Origin: Oceanobacillus iheyensis HTE831
GTDB lineage: Bacteria > Bacillota > Bacilli > Bacillales > Amphibacillaceae
Assembly (NCBI RefSeq): GCF_000011245.1
Contig: NC_004193.1
Coordinates: forward strand, 1,094,501 to 1,158,500
Direction of reading: 5' to 3'
DNA: 64,000 bases
Part shown: positions 1 through 64,000 of the stretch, in pieces
How positions within the stretch are numbered: the first letter of the stretch is position 1
How the letters are laid out: each line of letters opens with the position of its first letter
The notes under the pieces: model-generated
What the model was told of the DNA's origin: nothing
The model's input: only the letters and a program-made list of their open reading frames with translations
Database searches by the model: none
Program-made: the position numbers and the translations under genes

Positions 1-8910: not shown

Positions 8911-9285
8911 ATGGACTTTAAAATTAAAAACATTGATCACATCCAGTTATCAGCACCAACAGGATCTGAGGATGAAGCGAGAGATTTTTATATTAATATA
9001 CTCGGGTTTGAAGAAGAAATAAAACCAAAGGTATTACAGAAAAATGGTGGTGTTTGGTTTAAATCAGAGGGAGTTTCTTTGCATATAGGTATTGAGGAAC
9101 CCTTCCAATCGCTAAAAAAAGCACATCCTGCAATCGAAGTAGAAAATCTTCCAATTTTCCAACGTTATATAGAAGAAAAAGGGATAGTGACACAATCCGA
9201 TAATAAACTACCAGGTGCGATCCGATTTTATGTGCGCGACCCTTTCGGTAATCGTTTAGAGTTTTTAGAGTGGAACAAAAAATAA
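8911..9285 (+). CDS. VOC/glyoxalase-fold protein
   Basis: This 124-residue single-domain protein has the two beta-alpha-beta-beta-beta units of the vicinal oxygen chelate fold. Probable metal ligands are the histidine in IDHIQLS, the histidine in SLHIGIEE and the glutamate in NRLEFLEW. DPFGNRLEF is the family's hallmark ending. ATG 8911 follows AAGGGGAG. Members include glyoxalase I, fosfomycin resistance enzymes and dioxygenases; the substrate here is unknown. Confidence 0.85.
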   Translation: MDFKIKNIDHIQLSAPTGSEDEARDFYINILGFEEEIKPKVLQKNGGVWFKSEGVSLHIGIEEPFQSLKKAHPAIEVENLPIFQRYIEEKGIVTQSDNKLPGAIRFYVRDPFGNRLEFLEWNKK

Positions 9286-9395
9286 CTTTTATTCCAAAAA
9301 AGTGTATCCATGTTTGTTCAGGAGAAAAATGGCATTGATGATTGAAGTTTTGTTTTATCACAATTGTGAGAAAGGTTTTTCTTTTTTATAATAGC

Positions 9396-9423
9396 TTGTT
9401 TTTTTGCCTGCAAATGCTATACT
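9396..9423 (+). promoter_or_regulatory. Probable promoter of the xpt-pbuX transcript
   Basis: TTGTTT (9396-9401) and TATACT (9418-9423), 16 bases apart, lie about 37 bases upstream of the riboswitch aptamer. Confidence 0.6.
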
Positions 9424-9459
9424 GAATACATTCTTCATCTTGAAACCTTATATATAGTT

Positions 9460-10246
<787 letters not shown>

Positions 10247-10247
<1 letters not shown>

Positions 10248-11551
10248 TGAAGATCGCAGCTCTGGGATTTCAACATGTATTAGCAATGTATGCAGGAGCC
10301 ATTTTAGTACCATTAATTGTTGGGGAAGCGCTTGGGCTAACAGTTGAACAATTAACATATCTTGTAGCCATCGATATCTTTATGTGTGGTATTGCTACAC
10401 TATTTCAAGTTATGAATAATCGTTTCTTTGGTATTGGTTTGCCAGTAGTATTAGGATGTACATTTACAGCAGTTGCACCAATGATTGCCATTGGTGGGCA
10501 ATATGGGATAACTGCTATCTATGGAGCGATTATTGTTTCAGGTATATTTGTAGTTCTAATTAGTGGATTTTTCGGCAAACTTGTTCGATTTTTCCCACCA
10601 GTTGTAACTGGCTCAGTAGTAACCATCATTGGTATTACTCTAATTCCAGTCGCTATTAACAATCTTGGCGGTGGACAAGGTGCAAGTGACTTTGGTTCAT
10701 TAGCAAATATTTCACTTGGATTTGGCACATTATTATTTATTATACTTATGTATCGCTTTACAACTGGATTTTTACGCTCCATATCTATTTTAATTGGATT
10801 AGCTATAGGTACAATTATTGCTAGTTTCATGGGAAGAGTTGATTTTACGGCAGTTGCAGATGCGTCTTACTTCCATATGATTCAACCTTTTTATTTTGGG
10901 ACTCCGACCTTTGAATGGCCGGCAATTATTACAATGATATTAGTTGCGATGGTATCGTTAGTGGAATCTACCGGAGTATATTTTGCTTTAGGGGATATCA
11001 CAGATAAGAAATTAAAAGAGAAAGATTTAACGAAAGGATATCGTGCAGAAGGGTTGGCCATTTTACTAGGTGGGATATTTAATGCTTTACAATATACAGC
11101 ATTTTCTCAAAACGTTGGTTTAATTCAAATGACTGGCGTGAAAAAATTAAGAGTAATTGTTGTTGCGGGTATCATGTTGATTGCTTTAGGATTAATACCA
11201 AAAATAGCAGCACTTACTACAATTATTCCAACAGCTGTATTAGGAGGGGCAATGGTAGCAATGTTTGGTATGGTCATTGCTCAAGGGATCAAGATGCTTA
11301 GTGCAGTAATTAGCGACTCGCATGAAAATTCTATGATCATTGCATGCTCCGTTGGGATGGGCTTAGGTGTTACAGTTGTCCCAGAACTATTTGCACAAAT
11401 TCCGAATAGTTTACAAATATTAACGAGTAATGGAATTGTAGCAGGTAGCGTAACTGCAATAGTATTAAATATATTATTTCATATGTTACCACAGCGTTCT
11501 AAAAAACAACAAACAACTGATAGCAGAGAGTTAGCAGAGGATATTGTTTAA
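10247..11551 (+). CDS. pbuX: Xanthine permease (NAT/NCS2 family)
   Basis: This 434-residue integral membrane protein has the 14-segment pattern of nucleobase-ascorbate transporters. The loop GVYFALGDI and preceding ESTG match the substrate-site region and FSQNVG matches the QN motif of NAT proteins. It follows xpt with a one-base overlap, giving uptake plus phosphoribosylation of xanthine. A strong terminator follows at 11570. Confidence 0.95.
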
Positions 11552-11569
11552 TAAAAGATTCATTTCAAG

Positions 11570-11612
11570 GAAGAGGATATTATGCTGTAGGAGCATAATA
11601 TCCTCTTTTCTT
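11570..11612 (+). terminator. Terminator of xpt-pbuX
   Basis: AAGAGGATATTATGCT pairs with AGCATAATATCCTCTT around a 5-base loop and is followed by T-rich sequence. Confidence 0.93.
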
Positions 11613-11618
11613 CGTTGT

Positions 11619-11919
11619 CTAGGAAATTATAAAATTTTGGGTCTGTGGATAAACAACTAAGTTAATTAGCTACGTCCAGCTCCAGCACCCATCACCTATT
11701 GTCCTTCCGGAAACCTCCTTAGGATAAAGAAGACTGCCGAGTGTTCTTTGTGAGGCATAGTCGCACTTATACCCGTGCGGTGAAAGTCAACATCGATTCG
11801 CATACGCTTATCGTGTTTCCTTTATCTCAAAGAAATAAAGAAGTTCGACCAGTCGAACCCCCCCTTGAAAAACAGGGGCGCAGGACATACGGTGATAAAC
11901 GGGCGCTTGCGCTTTTGTT
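11619..11919 (+). repeat. Long intergenic repeat, copy A (one internal module)
   Basis: It begins CTAGGAAATTATAAAATTTTGG and ends GCGCTTGCGCTTTTGTT. It is nearly identical to the copies at 22209, 35100 and 47956 and contains one copy of the 55-57 bp module (near 11730-11790). The two ends are complementary in three blocks: AGC-CCC/GGGCGCT, ATCACC/GGTGAT and GTCC/GGAC. Small hairpins (TTCGACCAGTCGAA; CCCC...GGGG) lie inside. The copy sits directly after a terminator. The 69-codon ORF inside it is not a gene, because copy D interrupts it with a stop. Confidence 0.93.
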
Positions 11920-12166
11920 CTATTATATGAATTTAATATCCTTGGTATAAAATTCAAATATTACACTGTTTTGTTTTCGATGGCAGATCCTAGCAGAGTT
12001 TTCAGCATCATCTTTACTAATTAATCGTTTTTTATAAAAATTAGCAATTATGAAATTGGTTCTATTGTAATATTTGTTAACTTAGATAAAATGATACATA
12101 TAATTAAAAATTATAAACTACTATTTTTCTTCCAATATCATAGAATAAAAGAATAGGGGCGTTGTT
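11920..12166. other. AT-rich gap
   Basis: About 250 bases follow repeat A. No ORF, RNA or hairpin is convincing here. Confidence 0.4.
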
Positions 12167-12559
12167 ATGATTGATATTCCATATTTTCTATTTGTAATTT
12201 ATTTATTAGGAATACTATTTGTTTTATGTATTTCCGTTGTACATTGGATTCGAAGAGAGTTTGAAATACTTTCTAGTTTAGGTATTATTCTTTCATTATT
12301 ACTACCATTGATGACTTTTCTTTTTAGTATTTACAGACTAGAAGGCACAAATGAAATTGTTTATATTTGGAATCAACTAAGAAATGCGAATGGATGGGCG
12401 ATAGTTATAGTCTTTGGGCATTTATTTTTACTTGTTTGGATGATTATTGGAATTCAAATGAAGGAAGTATATCAATGGACAAAAGGACTTATTAGCCGTA
12501 TTCAGAATAAATGGAAACAACGTACTAATCATAGCCAAAGAGAGATTAGTGAGAAATAG
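12167..12559 (+). CDS. Small membrane protein of unknown function
   Basis: I do not recognise this 130-residue protein. Hydrophobicity shows three membrane segments (about residues 6-27, 34-56 and 78-98) and a basic C-terminal tail rich in K, R and Q. An AGGGGCG ribosome site precedes the ATG. It is 47 bases upstream of the acetyltransferase gene with no terminator between them, so the two may share a transcript. Confidence 0.7.
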   Translation: MIDIPYFLFVIYLLGILFVLCISVVHWIRREFEILSSLGIILSLLLPLMTFLFSIYRLEGTNEIVYIWNQLRNANGWAIVIVFGHLFLLVWMIIGIQMKEVYQWTKGLISRIQNKWKQRTNHSQREISEK

Positions 12560-12606
12560 ATTTTTATTTTGGTAATTTAATCTGAAGTTGAGGGTAGGTA
12601 AGAATA

Positions 12607-13167
12607 TTGAAAACAGAGAAGCAAAAGATGATAGACGGCGAATTATATAAACCAGCGGACCCTGAATTATATAAAGCGAGACAATTTGCGAGAAGAGCAA
12701 CTCGCTACTATAATGCGACAACGGAAGAGGATGTTGTAAAACGTTCAGGTATGTTAAAAGAATTATTTGGTAGTACCGGAAAAAATATTTTTATTGAACC
12801 TCATTTTCGATGTGACTATGGTTTTAATATTCATATTGGGGAGAATTTCTACGCTAATTTTGATTGTATATTGTTGGATATTTGTGAAATAAGAATTGGT
12901 GAAGATTGTATGTTGGCACCAGGAGTCAAGATTTTTACTGCTACTCATCCACTTCACCCAGTTGAAAGAAAGAGCGGACTGGAGTATGGAAAGCCTGTTA
13001 CCATAGGAGATAATGTCTGGATTGGTGGCGGAGCAATTATTAATCCCGGTGTAACAATCGGAGATAATGCGGTAATAGCTTCAGGTGCCGTTGTTACGAA
13101 AAACGTTCCTACAAATACAGTGTACGGAGGAAACCCGGCAAAGTTTATGAAAGAGATATTGTTATAG
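12607..13167 (+). CDS. maa: Maltose/galactoside O-acetyltransferase-type enzyme
   Basis: A 186-residue left-handed beta-helix acetyltransferase. It has an N-terminal Mac domain ([15 protein letters not shown]), hexapeptide repeats ([31 protein letters not shown]) and the catalytic histidine in TATHPLHP. Acetyl-CoA is the donor and sugars the acceptors; which sugar is not decidable. The start is TTG 12607, preceded by GAGGGTAGG. Confidence 0.85.
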
Positions 13168-13375
13168 TGCGTGTTCAAAAAGAAAAGACTGAGAAAATTG
13201 AGGTGGTGTAGCTTTAAGTAGCGGAACGTATGCAGTTCATACGTGAGAACCTAAAAAAGCAAGCTGACAGGTAGGAACTTCTGCTAAAATCTCCCACGTT
13301 CTAAGGGCAACCAAGAATTACCACATCCTGTGAAAGCTCATTTTCACCGGATTTTAGAACAACCTCTTATAGAGG
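13168..13375. repeat. MITE-like intergenic element
   Basis: About 200 bases are flanked by imperfect terminal repeats (GTGTTCAAAAA near 13171 and TTTTAGAACAAC near 13353-13364). They contain a perfect hairpin, ACGTATG...CATACGT, at 13228-13246. No ORF fits. There is only one copy in this window; I recall similar elements as common in Bacillaceae, but that needs a genome search. Confidence 0.5.
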
Positions 13376-13394
13376 AAGGATGGATGTTATTTAT

Positions 13395-13898
13395 ATGGAT
13401 CGATTACAATCATTTGCTCCAGTTATTCCTGATGATCCAAGAGTATTAATAGTTGGTTCAATGCCTGGAGTGAAATCACTTGCAGAACAACAATATTATG
13501 GTAATCCAAGAAATCATTTTTGGAGCATCATGTTTACATTATTGGAAGAAAAACGTGTAGACAACTATCAAGATAAATTAAGTATGTTAAAAAGACATGG
13601 TATTGCTCTATGGGATACCATTGGAAGTTGTTATCGAGAAGGGAGTTTAGATGTGAATATTCAAGATGCTGAACCTAACGACATTATTGGATTAGTACAA
13701 GATTACCCCACAATTAAATTGATTGGCTGCAATGGCACAAAAGCGTATGACATATTTAGAAAAAATTTTTCTTTAGAAAGCTTCCCGAATGTTGATGTGG
13801 TTAAATTACCTTCTACTAGTCCAATTCCTGGTAAATACAATAAAAACTTAGAAGAAAAGATCGAGGCTTGGAAAATTATTATAGATAGTAACGAATAA
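13395..13898 (+). CDS. DNA glycosylase, UDG family 6-like (hypoxanthine/mismatch)
   Basis: The N-terminal active-site motif (GSMPGVKSLAEQQYYGNPRNHFW) matches COG3663 family 6 uracil-DNA-glycosylase-fold enzymes, which remove hypoxanthine from deaminated DNA. The C-terminal LPSTSPIP block is the second family signature. Length is 168 residues from ATG 13395. An in-frame ATG at 13380 touches the ribosome site (GAGGAAGG), so the inner start is preferred. It is convergent with the SDR gene, with only 16 bases between them. Confidence 0.85.
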   Translation: MDRLQSFAPVIPDDPRVLIVGSMPGVKSLAEQQYYGNPRNHFWSIMFTLLEEKRVDNYQDKLSMLKRHGIALWDTIGSCYREGSLDVNIQDAEPNDIIGLVQDYPTIKLIGCNGTKAYDIFRKNFSLESFPNVDVVKLPSTSPIPGKYNKNLEEKIEAWKIIIDSNE

Positions 13899-13914
13899 CC
13901 CTCCAAGCTAACGA

Positions 13915-15012
13915 CTAAGTAATGATTACATGACGTTGATAATCATTTTTGTATTTATGATAAAAATCGATCATGGGTTGCAATTGGTCTTTAAAATCAG
14001 GGCATTGAATTGTTGTCTTTTCTAAATCTTTTGATGCCTGTGTACTACTATATGAACAGTTGTTTTCAAAATAGGCTAATGCTTCTTTTTCCGTTTGTAA
14101 CCATTTGCGAATAAAAGATAAGGAAAGTGGATAATTTGCAAGGGATATAGGAATAGTTTTATTTGGTGTTACGCTCAAGTGAATTTCAGCTATCATTTGG
14201 TACAACTGTCTCATTGTATATGGCGCTGGGTCAGTTAAATGATAGGTTTTACCTTCTCCGATCGGATGAAATCCGAGATAACTTGTTGCTTTCAGTACAT
14301 AATCGTAAGGTACAAAATTACCTTCTACATTTCCTTCACTTATAAAAGGAATATGTTTTATCATTTTCATACGTTCAAACATATTCAATAAAAAGTATAT
14401 TCCATCAAATTTTTCAGTGTAACCAGTTTCTGAATGCCCTTTGACAATTCCTGGTCGTATAATTGTGGTTGGTATCGTTTCTTTTAGAGTTTCTACAAGA
14501 ACTTCAGCTTCAAATTTTGAAGCCTCATAATGATTTTTAAAAGTTTGGTCCATGTTGAGCTCTGTTTCCAAAATAGTGCCTTGTCGAGTCCCAGATACAT
14601 AAGCAGTACTAAAGTATATGTATCGATTTAAACTCCCTAATGTTTTAAGCCAATTATTGACGTTTTTCGTACCATGAACATTAACTCTCCATGCAATATC
14701 AAATGGGACAGCTAAATCATAAATAGCTGCTAAATGAAATACATGTGTCACTTTCTCTTGTAATTGTCTATTTATATGGGGTTCTATAGCAAGATTTGTT
14801 TTGGTTATATCTCCACTTATAATAGAATAACGATCTCGTGGTATGGAATGATAAGCAGATTGGTTAATTGCTTCTCGAGCTGCTGCTAATTCCGTTGGTA
14901 AAGTAAGTAGATAGATATGTTCGATATCTTCTTGATAATCGACAAGTAATTGCTCAACTAGGTGTCTAGCTAAAAATCCTGGAAACCCAGTAATGAAAAA
15001 AGTATACTTCAT
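13915..15012 (-). CDS. Extended SDR, male-sterility/thioester-reductase-like
   Basis: The N-terminal Rossmann motif TGFPGFLARHLVEQLL binds NAD(P). The YxxxK catalytic pair is in HYEASKFEAE, and STAYVSG supplies the serine region. Overall it resembles NAD_binding_4 (fatty acyl-CoA reductase or thioester reductase) proteins, 365 residues long. ATG 15012 follows GGGAGGAG; the longer ORF start is less likely. It may reduce an activated acyl group or act as a nucleotide-sugar epimerase; the substrate is unknown. Confidence 0.8.
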   Translation of the reverse strand: MKYTFFITGFPGFLARHLVEQLLVDYQEDIEHIYLLTLPTELAAAREAINQSAYHSIPRDRYSIISGDITKTNLAIEPHINRQLQEKVTHVFHLAAIYDLAVPFDIAWRVNVHGTKNVNNWLKTLGSLNRYIYFSTAYVSGTRQGTILETELNMDQTFKNHYEASKFEAEVLVETLKETIPTTIIRPGIVKGHSETGYTEKFDGIYFLLNMFERMKMIKHIPFISEGNVEGNFVPYDYVLKATSYLGFHPIGEGKTYHLTDPAPYTMRQLYQMIAEIHLSVTPNKTIPISLANYPLSLSFIRKWLQTEKEALAYFENNCSYSSTQASKDLEKTTIQCPDFKDQLQPMIDFYHKYKNDYQRHVIIT

Positions 15013-15081
15013 TGTACTCCTCCCAAAAATCACATGATAATTTTAGTATAGCGTTTGTTTTTAAAGTTTTCTAACATTTCG

Positions 15082-15110
15082 TTGATTAAAGTGAAATCGG
15101 TACGTATAAT
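15082..15110 (+). promoter_or_regulatory. Promoter of the SAM hydrolase/two-component operon
   Basis: TTGATT and TATAAT are separated by 17 bases, about 50 bases upstream of the gene. Confidence 0.75.
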
Positions 15111-15163
15111 AAAAATCAATCAAACTATAGTAAAACGATATATATGCATGGAGGATTGAAAAG

Positions 15164-16018
15164 TTGATGAAAAACCCCCTAGTATTACAAACAGATTTTG
15201 GTTTAAGTGATGGAGCAGTAAATGCTATGTATGGTGTATCGATTTCGGTAGACCCTAATTTAAAGATTTATGATTTAACTCATGATATCCCTCCATTTAA
15301 TATTTGGGATGCTTCTTATCGGTTGTCTCAGACAATTGATTACTGGCCAGAAGGTACCATATTTATATCGGTTGTCGATCCAGGAGTAGGTACGGATCGT
15401 TTAAGTGTAGTTGCGAAAACAAAGAGTAATCACTACATCGTCACGCCAAATAATGGAACACTGACTCATATCGCAGATCGAATTGGAATTACAGAAGTAA
15501 GAATAATTGATGAAAAAGTAAACAGGCTACCACGTTCTGGAGAATCTTATACATTTCACGGGAGAGATGTTTATGCGTATACTGGTGCAAGATTAGCTGC
15601 AGGGAATATTAATTATGAAGGTGTTGGGCCATCTATTGATATCTCTGAAATCATTACTTTACCTCTACCTGGCTCGTCTTCTGAAAATGGTATTATATTA
15701 GGGAATATTGATATTTTAGATGTTCGTTTCGGGAATTTATGGACAAATATAGATCGACAAATGTTTATCCAAGAAGGGTATTTTTATGGTGATTGGGTGG
15801 AAGTATCTATTGAAAATGAGCGAAAGAAAAAGTATCAAAATCATATTCTGTTTGGACGTTCCTTCGCTGAAACACGTTTGGGAGAGCCCTTATTATTTGT
15901 GAATTCATTGGATAAACTAGCAGTCGCTATCAATCAAGGGTCATTTGCGAACGCATATCAAATTGAAACGGGCTCAGATTGGAGGATATATATCACAAAA
16001 TCTAAACAAAAAAATTAA
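15164..16018 (+). CDS. SAM hydroxide adenosyltransferase (DUF62 family)
   Basis: The protein belongs to the fluorinase/chlorinase-like family whose common members hydrolyse S-adenosylmethionine to adenosine and methionine. LQTDFGLSDG, VVDPGVGTDR and FHGRD carry the conserved Asp/Arg/His set of the hydrolases. Length is 284 residues. The start is TTG 15164 (GGAGG 9 bases before), with ATG 15167 as the alternative. It is 12 bases upstream of the sensor kinase, so the three genes are probably co-transcribed. Confidence 0.88.
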   Translation: MMKNPLVLQTDFGLSDGAVNAMYGVSISVDPNLKIYDLTHDIPPFNIWDASYRLSQTIDYWPEGTIFISVVDPGVGTDRLSVVAKTKSNHYIVTPNNGTLTHIADRIGITEVRIIDEKVNRLPRSGESYTFHGRDVYAYTGARLAAGNINYEGVGPSIDISEIITLPLPGSSSENGIILGNIDILDVRFGNLWTNIDRQMFIQEGYFYGDWVEVSIENERKKKYQNHILFGRSFAETRLGEPLLFVNSLDKLAVAINQGSFANAYQIETGSDWRIYITKSKQKN

Positions 16019-16030
16019 AAGAGGTTCTAT

Positions 16031-17107
16031 ATGAAAGTTTTTGGGTTACGACTTGGAATTTTTCTAGGTATTTGGTTATTGCTGATTATGGTGGACAGTG
16101 AATTTATTTCCTATCACATTTTGATTTGTGCTGTAGCATTGTCGTTGTTTTTTTTCCTCACTTTCAAAAGAAGCGTAATGTTATTATACATGTTGTTATT
16201 ACTTGTTGTTTTTATAGGAGCTATTCTATATACGGATGGAATCCTCTATTCGATTGTGTTGCTCTGGTTTTTATTGTGGGATTCACTTCATCGCATATCT
16301 ATTCGTATGTACTATGTGTTAACAGCAATTATTTTACTTGGAATATTAATGATAATGTGGATTCAAGAAACGTATCAGATTGGATTGTTGATAAGTACCA
16401 TTGCAATTGCGATAAGTGGTTATTTTGTATTGAAAGAAATTCATCAAAAAGAATATTACCGTAAAATCTACCATGAACTACTCAATGAGTATCGAAAATT
16501 AAAAAGAATGAATATTACTTTAGAAAACAATGCTCGAATGGAAGAAAGAACAAAAATTGCTCGTGATATGCATGATACAGTTGGGCATCGACTTACTGCA
16601 TTAATTATGCGACTGGAATTACTATCTATGGAACACCCTTCTATTTCACTCGATACATTAAAAGAATTAGCAAGTGAAAGTTTGGAAGACACTCGGCAAG
16701 CAGTAAAAACATTGCAGCTAGATGAGTCAGAAGGTATTGCTTCTGTGATTCATCTTATACGTAAACTTGAAGCAGAAAGTCATATTACTGTACAGTTTAC
16801 AATGAAAAAAGGGGTTCTTAATGTTCCGCTTTCCAATGACAAAAGTGTAATTTTATATCGAATTATCCAGGAGGCTATTACAAATGCTATGCGACATGCA
16901 AATAGTCGTGAGGTAAATGTTATATTAAGTAAATCTGCTGATGGTGCACTTACATTTGAAATCTCAAATGCTATTTTTGAGTCAAAGCAATTTGAATTAG
17001 GGTTTGGACTTAGGAATATGAAAGAGAGAGTGGTAGAGGTTAACGGGACCTTAAATGCTTATAAATTAGAAAAACGTTTTATTGTATCAGGAAGAATCCC
17101 TGTGTAG
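16031..17107 (+). CDS. Sensor histidine kinase, NarL/LnrJ-type
   Basis: Five or so membrane segments fill the first ~140 residues with almost no extracellular domain. The HisKA_3 dimerisation motif RDMHDTVGHRLTAL contains the phosphoacceptor histidine near residue 180, followed by a HATPase_c domain (ITNAMRHANS; GFGLRNMKERV). Such intramembrane-sensing kinases typically respond to envelope or membrane-active compounds. With the following regulator and ABC genes it matches the B. subtilis YfiJK-LMN (LnrJK-LMN) linearmycin-resistance arrangement. Confidence 0.9.
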   Translation: MKVFGLRLGIFLGIWLLLIMVDSEFISYHILICAVALSLFFFLTFKRSVMLLYMLLLLVVFIGAILYTDGILYSIVLLWFLLWDSLHRISIRMYYVLTAIILLGILMIMWIQETYQIGLLISTIAIAISGYFVLKEIHQKEYYRKIYHELLNEYRKLKRMNITLENNARMEERTKIARDMHDTVGHRLTALIMRLELLSMEHPSISLDTLKELASESLEDTRQAVKTLQLDESEGIASVIHLIRKLEAESHITVQFTMKKGVLNVPLSNDKSVILYRIIQEAITNAMRHANSREVNVILSKSADGALTFEISNAIFESKQFELGFGLRNMKERVVEVNGTLNAYKLEKRFIVSGRIPV

Positions 17108-17136
17108 GAGGCTTGTTAAGAAAGGTGGGGGTTATA

Positions 17137-17772
17137 TTGTATCGAGTGTTGTTAGTAGAAGATCAGCAAATAGTTCGGCAAGGGATAAAAATATTATTAG
17201 AACAAGATAAGCAAATTAAAGTTATTGGTGAAGCTACAAATGGTGTGGAAGCAATAGAACAAATGATGGAACATACGGTAGATGTTATTTTAATGGATGT
17301 ACGTATGCCAGATATGAATGGAATTGAAGCAACAAGGAAAATCAAATCCCAGTGGCCAAATGTACGTATTCTTATGTTGACGACGTTTAATGATGATGAA
17401 TATACGTTGCAATCATTAAAAGAAGGGGCGAATGGGTTTTTATTAAAAACTGCCGATGGAAAGAAATTAATTGACGCAATTCATAGCTGCATGAGAGGTG
17501 GATTAGTACTTCATGATGAAGTGGCAGCAAAAGTAATGCCGAAATTATTGCATACATCGAAGAGGGAATTATCTGTTCAGCTTTCAGAACGGGAGCGTGT
17601 AATTACTGCGTTAATTGGGAGTGGATTAACGAATAAGGAAATCGCAGATGAATTATTTCTAACGATTGGAACAGTAAAAAATTATATCACTTCGATACTG
17701 CAAAAAACCGAACAAAGAGATCGCACACAACTCGCTATTTTTGCAGTCAGACATGGGATTACAAAAGATTAA
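17137..17772 (+). CDS. NarL/FixJ-type response regulator (LnrK-like)
   Basis: Receiver domain: VEDQQ acidic pair, phosphoacceptor aspartate in ILMDVRMPD, TTF threonine and K in LLKTADGKK. A LuxR-type helix-turn-helix follows (LSERERVITALIGSGLTNKEIADELFLTIGTVKNYI). TTG 17137 is preferred because AAGGTGGGG lies 6 bases upstream; the longer ORF from 17113 has no site. It likely activates the ABC exporter operon downstream. Confidence 0.9.
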   Translation: MYRVLLVEDQQIVRQGIKILLEQDKQIKVIGEATNGVEAIEQMMEHTVDVILMDVRMPDMNGIEATRKIKSQWPNVRILMLTTFNDDEYTLQSLKEGANGFLLKTADGKKLIDAIHSCMRGGLVLHDEVAAKVMPKLLHTSKRELSVQLSERERVITALIGSGLTNKEIADELFLTIGTVKNYITSILQKTEQRDRTQLAIFAVRHGITKD

Positions 17773-17863
17773 ATGTCATTGAATTGTTACAACTATATGG
17801 ATCCAAAATCAAGTTAATGAATTATAATTAAGATATTCTAAGGATAAAAGTCGTGGTGATTAC

Positions 17864-18682
17864 ATGATTGAAATCTTCTTAAATGAATTTCATTTTTCAA
17901 CACTTTGGAATGCAGGGATATTACTTTTTTGTTTACTGTATATAATATGTTATTTCTTTGTGTTACCAGTAACGGAATCTGGAAGCATGAAGAAAGCTGT
18001 TTTAACCATACTAGGTGTTACAATATTATTTATAGCAATTGGCAGCCCGTTAAATATTATTGCTCGTTTAACCTTTCAAGGACATATGATACAGATATTG
18101 CTTTTAACCGTAGTTTCTGCTCCTTTATTAGTAGCTGGTTGGAAGCCCATTAAAATCAATACATTCTCATTTGTACATACTTGTGTAAGTTGGTTAACGA
18201 AACCATGGGTATCGATGTTATTACTGTTGAGCTTTTTTTATGGATATCATTTACCGGTAGTGTTTGACTTTGCAAGGTTGGAATTATATTGGAATCATTT
18301 CTTTTTATTCGGATTATTTATTTCTTGTATATTATTTTGGATTTCGATTTTATATAAGATAAAAGTGAGTGAGAAACTCTGGTTGTATGCAGGCATTCAT
18401 CATCTTTTTCTCATTCCTTATTTTCTATTCTTATATACCGCAAATGAAGGAGTCTACCGAGTATATTCAGATATCACATTATTTATGTCCGCAATTGAAG
18501 TTTGCCTGCCTGTAGAGATTAACTATCCAGAACAATTTTATGCTTCATTATTACCTTTTGATCCAGTCATACATCAGCAAACTGGAGTTGTTTTATTTTG
18601 GATCAGCTCCTGTTTAATTTATATAATCGTATTATTTTGTAAACAAAGTGTTCAAGAAGGCACTGTCCCAAGTCATTCATAA
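17864..18682 (+). CDS. ctaG: CtaG-family cytochrome c oxidase assembly protein
   Basis: A 272-residue protein with seven or so membrane helices and the family's conserved histidines (QGHMIQILLLTVVSAPLL, GIHHLFLIPYFLF). CtaG helps assemble the copper centre of caa3-type oxidase. Here it is not beside cta oxidase genes but sits between the two-component system and the exporter. It has its own terminator overlapping the stop. Confidence 0.87.
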   Translation: MIEIFLNEFHFSTLWNAGILLFCLLYIICYFFVLPVTESGSMKKAVLTILGVTILFIAIGSPLNIIARLTFQGHMIQILLLTVVSAPLLVAGWKPIKINTFSFVHTCVSWLTKPWVSMLLLLSFFYGYHLPVVFDFARLELYWNHFFLFGLFISCILFWISILYKIKVSEKLWLYAGIHHLFLIPYFLFLYTANEGVYRVYSDITLFMSAIEVCLPVEINYPEQFYASLLPFDPVIHQQTGVVLFWISSCLIYIIVLFCKQSVQEGTVPSHS

Positions 18683-18706
18683 CGATGGTAGGACAGTGTC
18701 TTTTTA
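18659..18706 (+). terminator. Terminator of ctaG
   Basis: CACTGTCC (18661-18668) pairs with GGACAGTG (18691-18698), followed by TCTTTTT. The stem starts inside the last codons of ctaG. Confidence 0.8.
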
Positions 18707-18746
18707 TCGTTGAAGTAAGGCGCTGGCTGAATGATAGTTTTATTTT

Positions 18747-18760
18747 ATGACTTGAGTCAT
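18747..18760. promoter_or_regulatory. Palindromic operator candidate before the ABC operon
   Basis: ATGACT-TG-AGTCAT is a perfect inverted repeat with a 2-base spacer, immediately followed by a TATATAAA -10-like sequence. It contains ACT(N2)AGT, the half-site pattern I recall for VraR/LiaR-type regulators, which are relatives of the regulator encoded at 17137. Its location 81 bases upstream of the ATPase gene fits an activator site. Confidence 0.5.
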
Positions 18761-18841
18761 ATATAAATGGGGAAACAAATGACGGAAGACAGTATGTTGG
18801 TAAGTGATTTTTCAATATAGTAAAAGTAAGGAGGGATGACA

Positions 18842-19774
18842 ATGCTCGAATTAATAGACCTGTCTAAAAAGTTTAAGACTACGGAGGCAGTTAAGTCTTT
18901 AAATATGTTCATTGAACGTGGAGAAATTATCGGGTTACTTGGACCGAACGGCGCAGGTAAATCCACTGCTATTTCTATGTTATCTACACTATTGGAACCA
19001 ACGAGTGGAGATGTTCGTTATTTAAATAATAGTGTATTGAAACAAACATCTTCATTAAGAAAAGAAATTGGCGTAGTACCACAAGAGATAGCTCTATATA
19101 CTGATTTAACGGCGGAAGAAAATTTGAAGTTCTTTGGTAAGATTTATCGTTTATCAAACAAAGTGGTAAAAGAAAGAATGGAAGAAGTACTAGTACAAAT
19201 TGGATTGACGGAAAAAAGAAAAGAATTAGTAAAGAATTTTTCTGGAGGGATGAAACGAAGATTAAATATTGGTGTGGCATTGCTTCATCAACCAAAAATC
19301 TTAGTAATGGATGAACCTACAGTAGGAATTGACCCCCAATCAAGAAGTTATATTTTAGAAACAGTGAAGCAAATGAATCAAAAAGAGGGTATGACGGTTA
19401 TCTATACAAGTCACTACATGGAAGAAGTGGAGTATCTTTGTGACCGTATATATATTATGGACCAAGGTGATCTGATTGCTTCTGGTACCAAAGAGGAGAT
19501 TAAGCAAATCTTATCTTCTGAAAACACTATATCATTGATTGCTGACCGGTGGAGCGATGCTTTTATTGAAAGTCTGAAATTGATACCTTCCATTAATCAA
19601 CTAACAATAGACGGAAAGGAAATTACATTAATTATACCAAAACAGATTAATCTCTTTCCGGAACTTATCCGTCTAACAGAAGAATACGATGTTGATATTC
19701 GTTCGCTAAATGTTAAAACACCTACATTAGAAGATGTTTTTCTGCATTTAACTGGCAGAGCGCTAAGGGATTAG
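18842..19774 (+). CDS. ABC exporter ATPase (LnrL/YfiL-like)
   Basis: A 310-residue ATP-binding subunit. Walker A GPNGAGKST, signature FSGGMKRR, Walker B ILVMDEPTVGID and the switch histidine in YTSHYMEE are all present. The C-terminal ~80 residues form the extra domain typical of ABC-2 drug exporters. ATG 18842 is preferred: AAGGAGGG lies directly before an upstream ATG (18836), which is too close. It is the first gene of a three-gene exporter operon. Confidence 0.93.
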   Translation: MLELIDLSKKFKTTEAVKSLNMFIERGEIIGLLGPNGAGKSTAISMLSTLLEPTSGDVRYLNNSVLKQTSSLRKEIGVVPQEIALYTDLTAEENLKFFGKIYRLSNKVVKERMEEVLVQIGLTEKRKELVKNFSGGMKRRLNIGVALLHQPKILVMDEPTVGIDPQSRSYILETVKQMNQKEGMTVIYTSHYMEEVEYLCDRIYIMDQGDLIASGTKEEIKQILSSENTISLIADRWSDAFIESLKLIPSINQLTIDGKEITLIIPKQINLFPELIRLTEEYDVDIRSLNVKTPTLEDVFLHLTGRALRD

Positions 19775-19784
19775 GAGGTAGTGT

Positions 19785-21041
19785 ATGATCGTTCAATTAA
19801 TTAAAAAACAATTGCTTCTACTCTTGCGTAACCGTATTCAACTATTGATGTTGTTGGTGCTGCCAATTATTCTAATTGTTATTCTTAGTACGGCACTATC
19901 AGGATTTATGCAAGGAGATAATCCTCAATTAACGATAAAGATAGCCTGGCTAGAACAACAAGATGAAACATCACAAGTCGATACGTTTTTAGAAAATATG
20001 AATGAGTTAGGTGTTTCATCAGATGTATTTCCCGATAAAGATGCGTTACACATGACAACTATACTCCGTGAAGATGTGTTTTTAAGTGAAGAACTGAGTA
20101 GCATGATTGAATTGCATCAAATCGATGAATCTGAAAAAGAAAAAATTATAGAAGATGCTAATTATGCAGCAGTTATCGAAGTACCGCAAGATTTTACTTT
20201 GGATTTATTACAAGCGATGGCTTTAGAAGACAATTCAGTTCCAAAACTTGAATTATTTTTAAATCAAGAACAACAAATCGGTACTGAGGTAGTCGAATCC
20301 ATCATTCACAATTTTAATGAAATGATCGTTATGAATCAATTTATGGAAGAAAGTAATTTACCAATTACAGTTGAAGAATTGAATAACCATGATGTGCCAG
20401 GAGAATTAAAACATATGGAACAACGTATACCGATATCTTCGCAAGCCTACTATACGATTGGTATGGCAGTTATGAATGCTTTATATGTTGCTTCAACGTT
20501 AGGATTTTTCGCCTATCGTGAGAAAGAAATCCACGTATTTGATCGATTGATTGTTGCAGATATGTCGAGATGGAAATTTTTCTTAAGTGTACTTATATCT
20601 GGAGCGATTGTGTCATTTATGCAGTTACTTTTTATTTTTGGATTCTCTTGGTTAGTTTTTAAAATAGCATGGCCAAGTATGATGGTATTTTTAACTATAA
20701 CGCTGTCTTTAGCTTTAGCAGTAGGAGGTACTACGGTGTTATTGACAGCAATTAGCTATCGTATTAATACAGAAGAAATCATTGGGTTTTTCTCTGGCAT
20801 TATCGTGTCTATTTTTGCTTTCTTAGGAGGAAGCTTCTTTCCAATCGGTGAATTATCACCTCTTATTCAACAAATTGGGAATTTAACCCCAAACGGAGCG
20901 AGTTTAAGTGCATATATTCAGGTGTTACAAGGGGCTCCATTTAAAGAAATAGCATCTTATATTGTAGTACTTTTATGTTTTACTGTCGTATCTATTTTAC
21001 TAGCGGTAATTAGTTATCCAAAAAGGGGGTCTAAGATATGA
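19785..21041 (+). CDS. ABC-2 type permease (LnrM/YfiM-like)
   Basis: This 418-residue protein has a single N-terminal membrane helix, a ~170-residue extracellular region rich in E and Q, and a C-terminal block of five helices (ABC2_membrane_3 pattern, GGSFFPIGELSP). It pairs with the next gene as the two halves of the exporter channel; the genes overlap by ATGA. The likely substrate is a membrane-active lipid or polyene-like compound by analogy with LnrLMN. Confidence 0.87.
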   Translation: MIVQLIKKQLLLLLRNRIQLLMLLVLPIILIVILSTALSGFMQGDNPQLTIKIAWLEQQDETSQVDTFLENMNELGVSSDVFPDKDALHMTTILREDVFLSEELSSMIELHQIDESEKEKIIEDANYAAVIEVPQDFTLDLLQAMALEDNSVPKLELFLNQEQQIGTEVVESIIHNFNEMIVMNQFMEESNLPITVEELNNHDVPGELKHMEQRIPISSQAYYTIGMAVMNALYVASTLGFFAYREKEIHVFDRLIVADMSRWKFFLSVLISGAIVSFMQLLFIFGFSWLVFKIAWPSMMVFLTITLSLALAVGGTTVLLTAISYRINTEEIIGFFSGIIVSIFAFLGGSFFPIGELSPLIQQIGNLTPNGASLSAYIQVLQGAPFKEIASYIVVLLCFTVVSILLAVISYPKRGSKI

Positions 21042-22144
21042 AAGGGATCCTTTATTCACGAATAAGAGGGTTTGTTCGGCAACCATTTACCTTCCTTTTA
21101 TTTACAGCCATGGCCGTAATATTCGCTTTACTCATTGGTGGAACAGGTCCAGCCTCAACTATCGTTGTCCCTGTGTATGGGGATGAAGATATTCAAGAAG
21201 AGATGAAATCAGAAATACAAAATCAGGAATATTTTACATTTGAGTGGGTCAGTAAAGACGAACTAGAAACAAAGGTAAAAGACGGTGATGCAGATGTAGG
21301 CATACTCCTTTATGAAGATAATTTTGATTTAATTGTAGGTGTGGAAAGTACTCATCTAGGAATGATTCGTCAAACCATACAGCAAGTGTATGTTGAAAAA
21401 GAACGAGAAATGAAAATTCAGGAAGCGGCTATACAAGCAGGATTAGATGAAGATGAAGTATTGGAGAACTATTTGACCAGTATGGAAGGTTCCTTCATTG
21501 AAATTGAAAAAACTAGCTTTCAAGGTGAACAGGATTGGTTGTATGATGGAAATATTCATCGAATCGCAGGATTTTCGTTGTTTTTTGCAATCTATACGAT
21601 CGCCTACAATGTACTCACTATTTTAGTAGAAAAACGTAATGGATTATGGGATCGAATGATTTTATCCCCACTAAAGAAAACGGAAATGTATATAAGTAAC
21701 TTAATTTATAGTTTTTTTGAGGGGTACGTACAAATCTGTCTTATTTTTGCAATCTTTCATTATGGGTTTAATATCGATTTTAGCGGAAGATTTTTGGAGG
21801 TATTATTATTACTGATACCATATGTTTTAGCTATCGTAGCACTTTCTATTTTAATTACTGCTATTGTAAAAAATTCAGAACAATTTAATGCAGTAATCTC
21901 TATTATTGCTGTATCTTTAGCAATGATCGGTGGTGCATTCTGGCCACTTGAAATTGTGGAAAATAAATTTTTACTATTTTTAGCTGATCTAAATCCATTA
22001 AAATATGGATTAGAGATTGTACAAGGGCTTTCCGTATACAATTATCCATTAGAAGAGATGGTTCAGCCAGTAAGTATATTATTGTTTATGACCGTATTAT
22101 TTACCGGAATTGGAATCCACTTAATGGAAAGACGTCATATTTAA
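21038..22144 (+). CDS. ABC-2 type permease (LnrN/YfiN-like)
   Basis: The 368-residue second permease subunit has the same plan as its neighbour: an N-terminal helix, an external domain with acidic residues, then five to six C-terminal helices with GGAFWPLEIVE. The start overlaps the previous stop (ATGA), indicating coupled translation and a heterodimeric channel. A terminator follows within 20 bases. Confidence 0.87.
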   Translation: MKGILYSRIRGFVRQPFTFLLFTAMAVIFALLIGGTGPASTIVVPVYGDEDIQEEMKSEIQNQEYFTFEWVSKDELETKVKDGDADVGILLYEDNFDLIVGVESTHLGMIRQTIQQVYVEKEREMKIQEAAIQAGLDEDEVLENYLTSMEGSFIEIEKTSFQGEQDWLYDGNIHRIAGFSLFFAIYTIAYNVLTILVEKRNGLWDRMILSPLKKTEMYISNLIYSFFEGYVQICLIFAIFHYGFNIDFSGRFLEVLLLLIPYVLAIVALSILITAIVKNSEQFNAVISIIAVSLAMIGGAFWPLEIVENKFLLFLADLNPLKYGLEIVQGLSVYNYPLEEMVQPVSILLFMTVLFTGIGIHLMERRHI

Positions 22145-22160
22145 GTAAGATATAAAATTA

Positions 22161-22205
22161 AAAAGCGTAACAAGTTTGTCCCAAACCTTGTTGCGCTTTT
22201 GTTAT
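22161..22205 (+). terminator. Terminator of the ABC exporter operon
   Basis: AAAAGCGTAACAAG pairs with CTTGTTGCGCTTTT around GTTTGGG-like loop sequence, with T-rich bases after it. Confidence 0.88.
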
Positions 22206-22208
22206 TTT

Positions 22209-22451
22209 CTAGGAAATTATAAAATTTTGGGGCTGTGGATAAACAACTAAGTTATTTAGCCACGTCCAGCTCCAGCGCCCATCACCTATTGTCCTTCCGG
22301 AAACCTCCTTACGATAAGTCAACATCGATTCGCATACGCTTATCGTGTTTCCTTTATCTCAAAGAAATAAAGAAGTTCGACCAGTCGAACCACCCCTTGA
22401 AAAACAGGGGCGCAGGACATACGGTGATAAACGGGCGCTTGCGCTTTTGTT
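22209..22451 (+). repeat. Long intergenic repeat, copy B (no internal module)
   Basis: Same ends and core as copy A, but the 55-57 bp module is absent: the sequence passes directly from CCTTACGATAA to GTCAACATCG. All three complementary end blocks are intact here (AGCGCCC/GGGCGCT, ATCACC/GGTGAT, GTCC/GGAC). It starts 4 bases after the exporter terminator. Confidence 0.93.
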
Positions 22452-22535
22452 ATTTTCCAGTGTTTCCATAACATGGTTTCTTCACATGTTTGTTCTTTTA
22501 GTATAATAGAATTAGATATAGAAAGGAGCATATAA

Positions 22536-23498
22536 GTGAAGAAGAAAAAGAAGTGGATTTGGATAGTATCAAGTATAGCAATCTTACTTATTATTATAAA
22601 TTTTGCAGCTGCATATTTCTTTTATCATTTAGCGATTGAAAGGAATGTGAAGGATTTCTTAAGTGGAAATCAGGATTTAGAAGTTTCTGCTGAGACATTG
22701 GATGTTCTATTAGACGGGGATTGGAGAAACTGGTCTGATGAACAAAACTATGAAAATTGGAATATTACTTCTCATGATGGCTTAAATCTAGAAGGATATT
22801 TTTTAAGAGCAAAAGAGCCTTCGAATAAAGTAGTAATTATGGCACATGGCTATTTAGGAAAAGGTAAAGATATGGCTCTTTATGGAGAACACTATGTGGA
22901 AGAACTAGGTTATCATATGTTAACACCGGACATGCGAGGACATGGGCAAAGTGATGGTGATTATATTGGATTTGGTTGGCATGACCGACTAGATATGATG
23001 GATTGGATAGACCAAGTTATTGACCGGTTTGGAGAAGATGTTGAAATCGTCTTACATGGTGTATCGATGGGGGCATCAACCATGCTGATGACTAGCGGGG
23101 AAGATTTACCAAGTAATGTGAAAGCTATTGTAGCTGATTGTCCATATACAAGTGTTGCAGATTTGTTTGACTACCAAATTGATCGAATGTATAACTTACC
23201 GTCATTTCCATTTATTCCTTCGACAAGTTTGGTAACACAAATGTTTGCTGGTTATACATTTGATGAGGCCTCTGCATTAGATCAAGTTCAAAAAACAGAA
23301 ATTCCTATATACTATGTCCATGGGGAAGAAGATCAATTTGTTCCTACAGAGATGACGGAAAAATTATATGAAAAAACGTCGAGTCCGAAAGAATTATTAT
23401 TAGTTGACTCTGCTGGACATGGTGAAGCTTTTGTGAAGAATGAAGATATGTATATTGAAAAACTTAATCGTTTTCTAAATAAATATCTAGACAAATAA
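22536..23498 (+). CDS. Membrane-anchored alpha/beta hydrolase (YqkD-like)
   Basis: A lysine-rich start and one hydrophobic helix (residues ~6-28) suggest a signal anchor with the enzyme outside. The catalytic set is the serine in GVSMGAS, aspartate in HGEEDQFVP and histidine in SAGHGEAF; the oxyanion segment is MAHGYLGKG. The length of 320 residues fits YqkD/YfhR-type hydrolases. The substrate is not known. It is monocistronic, with its own terminator. Confidence 0.85.
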   Translation: MKKKKKWIWIVSSIAILLIIINFAAAYFFYHLAIERNVKDFLSGNQDLEVSAETLDVLLDGDWRNWSDEQNYENWNITSHDGLNLEGYFLRAKEPSNKVVIMAHGYLGKGKDMALYGEHYVEELGYHMLTPDMRGHGQSDGDYIGFGWHDRLDMMDWIDQVIDRFGEDVEIVLHGVSMGASTMLMTSGEDLPSNVKAIVADCPYTSVADLFDYQIDRMYNLPSFPFIPSTSLVTQMFAGYTFDEASALDQVQKTEIPIYYVHGEEDQFVPTEMTEKLYEKTSSPKELLLVDSAGHGEAFVKNEDMYIEKLNRFLNKYLDK

Positions 23499-23536
23499 AC
23501 GGTAAGACTCTTAAAGGGTCTTACCGTTTATTCATT
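23495..23536 (+). terminator. Terminator of the alpha/beta hydrolase gene
   Basis: AATAAACGGTAAGAC pairs with GTCTTACCGTTTATT and is followed by CATTTTTT. Confidence 0.88.
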
Positions 23537-23606
23537 TTTTATACATGTTTTAAGCCTTTAATTCGCATATTAATGCATAAATATTAATGTATTTTTATAA
23601 TTATAC

Positions 23607-23635
23607 TTGCATAAACATACAATAAAATTTATAAT
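23607..23635 (+). promoter_or_regulatory. Promoter of the arginine operon with ARG-box-like sites
   Basis: TTGCAT (23607-23612) and TATAAT (23630-23635) are 17 bases apart. Just upstream, ATGCATAAATATTAATGTAT (about 23573-23592) is an imperfect palindrome like an ArgR/AhrC box, and TGCATAAACATAC overlaps the -35. Repression by arginine is the family expectation. Confidence 0.6.
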
Positions 23636-23672
23636 ATGGATTAATTCCATTTTGAAAAAGGAGCGGTTTATC

Positions 23673-24713
23673 TTGAAAAAGGCAGCGATTATTGGTGGTA
23701 CTGGTTATGGTGCTATTGAACTTATTAGACTGTTAGATTCACATCCTTATATAGAATTAGCAAAGATCATCTCGCAATCACAACACGGAGAGTTACTTGA
23801 TGAAACCTATCCACATCTTGCAACCTATGTTACACAACCTATGCAAGAGCTACATATTCAACAACTGATCGAAGAGATAGATATTGTTTTTCTAGCAACA
23901 CCGGCTGGAGTAGCAAAAGAGATCGCTGCTAGTTTTCTAGATTCTTCTATCCAATGTATTGACTTATCAGGTGATTTACGTTTGTCTTCCAGTGACTATG
24001 AAATGTGGTATCAAAAGAAGCCAGCAAGTGAAGCTTTACTAGAAAAAACGGCATATGGATTAACGGAAGTTTTTCAAGAGAAGATTAAACAAGCGAATAT
24101 TATATCTAATCCAGGTTGTTTTCCTACTGCTGCTTTATTAGGTCTTATTCCAATGCTTGAAAATAATATTATTGAATCAAAAGGAATTATGATTGATGGC
24201 AAAACTGGAATATCTGGAGCAGGTAAAAATTCCAGTGCAAAAACACATTTTTCAACTACAAATGAAAATGTCACTCCATATAAAATTGGAACACATCAAC
24301 ATATACCAGAGATCGAGAAATATTTATCTCAGCATGTTGAAGAATCTTCTGTAAGGGTGACTTTAACGACCCATTTAATTCCAATGACCAGAGGATTAAT
24401 GTGTACGATGTATGCACCATTACAACAAGATATAGATACCGCTGATGTTATAGATCTGTATAAACATTATTATGAGCAATCATCATTTATCCGGATTCGA
24501 AAACAAGGGGAATACCCATCTACGAAAGACGTTACGGGAAGTAACTATTGTGATATTGGAGCATATGTCGACAAACGAACAAATCAACTAATTATATCTT
24601 CTGCAATTGATAATCTAGTAAAAGGTGCTGCAGGGCAAGCAATCCAAAACATTAATGTAATGAATGGATGGGATGAAAAAACAGGATTATCTTTCTTGCC
24701 AGTATATCCATAA
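23673..24713 (+). CDS. argC: N-acetyl-gamma-glutamyl-phosphate reductase
   Basis: ArgC reduces N-acetylglutamyl phosphate to the semialdehyde with NADPH. The nucleotide-binding motif IIGGTGYGAIELIRLL is at the N-terminus and the catalytic cysteine lies in SNPGCFPTAA. TTG 23673 is the start: AAAAGGAG precedes it and the Rossmann motif follows within 10 residues. Upstream ORF sequence back to 23607 is not coding because it contains the promoter. Length is 346 residues. Confidence 0.95.
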   Translation: MKKAAIIGGTGYGAIELIRLLDSHPYIELAKIISQSQHGELLDETYPHLATYVTQPMQELHIQQLIEEIDIVFLATPAGVAKEIAASFLDSSIQCIDLSGDLRLSSSDYEMWYQKKPASEALLEKTAYGLTEVFQEKIKQANIISNPGCFPTAALLGLIPMLENNIIESKGIMIDGKTGISGAGKNSSAKTHFSTTNENVTPYKIGTHQHIPEIEKYLSQHVEESSVRVTLTTHLIPMTRGLMCTMYAPLQQDIDTADVIDLYKHYYEQSSFIRIRKQGEYPSTKDVTGSNYCDIGAYVDKRTNQLIISSAIDNLVKGAAGQAIQNINVMNGWDEKTGLSFLPVYP

Positions 24714-24725
24714 GGGGGAGTATCA

Positions 24726-25949
24726 ATGGAAACGACCACAGTGAAAGAAATATCAATATTAAAAAATGGTCATGTGACGAGTCCATCAGGGTTCTATGCT
24801 GGCGGGGTGCATTGTGGGCTACGACGAAAAAAACTTGATTTAGGCTGGATCTATTCCGATACTCCTGCAAGTGCAGCCGGTGTTTATACACAGAATACAT
24901 TTCAAGCTGCACCATTGCTAATCACTAAACATACGATCGAGCATTCAAAGCAAATCCAATCTATTATTGTGAACTCAGCTAATGCAAATTCATTTACAGG
25001 TAAACAGGGCTATGAAGATGCGTTACTTATGCAAAAACTAGTAGCGAATCAATTGAATATTGAACAACATCATGTCGCTGTAGCTTCTACAGGAGTTATT
25101 GGTGAACGCTTGCCGATGGATAAAGTAAGAAATGGTATCAGACAACTATCTCATACTCAAGTGGATGCAGAGAGTTTTGAAAAAGCAATACTAACTACGG
25201 ATACAAGTACGAAACATGTCGCTGTGCAAGTAGAAATCGATGGCAAGCTAGTTACTATTGGTGGAGCGGCAAAAGGTTCAGGAATGATCCATCCAAACAT
25301 GGCTACGATGCTCTCTTTCATTACGACGGATGCAAATGTTAATCAAGATAGCTTGCAGCAGGCGCTACGTAAGGTTACGGATCAATCCTATAATCAGATT
25401 ACAGTTGATGGAGATTCCAGTACAAACGATATGGTGTTAGTACTTGCTAATGGGAGAGCAGAAAATAACGAGTTAAATGAAAGTCATCCGGAATGGTCCG
25501 TATTTATGGATGCTTGGAACATCGTTGCAATCGAATTAGCGAAAATGATTGCTCGAGATGGGGAAGGAGCAACAAAACTGATTGAAGTAATTGTAAAAGG
25601 CGCATCAACAAATCAACAAGCAAGTCAAATTGCCAAAGCAGTCATTTCTTCCAATCTAGTAAAAACAGCTATTTATGGAAATGATGCTAACTGGGGAAGA
25701 ATTATCGGTGCGATTGGGTATAGTGGTGTACCAGTAGAAGCTAGCAAACTATCGATTGCTATTGGCGGAATTCAAGTTGTAAATAATGGTGAACCGATTG
25801 ATTTTGATGAGAAAGATTGCAAACAAGCCTTAAATCAAGAAACCGTTAATATAGTAATCGATTTACAAAGTGGTATGGACACAGCAACAGCTTGGGGGTG
25901 TGATTTAACGTATGATTACATTAGAATCAACGCATCTTATCGAACGTGA
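24726..25949 (+). CDS. argJ: Glutamate N-acetyltransferase / ornithine acetyltransferase
   Basis: ArgJ moves the acetyl group from N-acetylornithine to glutamate, recycling it; some Bacillus-type enzymes also use acetyl-CoA for the first step. The self-cleavage site that yields alpha and beta chains is NMAT194-ML, with the nucleophile threonine at 194. Length is 407 residues. It follows argC by 12 bases. No separate argA is seen nearby, so ArgJ may be bifunctional. Confidence 0.96.
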   Translation: METTTVKEISILKNGHVTSPSGFYAGGVHCGLRRKKLDLGWIYSDTPASAAGVYTQNTFQAAPLLITKHTIEHSKQIQSIIVNSANANSFTGKQGYEDALLMQKLVANQLNIEQHHVAVASTGVIGERLPMDKVRNGIRQLSHTQVDAESFEKAILTTDTSTKHVAVQVEIDGKLVTIGGAAKGSGMIHPNMATMLSFITTDANVNQDSLQQALRKVTDQSYNQITVDGDSSTNDMVLVLANGRAENNELNESHPEWSVFMDAWNIVAIELAKMIARDGEGATKLIEVIVKGASTNQQASQIAKAVISSNLVKTAIYGNDANWGRIIGAIGYSGVPVEASKLSIAIGGIQVVNNGEPIDFDEKDCKQALNQETVNIVIDLQSGMDTATAWGCDLTYDYIRINASYRT

Positions 25950-25958
25950 GGTGAAGAA

Positions 25959-26756
25959 ATGACTACAGTCGTGTTTAAAGTTGGAGGGAGTGTATTAAAT
26001 CAACTTTCTCCTAAGTTTTATCAAGTTCTGTTACAGCTAAAAGAAACAGGAACATGCAATCCAATTATTGTTCACGGTGGAGGACCTGAAATTAATGAAG
26101 CGCTAAGTAAAATGAATATAAAAACCGAGTTTGTTGACGGTTTACGAGTAACTTCGGAGGAAGTTCTCAGTATTGCTGAGATGGTTATGAGTGGAACAAT
26201 CAATAAACGCATTGTATCAAGTATACAGTCGATTGGTGGAAATGCACTTGGTTTAAGTGGAGTAGATGGAAAACTACTACGAGCAAAGCAAATGCATGAT
26301 GGAAAGCTTGGTTTGGTTGGTGAAGTGGTTGAAGTTAATACAGAATGGTTATCAATCATTATGAATAGTGGGGGCATTCCAGTAATTTCACCAATTGCAA
26401 TAGGTGATGCGGATAAGCGATATAATGTGAACGGTGATATGGCTGCTGGGGCGGTTGCTGAAGCTTTTCAATCAAAGCTAATACTCGTTAGTAATATTCC
26501 GGGAGTCATTGAATCGGTGAACGGAGAAGAAATAATTCATCATCATTTAACTAAACAACAAGTGGAAAGCAAAATAGATTCAGGCGTTATTTACGGAGGA
26601 ATGATTCCTAAAGTTCGTTCTGCTTTAGCAAGTCTAAAAAGCGGTGTTGCAGAGTCCGTTATTTTAAATGGTTTGAATCCAATTGAAATAAAGAATTATT
26701 TAGAAGGAAAAACAGTTGGAACAGTTTTAACAGAAAGAGAGGTAGAGCATGTCTAG
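25959..26756 (+). CDS. argB: Acetylglutamate kinase
   Basis: ArgB phosphorylates N-acetylglutamate. The glycine-rich segments VGGSVL and VHGGGPEI, the substrate segment NVNGDMAAGAVAE and the C-terminal YGGMIPKV match the amino-acid kinase family. Length is 265 residues. The gene overlaps argD by 8 bases. The short form without the N-terminal arginine-sensing helix suggests it is not feedback-inhibited by hexamerisation. Confidence 0.96.
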   Translation: MTTVVFKVGGSVLNQLSPKFYQVLLQLKETGTCNPIIVHGGGPEINEALSKMNIKTEFVDGLRVTSEEVLSIAEMVMSGTINKRIVSSIQSIGGNALGLSGVDGKLLRAKQMHDGKLGLVGEVVEVNTEWLSIIMNSGGIPVISPIAIGDADKRYNVNGDMAAGAVAEAFQSKLILVSNIPGVIESVNGEEIIHHHLTKQQVESKIDSGVIYGGMIPKVRSALASLKSGVAESVILNGLNPIEIKNYLEGKTVGTVLTEREVEHV

Positions 26757-27948
26757 TACAACAAAAGTTTCATCAGCAGTAATGCAAACATATAATCGTT
26801 TTCCAATAACAGCAACGAAAGGAAAAGGCAGCTTCCTATGGGATGATAATGGGGAGAAATACTTAGATTATACATCGGGGATTGCAACTTGTAATTTAGG
26901 GCATGTACCAGATAATGTACAACATGCTATATCAAACCAATTAAAAGATTTATGGCATTGCTCCAATTTATATCATATTCCTAGTCAAGAAAAATTAGCC
27001 GCGTTACTTACTGAATATAGTTGCTTAGATCAAGTATTTTTTTGCAACAGTGGAGCAGAGGCAAATGAAGCTGCAATTAAAATAGCAAAAAAGTATGCGA
27101 AAGATAAAGGGTATGATGACCGCACTGAAATCATTACTTTCGAACAGTCTTTTCATGGGCGTACTGGATCTACTATGGCTGCTACTGCACAAGAAAAAAT
27201 ACATCAAGGATTTACTCCATTAACAGAAGGGTTTCGATATCTTCCATTTAATAACAAAGAATCATTGTCTGAAATCGATAATGGGAAAACTTCTGCTGTA
27301 TTATTAGAAGTTATTCAAGGTGAAGGGGGCATACATACTGCAGAAAAAGATTGGTTAAAACAATTAGCTGCTATCTGTAAGCAAGCGGACATATTGCTAA
27401 TGATTGATGAAATCCAGACGGGGATAGGACGCACGGGAAGTTTATTTGCCTATCAACCATATGGAATAGAGCCAGATGTTATTACGGTAGCGAAAGGTTT
27501 GGGATCTGGATTTCCAATTGGTGCCATGCTAGCGAAACAACACATCGCGGCATCATTTTCGCCTGGTACACATGGAAGTACTTTTGGAGGAAATCCAGTA
27601 GCTGCAGCAGCTGGTATCGCGACTTTAAAAGAAATATTAAGTGATGGTTTTCTAGAAAATTGTAAGGAAGGTCAAGAGGAATTGTTTAATCAATTAAAAA
27701 GTATAAAAGAAATCTCTCCTTTGATTAAAGACATTCGTGGTAAAGGTTATTTAATGGGTATAGAAGTTATGAATCAGGCTAGTGCGTGGATTGAAAAACT
27801 TCGCGAAAAACAAATCCTTGTGCTACCAGCTGGTGAGAAAGTAGTACGTATATTACCTCCATTAACGACAACAAAAGAGGAACTACAAATATGTATACAA
27901 GCGTTGAAAGAAGTGGCATTAGAACTGGGGGGAAATACAAATGGATAA
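26749..27948 (+). CDS. argD: Acetylornithine aminotransferase
   Basis: A class III PLP aminotransferase converting N-acetylglutamate semialdehyde to N-acetylornithine. The PLP lysine is in VAKGLGSGFP, DEIQTGIGRTG is the conserved aspartate block, and CNSGAEANEAAIKIA binds the cofactor phosphate. Length is 399 residues. It overlaps both neighbours by 8 bases, so the operon is tightly packed. Confidence 0.96.
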   Translation: MSSTTKVSSAVMQTYNRFPITATKGKGSFLWDDNGEKYLDYTSGIATCNLGHVPDNVQHAISNQLKDLWHCSNLYHIPSQEKLAALLTEYSCLDQVFFCNSGAEANEAAIKIAKKYAKDKGYDDRTEIITFEQSFHGRTGSTMAATAQEKIHQGFTPLTEGFRYLPFNNKESLSEIDNGKTSAVLLEVIQGEGGIHTAEKDWLKQLAAICKQADILLMIDEIQTGIGRTGSLFAYQPYGIEPDVITVAKGLGSGFPIGAMLAKQHIAASFSPGTHGSTFGGNPVAAAAGIATLKEILSDGFLENCKEGQEELFNQLKSIKEISPLIKDIRGKGYLMGIEVMNQASAWIEKLREKQILVLPAGEKVVRILPPLTTTKEELQICIQALKEVALELGGNTNG

Positions 27949-29029
27949 AGGTTTTTTAGTATTAGAAACCGGAGAAGTATTTGAAGGAATTCTAATTGGA
28001 GATAAACAGGCAATCGAAGGTGAACTTGTTTTTAATACCGGTATGACAGGGTATCAGGAGATGATGACCGACCCTTCTTATAAAGGTCAAATTCTTACAT
28101 TTTGTTATCCGATTATTGGGAATTATGGGATTAATGATATCGATGATGAGAGTAAAGAAATTGCTGTTTCTGCTGTTATTGCTAGTGATATTTGTGATGA
28201 ACCTAGTCACTATCAGTTAACAAGGTCATTTTCAAAACAATTAGAGCAAGCTGGTATTCCAGGTTTGTTTGAAATTGATACACGTCAGCTTGTCATGATT
28301 ATACGTGAACACGGTTCTTTGCGAGCAAAAATAGTGACCGACGAATGGGAAACAAAAAATATAACCTGGCAAACACGTAGCTTATTGTCATTAGTTAATA
28401 GTGTGTCTGTTAAACAATCAGAAACCTATGGTACAGGTGATACTCATATTGCGATTATGGATTACGGATATAAAAAATCAATTCGAAATGCGCTACTTCA
28501 ACAAGGTTGTAAAGTGACGGTTGTTTCTTATCAAACACCACTTCATCACATAAAAGAACTGAACCCTGATGGTATTGTTCTTAGTAATGGGCCCGGAGAT
28601 CCAATGGAGTTACAAGCGTATTTTCCTGTTATCAAACAAATAACACAAGACTACCCAACACTTGGTATTTGTCTGGGACATCAATTAATTGCATTAGCTT
28701 ATGGGGCAATGACAAAGAAAATGCATTTTGGTCATCGAGGCGGTAATCATCCAGTGAAAGATTTATTCACCGGAAAGGTCTGGATAACGTCTCAAAATCA
28801 CGGATATGTAGTAGAGGAAGACACCATTGATTATATGCAGTTTGATGTATTATTTAAGAATGTAAATGATCGTTCTTTAGAAGGTTTGAAACATTGTCAC
28901 TATCCCGTTACTACTGTGCAATTTCATCCGGAGGCACATCCAGGACCAAGTGATACCAATTATATTTTTGAAGATTTCTTAAATGAAGTGAGAGAAAAGA
29001 AAGGAGCATTGACGCATGCCAAAGCGTAA
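27941..29029 (+). CDS. carA: Carbamoyl-phosphate synthase small subunit (arginine-type)
   Basis: CarA hydrolyses glutamine to feed ammonia to CarB. The class I amidotransferase triad is visible: cysteine in LGICLGHQL, and histidine plus glutamate in FHPEAHPGP. The N-terminal domain starts GFLVLETGEVFEG. Its place between argD and carB marks it as the arginine-pathway enzyme rather than the pyrimidine pyrAA copy. Length is 362 residues. Confidence 0.95.
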   Translation: MDKGFLVLETGEVFEGILIGDKQAIEGELVFNTGMTGYQEMMTDPSYKGQILTFCYPIIGNYGINDIDDESKEIAVSAVIASDICDEPSHYQLTRSFSKQLEQAGIPGLFEIDTRQLVMIIREHGSLRAKIVTDEWETKNITWQTRSLLSLVNSVSVKQSETYGTGDTHIAIMDYGYKKSIRNALLQQGCKVTVVSYQTPLHHIKELNPDGIVLSNGPGDPMELQAYFPVIKQITQDYPTLGICLGHQLIALAYGAMTKKMHFGHRGGNHPVKDLFTGKVWITSQNHGYVVEEDTIDYMQFDVLFKNVNDRSLEGLKHCHYPVTTVQFHPEAHPGPSDTNYIFEDFLNEVREKKGALTHAKA

Positions 29030-32000
29030 GGACATAAACAAGGTACTCGTTATCGGATCGGGTCCAATCATCATCGGGCAGGCGGCAGAGTTCGACTATG
29101 CAGGTACACAAGCATGTCTTGCTTTAAAAGATGAAGGTATAGAGGTTGTTCTTGTTAATAACAATCCAGCTACGATCATGACAGACGAACAAATTGCAGA
29201 TAACGTATATTTAGAACCTTTAAATAAAGAAACGTTAGTAAAAATTATTGAAAAAGAAAAACCTGATGGATTAATAGGCACATTAGGAGGACAAACCGGA
29301 CTTAATTTATCTATTGAACTATTTGAAGCAGGTATTCTAGAAAAATATGAAGTGGAATTATTAGGTACCAGTGTTGACTCCATTCAAAAAGGGGAAGACC
29401 GTGAAAAATTTCGAGAATTAATGATTGAAATAAATGAACCAATATCCGAATCAAAAATTGTTACGAATGTTGAAGAAGGACTTCGGTTTATTGACCAAAT
29501 AGGATTCCCTATTATTCTTCGTCCGGCTTATACGTTAGGTGGAGAAGGAGGGGGCTTTGCCCATAATGAAGCTGAGTTTGAAGAGTTACTAAATAGAGGA
29601 TTAGGATTAAGCCCAATTCATCAAGTGTTGGTTGAAAAAAGTATTAAAGGTTGGAAAGAAGTAGAATACGAAGTGATGCGAGATGCAAATGATACATGTA
29701 TTATCGTTTGTAATATGGAAAATATGGATCCGGTAGGTGTACATACGGGTGATTCCATTGTTGTCGCTCCATCCCAAACCCTAACTGATCATCAATATCA
29801 AATGTTACGTTCAGCTTCTGTGAAGGTTATTCGTGCATTAAATGTGGTTGGAGGGTGTAATATCCAGTTTGCTTTAAATCCGGATTCGAATGAATATTGT
29901 ATTATCGAAGTAAACCCAAGAGTTAGCCGCTCTTCTGCTCTTGCATCTAAAGCTACGGGATATCCAATTGCTTCTATGGCAGCAAAGTGTGCGATCGGAC
30001 TAAATTTGGATGAATTGAAAAATCCAGTAACCGGTTCAACCTATGCATCATTTGAACCTGCATTAGATTATATTGTCGTTAAGCTACCACGTTTTCCTTT
30101 TGATAAATTTTCTGAAGCGGATCGCTCACTAGGAACACAAATGAAAGCAACTGGTGAAGTAATGGCCATAGATCGAACATTTGAAGGAGCGCTTAACAAA
30201 GCAGTTCGATCATTAGAATTAGGCGTATCCGGTTTAGATTGGCCAAAGATGGATGAACGAGGAGATCAAGAATTATTCCGTTTAATTGAAACCCCAAATG
30301 ATCTTCGTCTTTTTGCGTTAGCAGAGGCGCTGAATAGAGGGATATCTGTTGAAACATTGCATCAGAAGACATTTATTGACTTTTGGTTTTTAGCAAAGAT
30401 CCAACATATTCTTCACACAGAAAAAGAGTTAGCGAATTATACACTAGCATCGCTACCTGTTCATTTGTTTAAAAAAGCAAAAAGGTACAATATAAGTGAT
30501 GTTCAAATTGCTAAATTACTGCAAACAACGAGTAAGAAAGTGAGAGATTTCGCTAAAGAAATCGACGTACATCCTGTATATAAATTGGTTGACACTTGTG
30601 CGGGAGAATTTGATGCAGTTACTCCATATTACTATTCGACATGGTATGGTGAGGATGAAGTACAGATTAATCTTGATTCGAAAAAAATATTAGTAGTTGG
30701 CTCTGGTCCTATTCGGATTGGTCAAGGAGTCGAGTTTGACTATTGCTCCGTACACGCCGTACAGGCGCTTCAAAAAGCTGGATATGAAACGATTATGATA
30801 AATAATAATCCAGAAACGGTTAGTACCGATTATTCTGTTGCAGATAAATTGTATTTTGAACCCTTGGCATTGGAAGACGTGCTTCATGTTATCGAAAAGG
30901 AAAAAGTCGATGGTGTTATGTTACAGTTCGGTGGACAAACCGCAATTAATTTGGCAAATGAATTAGAGAAGGAAGGAATTCCATTATTAGGAACAAAACC
31001 TAAAGAAATTGATCAAATGGAAGATAGAGAACAATTTTATCAATTTCTAAATCAATTAGGGATTCCTCATATTAAAGGTGAAATAGTACACAACCAAAAA
31101 GAAGTTATATCAACGGTAAAAGATTTAGGTTTTCCTGTTTTGATTCGTCCTTCTTATGTAATAGGCGGGCAATCCATGTATATTTGCTACAATGAGAAAG
31201 ATTTACTTTCCTATGTATCTAAAATTCAAGAAGATACGCATGATCGTTGCTGGCCACTATTAATAGATGACTATTTACCAGGCATGGAATACGATGTAGA
31301 CGTTATTAGTGACGGGGAGAATATTGTTATTCCAGGAATTGTGGAACATATTGAAAAAGCAGGAGTCCATTCAGGAGATAGTATCGGAGTGTTTCCGCCG
31401 AGGGAGCTTAAATCTGAGCAGCAAGAAAGAATGATAGAAATTGCAAAACAAATTGCCGGCAAATTGCCTATCGTAGGTATAATGAATATCCAATTTGTTA
31501 TCCATCATCAAACTATCTATGTATTGGAAGTGAATCCAAGAGCTTCTAGAACAGTTCCAGTTATCAGTAAAGTAACAGGGGTTCCGATGATAGAATGGGC
31601 GGTTTATTCTCAACTAGGATATCCACTCACTGATATTGTCTCAAAAGTAGGATTATTACCAGCCCCTCATTATTATACGATCAAAGCTCCAGTATTTTCA
31701 TCGAGCAAATTAAAAGGTGTCGATCAAATCCTTGGGCCAGAAATGAAGTCAACGGGTGAATTAATCGGAATGAGTATGTCTTTTGAAGATGCTATCAAGA
31801 AAGCAATTGTACCGGTTAACTTTAATGACAAATATAAACTAGGTGTATTTCTATCTGTTAGTGATCTTTGGAAAGAGGATAGCATTGCATTTATGAATAA
31901 GTATAGTCATGTTTTCTCCCGTCTTTCAGCAACAGAAGGAACATCTAAATTTTTGCAGGAAAAAGGTTTTTCGATAGAAGCTATATCAAAAGATATTGGA

Positions 32001-32243
32001 ATGATAGAAGAATATTTTAATGAACATCAGCCAGATGTTGTTATTAATATTCCAAATCAGGGGAGAGATAAAACCAGATTAGGGTATTTATTACGAGAAC
32101 TTTGTAATAGATATAAGATCCCTTACTTTACTAGCTTTGAGACTGCTCAGACCGTTTTAGGAAGTATGAAGTCAACTGAACTAAAAGTGCAGTCATTACA
32201 ATCATATACAGCTTCTTTACAAGAAGTAATGACTTTAAATTAA
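29016..32243 (+). CDS. carB: Carbamoyl-phosphate synthase large subunit (arginine-type)
   Basis: This 1075-residue subunit has two tandem ATP-grasp halves (each starting VIGSGPI/VVGSGPI), an oligomerisation region and a C-terminal MGS-like domain. It makes carbamoyl phosphate from bicarbonate, ammonia and two ATP. It overlaps carA by 14 bases. In B. subtilis argF follows carB; here the operon ends and a convergent gene comes next. The C-terminal domain is shorter on recognisable effector-site residues, consistent with the arginine-specific type. Confidence 0.95.
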   Translation: MPKRKDINKVLVIGSGPIIIGQAAEFDYAGTQACLALKDEGIEVVLVNNNPATIMTDEQIADNVYLEPLNKETLVKIIEKEKPDGLIGTLGGQTGLNLSIELFEAGILEKYEVELLGTSVDSIQKGEDREKFRELMIEINEPISESKIVTNVEEGLRFIDQIGFPIILRPAYTLGGEGGGFAHNEAEFEELLNRGLGLSPIHQVLVEKSIKGWKEVEYEVMRDANDTCIIVCNMENMDPVGVHTGDSIVVAPSQTLTDHQYQMLRSASVKVIRALNVVGGCNIQFALNPDSNEYCIIEVNPRVSRSSALASKATGYPIASMAAKCAIGLNLDELKNPVTGSTYASFEPALDYIVVKLPRFPFDKFSEADRSLGTQMKATGEVMAIDRTFEGALNKAVRSLELGVSGLDWPKMDERGDQELFRLIETPNDLRLFALAEALNRGISVETLHQKTFIDFWFLAKIQHILHTEKELANYTLASLPVHLFKKAKRYNISDVQIAKLLQTTSKKVRDFAKEIDVHPVYKLVDTCAGEFDAVTPYYYSTWYGEDEVQINLDSKKILVVGSGPIRIGQGVEFDYCSVHAVQALQKAGYETIMINNNPETVSTDYSVADKLYFEPLALEDVLHVIEKEKVDGVMLQFGGQTAINLANELEKEGIPLLGTKPKEIDQMEDREQFYQFLNQLGIPHIKGEIVHNQKEVISTVKDLGFPVLIRPSYVIGGQSMYICYNEKDLLSYVSKIQEDTHDRCWPLLIDDYLPGMEYDVDVISDGENIVIPGIVEHIEKAGVHSGDSIGVFPPRELKSEQQERMIEIAKQIAGKLPIVGIMNIQFVIHHQTIYVLEVNPRASRTVPVISKVTGVPMIEWAVYSQLGYPLTDIVSKVGLLPAPHYYTIKAPVFSSSKLKGVDQILGPEMKSTGELIGMSMSFEDAIKKAIVPVNFNDKYKLGVFLSVSDLWKEDSIAFMNKYSHVFSRLSATEGTSKFLQEKGFSIEAISKDIGMIEEYFNEHQPDVVINIPNQGRDKTRLGYLLRELCNRYKIPYFTSFETAQTVLGSMKSTELKVQSLQSYTASLQEVMTLN

Positions 32244-32252
32244 TTAGGAAGT

Positions 32253-32288
32253 GTAAGCTTTCGAATTCGAAGTAATCCGAAAGCTTAC
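32253..32288. terminator. Hairpin after carB
   Basis: GTAAGCTTTCG pairs with CGAAAGCTTAC around a 14-base loop. No T-run follows on either strand, so intrinsic termination is uncertain. Confidence 0.4.
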
Positions 32289-32384
32289 CATACCTCCTAA
32301 AAAGAAGATTGCTATATTTCTTAAGCTATTTTGCTATTATTCGATTTTTGGATACTACTTTAATAAGTCTCAGCTCGATAATTT

Positions 32385-34388
32385 TTACAAGTATTGATCA
32401 AACCATCTGCCAATTTGTTCTAATCTTTTTATGCGCATAGATGGGTCCCCGCTTCTGCTTAGCTCATGATTTGCTCCAGGGAACCGAATAAACTCAACTT
32501 CTTTCTTCAAGTGTTTCAACGTTACGTATAATTGTTCACCTTGCTCAATCGGACAACGAAAATCTAGTTCCCCATGAAGAATTAGTAACGGTGTTTCGAT
32601 ATCTGCTGCATACTTAAGTGGAGATATATCCCAAAGATCTTCCGGACCATCTAGTAGATTTAATCCATGCTCCCATTTTGTAAAGAAATATCCAATGTCA
32701 CTAACTCCGTAAAAACTGAGCCAGTTTGAAATGGAACGTTGGGTAACGGCTGCCTTAAATCGGTTCGTATGTCCAACAATCCAGTTTGTCATAAATCCAC
32801 CATAGCTTCCGCCGGTTACTCCAAGTCGATCTTTATCAATAAAGGAATATTTATCGAGACAATAATCTACTGCTTCCATTAAGTCTCGGTAGTCTCCTTG
32901 CCCATAATTTTCTCTCACACCATTAACGAATTGTTGTCCATATCCGTGACTACCGCGAGGATTTGTATAAACAACAACGTATCCTTTTGCAGCTAATAAT
33001 TGTAATTCATGGAAAAATGAATTCCCGTACATAGCATGAGGCCCACCATGAACTTCTAGAATAAACGGATATTTTTTTCCTTCTTCAAAATTATATGGTC
33101 GTAATAACCACCCTTGAATTGCAAGTCCATCCGATGATGTAAAGGTAATTTCCTCTGGTTGTTCTACATGGATTTCTTCTAATAATGATTTATTAGCATT
33201 TGTTAGTAATGAAAGTTCACGATTACTGGTTAATTCATAAAAATTTCCTGGGTCTATTGGAGAGCTGATTCCTAAAATAAAGGATTCTTCATCAGGATAA
33301 TAGGTAAAACCAAATACATGATTATCTGCTCCGTATACTTTTTCCAGATTTCCTTCAAGGTCTGTTTGATATAGAGAGGTAGCTCCTTGGTCGGTTCCTA
33401 AGAAATAAATTGATTTTCCGTCTTTGGACCAGATTGGGCCATCCTCTGATTCTCCTAATCTAGAATCTGTAATCATCGCATCACCTAATTGAATATCCCA
33501 CTGATTTGTAATTTCTTTTCTTTCTTTTGAGGAAAGTTCAAATAGATAGAGTTTCGTTAATGTTGCGCCGGCATAATCAAAATCATGACCGAATGTAATA
33601 ATTTGTGAGCTATCGCTTGAAAAGCGGGAATTATAATAATTGCTATTTCCATCTGTTAATAATGTAAATTCCTGTGTATGTAAGTTTAATAGAAATAAAT
33701 CGGAAATTAGTTGAGAATCTGCTTCTTCACTCCAATTACTAGAAAAAACTAATTTCTTACCATCTGTAGAAATATCATGTAAGGAATGGTCGGTTGATTT
33801 TGTGGTCCATTGTTTAAATTGTTTTGTCGTTAGGTGGTATTCGATTATTTGTATATTCGAATCGTCATGGAATCCTTTAGCATCTGATTTGTATTTTAAA
33901 CGATTAACAACAAGCGGTTCTTTTTGTTTATCCTTTTTAATTTGTTGCTTTTCTTCGCACGTTAGTTCTTTTTGTGAATGGATGTCATCATCAGTGTTTA
34001 ATGGAGCAGAAAAGAATATAGATGAACCATCTGGAGCCCATCTAGGTGAATAAGCACCTTTTTGGAAAAATGTAATCTGTTTTGGCTCACCGCCATCTAG
34101 ATCAATCAGCCATAGTTGTGATGTGCCTGATCTAGTGGACTGAAATACAGCTTGCGTATTACTCGGGTTAATTCGAAAATTGGTATTGGAATGTTTTCCA
34201 AATGTCCATTGTTTTGTTTGGTTCGTAGAAATATCTGTACTGTAAACATGTGATTCGTATTCATTATCTTCATTTACCTTTGTTGAAACATATGTAAAGC
34301 GGTTGTTCGAAGCAGTGTATGTGGGGCCACTCAAAATTTCTAACTGTTTTAAATCCGTTTCGTTTATTGCACGTTTTGTTAAATTCAT
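32385..34388 (-). CDS. S9 family prolyl oligopeptidase-like / acylaminoacyl peptidase (YuxL-like)
   Basis: This 667-residue cytoplasmic peptidase has an N-terminal beta-propeller (WD40-like repeats such as RWAPDGSSIFFS, GPIWSKDGKSIYF) that gates the site. The C-terminal alpha/beta hydrolase domain carries serine in GGSYGGFM, aspartate in HGELDFRCP and histidine in GANHELSR. It cleaves short or N-blocked peptides. AGGAGGATATAC precedes the start. Confidence 0.92.
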   Translation of the reverse strand: MNLTKRAINETDLKQLEILSGPTYTASNNRFTYVSTKVNEDNEYESHVYSTDISTNQTKQWTFGKHSNTNFRINPSNTQAVFQSTRSGTSQLWLIDLDGGEPKQITFFQKGAYSPRWAPDGSSIFFSAPLNTDDDIHSQKELTCEEKQQIKKDKQKEPLVVNRLKYKSDAKGFHDDSNIQIIEYHLTTKQFKQWTTKSTDHSLHDISTDGKKLVFSSNWSEEADSQLISDLFLLNLHTQEFTLLTDGNSNYYNSRFSSDSSQIITFGHDFDYAGATLTKLYLFELSSKERKEITNQWDIQLGDAMITDSRLGESEDGPIWSKDGKSIYFLGTDQGATSLYQTDLEGNLEKVYGADNHVFGFTYYPDEESFILGISSPIDPGNFYELTSNRELSLLTNANKSLLEEIHVEQPEEITFTSSDGLAIQGWLLRPYNFEEGKKYPFILEVHGGPHAMYGNSFFHELQLLAAKGYVVVYTNPRGSHGYGQQFVNGVRENYGQGDYRDLMEAVDYCLDKYSFIDKDRLGVTGGSYGGFMTNWIVGHTNRFKAAVTQRSISNWLSFYGVSDIGYFFTKWEHGLNLLDGPEDLWDISPLKYAADIETPLLILHGELDFRCPIEQGEQLYVTLKHLKKEVEFIRFPGANHELSRSGDPSMRIKRLEQIGRWFDQYL

Positions 34389-34452
34389 GTATATCCTCCT
34401 AAATTTTACAAAAAATCAAAAACTTGTTATTATTTTAAACTAATTAGAGGGT

Positions 34453-34971
34453 CTAATCAATTGAAATATCTTTAAACTGATGAAAAAATTGTTTAAGTTG
34501 TTTCGGGTTTTTAAGAATATAAATTTGTTTTTCTTTAACAGCATCCAATTTATCAAAAATAGTAGGACATTTATCTTTATTAAACTTTAAGACATATTGT
34601 ACAAACTCCCAATCTATTTTTTCTTTACAATCTTCTCCCATATCTGGTCTAGTTTGTCCATGATACTGAATCCTTCTTTTTATGATTCTGAATAGACAAC
34701 GGGTGGTTCTGTAATGAAGAAATATAATCGTGTCAGCCTTTTTGATTCGCGTATCCATTGTTGCATTGTAATTTCCGTCAATAATCCAAGCTGGCTCTTC
34801 CATAATTTCTTTTTGTTTTTCTATAAATTTATCTCGTTCGATCTGTTCCCATCCTGGTTTCCAAAAAAAGGAATCTAAATGATATACGGGGAGCTTTTTA
34901 TATTCGCCAAGCTGCATTGCTAATGTTGACTTCCCGGAACCAGGACAACCTATTATCATAATTTTATTCAT
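34453..34971 (-). CDS. P-loop kinase, DNA topology modulation (FlaR)-like
   Basis: Walker A GCPGSGKST is at the N-terminus, followed by YHLDSFFWKPGW and WIIDGNY, the signature of the FlaR/adenylate-kinase-like small kinase family. Length is 172 residues. The family was linked to DNA topology in old work, but the sequence itself suggests a nucleotide or small-molecule kinase; the substrate is unknown. AAGGAG precedes the ATG. Confidence 0.82.
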   Translation of the reverse strand: MNKIMIIGCPGSGKSTLAMQLGEYKKLPVYHLDSFFWKPGWEQIERDKFIEKQKEIMEEPAWIIDGNYNATMDTRIKKADTIIFLHYRTTRCLFRIIKRRIQYHGQTRPDMGEDCKEKIDWEFVQYVLKFNKDKCPTIFDKLDAVKEKQIYILKNPKQLKQFFHQFKDISID

Positions 34972-35048
34972 TATAATCTCCTTTCTTAAATGAATAGAGT
35001 ATTGCTAATCTTGATATTGGGAATATTAAGAAAACGAAACGAGTGAAA

Positions 35049-35090
35049 AAACGAGGCTAAGTAAAATAATTAGCTAAGCCTCGTTTTTGT
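35049..35090. terminator. Bidirectional terminator upstream of the FlaR-like gene
   Basis: AAACGAGGCTTAG-type arms (AAACGAGGCT/AGCCTCGTTT) enclose an AT-rich loop, with A and T runs on both sides. On the minus strand it lies after dat and repeat C. Confidence 0.85.
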
Positions 35091-35099
35091 AAGTGTTAG

Positions 35100-35446
35100 A
35101 ACAAAAGCGCAAGCGCCCGTTTATCACCGTATGTCCTGCGCCCCTGGTTTTCAAGGGGTGGTTCGACTGGTCGAACTTCTTTATTTCTTTGAGATAAAGG
35201 AAACACGATAAGCGTATGCGAATCGATGTTGACTTTCACCGCACGGGTATAAGTGCGACTATGCCTCACAAAGGACATTCGGCAGTCTTCTTTTCACCAT
35301 TGGCATAAGTGCGACTTTGCCTCACAAAGAACACTCGGCAGTCTTCTTTATCGTAAGGAGGTCTCCGGAAGGACAATAGGTGATGGGCGCTGGAGCTGGA
35401 CGTGGCTAATTAACTTAGTTGTTTATCCACAGCTCCAAAATTTTAG
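35100..35446 (-). repeat. Long intergenic repeat, copy C (two internal modules)
   Basis: Inverted relative to copies A, B and D. Two module units are present: the GTCTTC marker recurs at 35284 and 35341, a 57-base period. The left terminal AT tract is shortened (it ends TTTTA at 35445). It begins 17 bases after the dat stop. ORFs of 60-66 codons within it are not genes. Confidence 0.93.
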
Positions 35447-35462
35447 ACCATAAAAAAGAATG

Positions 35463-36329
35463 TTACACAGTTAATTTATCTTTTATAGCTGCTTCTGTTT
35501 CATATGCTCGCTGTAATTGCTTGGTGATTGTACCTGGCTTACCGTCTCCAATAGCTTTATCATCCACACGTACAATGGGCGTAACTTCAGAAGTACTACT
35601 GGATAAGAATATTTCATCTGCACTAGAAATGTCTTCTAGTTGAAACGCTTCTTCAATAAGTTCAATATTTGCAGCTTTTAAGAACCTTTCCACTGCCATG
35701 CGCACACAACCGTAGAGTATATTGTTTGTTGTTGGGTGAGTATATACTTTCCCGTTTTTAACTAAATACACATTGGATGCACTGCATTCAGTGACTTTGC
35801 CGTCTCTATGGAGAATAGCCTCATAACATCCTTGTTCTTTAGCTGTCTGTTTTGCTAGAACATTAGGAAGTAAGTTTAAACTTTTAATATAGCAATTTTC
35901 CCAACGAATATCAGGTTGAGTAATCGTTGATACTCCATGTTGTAGAGCTTCTTTATTTCTTGGCATATCCTGTACATAGGCATACATATTTGGTTCTACA
36001 GATTGTGGGAAGATATGATCGCGAGGAGCAGACCCTCTTGTGATTTGCATATACACTTTTCCATCTGTAGTCATTTCATTTTTTGTAATTAGTTGAAGCA
36101 ATAATTCTTTCATTTCTTTTTTACTTTGAGGTATTTCAATTTTAATTGCTTCTGCAGAACGATATAATCGATCGACATGTTCTTCAAATAAATAGTATTT
36201 CCCCTCATATACACGGATAACTTCATAAATACCATCTCCGAATTGCAAACCACGTTCTTCAAATGGGTAGTTTAGGCTATCCTTATCTTTAAATTCAGAT
36301 TGCGTTAAAATAATTGGATATACAGACAT
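35463..36329 (-). CDS. dat: D-alanine aminotransferase
   Basis: This fold-type IV PLP enzyme exchanges D-alanine and D-glutamate, feeding cell-wall precursors. FEERGLQFGDGIYEVIRVY is the family's N-terminal block and the PLP lysine lies in CYIKSLNLLPNV. LSSSTSEVTPI is the C-terminal cofactor loop. ATG 36329 is the start (AGAGGAGC upstream); an earlier in-frame ATG lacks a site. Length is 288 residues. No neighbour is functionally linked. Confidence 0.93.
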   Translation of the reverse strand: MSVYPIILTQSEFKDKDSLNYPFEERGLQFGDGIYEVIRVYEGKYYLFEEHVDRLYRSAEAIKIEIPQSKKEMKELLLQLITKNEMTTDGKVYMQITRGSAPRDHIFPQSVEPNMYAYVQDMPRNKEALQHGVSTITQPDIRWENCYIKSLNLLPNVLAKQTAKEQGCYEAILHRDGKVTECSASNVYLVKNGKVYTHPTTNNILYGCVRMAVERFLKAANIELIEEAFQLEDISSADEIFLSSSTSEVTPIVRVDDKAIGDGKPGTITKQLQRAYETEAAIKDKLTV

Positions 36330-36590
36330 AAAATAAGCTCCTCTCTTCAAGCATAAGTCTAGTTTATAACTTGCTATATCATATGTAAATAACTAATTAT
36401 TTCATAATTATCTATATAAATGCGTCAATTTTAGTATTATAGTTCGTTGAAGGATTACTTGCTAAAAAGCGGACTGCTGTAAGGAAAATCAAATCAATAA
36501 TTGGACCTTATAAGTAAGATATCTATTATGAAGTTCATTTTAAAAACGTAAATTAAATATAAATTTTGTAAAAAAATGTTGAAATTATGG
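36330..36590. other. AT-rich gap upstream of dat and the tRNA
   Basis: Divergent promoters for dat and the tRNA must lie here. No ORF or RNA was recognised in the first 260 bases. Confidence 0.4.
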
Positions 36591-36619
36591 TTGATTTGTT
36601 AAATTAACATTGCTATAAT
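36591..36619 (+). promoter_or_regulatory. Promoter of tRNA-Gly
   Basis: TTGATT and a perfect TATAAT are 17 bases apart, about 40 bases before the tRNA. Confidence 0.8.
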
Positions 36620-36659
36620 GTAACTTGTCAGCGAAAAAGACACATTATATTTACTTCAT

Positions 36660-36733
36660 GCGGGTGTAGTTTAATGGTAAAACCTCAGCCTTCCAAGCTG
36701 ATGACGAGGGTTCGATTCCCTTCACCCGCTCCA
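36660..36733 (+). tRNA. tRNA-Gly (anticodon TCC)
   Basis: Acceptor GCGGGTG/CACCCGC, D-arm GTAGTTTAATGGTAAAAC, anticodon loop CTTCCAA (TCC), T-arm GAGGGTTCGATTCCCTT, discriminator T and encoded CCA. It is a solitary gene with its own promoter and terminator. Confidence 0.97.
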
Positions 36734-36744
36734 TACATATGTCA

Positions 36745-36790
36745 TAACGCAGTGTTTCGTACATAGGGTCTACGAAGCGTTGCGTTTTTT
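36745..36790 (+). terminator. Terminator of tRNA-Gly
   Basis: AACGCA...TTTCGTA pairs with TACGAA...TGCGTT, followed by TTTTTT. Confidence 0.88.
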
Positions 36791-36815
36791 AATGGTTTAG
36801 GAAGGTATAAAGTTA

Positions 36816-36853
36816 AGCGGCTGCGGATAAACGGACGCTTGCACTTCTGTTAA
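36816..36853 (+). repeat. Short remnant of the long repeat family
   Basis: GGCTGCGGATAAACGGACGCTTGCACTTCTGTT joins a piece of the repeat's 5' end (GGCTGTGGATAAAC) to its 3' end (GGGCGCTTGCGCTTTTGTT), as an internally deleted, decayed copy would. Confidence 0.5.
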
Positions 36854-36928
36854 ACATATAGAATTCTTGAAATAATAATTATCTGCATAGTATTCTTGTG
36901 TTAAATACCTATGTTGGGGGGCGATATA

Positions 36929-38632
36929 ATGGAACAACTAAAAAAGAAATTAACGCAAATAGATCGAAAAGGTTATAAAAGTTATAAACAAATACAGGGA
37001 ATGTATACACATCCTTTATTCAAACTCCATATCGATTATGTGCAAGGTGATCCATTTGCTAGTCCATCAAAAATTAGACTTGTGATTAATCATCATAAAC
37101 GGTCAATTGACACAGCTTGGTTAGAAACAGAAGAAAGAAGAACTGCAGTAGAAGATACGTTTGCAAGAGTAATTGATCAAGCAATTAGTCATAATAAAAT
37201 GTCGATAAAAGGCTCAGGAAAAAGTGGATTGATTGCATTTGATGGGCCCGGACAAGAAATTTTGAAACGTTCCGCTGTTTCACTGCAAGAACATACAATC
37301 ACTGTTTGTTTATCAGTAGGCTTACCTGCTCAGGGCAGATCCATTAACGGCAAAGAAGCAATTAAACTCTTTAGCGAAGTATTACCGAATCTTTTAAAAG
37401 AGTCCGTATTTAAAGTCGAAAATGAACAAATAGAAAAAGCAATTATTTTAGCTGATCAACAGTCTCATATTTTGAAAGTAATGAAAGAAAATAAATGGGT
37501 ATCTTTTGTTGCTAATGGCTCCATACTTCCGCGCAGGAGTGGAGTAAGTAATTTACCGCAACATCAAGCTGTGCCATTTCAAAGTCCAAAGGAAAATGAA
37601 GTGGAAATTGACTTACCTCATGGGAAAACAATCAAAGGTATGGCGACTCAGCAAGGAGTTACATTAATTACAGGTGGCGGTTATCACGGTAAAAGTACAC
37701 TGTTGCAAGCAATTGAAAGAGGGGTATATCGTCATACCGCTGGAGATGGACGAGAATTTGTATTAACCGATCCGACAGCGGTCAAGATAAGAGCAGAAGA
37801 TGGAAGGAAAATTTCATCGGTAGATATATCGCCATTTATTTCAAACTTGCCACATGGAAAAGATACGAACAACTTCTCCACAGATGATGCAAGTGGAAGT
37901 ACGTCACAAGCAGCAAATGTAATGGAAGCAATTGAAGTAGGTTCAAATACGTTATTAATTGATGAAGATACAAGTGCAACAAATTTCATGATTAGGGATA
38001 TCCGTATGCAGAAATTGGTTGCTAAAAATAAAGAACCAATAACTCCATTTATTCATCGTATACGTCAACTAGTCGATGATCTAGGGGTATCAGTAATTTT
38101 AGTTACGGGTGGATCAGGTGATTACTTTTCAGTTGCAGACAATGTTATTTTGATGGAAGAGTACATTCCTAGACAAGTAACCAATGAGGCGAAAAAAATC
38201 ATAAATGAAAATCCAATTGAAAATGAAGAAGTTCCATCAAATGAATTTGGTAGAAGTACAAGACGTAAGTTATTACAATCCTCATTTCCAAAGGATGGAG
38301 ATAGGAAATTTAAGATTCAAGCAAAAGGACAATATCAAATTATGTTAGGGAAAACACCTATTCTATTTTCAAATACGGAACAACTTATTGATTCTTCGCA
38401 AACAAGAATGATAGCAGAAATTATACAGTATTTGTATCGATCAACTATTATGGAAAACCGCTCATTTACGGATATTTTGGATTTTATTGAGGTTGAGATG
38501 AATAAAGACTTGGATCAACTCACCCTAAACAAGGGAAAACATCCCGGTGATTTAGCAAAACCCCGCCGTTATGAAATTGCGGCAGTCCTAAATCGTATGC
38601 GTAATGGCAAGTTTGTATTAAATCATATATAG
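36929..38632 (+). CDS. Predicted ABC-class ATPase (COG3044 type)
   Basis: A 567-residue protein with a large N-terminal domain (~1-235), a P-loop in GGGYHGKSTLLQAI, and a Walker-B-like LLIDEDTSATNFM, then VILVTGGSGDY. This matches the widespread but poorly characterised COG3044 ATPases rather than transporters; no membrane helices are present. The function is unknown; a nucleic-acid role is suggested for a trypanosome relative. ATG 36929 follows GGGGGGCG. The queG start is 15 bases downstream. Confidence 0.82.
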   Translation: MEQLKKKLTQIDRKGYKSYKQIQGMYTHPLFKLHIDYVQGDPFASPSKIRLVINHHKRSIDTAWLETEERRTAVEDTFARVIDQAISHNKMSIKGSGKSGLIAFDGPGQEILKRSAVSLQEHTITVCLSVGLPAQGRSINGKEAIKLFSEVLPNLLKESVFKVENEQIEKAIILADQQSHILKVMKENKWVSFVANGSILPRRSGVSNLPQHQAVPFQSPKENEVEIDLPHGKTIKGMATQQGVTLITGGGYHGKSTLLQAIERGVYRHTAGDGREFVLTDPTAVKIRAEDGRKISSVDISPFISNLPHGKDTNNFSTDDASGSTSQAANVMEAIEVGSNTLLIDEDTSATNFMIRDIRMQKLVAKNKEPITPFIHRIRQLVDDLGVSVILVTGGSGDYFSVADNVILMEEYIPRQVTNEAKKIINENPIENEEVPSNEFGRSTRRKLLQSSFPKDGDRKFKIQAKGQYQIMLGKTPILFSNTEQLIDSSQTRMIAEIIQYLYRSTIMENRSFTDILDFIEVEMNKDLDQLTLNKGKHPGDLAKPRRYEIAAVLNRMRNGKFVLNHI

Positions 38633-38647
38633 AAAGGAGGGGGCGTC

Positions 38648-39784
38648 TTGCAAGTAGCTCAATTAAAGGAAGATATTCAATCTTATGCAAAGGAAATCGG
38701 CATTGATAAAATCGGTTTTACGACCGCTGATGTTTTTACAGAATTAAAAGAACGATTACGCAGACAACAGGAACTACAATACCAATCTGGTTTTGAAAAA
38801 GGTTCTATAGAAGAAAGAACCGAACCTAAAAGGTTATTACCAGAAGCGAAATCCATTATTTCTATAGCAGTAGCATATCCACAAAAAATGCATGATGCCC
38901 CCCGAAGTACCAAAGAAGAGAGACGTGGTATTTTCGCGAGGGCTTCATGGGGAATTGATTATCATGTAGCCTTACGCGAACGGTTAAATAAATTGTCAGA
39001 ATATATCCAGACGAAATATCCTGATGCAGTTAACAAAATTATGGTTGATACAGGCGAGTTATCTGATCGGGCAGTTGCGGAGCGGTCGGGTATAGGGTTT
39101 AGTGGGAAAAATACGTCGATTATTACTCCTGAATTTGGTTCATTTGTTTATTTAGGAGAAATGATTACAAACATTCCATTTATACCCGATAGTCCGGTCG
39201 AAGAAAGCTGTGGTGATTGTACAATCTGTATGGATGCTTGTCCAACGGGGGCGTTAGTTCAAGGTGGACAATTAAATGCACAACGATGTATTGCTTTCTT
39301 AACCCAAACGAAAGATTTCCTACCGGATGAGTTTCGTTCAAAAATAGGTAATCGTATATACGGTTGTGACACTTGTCAACAAGTATGTCCTTATAACAGA
39401 GGGATAGATTCTCATTTTCATCAAGAATTAGAGCCCGAACCAGAATCTGCAAAACCGAAGTTAAAACCAATGCTACATCTGTCTAATAAAGAGTTTAAAG
39501 AAAAGTTTGGGTATATGTCTGGGTCTTGGCGCGGTAAAAAACCTTTACAACGAAATGCATTAATTGCCATTGGACACTACAAAGATAAAAGTGCGATTGA
39601 GGATCTGATTAAAGTGATGAATAATGACCCAAGGCCAGTTATACGAGGAACAGCAGCGTGGTCATTAGGGAAAATTGGTTCTCCAAAAGCATATGAAGCA
39701 ATTATTTCAGCTATGGAAAAAGAAACCGATAGTCAAGTTCTTTTTGAAATGGAAAAAGGTTTATCTTTTCAAAAACAATCATAA
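38648..39784 (+). CDS. queG: Epoxyqueuosine reductase
   Basis: QueG performs the last step of queuosine formation in tRNA, reducing epoxyqueuosine with cobalamin and two 4Fe-4S clusters. The cluster cysteines are in CGDCTICMDACPTG and CDTCQQVCPYN. A HEAT-like repeat region forms the last ~70 residues (YKDKSAIEDLIKVMNNDPRPVIRG). The start is TTG with a strong AAAGGAGG. Length is 378 residues. Confidence 0.96.
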   Translation: MQVAQLKEDIQSYAKEIGIDKIGFTTADVFTELKERLRRQQELQYQSGFEKGSIEERTEPKRLLPEAKSIISIAVAYPQKMHDAPRSTKEERRGIFARASWGIDYHVALRERLNKLSEYIQTKYPDAVNKIMVDTGELSDRAVAERSGIGFSGKNTSIITPEFGSFVYLGEMITNIPFIPDSPVEESCGDCTICMDACPTGALVQGGQLNAQRCIAFLTQTKDFLPDEFRSKIGNRIYGCDTCQQVCPYNRGIDSHFHQELEPEPESAKPKLKPMLHLSNKEFKEKFGYMSGSWRGKKPLQRNALIAIGHYKDKSAIEDLIKVMNNDPRPVIRGTAAWSLGKIGSPKAYEAIISAMEKETDSQVLFEMEKGLSFQKQS

Positions 39785-39785
39785 A

Positions 39786-39818
39786 GTGAGATTCCTATTC
39801 TGAAGGAATTCATTTTTT
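39786..39818 (+). terminator. Terminator of queG
   Basis: TGAGATTCCT pairs imperfectly with AGGAATTCA and is followed by six T residues. Confidence 0.7.
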
Positions 39819-40010
39819 CCTTTGCAAAAAAATTATACTCAAAAATTAAGGTCTAATGTAACTTGAACAAAAACGGACATGACGAATAGAGTTAGATAGT
39901 GTGGTATTGTCATGAACCAGTGATTTCAAGTTAATTACATGCCGATTAAACATTTTTTATTAAAATATATCCTCTTCACATACATTGTTATGGGAAGGGG
40001 TGTTTTTTTT

Positions 40011-40868
40011 ATGGAAAGTATAAAAGAATATTGGAGTAGAATGTTCTTAGACAGGCATTCCGAAGAAATTTGGTGGCAAAAGAAACTTGACTTACTTGAA
40101 AAAAGAAATGCAACTATTGTAAAAATAACCGGTGATGGAAAGGTGACGCAAAAACTCCATTATGATGATCGGTCAAATTATGAATATGTGATGCACTTAC
40201 AATTTTTAATAAAACAAAATGAGCGATTTATGTTGGAAGAACAAGTATTACCTTTTTCGTATAGTATTCAGGATCAAACCATTATCAACCATCGTAAACG
40301 TGAAATTGCTATTGAAAAAGCTCCAGAAGATTATTCATTATGGAATTCAAATAATAAGTCACAAAGAATTGAATTCAATCGGTTTGATTATAATCGCCTT
40401 GAGGCTGTGAGATATGCTGAACGATGGTGGAACAGTTATAATCCTGCTTATAGAACATTTGAAGTAGATTGTACCAACTATATTTCACAATGTTTATTTG
40501 CTGGTGGTGCACCAACTTGGGGTGAACCTGTGCGAGAGCGAGGCTGGTGGTACAGCGGAAATTCTTGGAGCTTTAGTTGGGCGGTTGCACATGCAATGCG
40601 CTGGTATTTAAGTGGTTCCCAAAAAGGATTAAAAGGGAAAGAAGTCGAGAGTCCAGAAGAACTGTTGCCAGGTGATGTTATTTGTTATGATTTTGAAGGA
40701 GATAATCGTTGGAATCATACAACTATTGTTGTAACAAAAGATGCGTATGGTATGCCTTTAGTAAATGCACATACGGATAATAGTCGTCATCGGTATTGGT
40801 CGTATGAAGATTCTACGGCATACACACCAGAAATCCAGTACAAATTTTTTCGAATTGGTGAAAATTAG
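40011..40868 (+). CDS. Amidase-like domain protein (Amidase_6 family)
   Basis: A 285-residue protein. The C-terminal half has DCTNYISQCLFAGGAP (probable catalytic cysteine), PGDVICYDF and WNHTTIVV (histidine), the PF12671-type amidase pattern related to NlpC/P60-like peptidases. The N-terminal half is charged and unrecognised. ATG 40011 follows GGAAGGGGTG; the longer ORF upstream would add a hydrophobic stretch but has no ribosome site. A cell-wall or peptide substrate is likely but unproven. Confidence 0.8.
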   Translation: MESIKEYWSRMFLDRHSEEIWWQKKLDLLEKRNATIVKITGDGKVTQKLHYDDRSNYEYVMHLQFLIKQNERFMLEEQVLPFSYSIQDQTIINHRKREIAIEKAPEDYSLWNSNNKSQRIEFNRFDYNRLEAVRYAERWWNSYNPAYRTFEVDCTNYISQCLFAGGAPTWGEPVRERGWWYSGNSWSFSWAVAHAMRWYLSGSQKGLKGKEVESPEELLPGDVICYDFEGDNRWNHTTIVVTKDAYGMPLVNAHTDNSRHRYWSYEDSTAYTPEIQYKFFRIGEN

Positions 40869-40911
40869 TGTATAATGTATAAGGTTACTAAAGAAGAAGG
40901 AGAAATGAGTT

Positions 40912-41385
40912 TTGAGTGTGCATGTTGTTTTATTTGAACCAGAAATCCCAGCTAATACGGGAAATATAGGCAGAACATGTCTTGCAACAGGGGTTACACT
41001 CCATCTAATCCATCCACTTGGCTTCTCTACAGATAGTAAAATGGTACGAAGAGCTGGATTGGATTATTGGGAGCATGTAGATGTTCGAGAATATCAATCA
41101 ATAGAAGACCTTTATGAAACATACCCAGATGCTGGATTTTATTATATTGAGAACTTTGGAACCAAACATTATACTGACTTTGATTTTAGTGATTCGGACA
41201 TGGATCAATTCTTTGTTTTTGGAAAAGAGTCCACAGGTATACCCAAAGAATTGCTGATAGGAAAAGAAGACCAATGTCTGCGAATTCATATGAATGATAA
41301 AGTAAGATCACTAAACTTATCTAATACTTCAGCAATAATTATTTATGAAGTATTAAGGCAACAAGGCTTTCCTAATTTATATTAA
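40912..41385 (+). CDS. trmL: tRNA (cytidine/uridine-34-2'-O)-methyltransferase
   Basis: A 157-residue SPOUT methyltransferase with EPEIPANTGNIGRTC, the FGKESTGIPKELL SAM-knot segment and LNLSNTSAIIIYE. TrmL methylates the wobble base of tRNA-Leu. The start is TTG after AAGAAGGAG. It is a single gene with its own terminator. Confidence 0.95.
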   Translation: MSVHVVLFEPEIPANTGNIGRTCLATGVTLHLIHPLGFSTDSKMVRRAGLDYWEHVDVREYQSIEDLYETYPDAGFYYIENFGTKHYTDFDFSDSDMDQFFVFGKESTGIPKELLIGKEDQCLRIHMNDKVRSLNLSNTSAIIIYEVLRQQGFPNLY

Positions 41386-41390
41386 TATGT

Positions 41391-41420
41391 ATCCTACTTC
41401 GTAATGGAGTAGGTTTTTTG
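41391..41420 (+). terminator. Terminator of trmL
   Basis: CCTACTTC pairs with GGAGTAGG around GTAAT, followed by TTTTTT. Confidence 0.9.
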
Positions 41421-41474
41421 TTACCTACCAAAAAAGGGGGGGCAAATAGATGAAAGAAGTTAGAAGGAGCCCCT

Positions 41475-41769
41475 TTGAAATTCAAAAATCGATTTTCTGT
41501 GTGAGATGTAGGTTTTCCTACTCCTGAGGGAAGAGGGCTGAAGTGAGGAGGCTGGGACATAAAAAAGTTCTGGTCAAAAGACGGATGAATGCTAGAATAA
41601 GTGTAAGAAATATACGTAGACTCCCATGGGAAAAAGGCCTAGTAGAGGCCCCAGGAATACGGAGTATCCGGAGGCTCATCAGCCGCCCATGGAAAGCGCA
41701 GTATATTTCTGAAGTGGGTTCAAAAGCAAATCATTCGGTTTATCGAGTAAATACTTTTGTCCCAACCTC
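41475..41769. repeat. Palindromic intergenic repeat, full copy
   Basis: The core 41548-41769 has terminal inverted repeats GAGGCTGGGACA / TGTCCCAACCTC. It has nested arms AGAAATATAC...CCCATGGG and CCCATGG...GTATATTTCT, so the whole unit folds on itself. The outer flank 41475-41505 is shared with the decayed inverted copy at 6262-6425. I recall similar GACTCC-type palindromes in many Bacillaceae intergenic regions. The 95-codon ORF across it lacks a ribosome site. Confidence 0.8.
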
Positions 41770-41777
41770 TAACAAAA

Positions 41778-41882
41778 TTAATATTGATCTTCTTTTGGTA
41801 CCCCTGATTTTGCTTCATATCCTGAAGTAAACATAGAAACAACGAATGTTACAATAACTCCCATTAATAGAGCGAGTTTCAT
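41778..41882 (-). CDS. 34-residue membrane peptide (unlisted small gene)
   Basis: On the minus strand, an excellent ribosome site (GGGAGGAAATAATA) precedes an ATG opening MKLALLMGVIVTFVVSMFTS, one membrane helix, then a short hydrophilic tail with K, E and D. The stop lies 8 bases from the end of the palindromic repeat, whose arms could serve as its terminator. I do not recognise a family. Confidence 0.6.
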   Translation of the reverse strand: MKLALLMGVIVTFVVSMFTSGYEAKSGVPKEDQY

Positions 41883-42158
41883 TATTATTTCCTCCCTTGT
41901 AGACATACTATCTAGGCTTATTTCTCACTAGTATGCCCTTATTATAGCGAAAAAAATCCAGATTGTGAACTGGGCAGTTTGAATGTGTGTCGTTATTTCA
42001 GAAAAAATAATGTCGATAAATTGTTCAAAACATTTCTTGAATTGTTGTATCCTCTGTGAAAATCATGTATATTAGTTGATGAATAGAGAAACGAACTCTA
42101 TAATGGTTTTGAACCGTTTTCATAACGGATAAGTTAACTTCTAATGGGGGTATCAGTC
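41883..42158. promoter_or_regulatory. Promoter region of odhAB
   Basis: TTGTAT (42045-42050) and TATATT (42068-42073) are 17 bases apart, giving a leader of about 80 bases before odhA. An upstream promoter for the minus-strand peptide presumably also lies here. No clear operator was recognised. Confidence 0.6.
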
Positions 42159-45020
42159 GTGGCAGAAAATGCAGAATCTGCGGAAAGATTTTGGGGGCAG
42201 TTTCACGGACAAAACACGGGGTATTTGGAACAACAATTTGAGTTGTACAAAGAAGATCCGGAATTAGTTGAATCTTCTATCAGAACAATATTTGATACAC
42301 ATGGAGCTCCATCTTGGCTTTCTTCTACCGAGAATGTAAAATCTGTATCCAATGCATCTGATTTTGATGTAACCAAATTAACCTCAGCAATCAGACTTGT
42401 TGAGGCTATTCGTCGTTACGGACACACAGATGCAGACATATATCCAGTTGGTGGATATAAGGGTGATCGTTCTAAAATGTTGGATTTATCAACATATAAT
42501 TTAAAAGAGCAGGATTTAGAGAAGATTCCTGCATCTTGGATTTGGGAGAAGCAAGCTCCTGGAGTAGCAACAGCTTTAGATGTGGTTAATCAGTTGAAAA
42601 AGTATTATACTGGTACGATTACATTTGAATATGACCATGTTAATAATGATGAAGAACGTAAATGGTTATTTGATTTAATTGAAGAAGGAAATGCAAGACT
42701 AGATCCAAGTGATGATGAGAGAAAAAAGATTCTTCAACGATTAGCCGATGTAGAAGGTTTTGAAAAGTTTCTTCATAAAACCTTTGTCGGTCAAAAGCGC
42801 TTTTCCATTGAAGGTTTAGAATCAATGGTGCCAATGATTGATCATATTGTTCAATATTCGAACCAAGATAGTATTGAACACGTCATGATGGGAATGGCGC
42901 ATCGTGGGAGATTATCTGTATTAGCGAATGTTTTAGGTAAACCATATGATAAGATTTTTTCGGAGTTTAACTACACGAAAGAAAAGGAATTAATGCCTTC
43001 TGAAGGGTCCAGAGCAATCAATTATGGATGGACTGGAGATGTTAAGTATCATTATGGTGCAGAAAAAGAAGTTGAATTTGGCAATAAAGGCCAAACGAGA
43101 ATTACTTTAGCGCATAATCCATCCCATCTTGAGTTTGTTAATCCAGTAGTTGAAGGATTTACGAGAGCTGCTCAAGATGATAGAAGTGAAAAAGGTTATC
43201 CGAAGCAAGTTACCAATAAGGCTGTTTCTGTATTAATTCATGGAGATGCTGCATTTATTGGCGAGGGTGTTGTTGCGGAAACGCTTAATTTAAGTGGATT
43301 ACCTGGGTATTCTACTGGAGGAACCTTGCATATTATTGCAAATAACCTTCTTGGATATACAACAGATCGTGAAGATGGTAGGTCTACAAGGTACGCGAGT
43401 GATTTGGCGAAAGGGTTTGAAATTCCGGTTATCCGCGTTAATGCAGATGATCCGATTTCATGCATCTCAGCTATAAAAATAGCATATGAGTATCGTCAAA
43501 AGTTCCAGAAAGATTTTCTGATTGACTTAGTTGGCTATCGTCGTTACGGACATAATGAAATGGATGAACCTCGTACTACACAACCAAGTCTTTATCAGCA
43601 AATTGATGACCATCCATCTGTTGCATCGCTGTTTGGAAAAGGAATGGAAGAAAAAGGTATCCTTCAAGAGGGTGGATTTGAAGAAGTAAAAAGCGCTGTC
43701 GAGAAAAAACTGACTGACATTTATAAAGGAATGACAGAAAGTGAAATTGGAGAACCAGAAGCGAAGTTAATGCCACAAGTGTTAACTAATGGTTTAGATC
43801 AATTTACGACCGCGATTGATTTAGCTACATTAAAATCGATTAATGAGGAATTATTAGAGCGTCCGGAAGGTTTTAAAGGATTCAAGAAAACAGAACGAAT
43901 TCTTCAGCGCAGAAAAGATGCATTGGAGGAAGGAAATAAAGCAGACTGGGGTACAGGTGAAGCTTTAGCTTTTGCATCTATTCTAAAAGAAGGTACACCA
44001 ATTCGATTAACAGGACAGGATACCGAACGTGGTACATTTGCACATCGTCATATTGTATTGCATGATGTAGAAACTGGGGAGAAATACAGCCCACTACATG
44101 GATTATCGGATGTTGAAGCATCTTTTGATGTGCGTAACAGTCCTTTATCTGAAGCTGGTGTATTAGGATTTGAATATGGGTATAGCGTCCAATCACCAGA
44201 TACACTAGTTATTTGGGAAGCTCAATTTGGTGATTTTGCGAATGCAGGTCAGGTTATCTTTGACCAATTTATTTCTTCTGCTCGTGCAAAATGGGGCGAG
44301 AAATCAAATATGGTTTTACTTCTACCTCACGGGTACGAAGGACAAGGACCAGAACACTCTAGTGCAAGATTAGAACGTTTCTTACAAATGGCGGCTGAAA
44401 ATAACTGGATAGTAGCAAATGTGACTTCATCCGCACAATTATTCCATATTCTTAGACGTCAAGCAGCAATGAGAGATCGTGATGAAGCTAGACCATTAGT
44501 ATTAATGACTCCAAAAAGCAGTCTCATCCGTCATCCTCGTATGGGGGCGACTGCCGAGGAATTTACAGATGGTGGTTTCTTAGCATTACGAGATCAACCA
44601 GGATTTGAAGCGAACCGAGAAAAAGTAACGCGTCTTGTCGTTGGTAGTGGAAAAATGATGATAGATATAGAAGAAGCGATGGATGATTCAGATGAAACAT
44701 ATGATTGGTTACAAATAAAAAGAGTGGAACAAATATATCCATTCCCTAAAAAAGCATTGGAAGAAGAAATAAAGCAGCTTCCAAACTTGAAAGAGATCGT
44801 ATGGGTACAAGAGGAACCGAAAAATATGGGTGCATGGAATTTTGTTGATGATTATCTACGAGAGTTATTGAATGAAGATCAGAAACTTAAAGTAATAAGT
44901 AGACCAGATCGTTCAGCACCAGCTGGAGGTATTCCGACTGTACACAAAACGGCTCAAAATAAAATTATCAAACAAGCATTGAATCAATCTGAAGGAGGAA
45001 AATCCAGTGCAGGAAATTAA
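42159..45020 (+). CDS. odhA: 2-oxoglutarate dehydrogenase E1
   Basis: This thiamine-diphosphate decarboxylase is the first component of the TCA-cycle 2-oxoglutarate complex. [17 protein letters not shown] and the C-terminal transketolase half with [12 protein letters not shown] are conserved. The length of 953 residues is usual. GTG 42159 is chosen because GGGGGT lies 7 bases before it; the ATG at 42144 would itself be part of that site. It overlaps odhB by 14 bases. OdhC is presumably encoded elsewhere. Confidence 0.95.
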
Positions 45021-46275
45021 AATCCCAGAATTAGCAGAATCCATTACAGAAGGTACAATAGCAGAATGGCTTGTCAAAAAAGGTGACAAAGTTGAAAAAG
45101 GTGATCCAGTAGTAGAATTAGAGACGGATAAAGTAAATGTAGAAGTAAATGCAGAATTTTCCGGAGTCATCACTGAAATTATTAGTGAAGAGGGTGATGA
45201 TGTAACTGTTGGAGATACGATAGCTAAGTTAGATGAAAATGGTGAAGCTGGTTCCAATTCAGATGAATCAGAACCTAAAGAAGAACCTAAACAAGAAGAA
45301 AAGCAAGAAGACGATAAGAAGAAAGCGTCTGAAACAGAAACTTCCAAGGGAGCGGAAACCAAGTCTGAAAGTAATGGAGAAGTGATCGCATCTCCTGCAG
45401 CTAGAAAACGAGCACGTGAATTAAATATTGATTTAAGCAGTGTTCAATCACGTGACCCATTAGGACGTGTACGCACAGAAGATGTTGAAGCACAAGCACA
45501 GGCGAATAAACAACCTGCCGAGAAGAAACAAGAGAAAAAAGATGCTCCAAAATCGGAGAAAACGGAGTTTGACAAACCGGTAGAAAGAGTGAAAATGACT
45601 CGTCGCCGTCAAACAATCGCAAAAAATCTTGTAGAAGTACAGCATAATACGGCAATGCTAACTACTTTTAACGAAGTAGATATGACAGCGGTTATGGAAT
45701 TACGAAAACAACGTAAAGATAAATTCTTAGACAAAAATGGCGTTAAGTTAGGATTCATGTCCTTCTTTACAAAAGCGGTTGTAGGGGCTCTAAAAGAATT
45801 CCCATTATTAAATGCTGAAATTCAGGGAAATGAATTAGTCATTAAGAAATTCTATGACATCGGTATTGCTGTCTCCACGGATGATGGACTTGTAGTGCCA
45901 GTAGTCAGAGATGCAGACCGTAAAGATTTTGCTGGGATTGAGCAAGATATTAACGATTTAGGCATAAAAGCACGAGATAATAAATTGACGTTAAAAGACT
46001 TGCAAGGTGGATCATTTACGATTACAAACGGAGGGACATTTGGTTCCATGATGTCTACACCAATCTTAAATGCACCTCAAGTAGGTATCTTAGGAATGCA
46101 CAATATAGTAAAACGTGCAATGGTAATGCCAGATGATTCTATTGAAGTTCGTCCTATGATGTACTTGGCTCTATCTTATGACCACCGTATTGTCGACGGT
46201 AAGGAAGCTGTACAATTCCTTGTTCGAATTAAGCAAATGTTAGAAGATCCATATGATCTTTTACTTGAAGGTTAA
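45007..46275 (+). CDS. odhB: Dihydrolipoamide succinyltransferase (E2)
   Basis: Domain order: lipoyl ([11 protein letters not shown], lipoylated lysine at ~42), a ~50-residue E/K/S-rich linker, E3-binding domain ([15 protein letters not shown]), second linker, and catalytic domain ending in YDHRIVDG with the active histidine. GTG 45007 after GAAGGAGG is the start, overlapping odhA. Length is 422 residues. Confidence 0.96.
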
Positions 46276-46295
46276 TATAAATAATAGTTATTTAG

Positions 46296-46328
46296 AAAAA
46301 CAGGGTTATAGATATGACCCTGTTTTTC
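46296..46328 (+). terminator. Terminator of odhAB
   Basis: AAAAACAGGGT pairs with ACCCTGTTTTT around a 10-base loop. Confidence 0.92.
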
Positions 46329-46661
46329 TGTGTTAGATAAATAAAAATGGAATTTATTACCTGATGCAAGCGCCTTTGAGCTTAAACACTAGATTGTCAT
46401 ATTTTTGATAAATTTAATGATTAAATTCACTTATTTTTGTTGAAATTAGTCGGCAGAACGAATATTATAGTACTTGCTGGATACATTATTGACATGATAT
46501 GAATCAATTCTTTGTATAAAAGATTATAAAAACGTTATCATTTTTGAAAATTAAGAAATTAAAAATGGTAATATATTTTTTGTTTCTTTAACTTGTCATA
46601 CGTCATACATGTTAATAGATAAAATGGTATTTATACCTAAAACGAATAAAGGAGGCTAACC
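46329..46661. promoter_or_regulatory. Upstream region of the nucleoside transporter with a cre-like site
   Basis: TAAAAACGTTATCA (46527-46540) matches the CcpA cre consensus TGWNANCGNTNWCA except for one base. TTGACA at 46489-46494 has a possible -10 (TATAAA at 46515) at a long 20-base spacing. Carbon-catabolite control of nucleoside uptake would fit, but the site is unproven. Confidence 0.4.
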
Positions 46662-47861
46662 GTGAGTATACTTCTCGGTATATTAGCAATTATTATTACA
46701 TTAGGACTTGCCTTCCTCATGTCGAACAAAAAGAAAAAAATAAACCTTAAAGGCATAGGAATAATGTTAGTTCTTCAGTTACTAATTACGTGGTTTATGT
46801 TCTCAACCACTATTGGTGCTTCTATAATTAAGGGTATATCAGCTGTGTTTAATAAGCTGATTGAATTTGGTACAGAAGGCGTCAATTTTGTACTTGGAGG
46901 ATTTGAAGTTGCAGAAGGTGGAGTTTTCTTCTTCAACGTATTATTACTTATTATATTCTTTGCAACATTACTGTCTGTGTTAACGTATTTAAAAATACTA
47001 CCGGCTATTATTAAGTATGTTGGAGCAGCAATCTCAAAAGTTACTGGATTACCACGAATTGAATCATTTAACGGAGTAAATAGTATATTTTTTGGACAAT
47101 CGGAAGCACTAATCGCAATTCGGTCTCAATTCCATCATTTAAATGAAAATCGTCTTTATATTGTGAGTGCTTCAGCGATGGGGTCAGTATCTGCTTCCAT
47201 TGTAGGTGCATATATTCAAATATTACCACCTGAATATATATTAGTCGCATTGCCTTTAAACATGTTTAGTGCGTTAATGATTGCATCAATTATTGCTCCT
47301 GTCGAAGTTCCAAAAGAAGAAGACAAAGTTGATATTTCTGATGTTAGTCAAGATAAGAGTATTTTCGAAGCAATGGGAAATGGAGCTTTAGAAGGTGGAA
47401 AAATTGCATTAATCGTAGCTGCAATGTTAATTGCATTTATTGCGTCTTTAGAGCTTGTAAACTGGATAATTCAGTTTGTATTTTCTGGCTTCAGTGCAGA
47501 CATCACTTTAGAAACAATCTTAGGATATATTCTTGCTCCTATTGGAATCTTAATGGGGATTGCACCTAGTGAAGTTATTGAGGCAGGATCTATAATGGGT
47601 ACAAAGATTGTTACAAATGAATTTGTAGCGATGACGCAATTCCAACCTCTATTAGATGAAATGTCTGAGAAAACAATTGGTATTGTTACTGTATTCCTAA
47701 CAAGTTTTGCTAACTTCTCTTCCATTGGTATCATTGCTGGTACGGTTAAAGGAATTGATAGCAAGAAAGCTGTGTCAGTATCCCAATTTGGAATGAAGCT
47801 TTTAATAGGGTCCATATTAGCTTCCATCTTATCAGCAACAATTGTAGGATTGTTCTTGTAA
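46662..47861 (+). CDS. Concentrative nucleoside transporter (NupC family)
   Basis: A 399-residue CNT-family permease importing nucleosides with cations. GQSEALIAIRSQF and SVSASIVGAYIQILPPEYILVA contain the family's GxSE substrate motif, and FANFSSIGIIAGT is the second half-site. Ten or so membrane helices are predicted. The start is GTG after AAAGGAGG. It is monocistronic with a strong terminator. Confidence 0.93.
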   Translation: MSILLGILAIIITLGLAFLMSNKKKKINLKGIGIMLVLQLLITWFMFSTTIGASIIKGISAVFNKLIEFGTEGVNFVLGGFEVAEGGVFFFNVLLLIIFFATLLSVLTYLKILPAIIKYVGAAISKVTGLPRIESFNGVNSIFFGQSEALIAIRSQFHHLNENRLYIVSASAMGSVSASIVGAYIQILPPEYILVALPLNMFSALMIASIIAPVEVPKEEDKVDISDVSQDKSIFEAMGNGALEGGKIALIVAAMLIAFIASLELVNWIIQFVFSGFSADITLETILGYILAPIGILMGIAPSEVIEAGSIMGTKIVTNEFVAMTQFQPLLDEMSEKTIGIVTVFLTSFANFSSIGIIAGTVKGIDSKKAVSVSQFGMKLLIGSILASILSATIVGLFL

Positions 47862-47905
47862 AAAATTTAATTTATCTTAATACCATAGGATTATATTATA
47901 TTCTT

Positions 47906-47948
47906 AAGAAGTTGGGACAAAAATATTTGTTTTGTCCCAACTTCTTTA
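47906..47948. terminator. Terminator of the nucleoside transporter gene
   Basis: AAGAAGTTGGGACAAAA and TTTTGTCCCAACTTCTT form a perfect 17-bp stem. Its core GTTGGGACAAAA equals the end sequence of the palindromic repeat at 41.5 kb, so it may derive from a deleted copy. Confidence 0.9.
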
Positions 47949-47955
47949 TTTATAT

Positions 47956-48309
47956 CTAGGAAATTATAAAATTTTGGGGCTGTGGCTAAACAACAAGTTA
48001 TTTAGCCACGTCCGGCTCCAGCGCCCATCACCTATTGTCCTTCCGGAAACCTTCTTACCTTAAAGAAGACTGCCGAATGTTCATTGTGAGGCATAGTCGC
48101 ACTTATGCCATGGCGAAAAGAAGACTGCCGAATGTACTTTGTGAGGCATAGTCGCACTTATGCCGTGCGGTGAAAGTCAATATCGATTTGCATACGCTTA
48201 TCGTGTTTCCTTTATCTCAAAGAAATAAAGAAGTTCGACCAGTCGAACCACCCCTTGAAAAACAGGGGCGCAGGACATACGGTGATAAACGGTCGCTTGC
48301 GCTTTTGTT
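47956..48309 (+). repeat. Long intergenic repeat, copy D (two internal modules)
   Basis: Full-length copy with two modules (GAAGACTGCCG at 48065 and 48120, a 55-base period). It starts 8 bases after a terminator and ends 5 bases before the MATE stop codon. The ORF seen in copies A and C is broken here by TGA (GTGCGGTGA), showing it is not a gene. Confidence 0.94.
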
Positions 48310-48314
48310 CATAT

Positions 48315-49658
48315 CTATACCGATTTTTTCTGAATAAATAATAGTCTGGCTAATAATGCAATAGCTCCTGTGCTTAGCCCAACAATGATACCAACCCAGT
48401 AACCAAACGGCTCTAATGCAGTATAATTTGCTAATAAATAGCCTGTTGGTAGCCCAATGATCCAGTAGGATATTAAGGCGATAACTAATGTCATATTCAC
48501 ATCTTTATACCCGCGTAAAGCTCCTTGTATGGGTGCTCCTATCGCATCAGCTAATTGATAAAAGATAGCAAAAATAATAAATTGCTTTGTAAGTTCAATC
48601 ACTTCTGGATTAGAATTATATAATCTGGCAACAACATCATCAAATGTATATAGAATTATACCTGCAAAAATAGCAATGAATAATCCTCCCATAATTCCCA
48701 AGTACGTGTATCTTTTAGCATCGTGTAATCGTTTAGCACCAACTTCAAAACCAACTGCTATAGTCAACGCCATACCTACACTTAAAGGTAACATATATAG
48801 CAAACTAGCAAAGTTCATTGCAGCTTGGTGAGCCGCAATGGTATTTGTATTATATTCACTCATCAACAGCGTTACTGCTGAGAAAATACTTGTTTCAAAG
48901 AATATAGCTAATCCAATGGGAAGCCCAATTTTTAGTTGGTCCGCCCAGTATGATAGTGTAGGCGGTAGGATTTTTTGAAAAACTTTATAACTATGGAATG
49001 GGTAGACACGATGAATCATAAATATCGAAATTCCACTTATAATCCAATAAGTTAGACTAGTCGCTATACCTGCACCGATTCCACCAAATGCTGGAATACC
49101 GAACTTACCAAATATCAATATGTAATTTAATACTGCATTGATCGGTAATGATATGAGGATAATAATCATCGAGGAACGTGTTTGTCCTAAGCCATCCATA
49201 AAACTTCGGATAGTATGGAATAGAAATAAAGGTACAATCCCAGTTCCCAAAGTAATTAAGTAGTATTTTGCTATACGTTGTACTTCTTTTTCGAGACTCA
49301 TCGCTTGTAGAATAGGATCTAATGCTATTCCACCTATTACAATAATAATTATTGATAATACAAAAGATAAGTATATGCCTTGTTGAATTACTTGTGGTAT
49401 ATCCTTCTTGTTTTTAGCACCGATCAAGTGTGCGATAATAGGAGTGATCGATAAGACAATCCCGTTAATCCCAGTTAAGATGGGAACCCATAGACTTGAA
49501 CCGATTGCAACACCTGCCAGATCTCTGGCACTAAATTGTCCAGACATCATCGTGTCAAAGAAACTCATTAGATTAATACTTACTTGTGTGATTAATATTG
49601 GCAGTAAAATAATTATAAAAAGTTTAATTTTATCTTTTAGTGTTGTTGTTTGGTACAT
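48315..49658 (-). CDS. MATE family efflux transporter
   Basis: A 12-helix multidrug and toxin extrusion protein of about 447 residues, exporting cationic compounds in exchange for Na+ or H+. The paired MatE repeats each show the family pattern, with FFDTMMSGQFSARDLAGVAIG near the N-terminus. The start is ATG 49658 or TTG 49664; both lie within range of the same AGGAAG. It is convergent with the transporter gene across repeat D. Confidence 0.92.
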   Translation of the reverse strand: MYQTTTLKDKIKLFIIILLPILITQVSINLMSFFDTMMSGQFSARDLAGVAIGSSLWVPILTGINGIVLSITPIIAHLIGAKNKKDIPQVIQQGIYLSFVLSIIIIVIGGIALDPILQAMSLEKEVQRIAKYYLITLGTGIVPLFLFHTIRSFMDGLGQTRSSMIIILISLPINAVLNYILIFGKFGIPAFGGIGAGIATSLTYWIISGISIFMIHRVYPFHSYKVFQKILPPTLSYWADQLKIGLPIGLAIFFETSIFSAVTLLMSEYNTNTIAAHQAAMNFASLLYMLPLSVGMALTIAVGFEVGAKRLHDAKRYTYLGIMGGLFIAIFAGIILYTFDDVVARLYNSNPEVIELTKQFIIFAIFYQLADAIGAPIQGALRGYKDVNMTLVIALISYWIIGLPTGYLLANYTALEPFGYWVGIIVGLSTGAIALLARLLFIQKKSV

Positions 49659-49763
49659 ATGCAAATCTTCTTCCTTTTTTAATTTCCTTATTAATATAAC
49701 GTAATTATATAGTGCATTGACTATTATACGCTGATATAATGTGTTGGGAAAGGAATGAGTTCC

Positions 49764-50837
49764 ATGAAAAATAATAAACGAATTTTATTTACAGGTGGCG
49801 GCACAGCAGGACATGTTATCGTTAATTTAGCACTTATACCGTACTATCAAGAGCGAGGTTGGGAAATTGATTATATTGGCTCTTATAATGGAATAGAAAG
49901 AGATTTAATTTCGCCATTAGATGGGGTAACTTATCACTCTGTATCTACTGGGAAATTACGAAGATACATGTCCAAAGAAAATTTAAAGGATCCATTCAAA
50001 GTACTCAAGGGTACGATGCAAGCATACCGCATAATTGGGAAACGTAAACCATCGATCGTATTTTCAAAAGGTGGATTTGTGTCTGTACCAGTTGTCGCAG
50101 CTGCAAAACTTAGAGGCGTGCCATCGATTATTCATGAATCCGATTATACACCAGGATTGGCTAATAAATTATCTATACCTTTTACGAAAAGAGTGTTGGC
50201 TACTTTTCCAGAAACCATGAAATATTTACCGGAGAACAAGGCATCTTATGTTGGAGCGGTAATTCGTGATGAATTATTTACTGGTAAGCGTGATATTGGT
50301 TTAAAGATAAGTGGTTTAAAGGGGAACAAACCAGTTTTACTTGTAATGGGAGGAAGTGGAGGATCTGAAAAAATTAATCAGACCATTCGTCAATCCTTAA
50401 CTAAACTTCTAGACGAATTTGAAATTATTCATATATGTGGCAAAGGAAAGGTTGATGATTCCATACAATTGGATGGTTATGTTCAGTTTGAATATATTAA
50501 CCATGAACTAAAAGATATATTCGCTGCAACCGATCTAGTCATTTCTCGCGCCGGTTCTAATGCAATCTTTGAATTTTTAGCATTACGTTTGCCTATGTTA
50601 CTAATACCATTATCAAAAGAAGCTAGCCGAGGCGATCAAATTATAAATGCGAACTCTTTTAAGAAAAAGAACTATGCTAGAGTATTGCAGGAAGAAGAAC
50701 TTACAGAACAATCATTAGAAAGTCATCTTTTAGAATTAAGTAAAGCAGCGCCAATTATAAGAGATGAAATGAAAAAATATAAAAGTGAGCAATCACTACA
50801 GTCAGTGACTGAAATAATCGATAATGTCATGAAATAA
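49764..50837 (+). CDS. murG: MurG-type N-acetylglucosaminyltransferase
   Basis: A GT28 glycosyltransferase of 357 residues: N-terminal GGGTAGHV donor loop, KGGFVSVPVVAAA, HESDYTPGLAN and the C-terminal RAGSNAIFEF UDP-sugar site. MurG adds GlcNAc to lipid I to make lipid II. The gene is outside the dcw cluster, as in staphylococci and some bacilli, so it could be the sole murG or a paralogue. ATG 49764 is chosen; the upstream ATG abuts the ribosome site. Confidence 0.87.
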   Translation: MKNNKRILFTGGGTAGHVIVNLALIPYYQERGWEIDYIGSYNGIERDLISPLDGVTYHSVSTGKLRRYMSKENLKDPFKVLKGTMQAYRIIGKRKPSIVFSKGGFVSVPVVAAAKLRGVPSIIHESDYTPGLANKLSIPFTKRVLATFPETMKYLPENKASYVGAVIRDELFTGKRDIGLKISGLKGNKPVLLVMGGSGGSEKINQTIRQSLTKLLDEFEIIHICGKGKVDDSIQLDGYVQFEYINHELKDIFAATDLVISRAGSNAIFEFLALRLPMLLIPLSKEASRGDQIINANSFKKKNYARVLQEEELTEQSLESHLLELSKAAPIIRDEMKKYKSEQSLQSVTEIIDNVMK

Positions 50838-50876
50838 GGAAGAAGAACAAATTTCCTTCAATTATTTATGTATAAT

Positions 50877-50916
50877 GTAAAAATTCTCCCTCTAATGTAA
50901 ATATGATTAGAGGGAG
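50877..50916 (-). terminator. Terminator of the ger operon
   Basis: CTCCCTCTAAT/ATTAGAGGGAG is an 11-bp perfect stem; on the minus strand it is followed by AATTTTTA. Confidence 0.7.
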
Positions 50917-51024
50917 TCTGGTTATAATATTTTCTAATGGATTAACTGGCGGAAAGGGTACGTTTAGTCTCTTGCTATTTACTAATTCTTCATTCATTTA
51001 GAATTTTAGCTATAACTATTACAA

Positions 51025-52155
51025 TTACATTATTGTCCCGTAATTTTCGATATCGATATTCGTATTAAAATCCACCTTTATATCTGGTAAAATTTCCTTC
51101 CATTCTTCATCAGTAAGTTTTCCACTTGGACGATTGATTCTATAATATCGACCAAACCCTATGGGATCGATTAAATTTTCTTTTGATTTCTCTAATATTT
51201 GGTTAAAGATGGAATTTATTTTTTTCTCTAATTCATTTTCTAAACGATGTAAAATTTTTTCATTAGTAAATGCCAATATGATTGAAGTTTCATTGATATC
51301 CGCTCGTATTTTCGTATTTACTTCAAAATGTGGTTGATTTAAATCAATAACCTTCGTCTTACTTTTCCCTTTGACTATTGTTAATTCTACAGTGAGTTCA
51401 CTCAAATCTGAACCATCTGGATGATAGATGGATTCAACAAATGGTTCAACAGGGACTGTGATTTCAAGTGGAGTGTTTTTGATATCCTCCTTAGTTATAT
51501 TTAATATGGTTGCTTCCGTCATTCCTCCCGAGTCGACGAGTCTGTCCTTTTGAAAGTATCCAATTCCAATTAGATTCGGACGTCCGTTCTTTGTTTCAAG
51601 TAATGGTAATACCGGATCATGACCAGTTGTCCCATAAGTGCTTGAAAAAGTATATAATGAAGCATTCGGGAGTCTTCCTTCATCTACTTCTTGGTTAATG
51701 AGGCTTTCGAGGAAATTTCCAATATCTAAATTAGTCGATATATTTTCATCGAGAACATCCTTTGCTGTTTCGGTACTAATCGCAAGATTCATTGTATCTG
51801 ATACTTTTGCATCACGAACAAGTCCATTCATAAAATGAAGTATTCCATGCTCCGCGGTTTCATATCCATATACTTCTGTGTTTATTTGTCCAGGACTAGC
51901 CCTGAAGTTGATATTATTTGATGCTGTTTCTCTAGCTCCTTTCAATGTTTTACCTACACCTGACACAGCAGCATAATTTTGAGGAGATTGCTGATCAAAA
52001 CGATATACAAGCAATGTGGTCTCAATATCACCATTATCTAACCGATCTACTCCACGCGTATTAACAACAGCTAAACTTTCTAACTCCTGTGCTGGAGGAA
52101 GACAAGAGGTCAAAAATACAACACAGATTATTAAAGTAAGCAGTAATCTTTTCAC
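51025..52155 (-). CDS. Germinant receptor subunit C (GerAC-type lipoprotein)
   Basis: A 376-residue lipoprotein: signal KRLLLTLIICVVF ending in lipobox LTSC (cysteine 18), then the Ger(x)C fold. It is part of the inner spore membrane receptor. The start is GTG 52155, overlapping the gerB stop (GTGA) and preceded by AAGGGGATG. Longer ORF readings ignore the signal peptide. The germinant is unknown. Confidence 0.92.
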   Translation of the reverse strand: MKRLLLTLIICVVFLTSCLPPAQELESLAVVNTRGVDRLDNGDIETTLLVYRFDQQSPQNYAAVSGVGKTLKGARETASNNINFRASPGQINTEVYGYETAEHGILHFMNGLVRDAKVSDTMNLAISTETAKDVLDENISTNLDIGNFLESLINQEVDEGRLPNASLYTFSSTYGTTGHDPVLPLLETKNGRPNLIGIGYFQKDRLVDSGGMTEATILNITKEDIKNTPLEITVPVEPFVESIYHPDGSDLSELTVELTIVKGKSKTKVIDLNQPHFEVNTKIRADINETSIILAFTNEKILHRLENELEKKINSIFNQILEKSKENLIDPIGFGRYYRINRPSGKLTDEEWKEILPDIKVDFNTNIDIENYGTIM

Positions 52156-53267
52156 GTTTTCATCCCCTTGTTTTTCTTTCTCCAATGTGATTTTACGAGT
52201 ACGAATGGTAATAAAACCAGTGGATAAACAAATATTAGCCAAAAGCCTACTTGAGATGAGAAGTCAATCACACGTTGAATAGAGTAGTGGTCTGTTACCA
52301 TTACCGTACCAATCAAGATAAGAATGGAACTTATATAAAGGGTTGCTTTTTGTGGTATACGATACAATCGCTTAAACCCAAATGTCAAAGCCCACATTAA
52401 TAAAATCATATTTGGAATGATGACCATAATCCATTCGGCCACGACAATAAAATCAAAACGTTCAATGAAAGTGAAATTTGCAATTTTAAATAACGCCAGT
52501 ACAGACCAATCCCGGAGCACTAATTGTTCTGCACTAAAAAAACCGATTGCAATCATAGTGGTGATTAATAAAATCATAGTTGTCCAAACAGCAGAGATAA
52601 GACTTGTTTTTAAAACGGTTTTTTTATTTTCCAAAAAAGGATAAATTAACATTAGAATCTCAAAGCCAATATATGAATACGTAGTAGCTCTTGCTCCTTC
52701 TAAAAGTTCAGGTAATGAAGCTTGAAATAATGGTAAGTAATGTGTGTAATCGAGATGAAATGTAGCAGGTATTAATAACAGTAATAGCCAAATGGAGCTA
52801 AAGAAAAATACAAAAGTTACTCCAACGATTACTTTCAGCCCACCTAATACTCCACTAATCATTAAAGCTACTAACAGTATTCCAGTTACAATAGGGTGTA
52901 GAGTAGGAAACATAAACACACGGATAATTTGAGCATATGTAATCACTAAAGAGAATAGTGCAATACCCATATGAAGGATAAAGATTGTTCCTAAAAATTT
53001 ACCAATCCATTTTCCAAATACATCGACTTGAATACCTAAAATGTCAGCGTTTGTATACTGTCTTAAAATAACCACCATAACGTACATAATAAGAATTAGA
53101 TATCCAAGACCTATTAGCAAAGAAACCCAAGCATCCTGCTTAGCATGTTCATATAAAATTCGTGGTAAACCTAATAAACCTATACCAATTTGGATAAAGG
53201 AAATTATATAGAACAAGTAAAATGTCTTTATTTTTAAGTTTGGTTTAACCTTTAAGTTAATTTCCAT
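52152..53267 (-). CDS. Germinant receptor subunit B (GerAB-type permease)
   Basis: A 371-residue integral membrane protein with ten helices of the APC-like spore germination family; this subunit is thought to bind the germinant. The start is ATG 53267 with AGGTGGA upstream. It lies between the A and C subunits in the usual A-B-C order. Confidence 0.92.
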   Translation of the reverse strand: MEINLKVKPNLKIKTFYLFYIISFIQIGIGLLGLPRILYEHAKQDAWVSLLIGLGYLILIMYVMVVILRQYTNADILGIQVDVFGKWIGKFLGTIFILHMGIALFSLVITYAQIIRVFMFPTLHPIVTGILLVALMISGVLGGLKVIVGVTFVFFFSSIWLLLLLIPATFHLDYTHYLPLFQASLPELLEGARATTYSYIGFEILMLIYPFLENKKTVLKTSLISAVWTTMILLITTMIAIGFFSAEQLVLRDWSVLALFKIANFTFIERFDFIVVAEWIMVIIPNMILLMWALTFGFKRLYRIPQKATLYISSILILIGTVMVTDHYSIQRVIDFSSQVGFWLIFVYPLVLLPFVLVKSHWRKKNKGMKT

Positions 53268-53276
53268 GATATCCAC

Positions 53277-54779
53277 CTACTCGTCAATATCTCTTTTAAA
53301 TCCTTTTTTTAAAATGCTAAAACGATACTTATCTTTAGGTTGGTAAGAAAGAAATCTCTTTTGTTGGGTATCTGGCTTGCTTCGGAATAAAGATTTATTA
53401 AAATCTCTCCATTGAAATGGATAAACTGGAGAAAAATAAGGTCTTCCTAATGATGTAAGTTTTATTAAGTGAATGAGTAGGTAACTTGTACAAAAAACGA
53501 TTCCAATCAATCCAAGTAACCCCGCACATACAATCATCGGAAATCGGATAAGACGTGCAGTAGTCCCCATAATGTAATTTGGTGTAGTAAAAGAAGCAAG
53601 AGCACTTAATGCAACAATAATAACTAAGACATTACTTGTAATCCCTGCATCAACCGCTGCTGTTCCAATTACAACACCACCTACGATACCAATAGTTTGA
53701 CCGACTTTTGTTGGGAGACGGGCACCGGCTTCTCTCAATAGCTCAATCATTAATTCCAAGAATAAAGCTTCGAATATAGGGGGGAAAGGCACGGCAGCAC
53801 GTGATTCTCCTAAGGTAATTAACACTGGTGTTGGCACAATTTCATAGTGAAATGTAACTGCAGCAACATATATAGGTGTAAGCAGTGTAGATATAAAAAA
53901 TGATATAAATCTTAATATGCGTATGAAGGAGGCGCTGTTCCAACGCATATATATATCTTCTGTTGACTCAAAAAAACTAAAAAATGTAGATGGTGCAATA
54001 ATCGCATTTGGACTATTTTCGGATAATACACCAATTTTTCCACGAGATAAGTTGTAGATTAACCGATCTGGTAATTCAGTAATTAAAAATTGTGGAAATA
54101 CAGTTGTAGAATTATCCTCTAAATATTGCGTGAGTACAGATGTATCATCTATGAAATCTACATCTAACGCTTTAATTCGTTGTCTAAACGTGTTGATATC
54201 TGTATCATTGGCAATCGAACGGATATAAATAAGTCGAACCTCACGAGGATCTCTTCTTCCGATGACATGCTTCTCCATCACTAAATCTTTTGATTTTAAA
54301 CCGTAACGTATAATATTAATATTTGTCGTAAGAGATTCTGTAAATGCGACCTTTGGACCTAATACGAGTGATTCTGTTTCAGTAGTTTCAAGGTTTCGAA
54401 TTATTTTATTTGGGATGGAATAGCCAAGAATATTATTTTCAGATTCAAAATATATAAATACATGTCCTTGAATCAAATAATCTAGAATGATTTCAAAATC
54501 GTCGTATTCTCTTCCATCGCTTAGAGGTATTCGCTTTAATGCTAATCGATTTGTAAGTTTTTCTTTTGTTTCTAGAAGTGTTTCTAACAGAAAATTTTGC
54601 AGTTTTATGTCATCTACTGAAAATTGTATATAAAAAACGGCAATTTGCTGCTCTTCATGCTCATAAACAGTAAAGCTTAGGTCAGAAGAATGTGCATATT
54701 GTTTATCTAATAATTTCTTTAATTCTTCTATCGTTAGTGGAAAAAGATTGTTGTTTTTGGATCGAAATCTTCTTTTCAT
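53277..54779 (-). CDS. Germinant receptor subunit A (GerAA-type)
   Basis: A 500-residue GerAA protein: an N-terminal cytosolic domain (~1-280) with VMEKHVIGRRDPREV, followed by PFPPIFEALFLELMIELLREAGARLP and five membrane helices. It is the first gene of the ger operon. The start ATG is not followed by any unusual feature. The next gene upstream on this strand is carbonic anhydrase, separated by a terminator. Confidence 0.95.
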   Translation of the reverse strand: MKRRFRSKNNNLFPLTIEELKKLLDKQYAHSSDLSFTVYEHEEQQIAVFYIQFSVDDIKLQNFLLETLLETKEKLTNRLALKRIPLSDGREYDDFEIILDYLIQGHVFIYFESENNILGYSIPNKIIRNLETTETESLVLGPKVAFTESLTTNINIIRYGLKSKDLVMEKHVIGRRDPREVRLIYIRSIANDTDINTFRQRIKALDVDFIDDTSVLTQYLEDNSTTVFPQFLITELPDRLIYNLSRGKIGVLSENSPNAIIAPSTFFSFFESTEDIYMRWNSASFIRILRFISFFISTLLTPIYVAAVTFHYEIVPTPVLITLGESRAAVPFPPIFEALFLELMIELLREAGARLPTKVGQTIGIVGGVVIGTAAVDAGITSNVLVIIVALSALASFTTPNYIMGTTARLIRFPMIVCAGLLGLIGIVFCTSYLLIHLIKLTSLGRPYFSPVYPFQWRDFNKSLFRSKPDTQQKRFLSYQPKDKYRFSILKKGFKRDIDE

Positions 54780-54877
54780 TGCATAACTCCCCCAACCTAG
54801 ACTATGACTGTTAGAGTGTACAAAAAAAGATTTATCTATACATTAGAGTGTGTATCCTTTTTAATGATTGGAAAGTA

Positions 54878-54924
54878 AAAATCCCCCAAAGTAACAGTAT
54901 AAAACTGTATACTTTGAGGGATTT
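54878..54924 (-). terminator. Terminator of the carbonic anhydrase gene
   Basis: A long perfect-looking hairpin (AAATCCC...CAAAGTA...TACTTTG...GGGATTT) is followed on the minus strand by TTTTTAC. Confidence 0.85.
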
Positions 54925-55000
54925 GAGCTAAATCACTTTATTCATATTGTTGTTGTTTGAAAGTTTATGATTATATATGTGTGCGTATAGCTAAATAAGC

Positions 55001-55561
55001 TTATTTTCTTTCATCTCTTGTTACAACATCAACTTTTCCAGAACCGGGATCTATTACAAGTCCATGAACTTTTATTTCTTCCGGTAAAAGTGGATGATTT
55101 CGAACAAGATTAACACCCTGTGAAACTGATTCTTCTACTGTTTCGAATCCTTGAAATTCTTTATCAAAATCAACTCCACCATTTGCTAAGACGTCAATGG
55201 ATTCCTTATTTATTCCACGTTCAATCATTTCATTTTTTAATTCTTTCGTATCTACATGTGACATCCCACAATCATGATGCCCTATAATAACAACTTCATC
55301 TGCTTGTAGTTTATAAATGGCTACTAATAAGCTTTTCATTGCACTATCAAACGGATCACGAATAATCGCACCTGCGTTTCTTACCATTTTAACGTCGCCA
55401 TTTTTAAAATCTAGAGCCTTTGGTAATAATTCAAGCAGTCTTGAATCCATACAAGTAAATACAACCATTCGTTTATTAGGGTATGTATTTGTAGAATATG
55501 ATTCATAAGATTTGTTTTCTACAAAATTTTTATTGAATTCTAGCATGTGATCTAAATGCAC
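55001..55561 (-). CDS. Beta-carbonic anhydrase
   Basis: Zinc ligands and the catalytic dyad are visible: TCMDSR (C, D, R) and GHHDCGMSH (H, C). The 186-residue length fits the short beta-class YtiB-like enzymes, converting CO2 to bicarbonate. Bicarbonate could feed CarB and other carboxylations. It is monocistronic with its own terminator. Confidence 0.93.
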   Translation of the reverse strand: MHLDHMLEFNKNFVENKSYESYSTNTYPNKRMVVFTCMDSRLLELLPKALDFKNGDVKMVRNAGAIIRDPFDSAMKSLLVAIYKLQADEVVIIGHHDCGMSHVDTKELKNEMIERGINKESIDVLANGGVDFDKEFQGFETVEESVSQGVNLVRNHPLLPEEIKVHGLVIDPGSGKVDVVTRDERK

Positions 55562-55720
55562 TTTATCAACTCCTTATTGAATATAGTAGCATTTTTTTAT
55601 TAGATGTGAAATACAGATATGTATAATCGATGAGTCGCAGGGATTATTTTTTTGTTAATTCATTGAATTTTGTAAAAACATGGTATAAAATGGAAAAAAT
55701 ATAAAATTTGGGGTGAGGCA

Positions 55721-55930
55721 ATGAATAATTTTGTTCGTAACTGCCAATTGTGTGAGGTACCAATGAAGAGTAGCCCTTTTTTATTATGCCCTGAGTGCTT
55801 ACAAGAAAAAGAACAGGTGAGGGTTTTTTTAAAAAACAATCCTCGTGTACCATTACATGAATTAGTTGAGTCAACCCAAGTCCCAATTTCTCATGTGAGA
55901 AAGATATTAGGAATAGATAAAAAGATTTAA
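55721..55930 (+). CDS. Short zinc-ribbon / HTH protein
   Basis: A 69-residue protein: CxxC-x12-CxxC zinc ribbon (NCQLC...CPEC) and a C-terminal helix-turn-helix-like VPLHELVESTQVPISHVRKILGI. It resembles the N-terminal half of YvyF-type flagellar proteins, but no flagellar neighbours are present. GGGGTGAGG precedes the ATG. The function is unknown. Confidence 0.65.
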   Translation: MNNFVRNCQLCEVPMKSSPFLLCPECLQEKEQVRVFLKNNPRVPLHELVESTQVPISHVRKILGIDKKI

Positions 55931-55984
55931 GCTTTACTAATCAACTTTTAATGAACTTAAATTTTAGAAAAATGAAAAAAGTGA

Positions 55985-56014
55985 TTGACTTTCGTTGTGT
56001 TCTAAATATATAAT
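55985..56014 (+). promoter_or_regulatory. Promoter of the leader-bmrCD transcript
   Basis: TTGACT and TATAAT are 18 bases apart, placing the start near 56021 and giving a leader of about 430 bases. Confidence 0.8.
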
Positions 56015-56056
56015 GATGAAGTGTTAATTTTAAAAAAATTAAAAAAGGAGGTCACG

Positions 56057-56158
56057 ATGATGAAACAACTGCAACTACAACTACAAAAAATGCAATATAT
56101 CCAACTAAATATAGATAATAGTGGCCTTCACGTACGGGGAATCTGTCATAAAATTTAG
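56057..56158 (+). CDS. bmrB: Attenuation leader peptide (BmrB-like), 33 aa
   Basis: AAAAGGAGGTCACG precedes ATG; the peptide is rich in Gln and Leu at its start and ends GICHKI. It lies about 290 bases before an ABC exporter pair equivalent to B. subtilis bmrCD, which is controlled by the translated leader bmrB. Codons 22-23 contain GTGGCC, which can pair with GGCCAC at 56189. Ribosome position can thus set the fold of the leader RNA. The sequence is not identical to any leader I recall. Confidence 0.75.
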   Translation: MMKQLQLQLQKMQYIQLNIDNSGLHVRGICHKI

Positions 56159-56295
56159 GATTTTACTAAATCCATTAGATTATGGGATGGCCACATGGAA
56201 CCTCCGTGGCCATTTGAAAAGACACATTCTGGGGAGAAGTGTCTTAATGAAGAAAAGCGCGCGCCAAGAGGTGTGTGCTTTTCTTTTTTTTATTG
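56159..56295 (+). terminator. Attenuator with alternative hairpins before bmrC
   Basis: ATGGCCAC (56187-56194) can pair with GTGGCCAT (56206-56213) or, in part, with GTGGCC inside the leader ORF (56121-56126). A second stem AAGACAC/GTGTCTT is at 56219-56245. The terminator (56250-56285) has a 16-bp stem counting G-U pairs, then seven T residues. GACACA can alternatively pair with TGTGTG of the terminator arm, opening it. Confidence 0.8.
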
Positions 56296-56451
56296 TATTT
56301 AAAATACCAAATTTCTGCTGTGGTTAATTACCTTAATTAGCCATCTGGATCGATTGCCCAACAGCTAGTAAATCTTTTAGATTGGGCGCAGATTGTATGG
56401 TGTTAAACAGACGCTTGGCTTGCGTCTTTGTTATGGAAAGAAGGTGGGAAG
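56296..56451 (+). other. Read-through leader before bmrC
   Basis: This stretch has one further hairpin (GCCCAA...TTGGGC, 56357-56389) and a small AGACGC/GCGTCT hairpin just before the bmrC ribosome site, which might modulate translation. No ORF. Confidence 0.45.
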
Positions 56452-58194
56452 ATGTTTCAGATTTTTATAAAGTTAAGTTGGTTCTTTAAGCATTATTGGA
56501 AAAGATATTTATTTGCCATTATTTCATTGATTATCGCTAGTGCAATTGGATTAATCCCTCCTAAATTAGTGGGGACTATAATAGATCATATTCAATTTGA
56601 AACATTGACTATGCAGATCCTTGTTGCAGTCATTATTGGATATTTTCTTCTGTTGATTATTCATTATATTATAAGTTATTTATGGGACTATACGCTATTT
56701 GGTGGTGCGGTTATTCTTGAACGTTGGATGAGATCAAAACTAATGAATCATTTTCTAACGATGACGCCTACGTTCTTTAGTAAATATCGAACGGGGGACT
56801 TAATGGCCCGATCAACAAACGATTTAAAGGCAATTAGCCAGACTGCAGGTTTTGGTGTCTTAACACTTGTAGATTCTAGCATATTTATGCTGATGATAAT
56901 CGCTGTAATGGGCTTTACTATAAATTGGCCTTTAACCATTGCAGCACTACTGCCTTTACCAGTAATGGCAATAGTAATGAATATTTATGGCGGTGCAATC
57001 CATAGACGGTTTACAGAAGCGCAAGCGGCTTTTGGAAATATGAATAATGAAGTATTAGAATCCATACGTGGAATTAGAGTGACACGTGCATTTGTGCAAG
57101 AACAACAAGAAATAAATAATTTTGAAAAAATGACAGAAAAAGTGTATCAAAAAAATCTTGAAGTTGCCAAGATTGATGCATTATTTGAACCGACAATGAA
57201 AATCTTAGTTGGTTTATCGTATACGATTGGTATTGGATATGGCGCATTTTTTGTGTTTGATAATAAATTAACACTTGGTGATTTAGTTACGTTTAACGTT
57301 TATTTAGGTATGTTGATTTGGCCAATGTTTGCAGTTGGGGAACTAATCAATATTTTGCAGCGCGGTAATGCTTCTTTAGATCGAGTGAATCACACTCTAG
57401 CATACGAAGCAGATGTCATGGATCCGCAAATACCCAAAAACATTGATCGAGTTCAAACCATTAAATTTGATCAGATCAGTTTTCAATATCCGGAAGCAAG
57501 TAGTTTACAACTATGTAATGTTAATCTTAACGTTAAAGCCGGTCAAACAATTGGTATTGTTGGAAAAACCGGTGCTGGTAAAACAACGTTATTCAAGTTG
57601 CTACTCAGACAATATCCAGATGTTCAAGGAAATATATTAATATCTGATGAAGATATTGAAGATATTCCGTTAGGTAAAATTAGAGATTGGATTGGATATG
57701 TACCACAAGATCAGATGATGTTTTCCAAAACAATAAGAGAAAACATTCAATTTGGAAATCCAGAAGCAACAGATAAAGAAATAATGAGGGTATTAGATTT
57801 AGCTCATTTTGCAATGGATATCGACGTACTTCCAAAAGGATTAGATACTCAAGTTGGAGAAAGCGGAATAACTTTATCAGGAGGTCAAAAGCAACGTGTG
57901 GCTTTAGCGCGAGCTTTTATTAAAGATCCTGAAATCTTAATCTTAGATGATTCGTTATCTGCTGTAGATGGAAAAACAGAAGCAACAATTCTTTCACATT
58001 TAAAAACAGAAAGAAGAAATAAAACAACCTTTATAGCAGCTCATCGATTATCTGCCGTTTCACATGCAGATCATATTATTGTTTTAGATCATGGTTGTGT
58101 TGTTGAAGAAGGTACGCATGATCAATTAATGAGTCAACAAGGCTGGTATCAAGGACAATATCAACAACAACAAATGGAAGACAAGGAGGTGTAG
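56452..58194 (+). CDS. bmrC: Heterodimeric ABC exporter subunit BmrC (YheI-like)
   Basis: A 580-residue half-transporter with six membrane helices and one ATPase domain (Walker A GKTGAGKTT, signature LSGGQKQR). The residue after Walker B is aspartate (LILDDSLSAVDG) where the catalytic glutamate normally stands, so its own ATP site is non-canonical, the BmrC pattern. It pairs with BmrD to export drugs such as DNA-binding dyes. ATG 56452 follows AAGGTGGG. Confidence 0.93.
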   Translation: MFQIFIKLSWFFKHYWKRYLFAIISLIIASAIGLIPPKLVGTIIDHIQFETLTMQILVAVIIGYFLLLIIHYIISYLWDYTLFGGAVILERWMRSKLMNHFLTMTPTFFSKYRTGDLMARSTNDLKAISQTAGFGVLTLVDSSIFMLMIIAVMGFTINWPLTIAALLPLPVMAIVMNIYGGAIHRRFTEAQAAFGNMNNEVLESIRGIRVTRAFVQEQQEINNFEKMTEKVYQKNLEVAKIDALFEPTMKILVGLSYTIGIGYGAFFVFDNKLTLGDLVTFNVYLGMLIWPMFAVGELINILQRGNASLDRVNHTLAYEADVMDPQIPKNIDRVQTIKFDQISFQYPEASSLQLCNVNLNVKAGQTIGIVGKTGAGKTTLFKLLLRQYPDVQGNILISDEDIEDIPLGKIRDWIGYVPQDQMMFSKTIRENIQFGNPEATDKEIMRVLDLAHFAMDIDVLPKGLDTQVGESGITLSGGQKQRVALARAFIKDPEILILDDSLSAVDGKTEATILSHLKTERRNKTTFIAAHRLSAVSHADHIIVLDHGCVVEEGTHDQLMSQQGWYQGQYQQQQMEDKEV

Positions 58195-58197
58195 AAC

Positions 58198-60228
58198 ATG
58201 AAAGGGAGTACAGAAAAAAGGTTATTAAAATATGCGTTATTATATAAAAAAGGAATTGTTATTGGGCTAGTCTGCTTGATCATTGCTGTTGCTTTAGAAT
58301 TAGCAGGTCCATTGATTGCAAAGCGAGTCATTGATGAACATATCGTTGGTGTAGAAGGCTACTGGATAGAAGTCTCTGAACAAGAAACCGATTCAGTTGA
58401 ATATAATAATCAGTATTTTAAAAGAGAGGATCGCGTAGAAGGTAGTAATTTATCTAGTACTGATACTATCACACTTTTACAAGTAGGTTTATCTTATTAT
58501 GTTTTTGATGAAGAGTTACCTTTAACTGGAAAGCGATCGGTAAATGATAATGAAATAACGATTGAATCAGGTGAAGGAGAAATTACTGCGATTGGGGATA
58601 AATTATCAGCTTCAGAAGCATATCCTTTTTTCGAACCTGAAAAACGACCGATTATTATGTTGCTTGTACTTTATATGGTTTTACTAGTTATTGCTGGTGT
58701 ATTTCAATTCTTTCAAACATTCTTGTTGCAAAAGTCAGCAAATCAAATTGTAAAACAAATGCGAACAGACTTATTCCAACATACGCAACGAATTCCAATT
58801 CGCTATTATATAGATCAACCAGCTGGTTCTGTTGTCGCTCGTATTACTAATGATACTGAAGCTATACGAGATTTATATGAAAGGGTATTATCGATTGTTG
58901 TTACGAGTCTAATCTATATGGGTGGTATTTTTGTAGCATTATTTATTTTAGATCCAACTTTAGCAGCTATGTGTCTATTTATTATCCCGTTATTATATAT
59001 TTGGATGAGAGTCTACAAGTATTTTGGGACTAAATATAATAAAGTAGTTCGGAAAACCATAAGTGAAATTAATGGGAATATCAGTGAAGCAATTCAAGGA
59101 ATGACAATCATCCAGGCATTTAATCGTCAAAAGAAGACAAAAGAAGAGTTTGAAGTGCTAAATAATCGTAATTATAAATATCAGAAAAAATTAATTAAAT
59201 TAAGTGCATTAACTTCCTATAATCTTGTGACAGTAATTAAGAATTTAACGTTAGTTGGATTCATCTGGTATTTCGGGTCAGCATCTTTTGATATGACGAG
59301 TGTTATTTCCATTGGTATGCTTTATGCATTCGTAGATTATATTAATCGATTATTTGAACCTGCTTCAGATATAGTCAACCAATTACCGTTATTAGAACAG
59401 GCAAGAGTAGCTGGAACTCGAGTATTTGAATTGCTAGATCAGAATGGGGAACAAGTCGAAGTTCAATCGATCCCTCGTTATAAAGGGAATATTGAATTTG
59501 ATCAAGTCATCTTTGCGTATAAAGAGAATGAAAATGTATTGCATAATCTTTCTTTTTCCGTTCACTCAGGTCAAACAGTTGCATTTGTTGGTCACACCGG
59601 ATCAGGAAAAAGTTCGATAATGAACCTATTATTTCGCTTTTATGACCCTCAAGCAGGAACGATACGAATCGATGGGATTGACACGAAAGATTTATCCCGA
59701 CAACAAGTTCGCAGCCATATGGGAATCGTATTACAAGATCCATTTCTTTTTACAGGCACCATCGTGTCAAACGTAACGATGAACGATCCTAATGTATCAA
59801 GAGACGACGCCATTCAAGCTTTACAAGCTGTTGGTGCATCTTCCTTTATTGAGAGATTACCAAAGGGATATGATGAGCCAGTGACTGAAAGTGGCACCAC
59901 GTATTCATTAGGGGAGAGACAATTGATTTCTTTTGCTAGAGCGTTAGCATTTAACCCTGCTATCCTTATATTGGATGAAGCAACTGCAAATATAGATACC
60001 GAGACAGAACAAGTTATTCAACGAGCTTTAGAAGTTCTAAAAAAAGGTCGAACAACGCTCGTGATTGCCCATCGTTTATCCACAATTCAGCAGGCGGATC
60101 ATATAATTGTGTTGGATCACGGAACTATTAAAGAACAGGGAAATCATGATACACTGATTAAAGAGAAAGGTTATTATTACGAAATGTATCAAATGCAGCA
60201 AGGATCACTGAGAGCAAACGTTTCTTAA
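58198..60228 (+). CDS. bmrD: Heterodimeric ABC exporter subunit BmrD (YheH-like)
   Basis: A 676-residue partner of BmrC. Between the first two membrane helices is an unusual ~110-residue extracellular insertion (YWIEVSEQETDS...), as in YheH. Walker B is canonical (ILILDEATANID, catalytic glutamate) but the signature is YSLGERQ rather than LSGGQ. The two degenerate elements complement those of BmrC, giving one active site. It is 3 bases downstream of bmrC. Confidence 0.94.
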   Translation: MKGSTEKRLLKYALLYKKGIVIGLVCLIIAVALELAGPLIAKRVIDEHIVGVEGYWIEVSEQETDSVEYNNQYFKREDRVEGSNLSSTDTITLLQVGLSYYVFDEELPLTGKRSVNDNEITIESGEGEITAIGDKLSASEAYPFFEPEKRPIIMLLVLYMVLLVIAGVFQFFQTFLLQKSANQIVKQMRTDLFQHTQRIPIRYYIDQPAGSVVARITNDTEAIRDLYERVLSIVVTSLIYMGGIFVALFILDPTLAAMCLFIIPLLYIWMRVYKYFGTKYNKVVRKTISEINGNISEAIQGMTIIQAFNRQKKTKEEFEVLNNRNYKYQKKLIKLSALTSYNLVTVIKNLTLVGFIWYFGSASFDMTSVISIGMLYAFVDYINRLFEPASDIVNQLPLLEQARVAGTRVFELLDQNGEQVEVQSIPRYKGNIEFDQVIFAYKENENVLHNLSFSVHSGQTVAFVGHTGSGKSSIMNLLFRFYDPQAGTIRIDGIDTKDLSRQQVRSHMGIVLQDPFLFTGTIVSNVTMNDPNVSRDDAIQALQAVGASSFIERLPKGYDEPVTESGTTYSLGERQLISFARALAFNPAILILDEATANIDTETEQVIQRALEVLKKGRTTLVIAHRLSTIQQADHIIVLDHGTIKEQGNHDTLIKEKGYYYEMYQMQQGSLRANVS

Positions 60229-60250
60229 AATAAGTTTGATGAGGTGCTTC

Positions 60251-61063
60251 GTGGATTCAAAAAATAATAAGAATAATCATGATATCATTGATGATGATTT
60301 ATATGAAGAAATAGATGAAGAAGAACTTCATGAATTGGTAAAAGAAGAGCAAAGAAAGGCTATTGAACGTTCAAAAAATAAAAAAGCAGCCCCAAAGCGT
60401 CCATTTCCCAAATGGATGTTTTGGGTGATTGCTGTAGCGATGACGTTTAATGTTCTGGCTTTTTTCCCTCAAATCATATCCATCCCAGCAATTGACTTTT
60501 TACAGACATCATCTACATTATCACAAAATAAAGATATACAAGCATTTAAGGAAGCAGTCGTTGTAGTTGAAACGGATGAAGGTAAAGGTACAGGGTTTTC
60601 TATAAATCAACAAGGTAAAATCCTTACAAATGAACATGTAGTAGAAGGATATGACACTGTTATTGTTTCTTTTCCAGAGTTAGGCCTATATGAAGCGGAG
60701 GTAGTTGAACGCTATCCGGAAATTGATGTGGCGGTTTTACAGACCGAAGATGAAGAAGCGTTTCCTTACCTAACCATTGATGATCAATATCAAGTATCTC
60801 AAAGTGAAGACATTCGTTTTATAGGTAATCCACTATTCTTTAATGGAATTGCCAATGAAGGAAATATCGCTGGTACTGTAAAGTTAGATAGCTGGGACAA
60901 AGAAGTGATGATGATTCAAGCACCCGTCTACAGAGGAAATAGTGGTAGTCCGATAATTAATAAAGCTGGTGATGTAATTGGAGTGATTTTTGCTACACTA
61001 GATCATCAATCAAATGGTAGGGTAGGTTTATATGTACCTATTTCCTATTTTACAGAAATGTAA
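60251..61063 (+). CDS. Membrane-anchored trypsin-like serine protease (HtrA-like, no PDZ)
   Basis: An acidic N-terminal cytosolic part (~1-50), one membrane helix (WMFWVIAVAMTFNVLAFF), then an extracellular S1C-type protease. The triad is histidine in TNEHVV, aspartate in EIDVAVLQ and serine in RGNSGSPI. No PDZ domain follows, unlike HtrA. GTG 60251 is chosen (TGAGGTG upstream). It may belong to envelope stress responses. Confidence 0.85.
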   Translation: MDSKNNKNNHDIIDDDLYEEIDEEELHELVKEEQRKAIERSKNKKAAPKRPFPKWMFWVIAVAMTFNVLAFFPQIISIPAIDFLQTSSTLSQNKDIQAFKEAVVVVETDEGKGTGFSINQQGKILTNEHVVEGYDTVIVSFPELGLYEAEVVERYPEIDVAVLQTEDEEAFPYLTIDDQYQVSQSEDIRFIGNPLFFNGIANEGNIAGTVKLDSWDKEVMMIQAPVYRGNSGSPIINKAGDVIGVIFATLDHQSNGRVGLYVPISYFTEM

Positions 61064-61135
61064 CAAACTAAAAAAATTGTTTAGCACGTTCAGAGAAGGG
61101 TATTTATATACTATAACCTTGCTGGAGGTGCTTTT

Positions 61136-61861
61136 ATGCTATATAGCTCAAATATTAAAGAAATGAACATCCGCGCGACGGATGGTGATATTGGTAAAAT
61201 AAAGGATATTTACTTCAATGATAATTGGAATGTGAGATTTACCGTAGTAGATACACGAAAATGGTTACCTGGACGGAAAGTACTACTTCCTTTGCATATT
61301 TTCCATCCTATTAATTATGAAAGTGAATATGTAGAGGTGGATTATGATAAAGATCAAATTCGAAATAGTCCACCTGTGCCTGAAGATGAACATTTTACCC
61401 CAGATGATCAAGGAAATGTATTGGATTATTTCGGATGGAATATGTACAAAGATAACGCTGTATCGACTGGTGGTCATAGCCCACTTGTTACGTTTGATCA
61501 TCCGGATGTAGAGCAAAAAAATGTGCCTGAAGAACCACATTTAAACCGTAATGAATTATTGTCAAATGACACACTAAGAAGTGAAGAAGAAACACTTGAT
61601 TTCAAAGTACATGCCAAAGATGGGAAAATTGGCAACATTGTAGATTTTATCTGTGATGAAAACAATAATTGGAAAATCACATACATTGTCGTGCAGAATA
61701 GTGAAAATATGACAGAAAATGAATTCTATATTTATCGTACAGAACAAATACAAACTGTAGATTGGTTTGAAAGAGATCTTTATATTAACGATTCTGTAAA
61801 AGGTCTAAAAGGAACAACACCTTTTACGGACAAAAACCAGATCTTATCTAAATTGTCTTAA
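61136..61861 (+). CDS. Protein with two PRC-barrel domains
   Basis: Residues ~1-70 and ~150-225 are PRC-barrel domains (ATDGDIGKIKDIYF... and AKDGKIGNIVDFIC...), linked by a ~75-residue acidic, Pro-rich segment. Such proteins can bind nucleic acid or photosynthetic/ribosomal partners, but most in Bacillaceae are uncharacterised, often stress-induced. GGAGG precedes the ATG. Confidence 0.85.
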   Translation: MLYSSNIKEMNIRATDGDIGKIKDIYFNDNWNVRFTVVDTRKWLPGRKVLLPLHIFHPINYESEYVEVDYDKDQIRNSPPVPEDEHFTPDDQGNVLDYFGWNMYKDNAVSTGGHSPLVTFDHPDVEQKNVPEEPHLNRNELLSNDTLRSEEETLDFKVHAKDGKIGNIVDFICDENNNWKITYIVVQNSENMTENEFYIYRTEQIQTVDWFERDLYINDSVKGLKGTTPFTDKNQILSKLS

Positions 61862-61898
61862 ATATTCCTGAATATAATGTGTGTGATAAAGTAACAAA

Positions 61899-61946
61899 TC
61901 CAATTAATCCGGAGTAAAGATTAGATTCGGGTTAATTGGGTTTTTA
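61899..61946 (+). terminator. Terminator of the PRC-barrel gene
   Basis: CCAATTAA-CCG pairs with CGG-TTAATTGG around a 15-base loop, followed by GTTTTT. Confidence 0.88.
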
Positions 61947-62134
61947 ATTTGTAATATTCTTTTTTTAACACAATGTAAATTGCAATTATAGACAGGTACT
62001 GGTCATCGTTACGGTTTTTTAAATAAAATGTAAACCAATTGAGATAGTATCCATTATTGGTTTACGTTACCATTGACATACTCATTGATTCAAATGAGGT
62101 TAGACTATAAAATGATAAATGGTGGGAACATCAT
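61947..62134. other. Upstream region of sigI with a 10-bp inverted repeat
   Basis: GTAAACCAAT (62030-62039) and ATTGGTTTAC (62056-62065) form a perfect inverted repeat with a 16-base loop. TTGACA lies just downstream at 62073, but no -10 at normal spacing was found. No T-run follows, so it may be an operator rather than a terminator. Confidence 0.5.
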
Positions 62135-62248
62135 ATGATATATATAAAACAAATTATAATGAAAAGTACATATAAAATTAAAAATAATACACCCGAAAAG
62201 ATAAAGAAAAATACGAATGATATGATGGTTGGGAGGTTCCTAATGTGA
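62135..62248 (+). CDS. Possible 37-codon upstream ORF coupled to sigI
   Basis: GGTGGGA lies 7 bases before ATG 62135. The Lys/Asn-rich peptide stops at a TGA that overlaps the sigI start (ATGTGATGATG), the arrangement of translationally coupled genes. Its low-complexity composition means it could equally be chance. I do not recognise it. Confidence 0.4.
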   Translation: MIYIKQIIMKSTYKIKNNTPEKIKKNTNDMMVGRFLM

Positions 62249-62973
62249 TGATGAGTCAACTAAAGGAAACTCCTATAGAAGATAAAGTATATGCAATTCA
62301 ACAAGGGAACAAATTTTTGCAAAATGAATTACTAAGAACGTATCAACCTTTTATAGCTAAGTGTGTATCGGAAGTATGTAAAAGATATATTGATCCAAAA
62401 AGAGATGATGAATTTAGTATCGGATTGTCGGCTTTTAACGAAGCTATATTTTCGTATGTTCCAAATAAAGGAAGTTCTTTTTTATCGTTTGCAAAATTAG
62501 TTATTAAACGGAAAGTTATTGATTATATCCGTTATCAGCAAAAGAGGACTGCGTCTTTATCATTAGATGAAACCTATGATGAAGAGCAAATGGAAAACTC
62601 ACTGGAAATAGCTGCAGTTCAAGAAAAATACCAAATGGAGATTGATGCTCAAAACAGGAAAGAAGAAATTCTAGAATTTAAAGAGAAATTAAAGTTATAC
62701 AAATTGTCATTAGTTGAATTAACTGAGGTATCGCCAAAACATCGTGATGCCCGAGAATCCGCAGTGAAAACTGCACGAATTCTTTTTAACGACCCAATTC
62801 TCAGGGAATATGTATACAGAAAGAAAAAACTCCCTATTAAAGATTTGGTGAAAAAAGTCGATGTTAGTAAAAAAACATTGGAAAGAAATAGAAAGTTTAT
62901 ACTCGCAATGTTTATTGTGCTTAGTGAGGACTATATCTATCTTAAGGAATATCTTAAGGGAGTGGGGCAATGA
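62245..62973 (+). CDS. sigI: RNA polymerase sigma factor SigI
   Basis: A 242-residue sigma-70-like factor. The N-terminal sigma-2 region (FSIGLSAFNEAIFSYVPNKGSSFLSFAKLVIKRKVIDYIR) recognises the -10 and melts DNA; the C-terminal region has an HTH (IKDLVKKVDVSKKTLERNRKF). SigI-type factors respond to heat and envelope or polysaccharide signals. GTG 62245 follows GGGAGG by 8 bases. It overlaps rsgI by ATGA. Confidence 0.94.
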   Translation: MMMSQLKETPIEDKVYAIQQGNKFLQNELLRTYQPFIAKCVSEVCKRYIDPKRDDEFSIGLSAFNEAIFSYVPNKGSSFLSFAKLVIKRKVIDYIRYQQKRTASLSLDETYDEEQMENSLEIAAVQEKYQMEIDAQNRKEEILEFKEKLKLYKLSLVELTEVSPKHRDARESAVKTARILFNDPILREYVYRKKKLPIKDLVKKVDVSKKTLERNRKFILAMFIVLSEDYIYLKEYLKGVGQ

Positions 62974-64000
62974 AAAAAGGAATTGTGATGGAAAGGCATC
63001 GCAAATATACCATTTTAATGACAAAAGATGGTTCCTTTGTTAAAGGGAGAGTACTTTCGAATCAATCTGAGATTGGTGAAGAAGTTGTCTTTCGACCAAT
63101 AGGAAATCGCCAAGTTATGTTACGCAAGCAACGCGGCATACCTTGGAAGGTGTCTTTATTAGCTGCTGCAGTATTATTAGTTATTTTACCGATATATTTT
63201 TTATCTAATGGAGAGAAAGCTTTTGCGTATGTAACCGTAGATATCAATCCTAGTATCGAAATGCAAGTCGATGACCAATTTGAAGTGCAAACGATAGAAG
63301 CTATAAATGATGACGGAGAAGAGGTCATAGGGTCCTTAAGTGAATATGAACATGATTCTATTGAAGAGGTTATCCGACAGATTATCCTCGAGAGTGAGGA
63401 TCATGGATTTGCATCTGAGAAAAATATGGTTGTTGGTATAAGTTACTCAGGTGAAGATATTTCTTATTCGATTCCAAACCATTTGCAAAATTATTTATCA
63501 ACATTACAAGAATGGCGTGTAGCAACATTAGTTATACCTGAGGAGATACGTGAATTAGCACAGGAAGAAAAAACTTCAATGAATGAAATGATGGCGACTC
63601 AAATGAACGACAATGAGGAATTGATAGATGAGGAAGCGTTAGATTCTAATGATAAAGCAATTATAAATTCTTTTTTTAATGAAATAGAAGAAGCGAATCC
63701 TGATTCATCAAAACAAGAAACGGAAAAAAAAGAGGATACAGAAGCCATCAATGAGGAAGAAAATAGTGAAAATGAAATAAAACAAAATATAGCTAATTCA
63801 GCACAAAAAAAAGAAATTGTAAATACAGTTGAAGAGGATCAAGATGAGAACATACCTGATAAAGAACATAAGGTAAGAGAAGAAAAAAAGGAACGAACCC
63901 CTGAAAAACATTGGGAAAACAAACAGGTTCCGTCAGAAAAAGATAATAAAAAAAAACAACATGAAGATAAAAACCATAAGTCTAAATTAGATGAAGAAAT
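62970..64000 (+). CDS. rsgI: Anti-sigma-I factor RsgI, truncated by the window
   Basis: The N-terminal ~55 residues form the RsgI domain that binds SigI (MERHRKYTILMTKDGSFVKGRV). One membrane helix follows (VSLLAAAVLLVILPIYFL), then an extracellular domain (AYVTVDINPSIEMQVD...). The rest, from about residue 200, is a highly charged E/K/N-rich low-complexity tail that runs past base 64000 with no stop. No carbohydrate-binding module is visible, unlike clostridial homologues. Confidence 0.92.
   Translation, partial: MKKGIVMERHRKYTILMTKDGSFVKGRVLSNQSEIGEEVVFRPIGNRQVMLRKQRGIPWKVSLLAAAVLLVILPIYFLSNGEKAFAYVTVDINPSIEMQVDDQFEVQTIEAINDDGEEVIGSLSEYEHDSIEEVIRQIILESEDHGFASEKNMVVGISYSGEDISYSIPNHLQNYLSTLQEWRVATLVIPEEIRELAQEEKTSMNEMMATQMNDNEELIDEEALDSNDKAIINSFFNEIEEANPDSSKQETEKKEDTEAINEEENSENEIKQNIANSAQKKEIVNTVEEDQDENIPDKEHKVREEKKERTPEKHWENKQVPSEKDNKKKQHEDKNHKSKLDEE

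Follow-up and report, generated by a model that had tools for sequence, protein, structure and literature searches.

A modular, folded intergenic repeat behind terminator-like stems in Oceanobacillus iheyensis and its relatives: a candidate non-autonomous mobile element

The Repeat in the Window and in Its Genome

The window, i.e., the whole stretch of 64,000 nucleotides of Oceanobacillus iheyensis HTE831 DNA that was analysed here, contains four copies of an intergenic repeat, named A to D (Table 1), and a fifth one reduced to a remnant. The four copies had been proposed in the initial annotation and are real: BLAST of copy A against the window recovers the other three, and their ends can be placed. 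The three blocks through which the ends were predicted to pair, and the hairpins TTCGACCAGTCGAA and CCCC...GGGG, are likewise present in the copies, and copies B and D fold at z = -5.0 and z = -4.15, respectively, relative to shuffled sequences. The copies vary in length chiefly through the number of tandem modules that they carry. An Rfam scan of the window returned four matches, all ordinary and none of them at a repeat copy; copy D gave sub-threshold matches only, the best of them in the terminator region upstream, and no Rfam family was thus accepted as its identity.

Table 1. Repeat copies, their parts and the Rfam matches in the window (position 1 is the first letter of the window)
Feature	Position	Strand	Remarks
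Terminator-like stem and T-run	11569-11609	+	directly 5' of copy A; consensus match
Copy A	11618-11919	+	ends and sub-features mapped
Copy A, leader	11618-11640	+	
Copy A, 5' closing stem	from 11674	+	
Copy A, module	from 11727	+	single
Copy A, inner hairpin region	from 11783	+	
Copy A, optional hairpins	11844-11857, 11861-11878	+	
Copy A, 3' end	11901-11919	+	
Copy B	22208-22451	+	no module; BLAST match of copy A 22196-22451 (+)
Copy B, leader	22208-22230	+	
Copy B, 3' end	22433-22451	+	
Copy B, left duplication	22197-22209	+	13 nt; final 2 nt overlap the leader
Copy B, right duplication	22445-22457	+	13 nt; overlaps the T-tail
Copy C	35100-35448	-	two modules; shortened leader; BLAST match 35097-35445 (-)
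Remnant	36798-36851	+	54 nt; leader joined to 3' end, inner part deleted
Copy D	47955-48309	+	two modules (48063, 48118); BLAST match 47955-48310 (+)
SAM riboswitch	3493-3599	-	Rfam
6S RNA	8445-8630	+	Rfam
Purine riboswitch	9443-9544	+	Rfam
tRNA gene	36660-36730	+	Rfam

In the genome, which was searched as a single contig of 3,630,528 bp, BLAST matches grouped manually fall into 42 places, the structure model described below finds 47, and the 3' end motif has 56 matches with at most 3 mismatches (none for the reversed control), so that the number of copies lies in the tens and not in the hundreds that had been extrapolated from the window. A full copy begins with the leader TCTAGGAAATTATAAAATTTTGG, which is followed by a small hairpin, the closing-stem strands AGCGCCC, ATCACC and GTCC, and a GATAA stretch. 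The middle is made up of 0-9 modules, each about 55 nt long and arranged in tandem, followed by an inner hairpin and TTTATCTC, after which a domain with the hairpins TTCGACC...GTCGAA and CCCC...GGGG may or may not be present; the strands GGAC, GGTGAT and GGGCGCT and a T-tail close the copy. The 42 extracted places measure 151-750 nt each and hold no module in 17 cases, one in 12, two in 5 and three in 4, the remaining four having 6, 8, 9 and 9. The stems of the modules change on both sides between species, as in GACTTGCC/GGCTTAGTC and GACTTAGC/GCTAAAGTC (judged by eye, without a count).

Several further details were noted. The leader hairpin of most copies (e.g., 22208-22270 of the window) contains TGTGGATAA, which we take to resemble a DnaA box and which recurs in relatives. 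One copy (L381, 536690-536839 of the genome) is closer in sequence to the subfamily of other genomes of the genus than to the home subfamily, so that two subfamilies share this genome, perhaps through transfer. Two copies, L049 (2353355-2353507) and L092, lie in what by eye is an rRNA spacer and run in the direction opposite to that of the rRNA; their flanks are 88% and 98% alike. An all-against-all comparison of the flanks of fetched loci yielded chiefly matches of repeat to repeat.

Covariation and the Folding Strand

The structure of the repeat is strongly supported by covariation, and the end pairing that had been predicted is borne out in two alignments. The first one (A1) contains 40 short forms from the genus, out of 89 sequences left after 8 of 97 elements had been excluded as incomplete, and 16 of its 31 predicted pairs show two-sided change. 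When all pairs of columns are scanned without a structure, closing-stem and inner-hairpin pairs take the top ranks, and some unrelated pairs appear lower down. The second alignment (A2) comes from the structure model, with which 100 places were recognized in 80 loci from other genomes: among its 99 distinct rows 94.0% of cells are paired and two-sided changes occur in 30 of 36 pairs and in 395 cells, values that are biased toward pairing by the fitting of the alignment to the model. None of 500 shuffles reaches them, and slid partners give at most 49.4%, 15 pairs and 57 cells. Not only the closing stems but also the inner hairpins covary. The second stem illustrates the pattern, being ATCACC/GGTGAT here and AGCGAC/GTCGCT, AGTGAC/GTCACT or AGCAAC/GTTGCT elsewhere.

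A functional RNA of the gene strand should contain more G-U than A-C combinations in its stems. On that strand, A-C and G-U cells stand at 34:11 in A1, at 66:59 in all A2 rows, at 54:45 in the 80 full-length A2 rows (out of 100), and at 32:16 when only the 62 A2 rows with the best pairing are taken. If each combination of pair, type and genome is counted a single time, this becomes 29 vs 9 in A1 (p = 0.0017), 53 vs 41 in the 80 full A2 rows (p = 0.26, no clear difference) and 31 vs 13 in the 62 best-paired rows (p = 0.0096). The reverse of the expected excess is thus seen, and a function as gene-strand RNA is not supported. The A-C excess fits folded DNA, or RNA of the other strand. With respect to the proposed role as a 3'-end stabiliser, most gene transcripts would be expected to end before they reach the copies, since these are located 3' of terminators.

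Placement Behind Terminators

That copies start just 3' of a terminator, as the initial annotation had it, is evident for copy A (Table 1) and is true of the genome at large. By a simple test that was applied to 37 of the 42 places, a stem with a T-run lies directly upstream of 25 of 37 copies vs 26 of 740 positions drawn at random from these loci; 12 of the 37 fail, 4 of them having their start placed inside the leader. An open frame running in the direction of the element is present upstream of 33 of the 37 copies. If replication starts near coordinate 1, as is assumed here, 51 of the 56 matches of the 3' end point along with it, which may merely reflect gene direction; the GC skew of the window is positive, consistent with the + strand being the leading one there.

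Empty Sites, Duplications and Arrays

The repeat is mobile, a conclusion that is supported by element-free orthologous sites, by duplications in some copies and by arrays. For the comparison of empty sites that had been suggested for related strains, flank-only queries were made for 8 insertions from three genomes and searched in five genomes, and for every insertion (8 of 8) one or more orthologous sites lack the core, with base-clean boundaries for L154 only. In the ortholog of L154 (L330, 92% identical, element-free), TTTGTTATAG is found once, and the same stretch flanks the L154 element twice. The site of L141 is empty in L331, and L354 has at the same place what resembles a decayed remnant; L136 shares its terminator with L350, in which no element follows it. 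The core is also absent from the site of L104 in L351 and from that of L106 in L359, where the flanks align poorly, and L146 and L123 have element-free orthologs too. Two insertions have occupied orthologs, L123 in L358 and L286 in L356, the latter being element-free in L357.

No clear target duplication had been seen in the initial annotation, and this has to be corrected for copy B, which is flanked on both sides by TTTTGTTATTTTC (Table 1). Duplications, which measure 10-13 nt in the copies that have them, are clear for copy B and for L154 vs L330 and weak overall, most leader copies being without a clear one. Flanks were compared for 236 elements, to which 297 had been reduced by removing duplicates and locus edges. 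The mean longest match between left and right flanks is 7.52 for 126 copies with a leader vs 7.24 (sd 0.09) when flanks are swapped, and 5.82 vs 5.81, i.e., no duplication signal, for 110 leaderless copies, perhaps because the left boundary of the latter was set wrongly. In one register, which is the best of 35 and was picked after inspection, 153 leader copies have 13, 11, 7 and 12 exact 4-mers at four steps, vs shuffled means of 5.4, 2.5, 1.3 and 1.7 and shuffled maxima of 10, 6, 5 and 6.

Two genomes (L362, L363) contain head-to-tail arrays of seven units, each unit beginning behind the T-tail of the preceding one. The units of the arrays at L362, L363, L364 and L369 are related, 120-150 nt long, and have common ends and different interiors, for which Rfam gave no match.

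The search of the O. iheyensis genome for an autonomous version revealed none among the stretches read: 30 of 40 leader matches have a 3' end within 800 nt, and the other 10 comprise five weak matches and five copies already known, whose 3' ends are altered, the reversed leader pattern by itself giving 10. Nine further stretches of this genome were read, and eight of them have 3' ends, in every legible case as part of a short, truncated or mini copy.

Distribution

The element is present in 27 of 28 genomes of the genus, in 101 of 120 genomes and 42 of 46 genera of the family, and in 36 of 299 genomes of the class. The family survey scored 25 candidates per genome and the class survey, under stricter filters, 10, which makes the copy numbers per genome lower bounds. 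The core pattern occurs in at least 119 stretches; the 80 titles among the matches listed are mostly of genera placed in the Bacillaceae, next to Bhargavaea and two records with Paenibacillus in the title. The pattern was found in no viral contig, and a phage or plasmid origin was rejected, neither copy D nor one short relative having a match among 50,697 phage records and 72,556 plasmid records. By eye, repeats with the common ends and other interiors exist in further genomes, and eight such stretches match no Rfam family.

Bacillaceae-1 RNA as a Cassette

Some relatives carry a cassette that reaches the gathering score of the covariance model of Bacillaceae-1 RNA (RF01690), a score that no window copy reaches. 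There are 11 such matches in 36 loci, 3 of them in a set of 18 and 8 in another 18 that were partly picked as likely to hold this RNA. As judged by eye, five are located in the optional slot on the element strand (L232, L272, L239 and twice L214, the host element at L214:263 having no left part), and two are in the same slot on the other strand (L266, 3867-3933 and 4081-4147). One occupies the module slot, again on the other strand (L171, 7809-7877), one lies in a truncated element (L209), and two stand alone (L252, between the 23S and 5S rRNA genes, and L166). The matches in L171 and L266 imply that the cassette occurs in either direction. The RNA, previously unexplained, would thereby be accounted for as one cassette within a larger element, pieces of which may otherwise get reported as separate RNAs.

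A Possible Mechanism and Its Alternatives

Our preferred reading, which we consider somewhat probable (about 0.55), is that of a modular, BOX-like repeat found in Bacillaceae and their relatives, mobile but non-autonomous, whose movement depends on its fold. What defines the element would then be largely this fold, closing stems with a T-run after them. The fold would be recognized, most likely as single-stranded DNA, by a trans-acting enzyme that the host provides or that has since been lost, and this enzyme would join the element behind other hairpins with a T-run, i.e., behind intrinsic terminators and in gene direction. A staggered join would duplicate about 9-13 nt, the T-run included. 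The element's own end, a stem with a T-run, would be a further target, which is how tandem arrays may arise, and hairpin cassettes (the 55-nt modules, the TTCGACC/CCCC pair, Bacillaceae-1) would fill the two inner slots. We infer the enzyme, the single-stranded intermediate and the attraction of terminators through their likeness to the element end; recognition of folded, single-stranded ends is favoured because the right end of the element is itself a stem with a T-run and because pairing is kept and letters are not. This reading would account for a repeat that most genomes of the family carry.

A SINE-like retroposon would be the first alternative, though an unlikely one. In this model, a transcript of the gene strand with UUUUGUU at its end would anneal to the T/A-run of a terminator and serve as the template of target-primed reverse transcription, with an enzyme borrowed from a group II intron or some other element. 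The model agrees with the one-directional insertion 3' of T-runs like that in the tail of the element, and it would account for both the T-tail and the left-truncated copies, some of which lie directly behind T-runs (L064, L376, L379). A leader is found within 800 nt of 30 of the 56 matches of the 3' end; the truncation count obtained in this way is an upper limit, because the leader pattern misses the leaders of other subfamilies. Group II introns also follow TTTTTATG in three of five cases, as several copies do. However, the gene strand has the A-C excess described above, and the reverse transcriptase domain RVT_1 has no match in 12 of the 41 genomes for which 15 or more copies were scored, and is matched in 8 of 19 genomes without copies. 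The domain was found in 8 of 19 genomes with 0 copies, 20 of 36 with 1-5, 15 of 24 with 6-14 and 29 of 41 with 15-25, and reverse transcriptase was rejected as a requirement.

A classical MITE, whose terminal inverted repeats the transposase of an insertion sequence would bind in double-stranded form, appears similarly improbable. Several copies of the O. iheyensis genome do have the perfect inverted stretch AGCGCAAGCGCCC/GGGCGCTTGCGCT, and duplications of about 11 nt would be in order, but in leader copies the complementary stretch begins only about 50 nt inside, its inner part varies in sequence from species to species with the pairing preserved and unpaired letters conserved, and the inner hairpins covary too. 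Less probable still is a structured RNA that is spread over many loci and transcribed in the direction opposite to that of the upstream gene: gene-strand A-C is G-U there, which turns the counts of A1 and of the 62 best-paired A2 rows in its favour, and the opposite strand folds at z = -4.8 (gene strand, -4.5), but the 80 full A2 rows give no clear difference, no conserved promoter was noticed in the 500 bases scanned and the positions differ between near relatives. The initial annotation had left the choice among a structured RNA, a MITE and a 3'-end stabiliser; the structure has held up through covariation and the mobility through empty sites, duplications and arrays, and a role as gene-strand RNA is not supported.

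Beyond the fold-dependent mobile element, a wider reading can be offered tentatively. Bacillales may possess a mobile system whose ends are recognized by shape (stem and T-run), so that terminators mimic the ends and the element is its own next target; cassettes, Bacillaceae-1 included, might be swapped between slots, and same-end classes with other interiors could exist in further families. This would be a case of the stop signals of genes serving as landing sites for a folded mobile element.

Comparison with Known Systems

Bacillaceae-1 RNA is related to the repeat by location, 9 of its 11 matches being inside this element or a cut-off copy of it; it measures 67 nt and is only one optional cassette, whereas the window copies carry another hairpin pair. 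The motif is listed in Table 1 of PMC2864571, 10 occurrences are given for one genome (PMC5764928) and eight for B. subtilis (PMC8208703), and PMC10440787 references a paper in Gene from 2022 that deals with two classes of it.

The group II introns of the same genome resemble the repeat in being located behind terminator-like stems and T-rich stretches: all five intron regions begin there, three after TTTTTATG and two after variants. The repeat differs in its ends, in the lack of an encoded reverse transcriptase and in its duplications, which group II introns are not known to make. No group II intron was matched by Rfam in the window, and the extracted places have the lengths given above. For a derivative of IS200/IS605 no target duplication would be expected, whereas some copies of the repeat have one.

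A 190-bp repeat is known in B. subtilis, but its search in open PubMed Central papers gave no result, and it is not put forward here as a relative. No description of the whole element was found in these papers, subscription literature being outside the scope of the search, and four stretches of its end sequences returned only unrelated titles from the open text. The Bhal-1 family of B. halodurans, a 74-bp intergenic stem-loop from a related host, is likened to the repeat by description only (PMC2267715).

The closest published kind is the BOX element of Streptococcus pneumoniae. According to PMC3049150, BOX elements are short, gene-less intergenic repeats with a predicted fold, are thought to be moved in trans, and are linked to ISSpn2 via inverted repeats; our search of the O. 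iheyensis genome with end patterns found no such mobile partner. Both BOX and the repeat described here have two ends around variable tandem middle modules, of which the latter contains 0-9 in its 42 places. The sequence and the hosts are different. Unlike for BOX, covariation across genera and placement behind terminators are shown here for this element.
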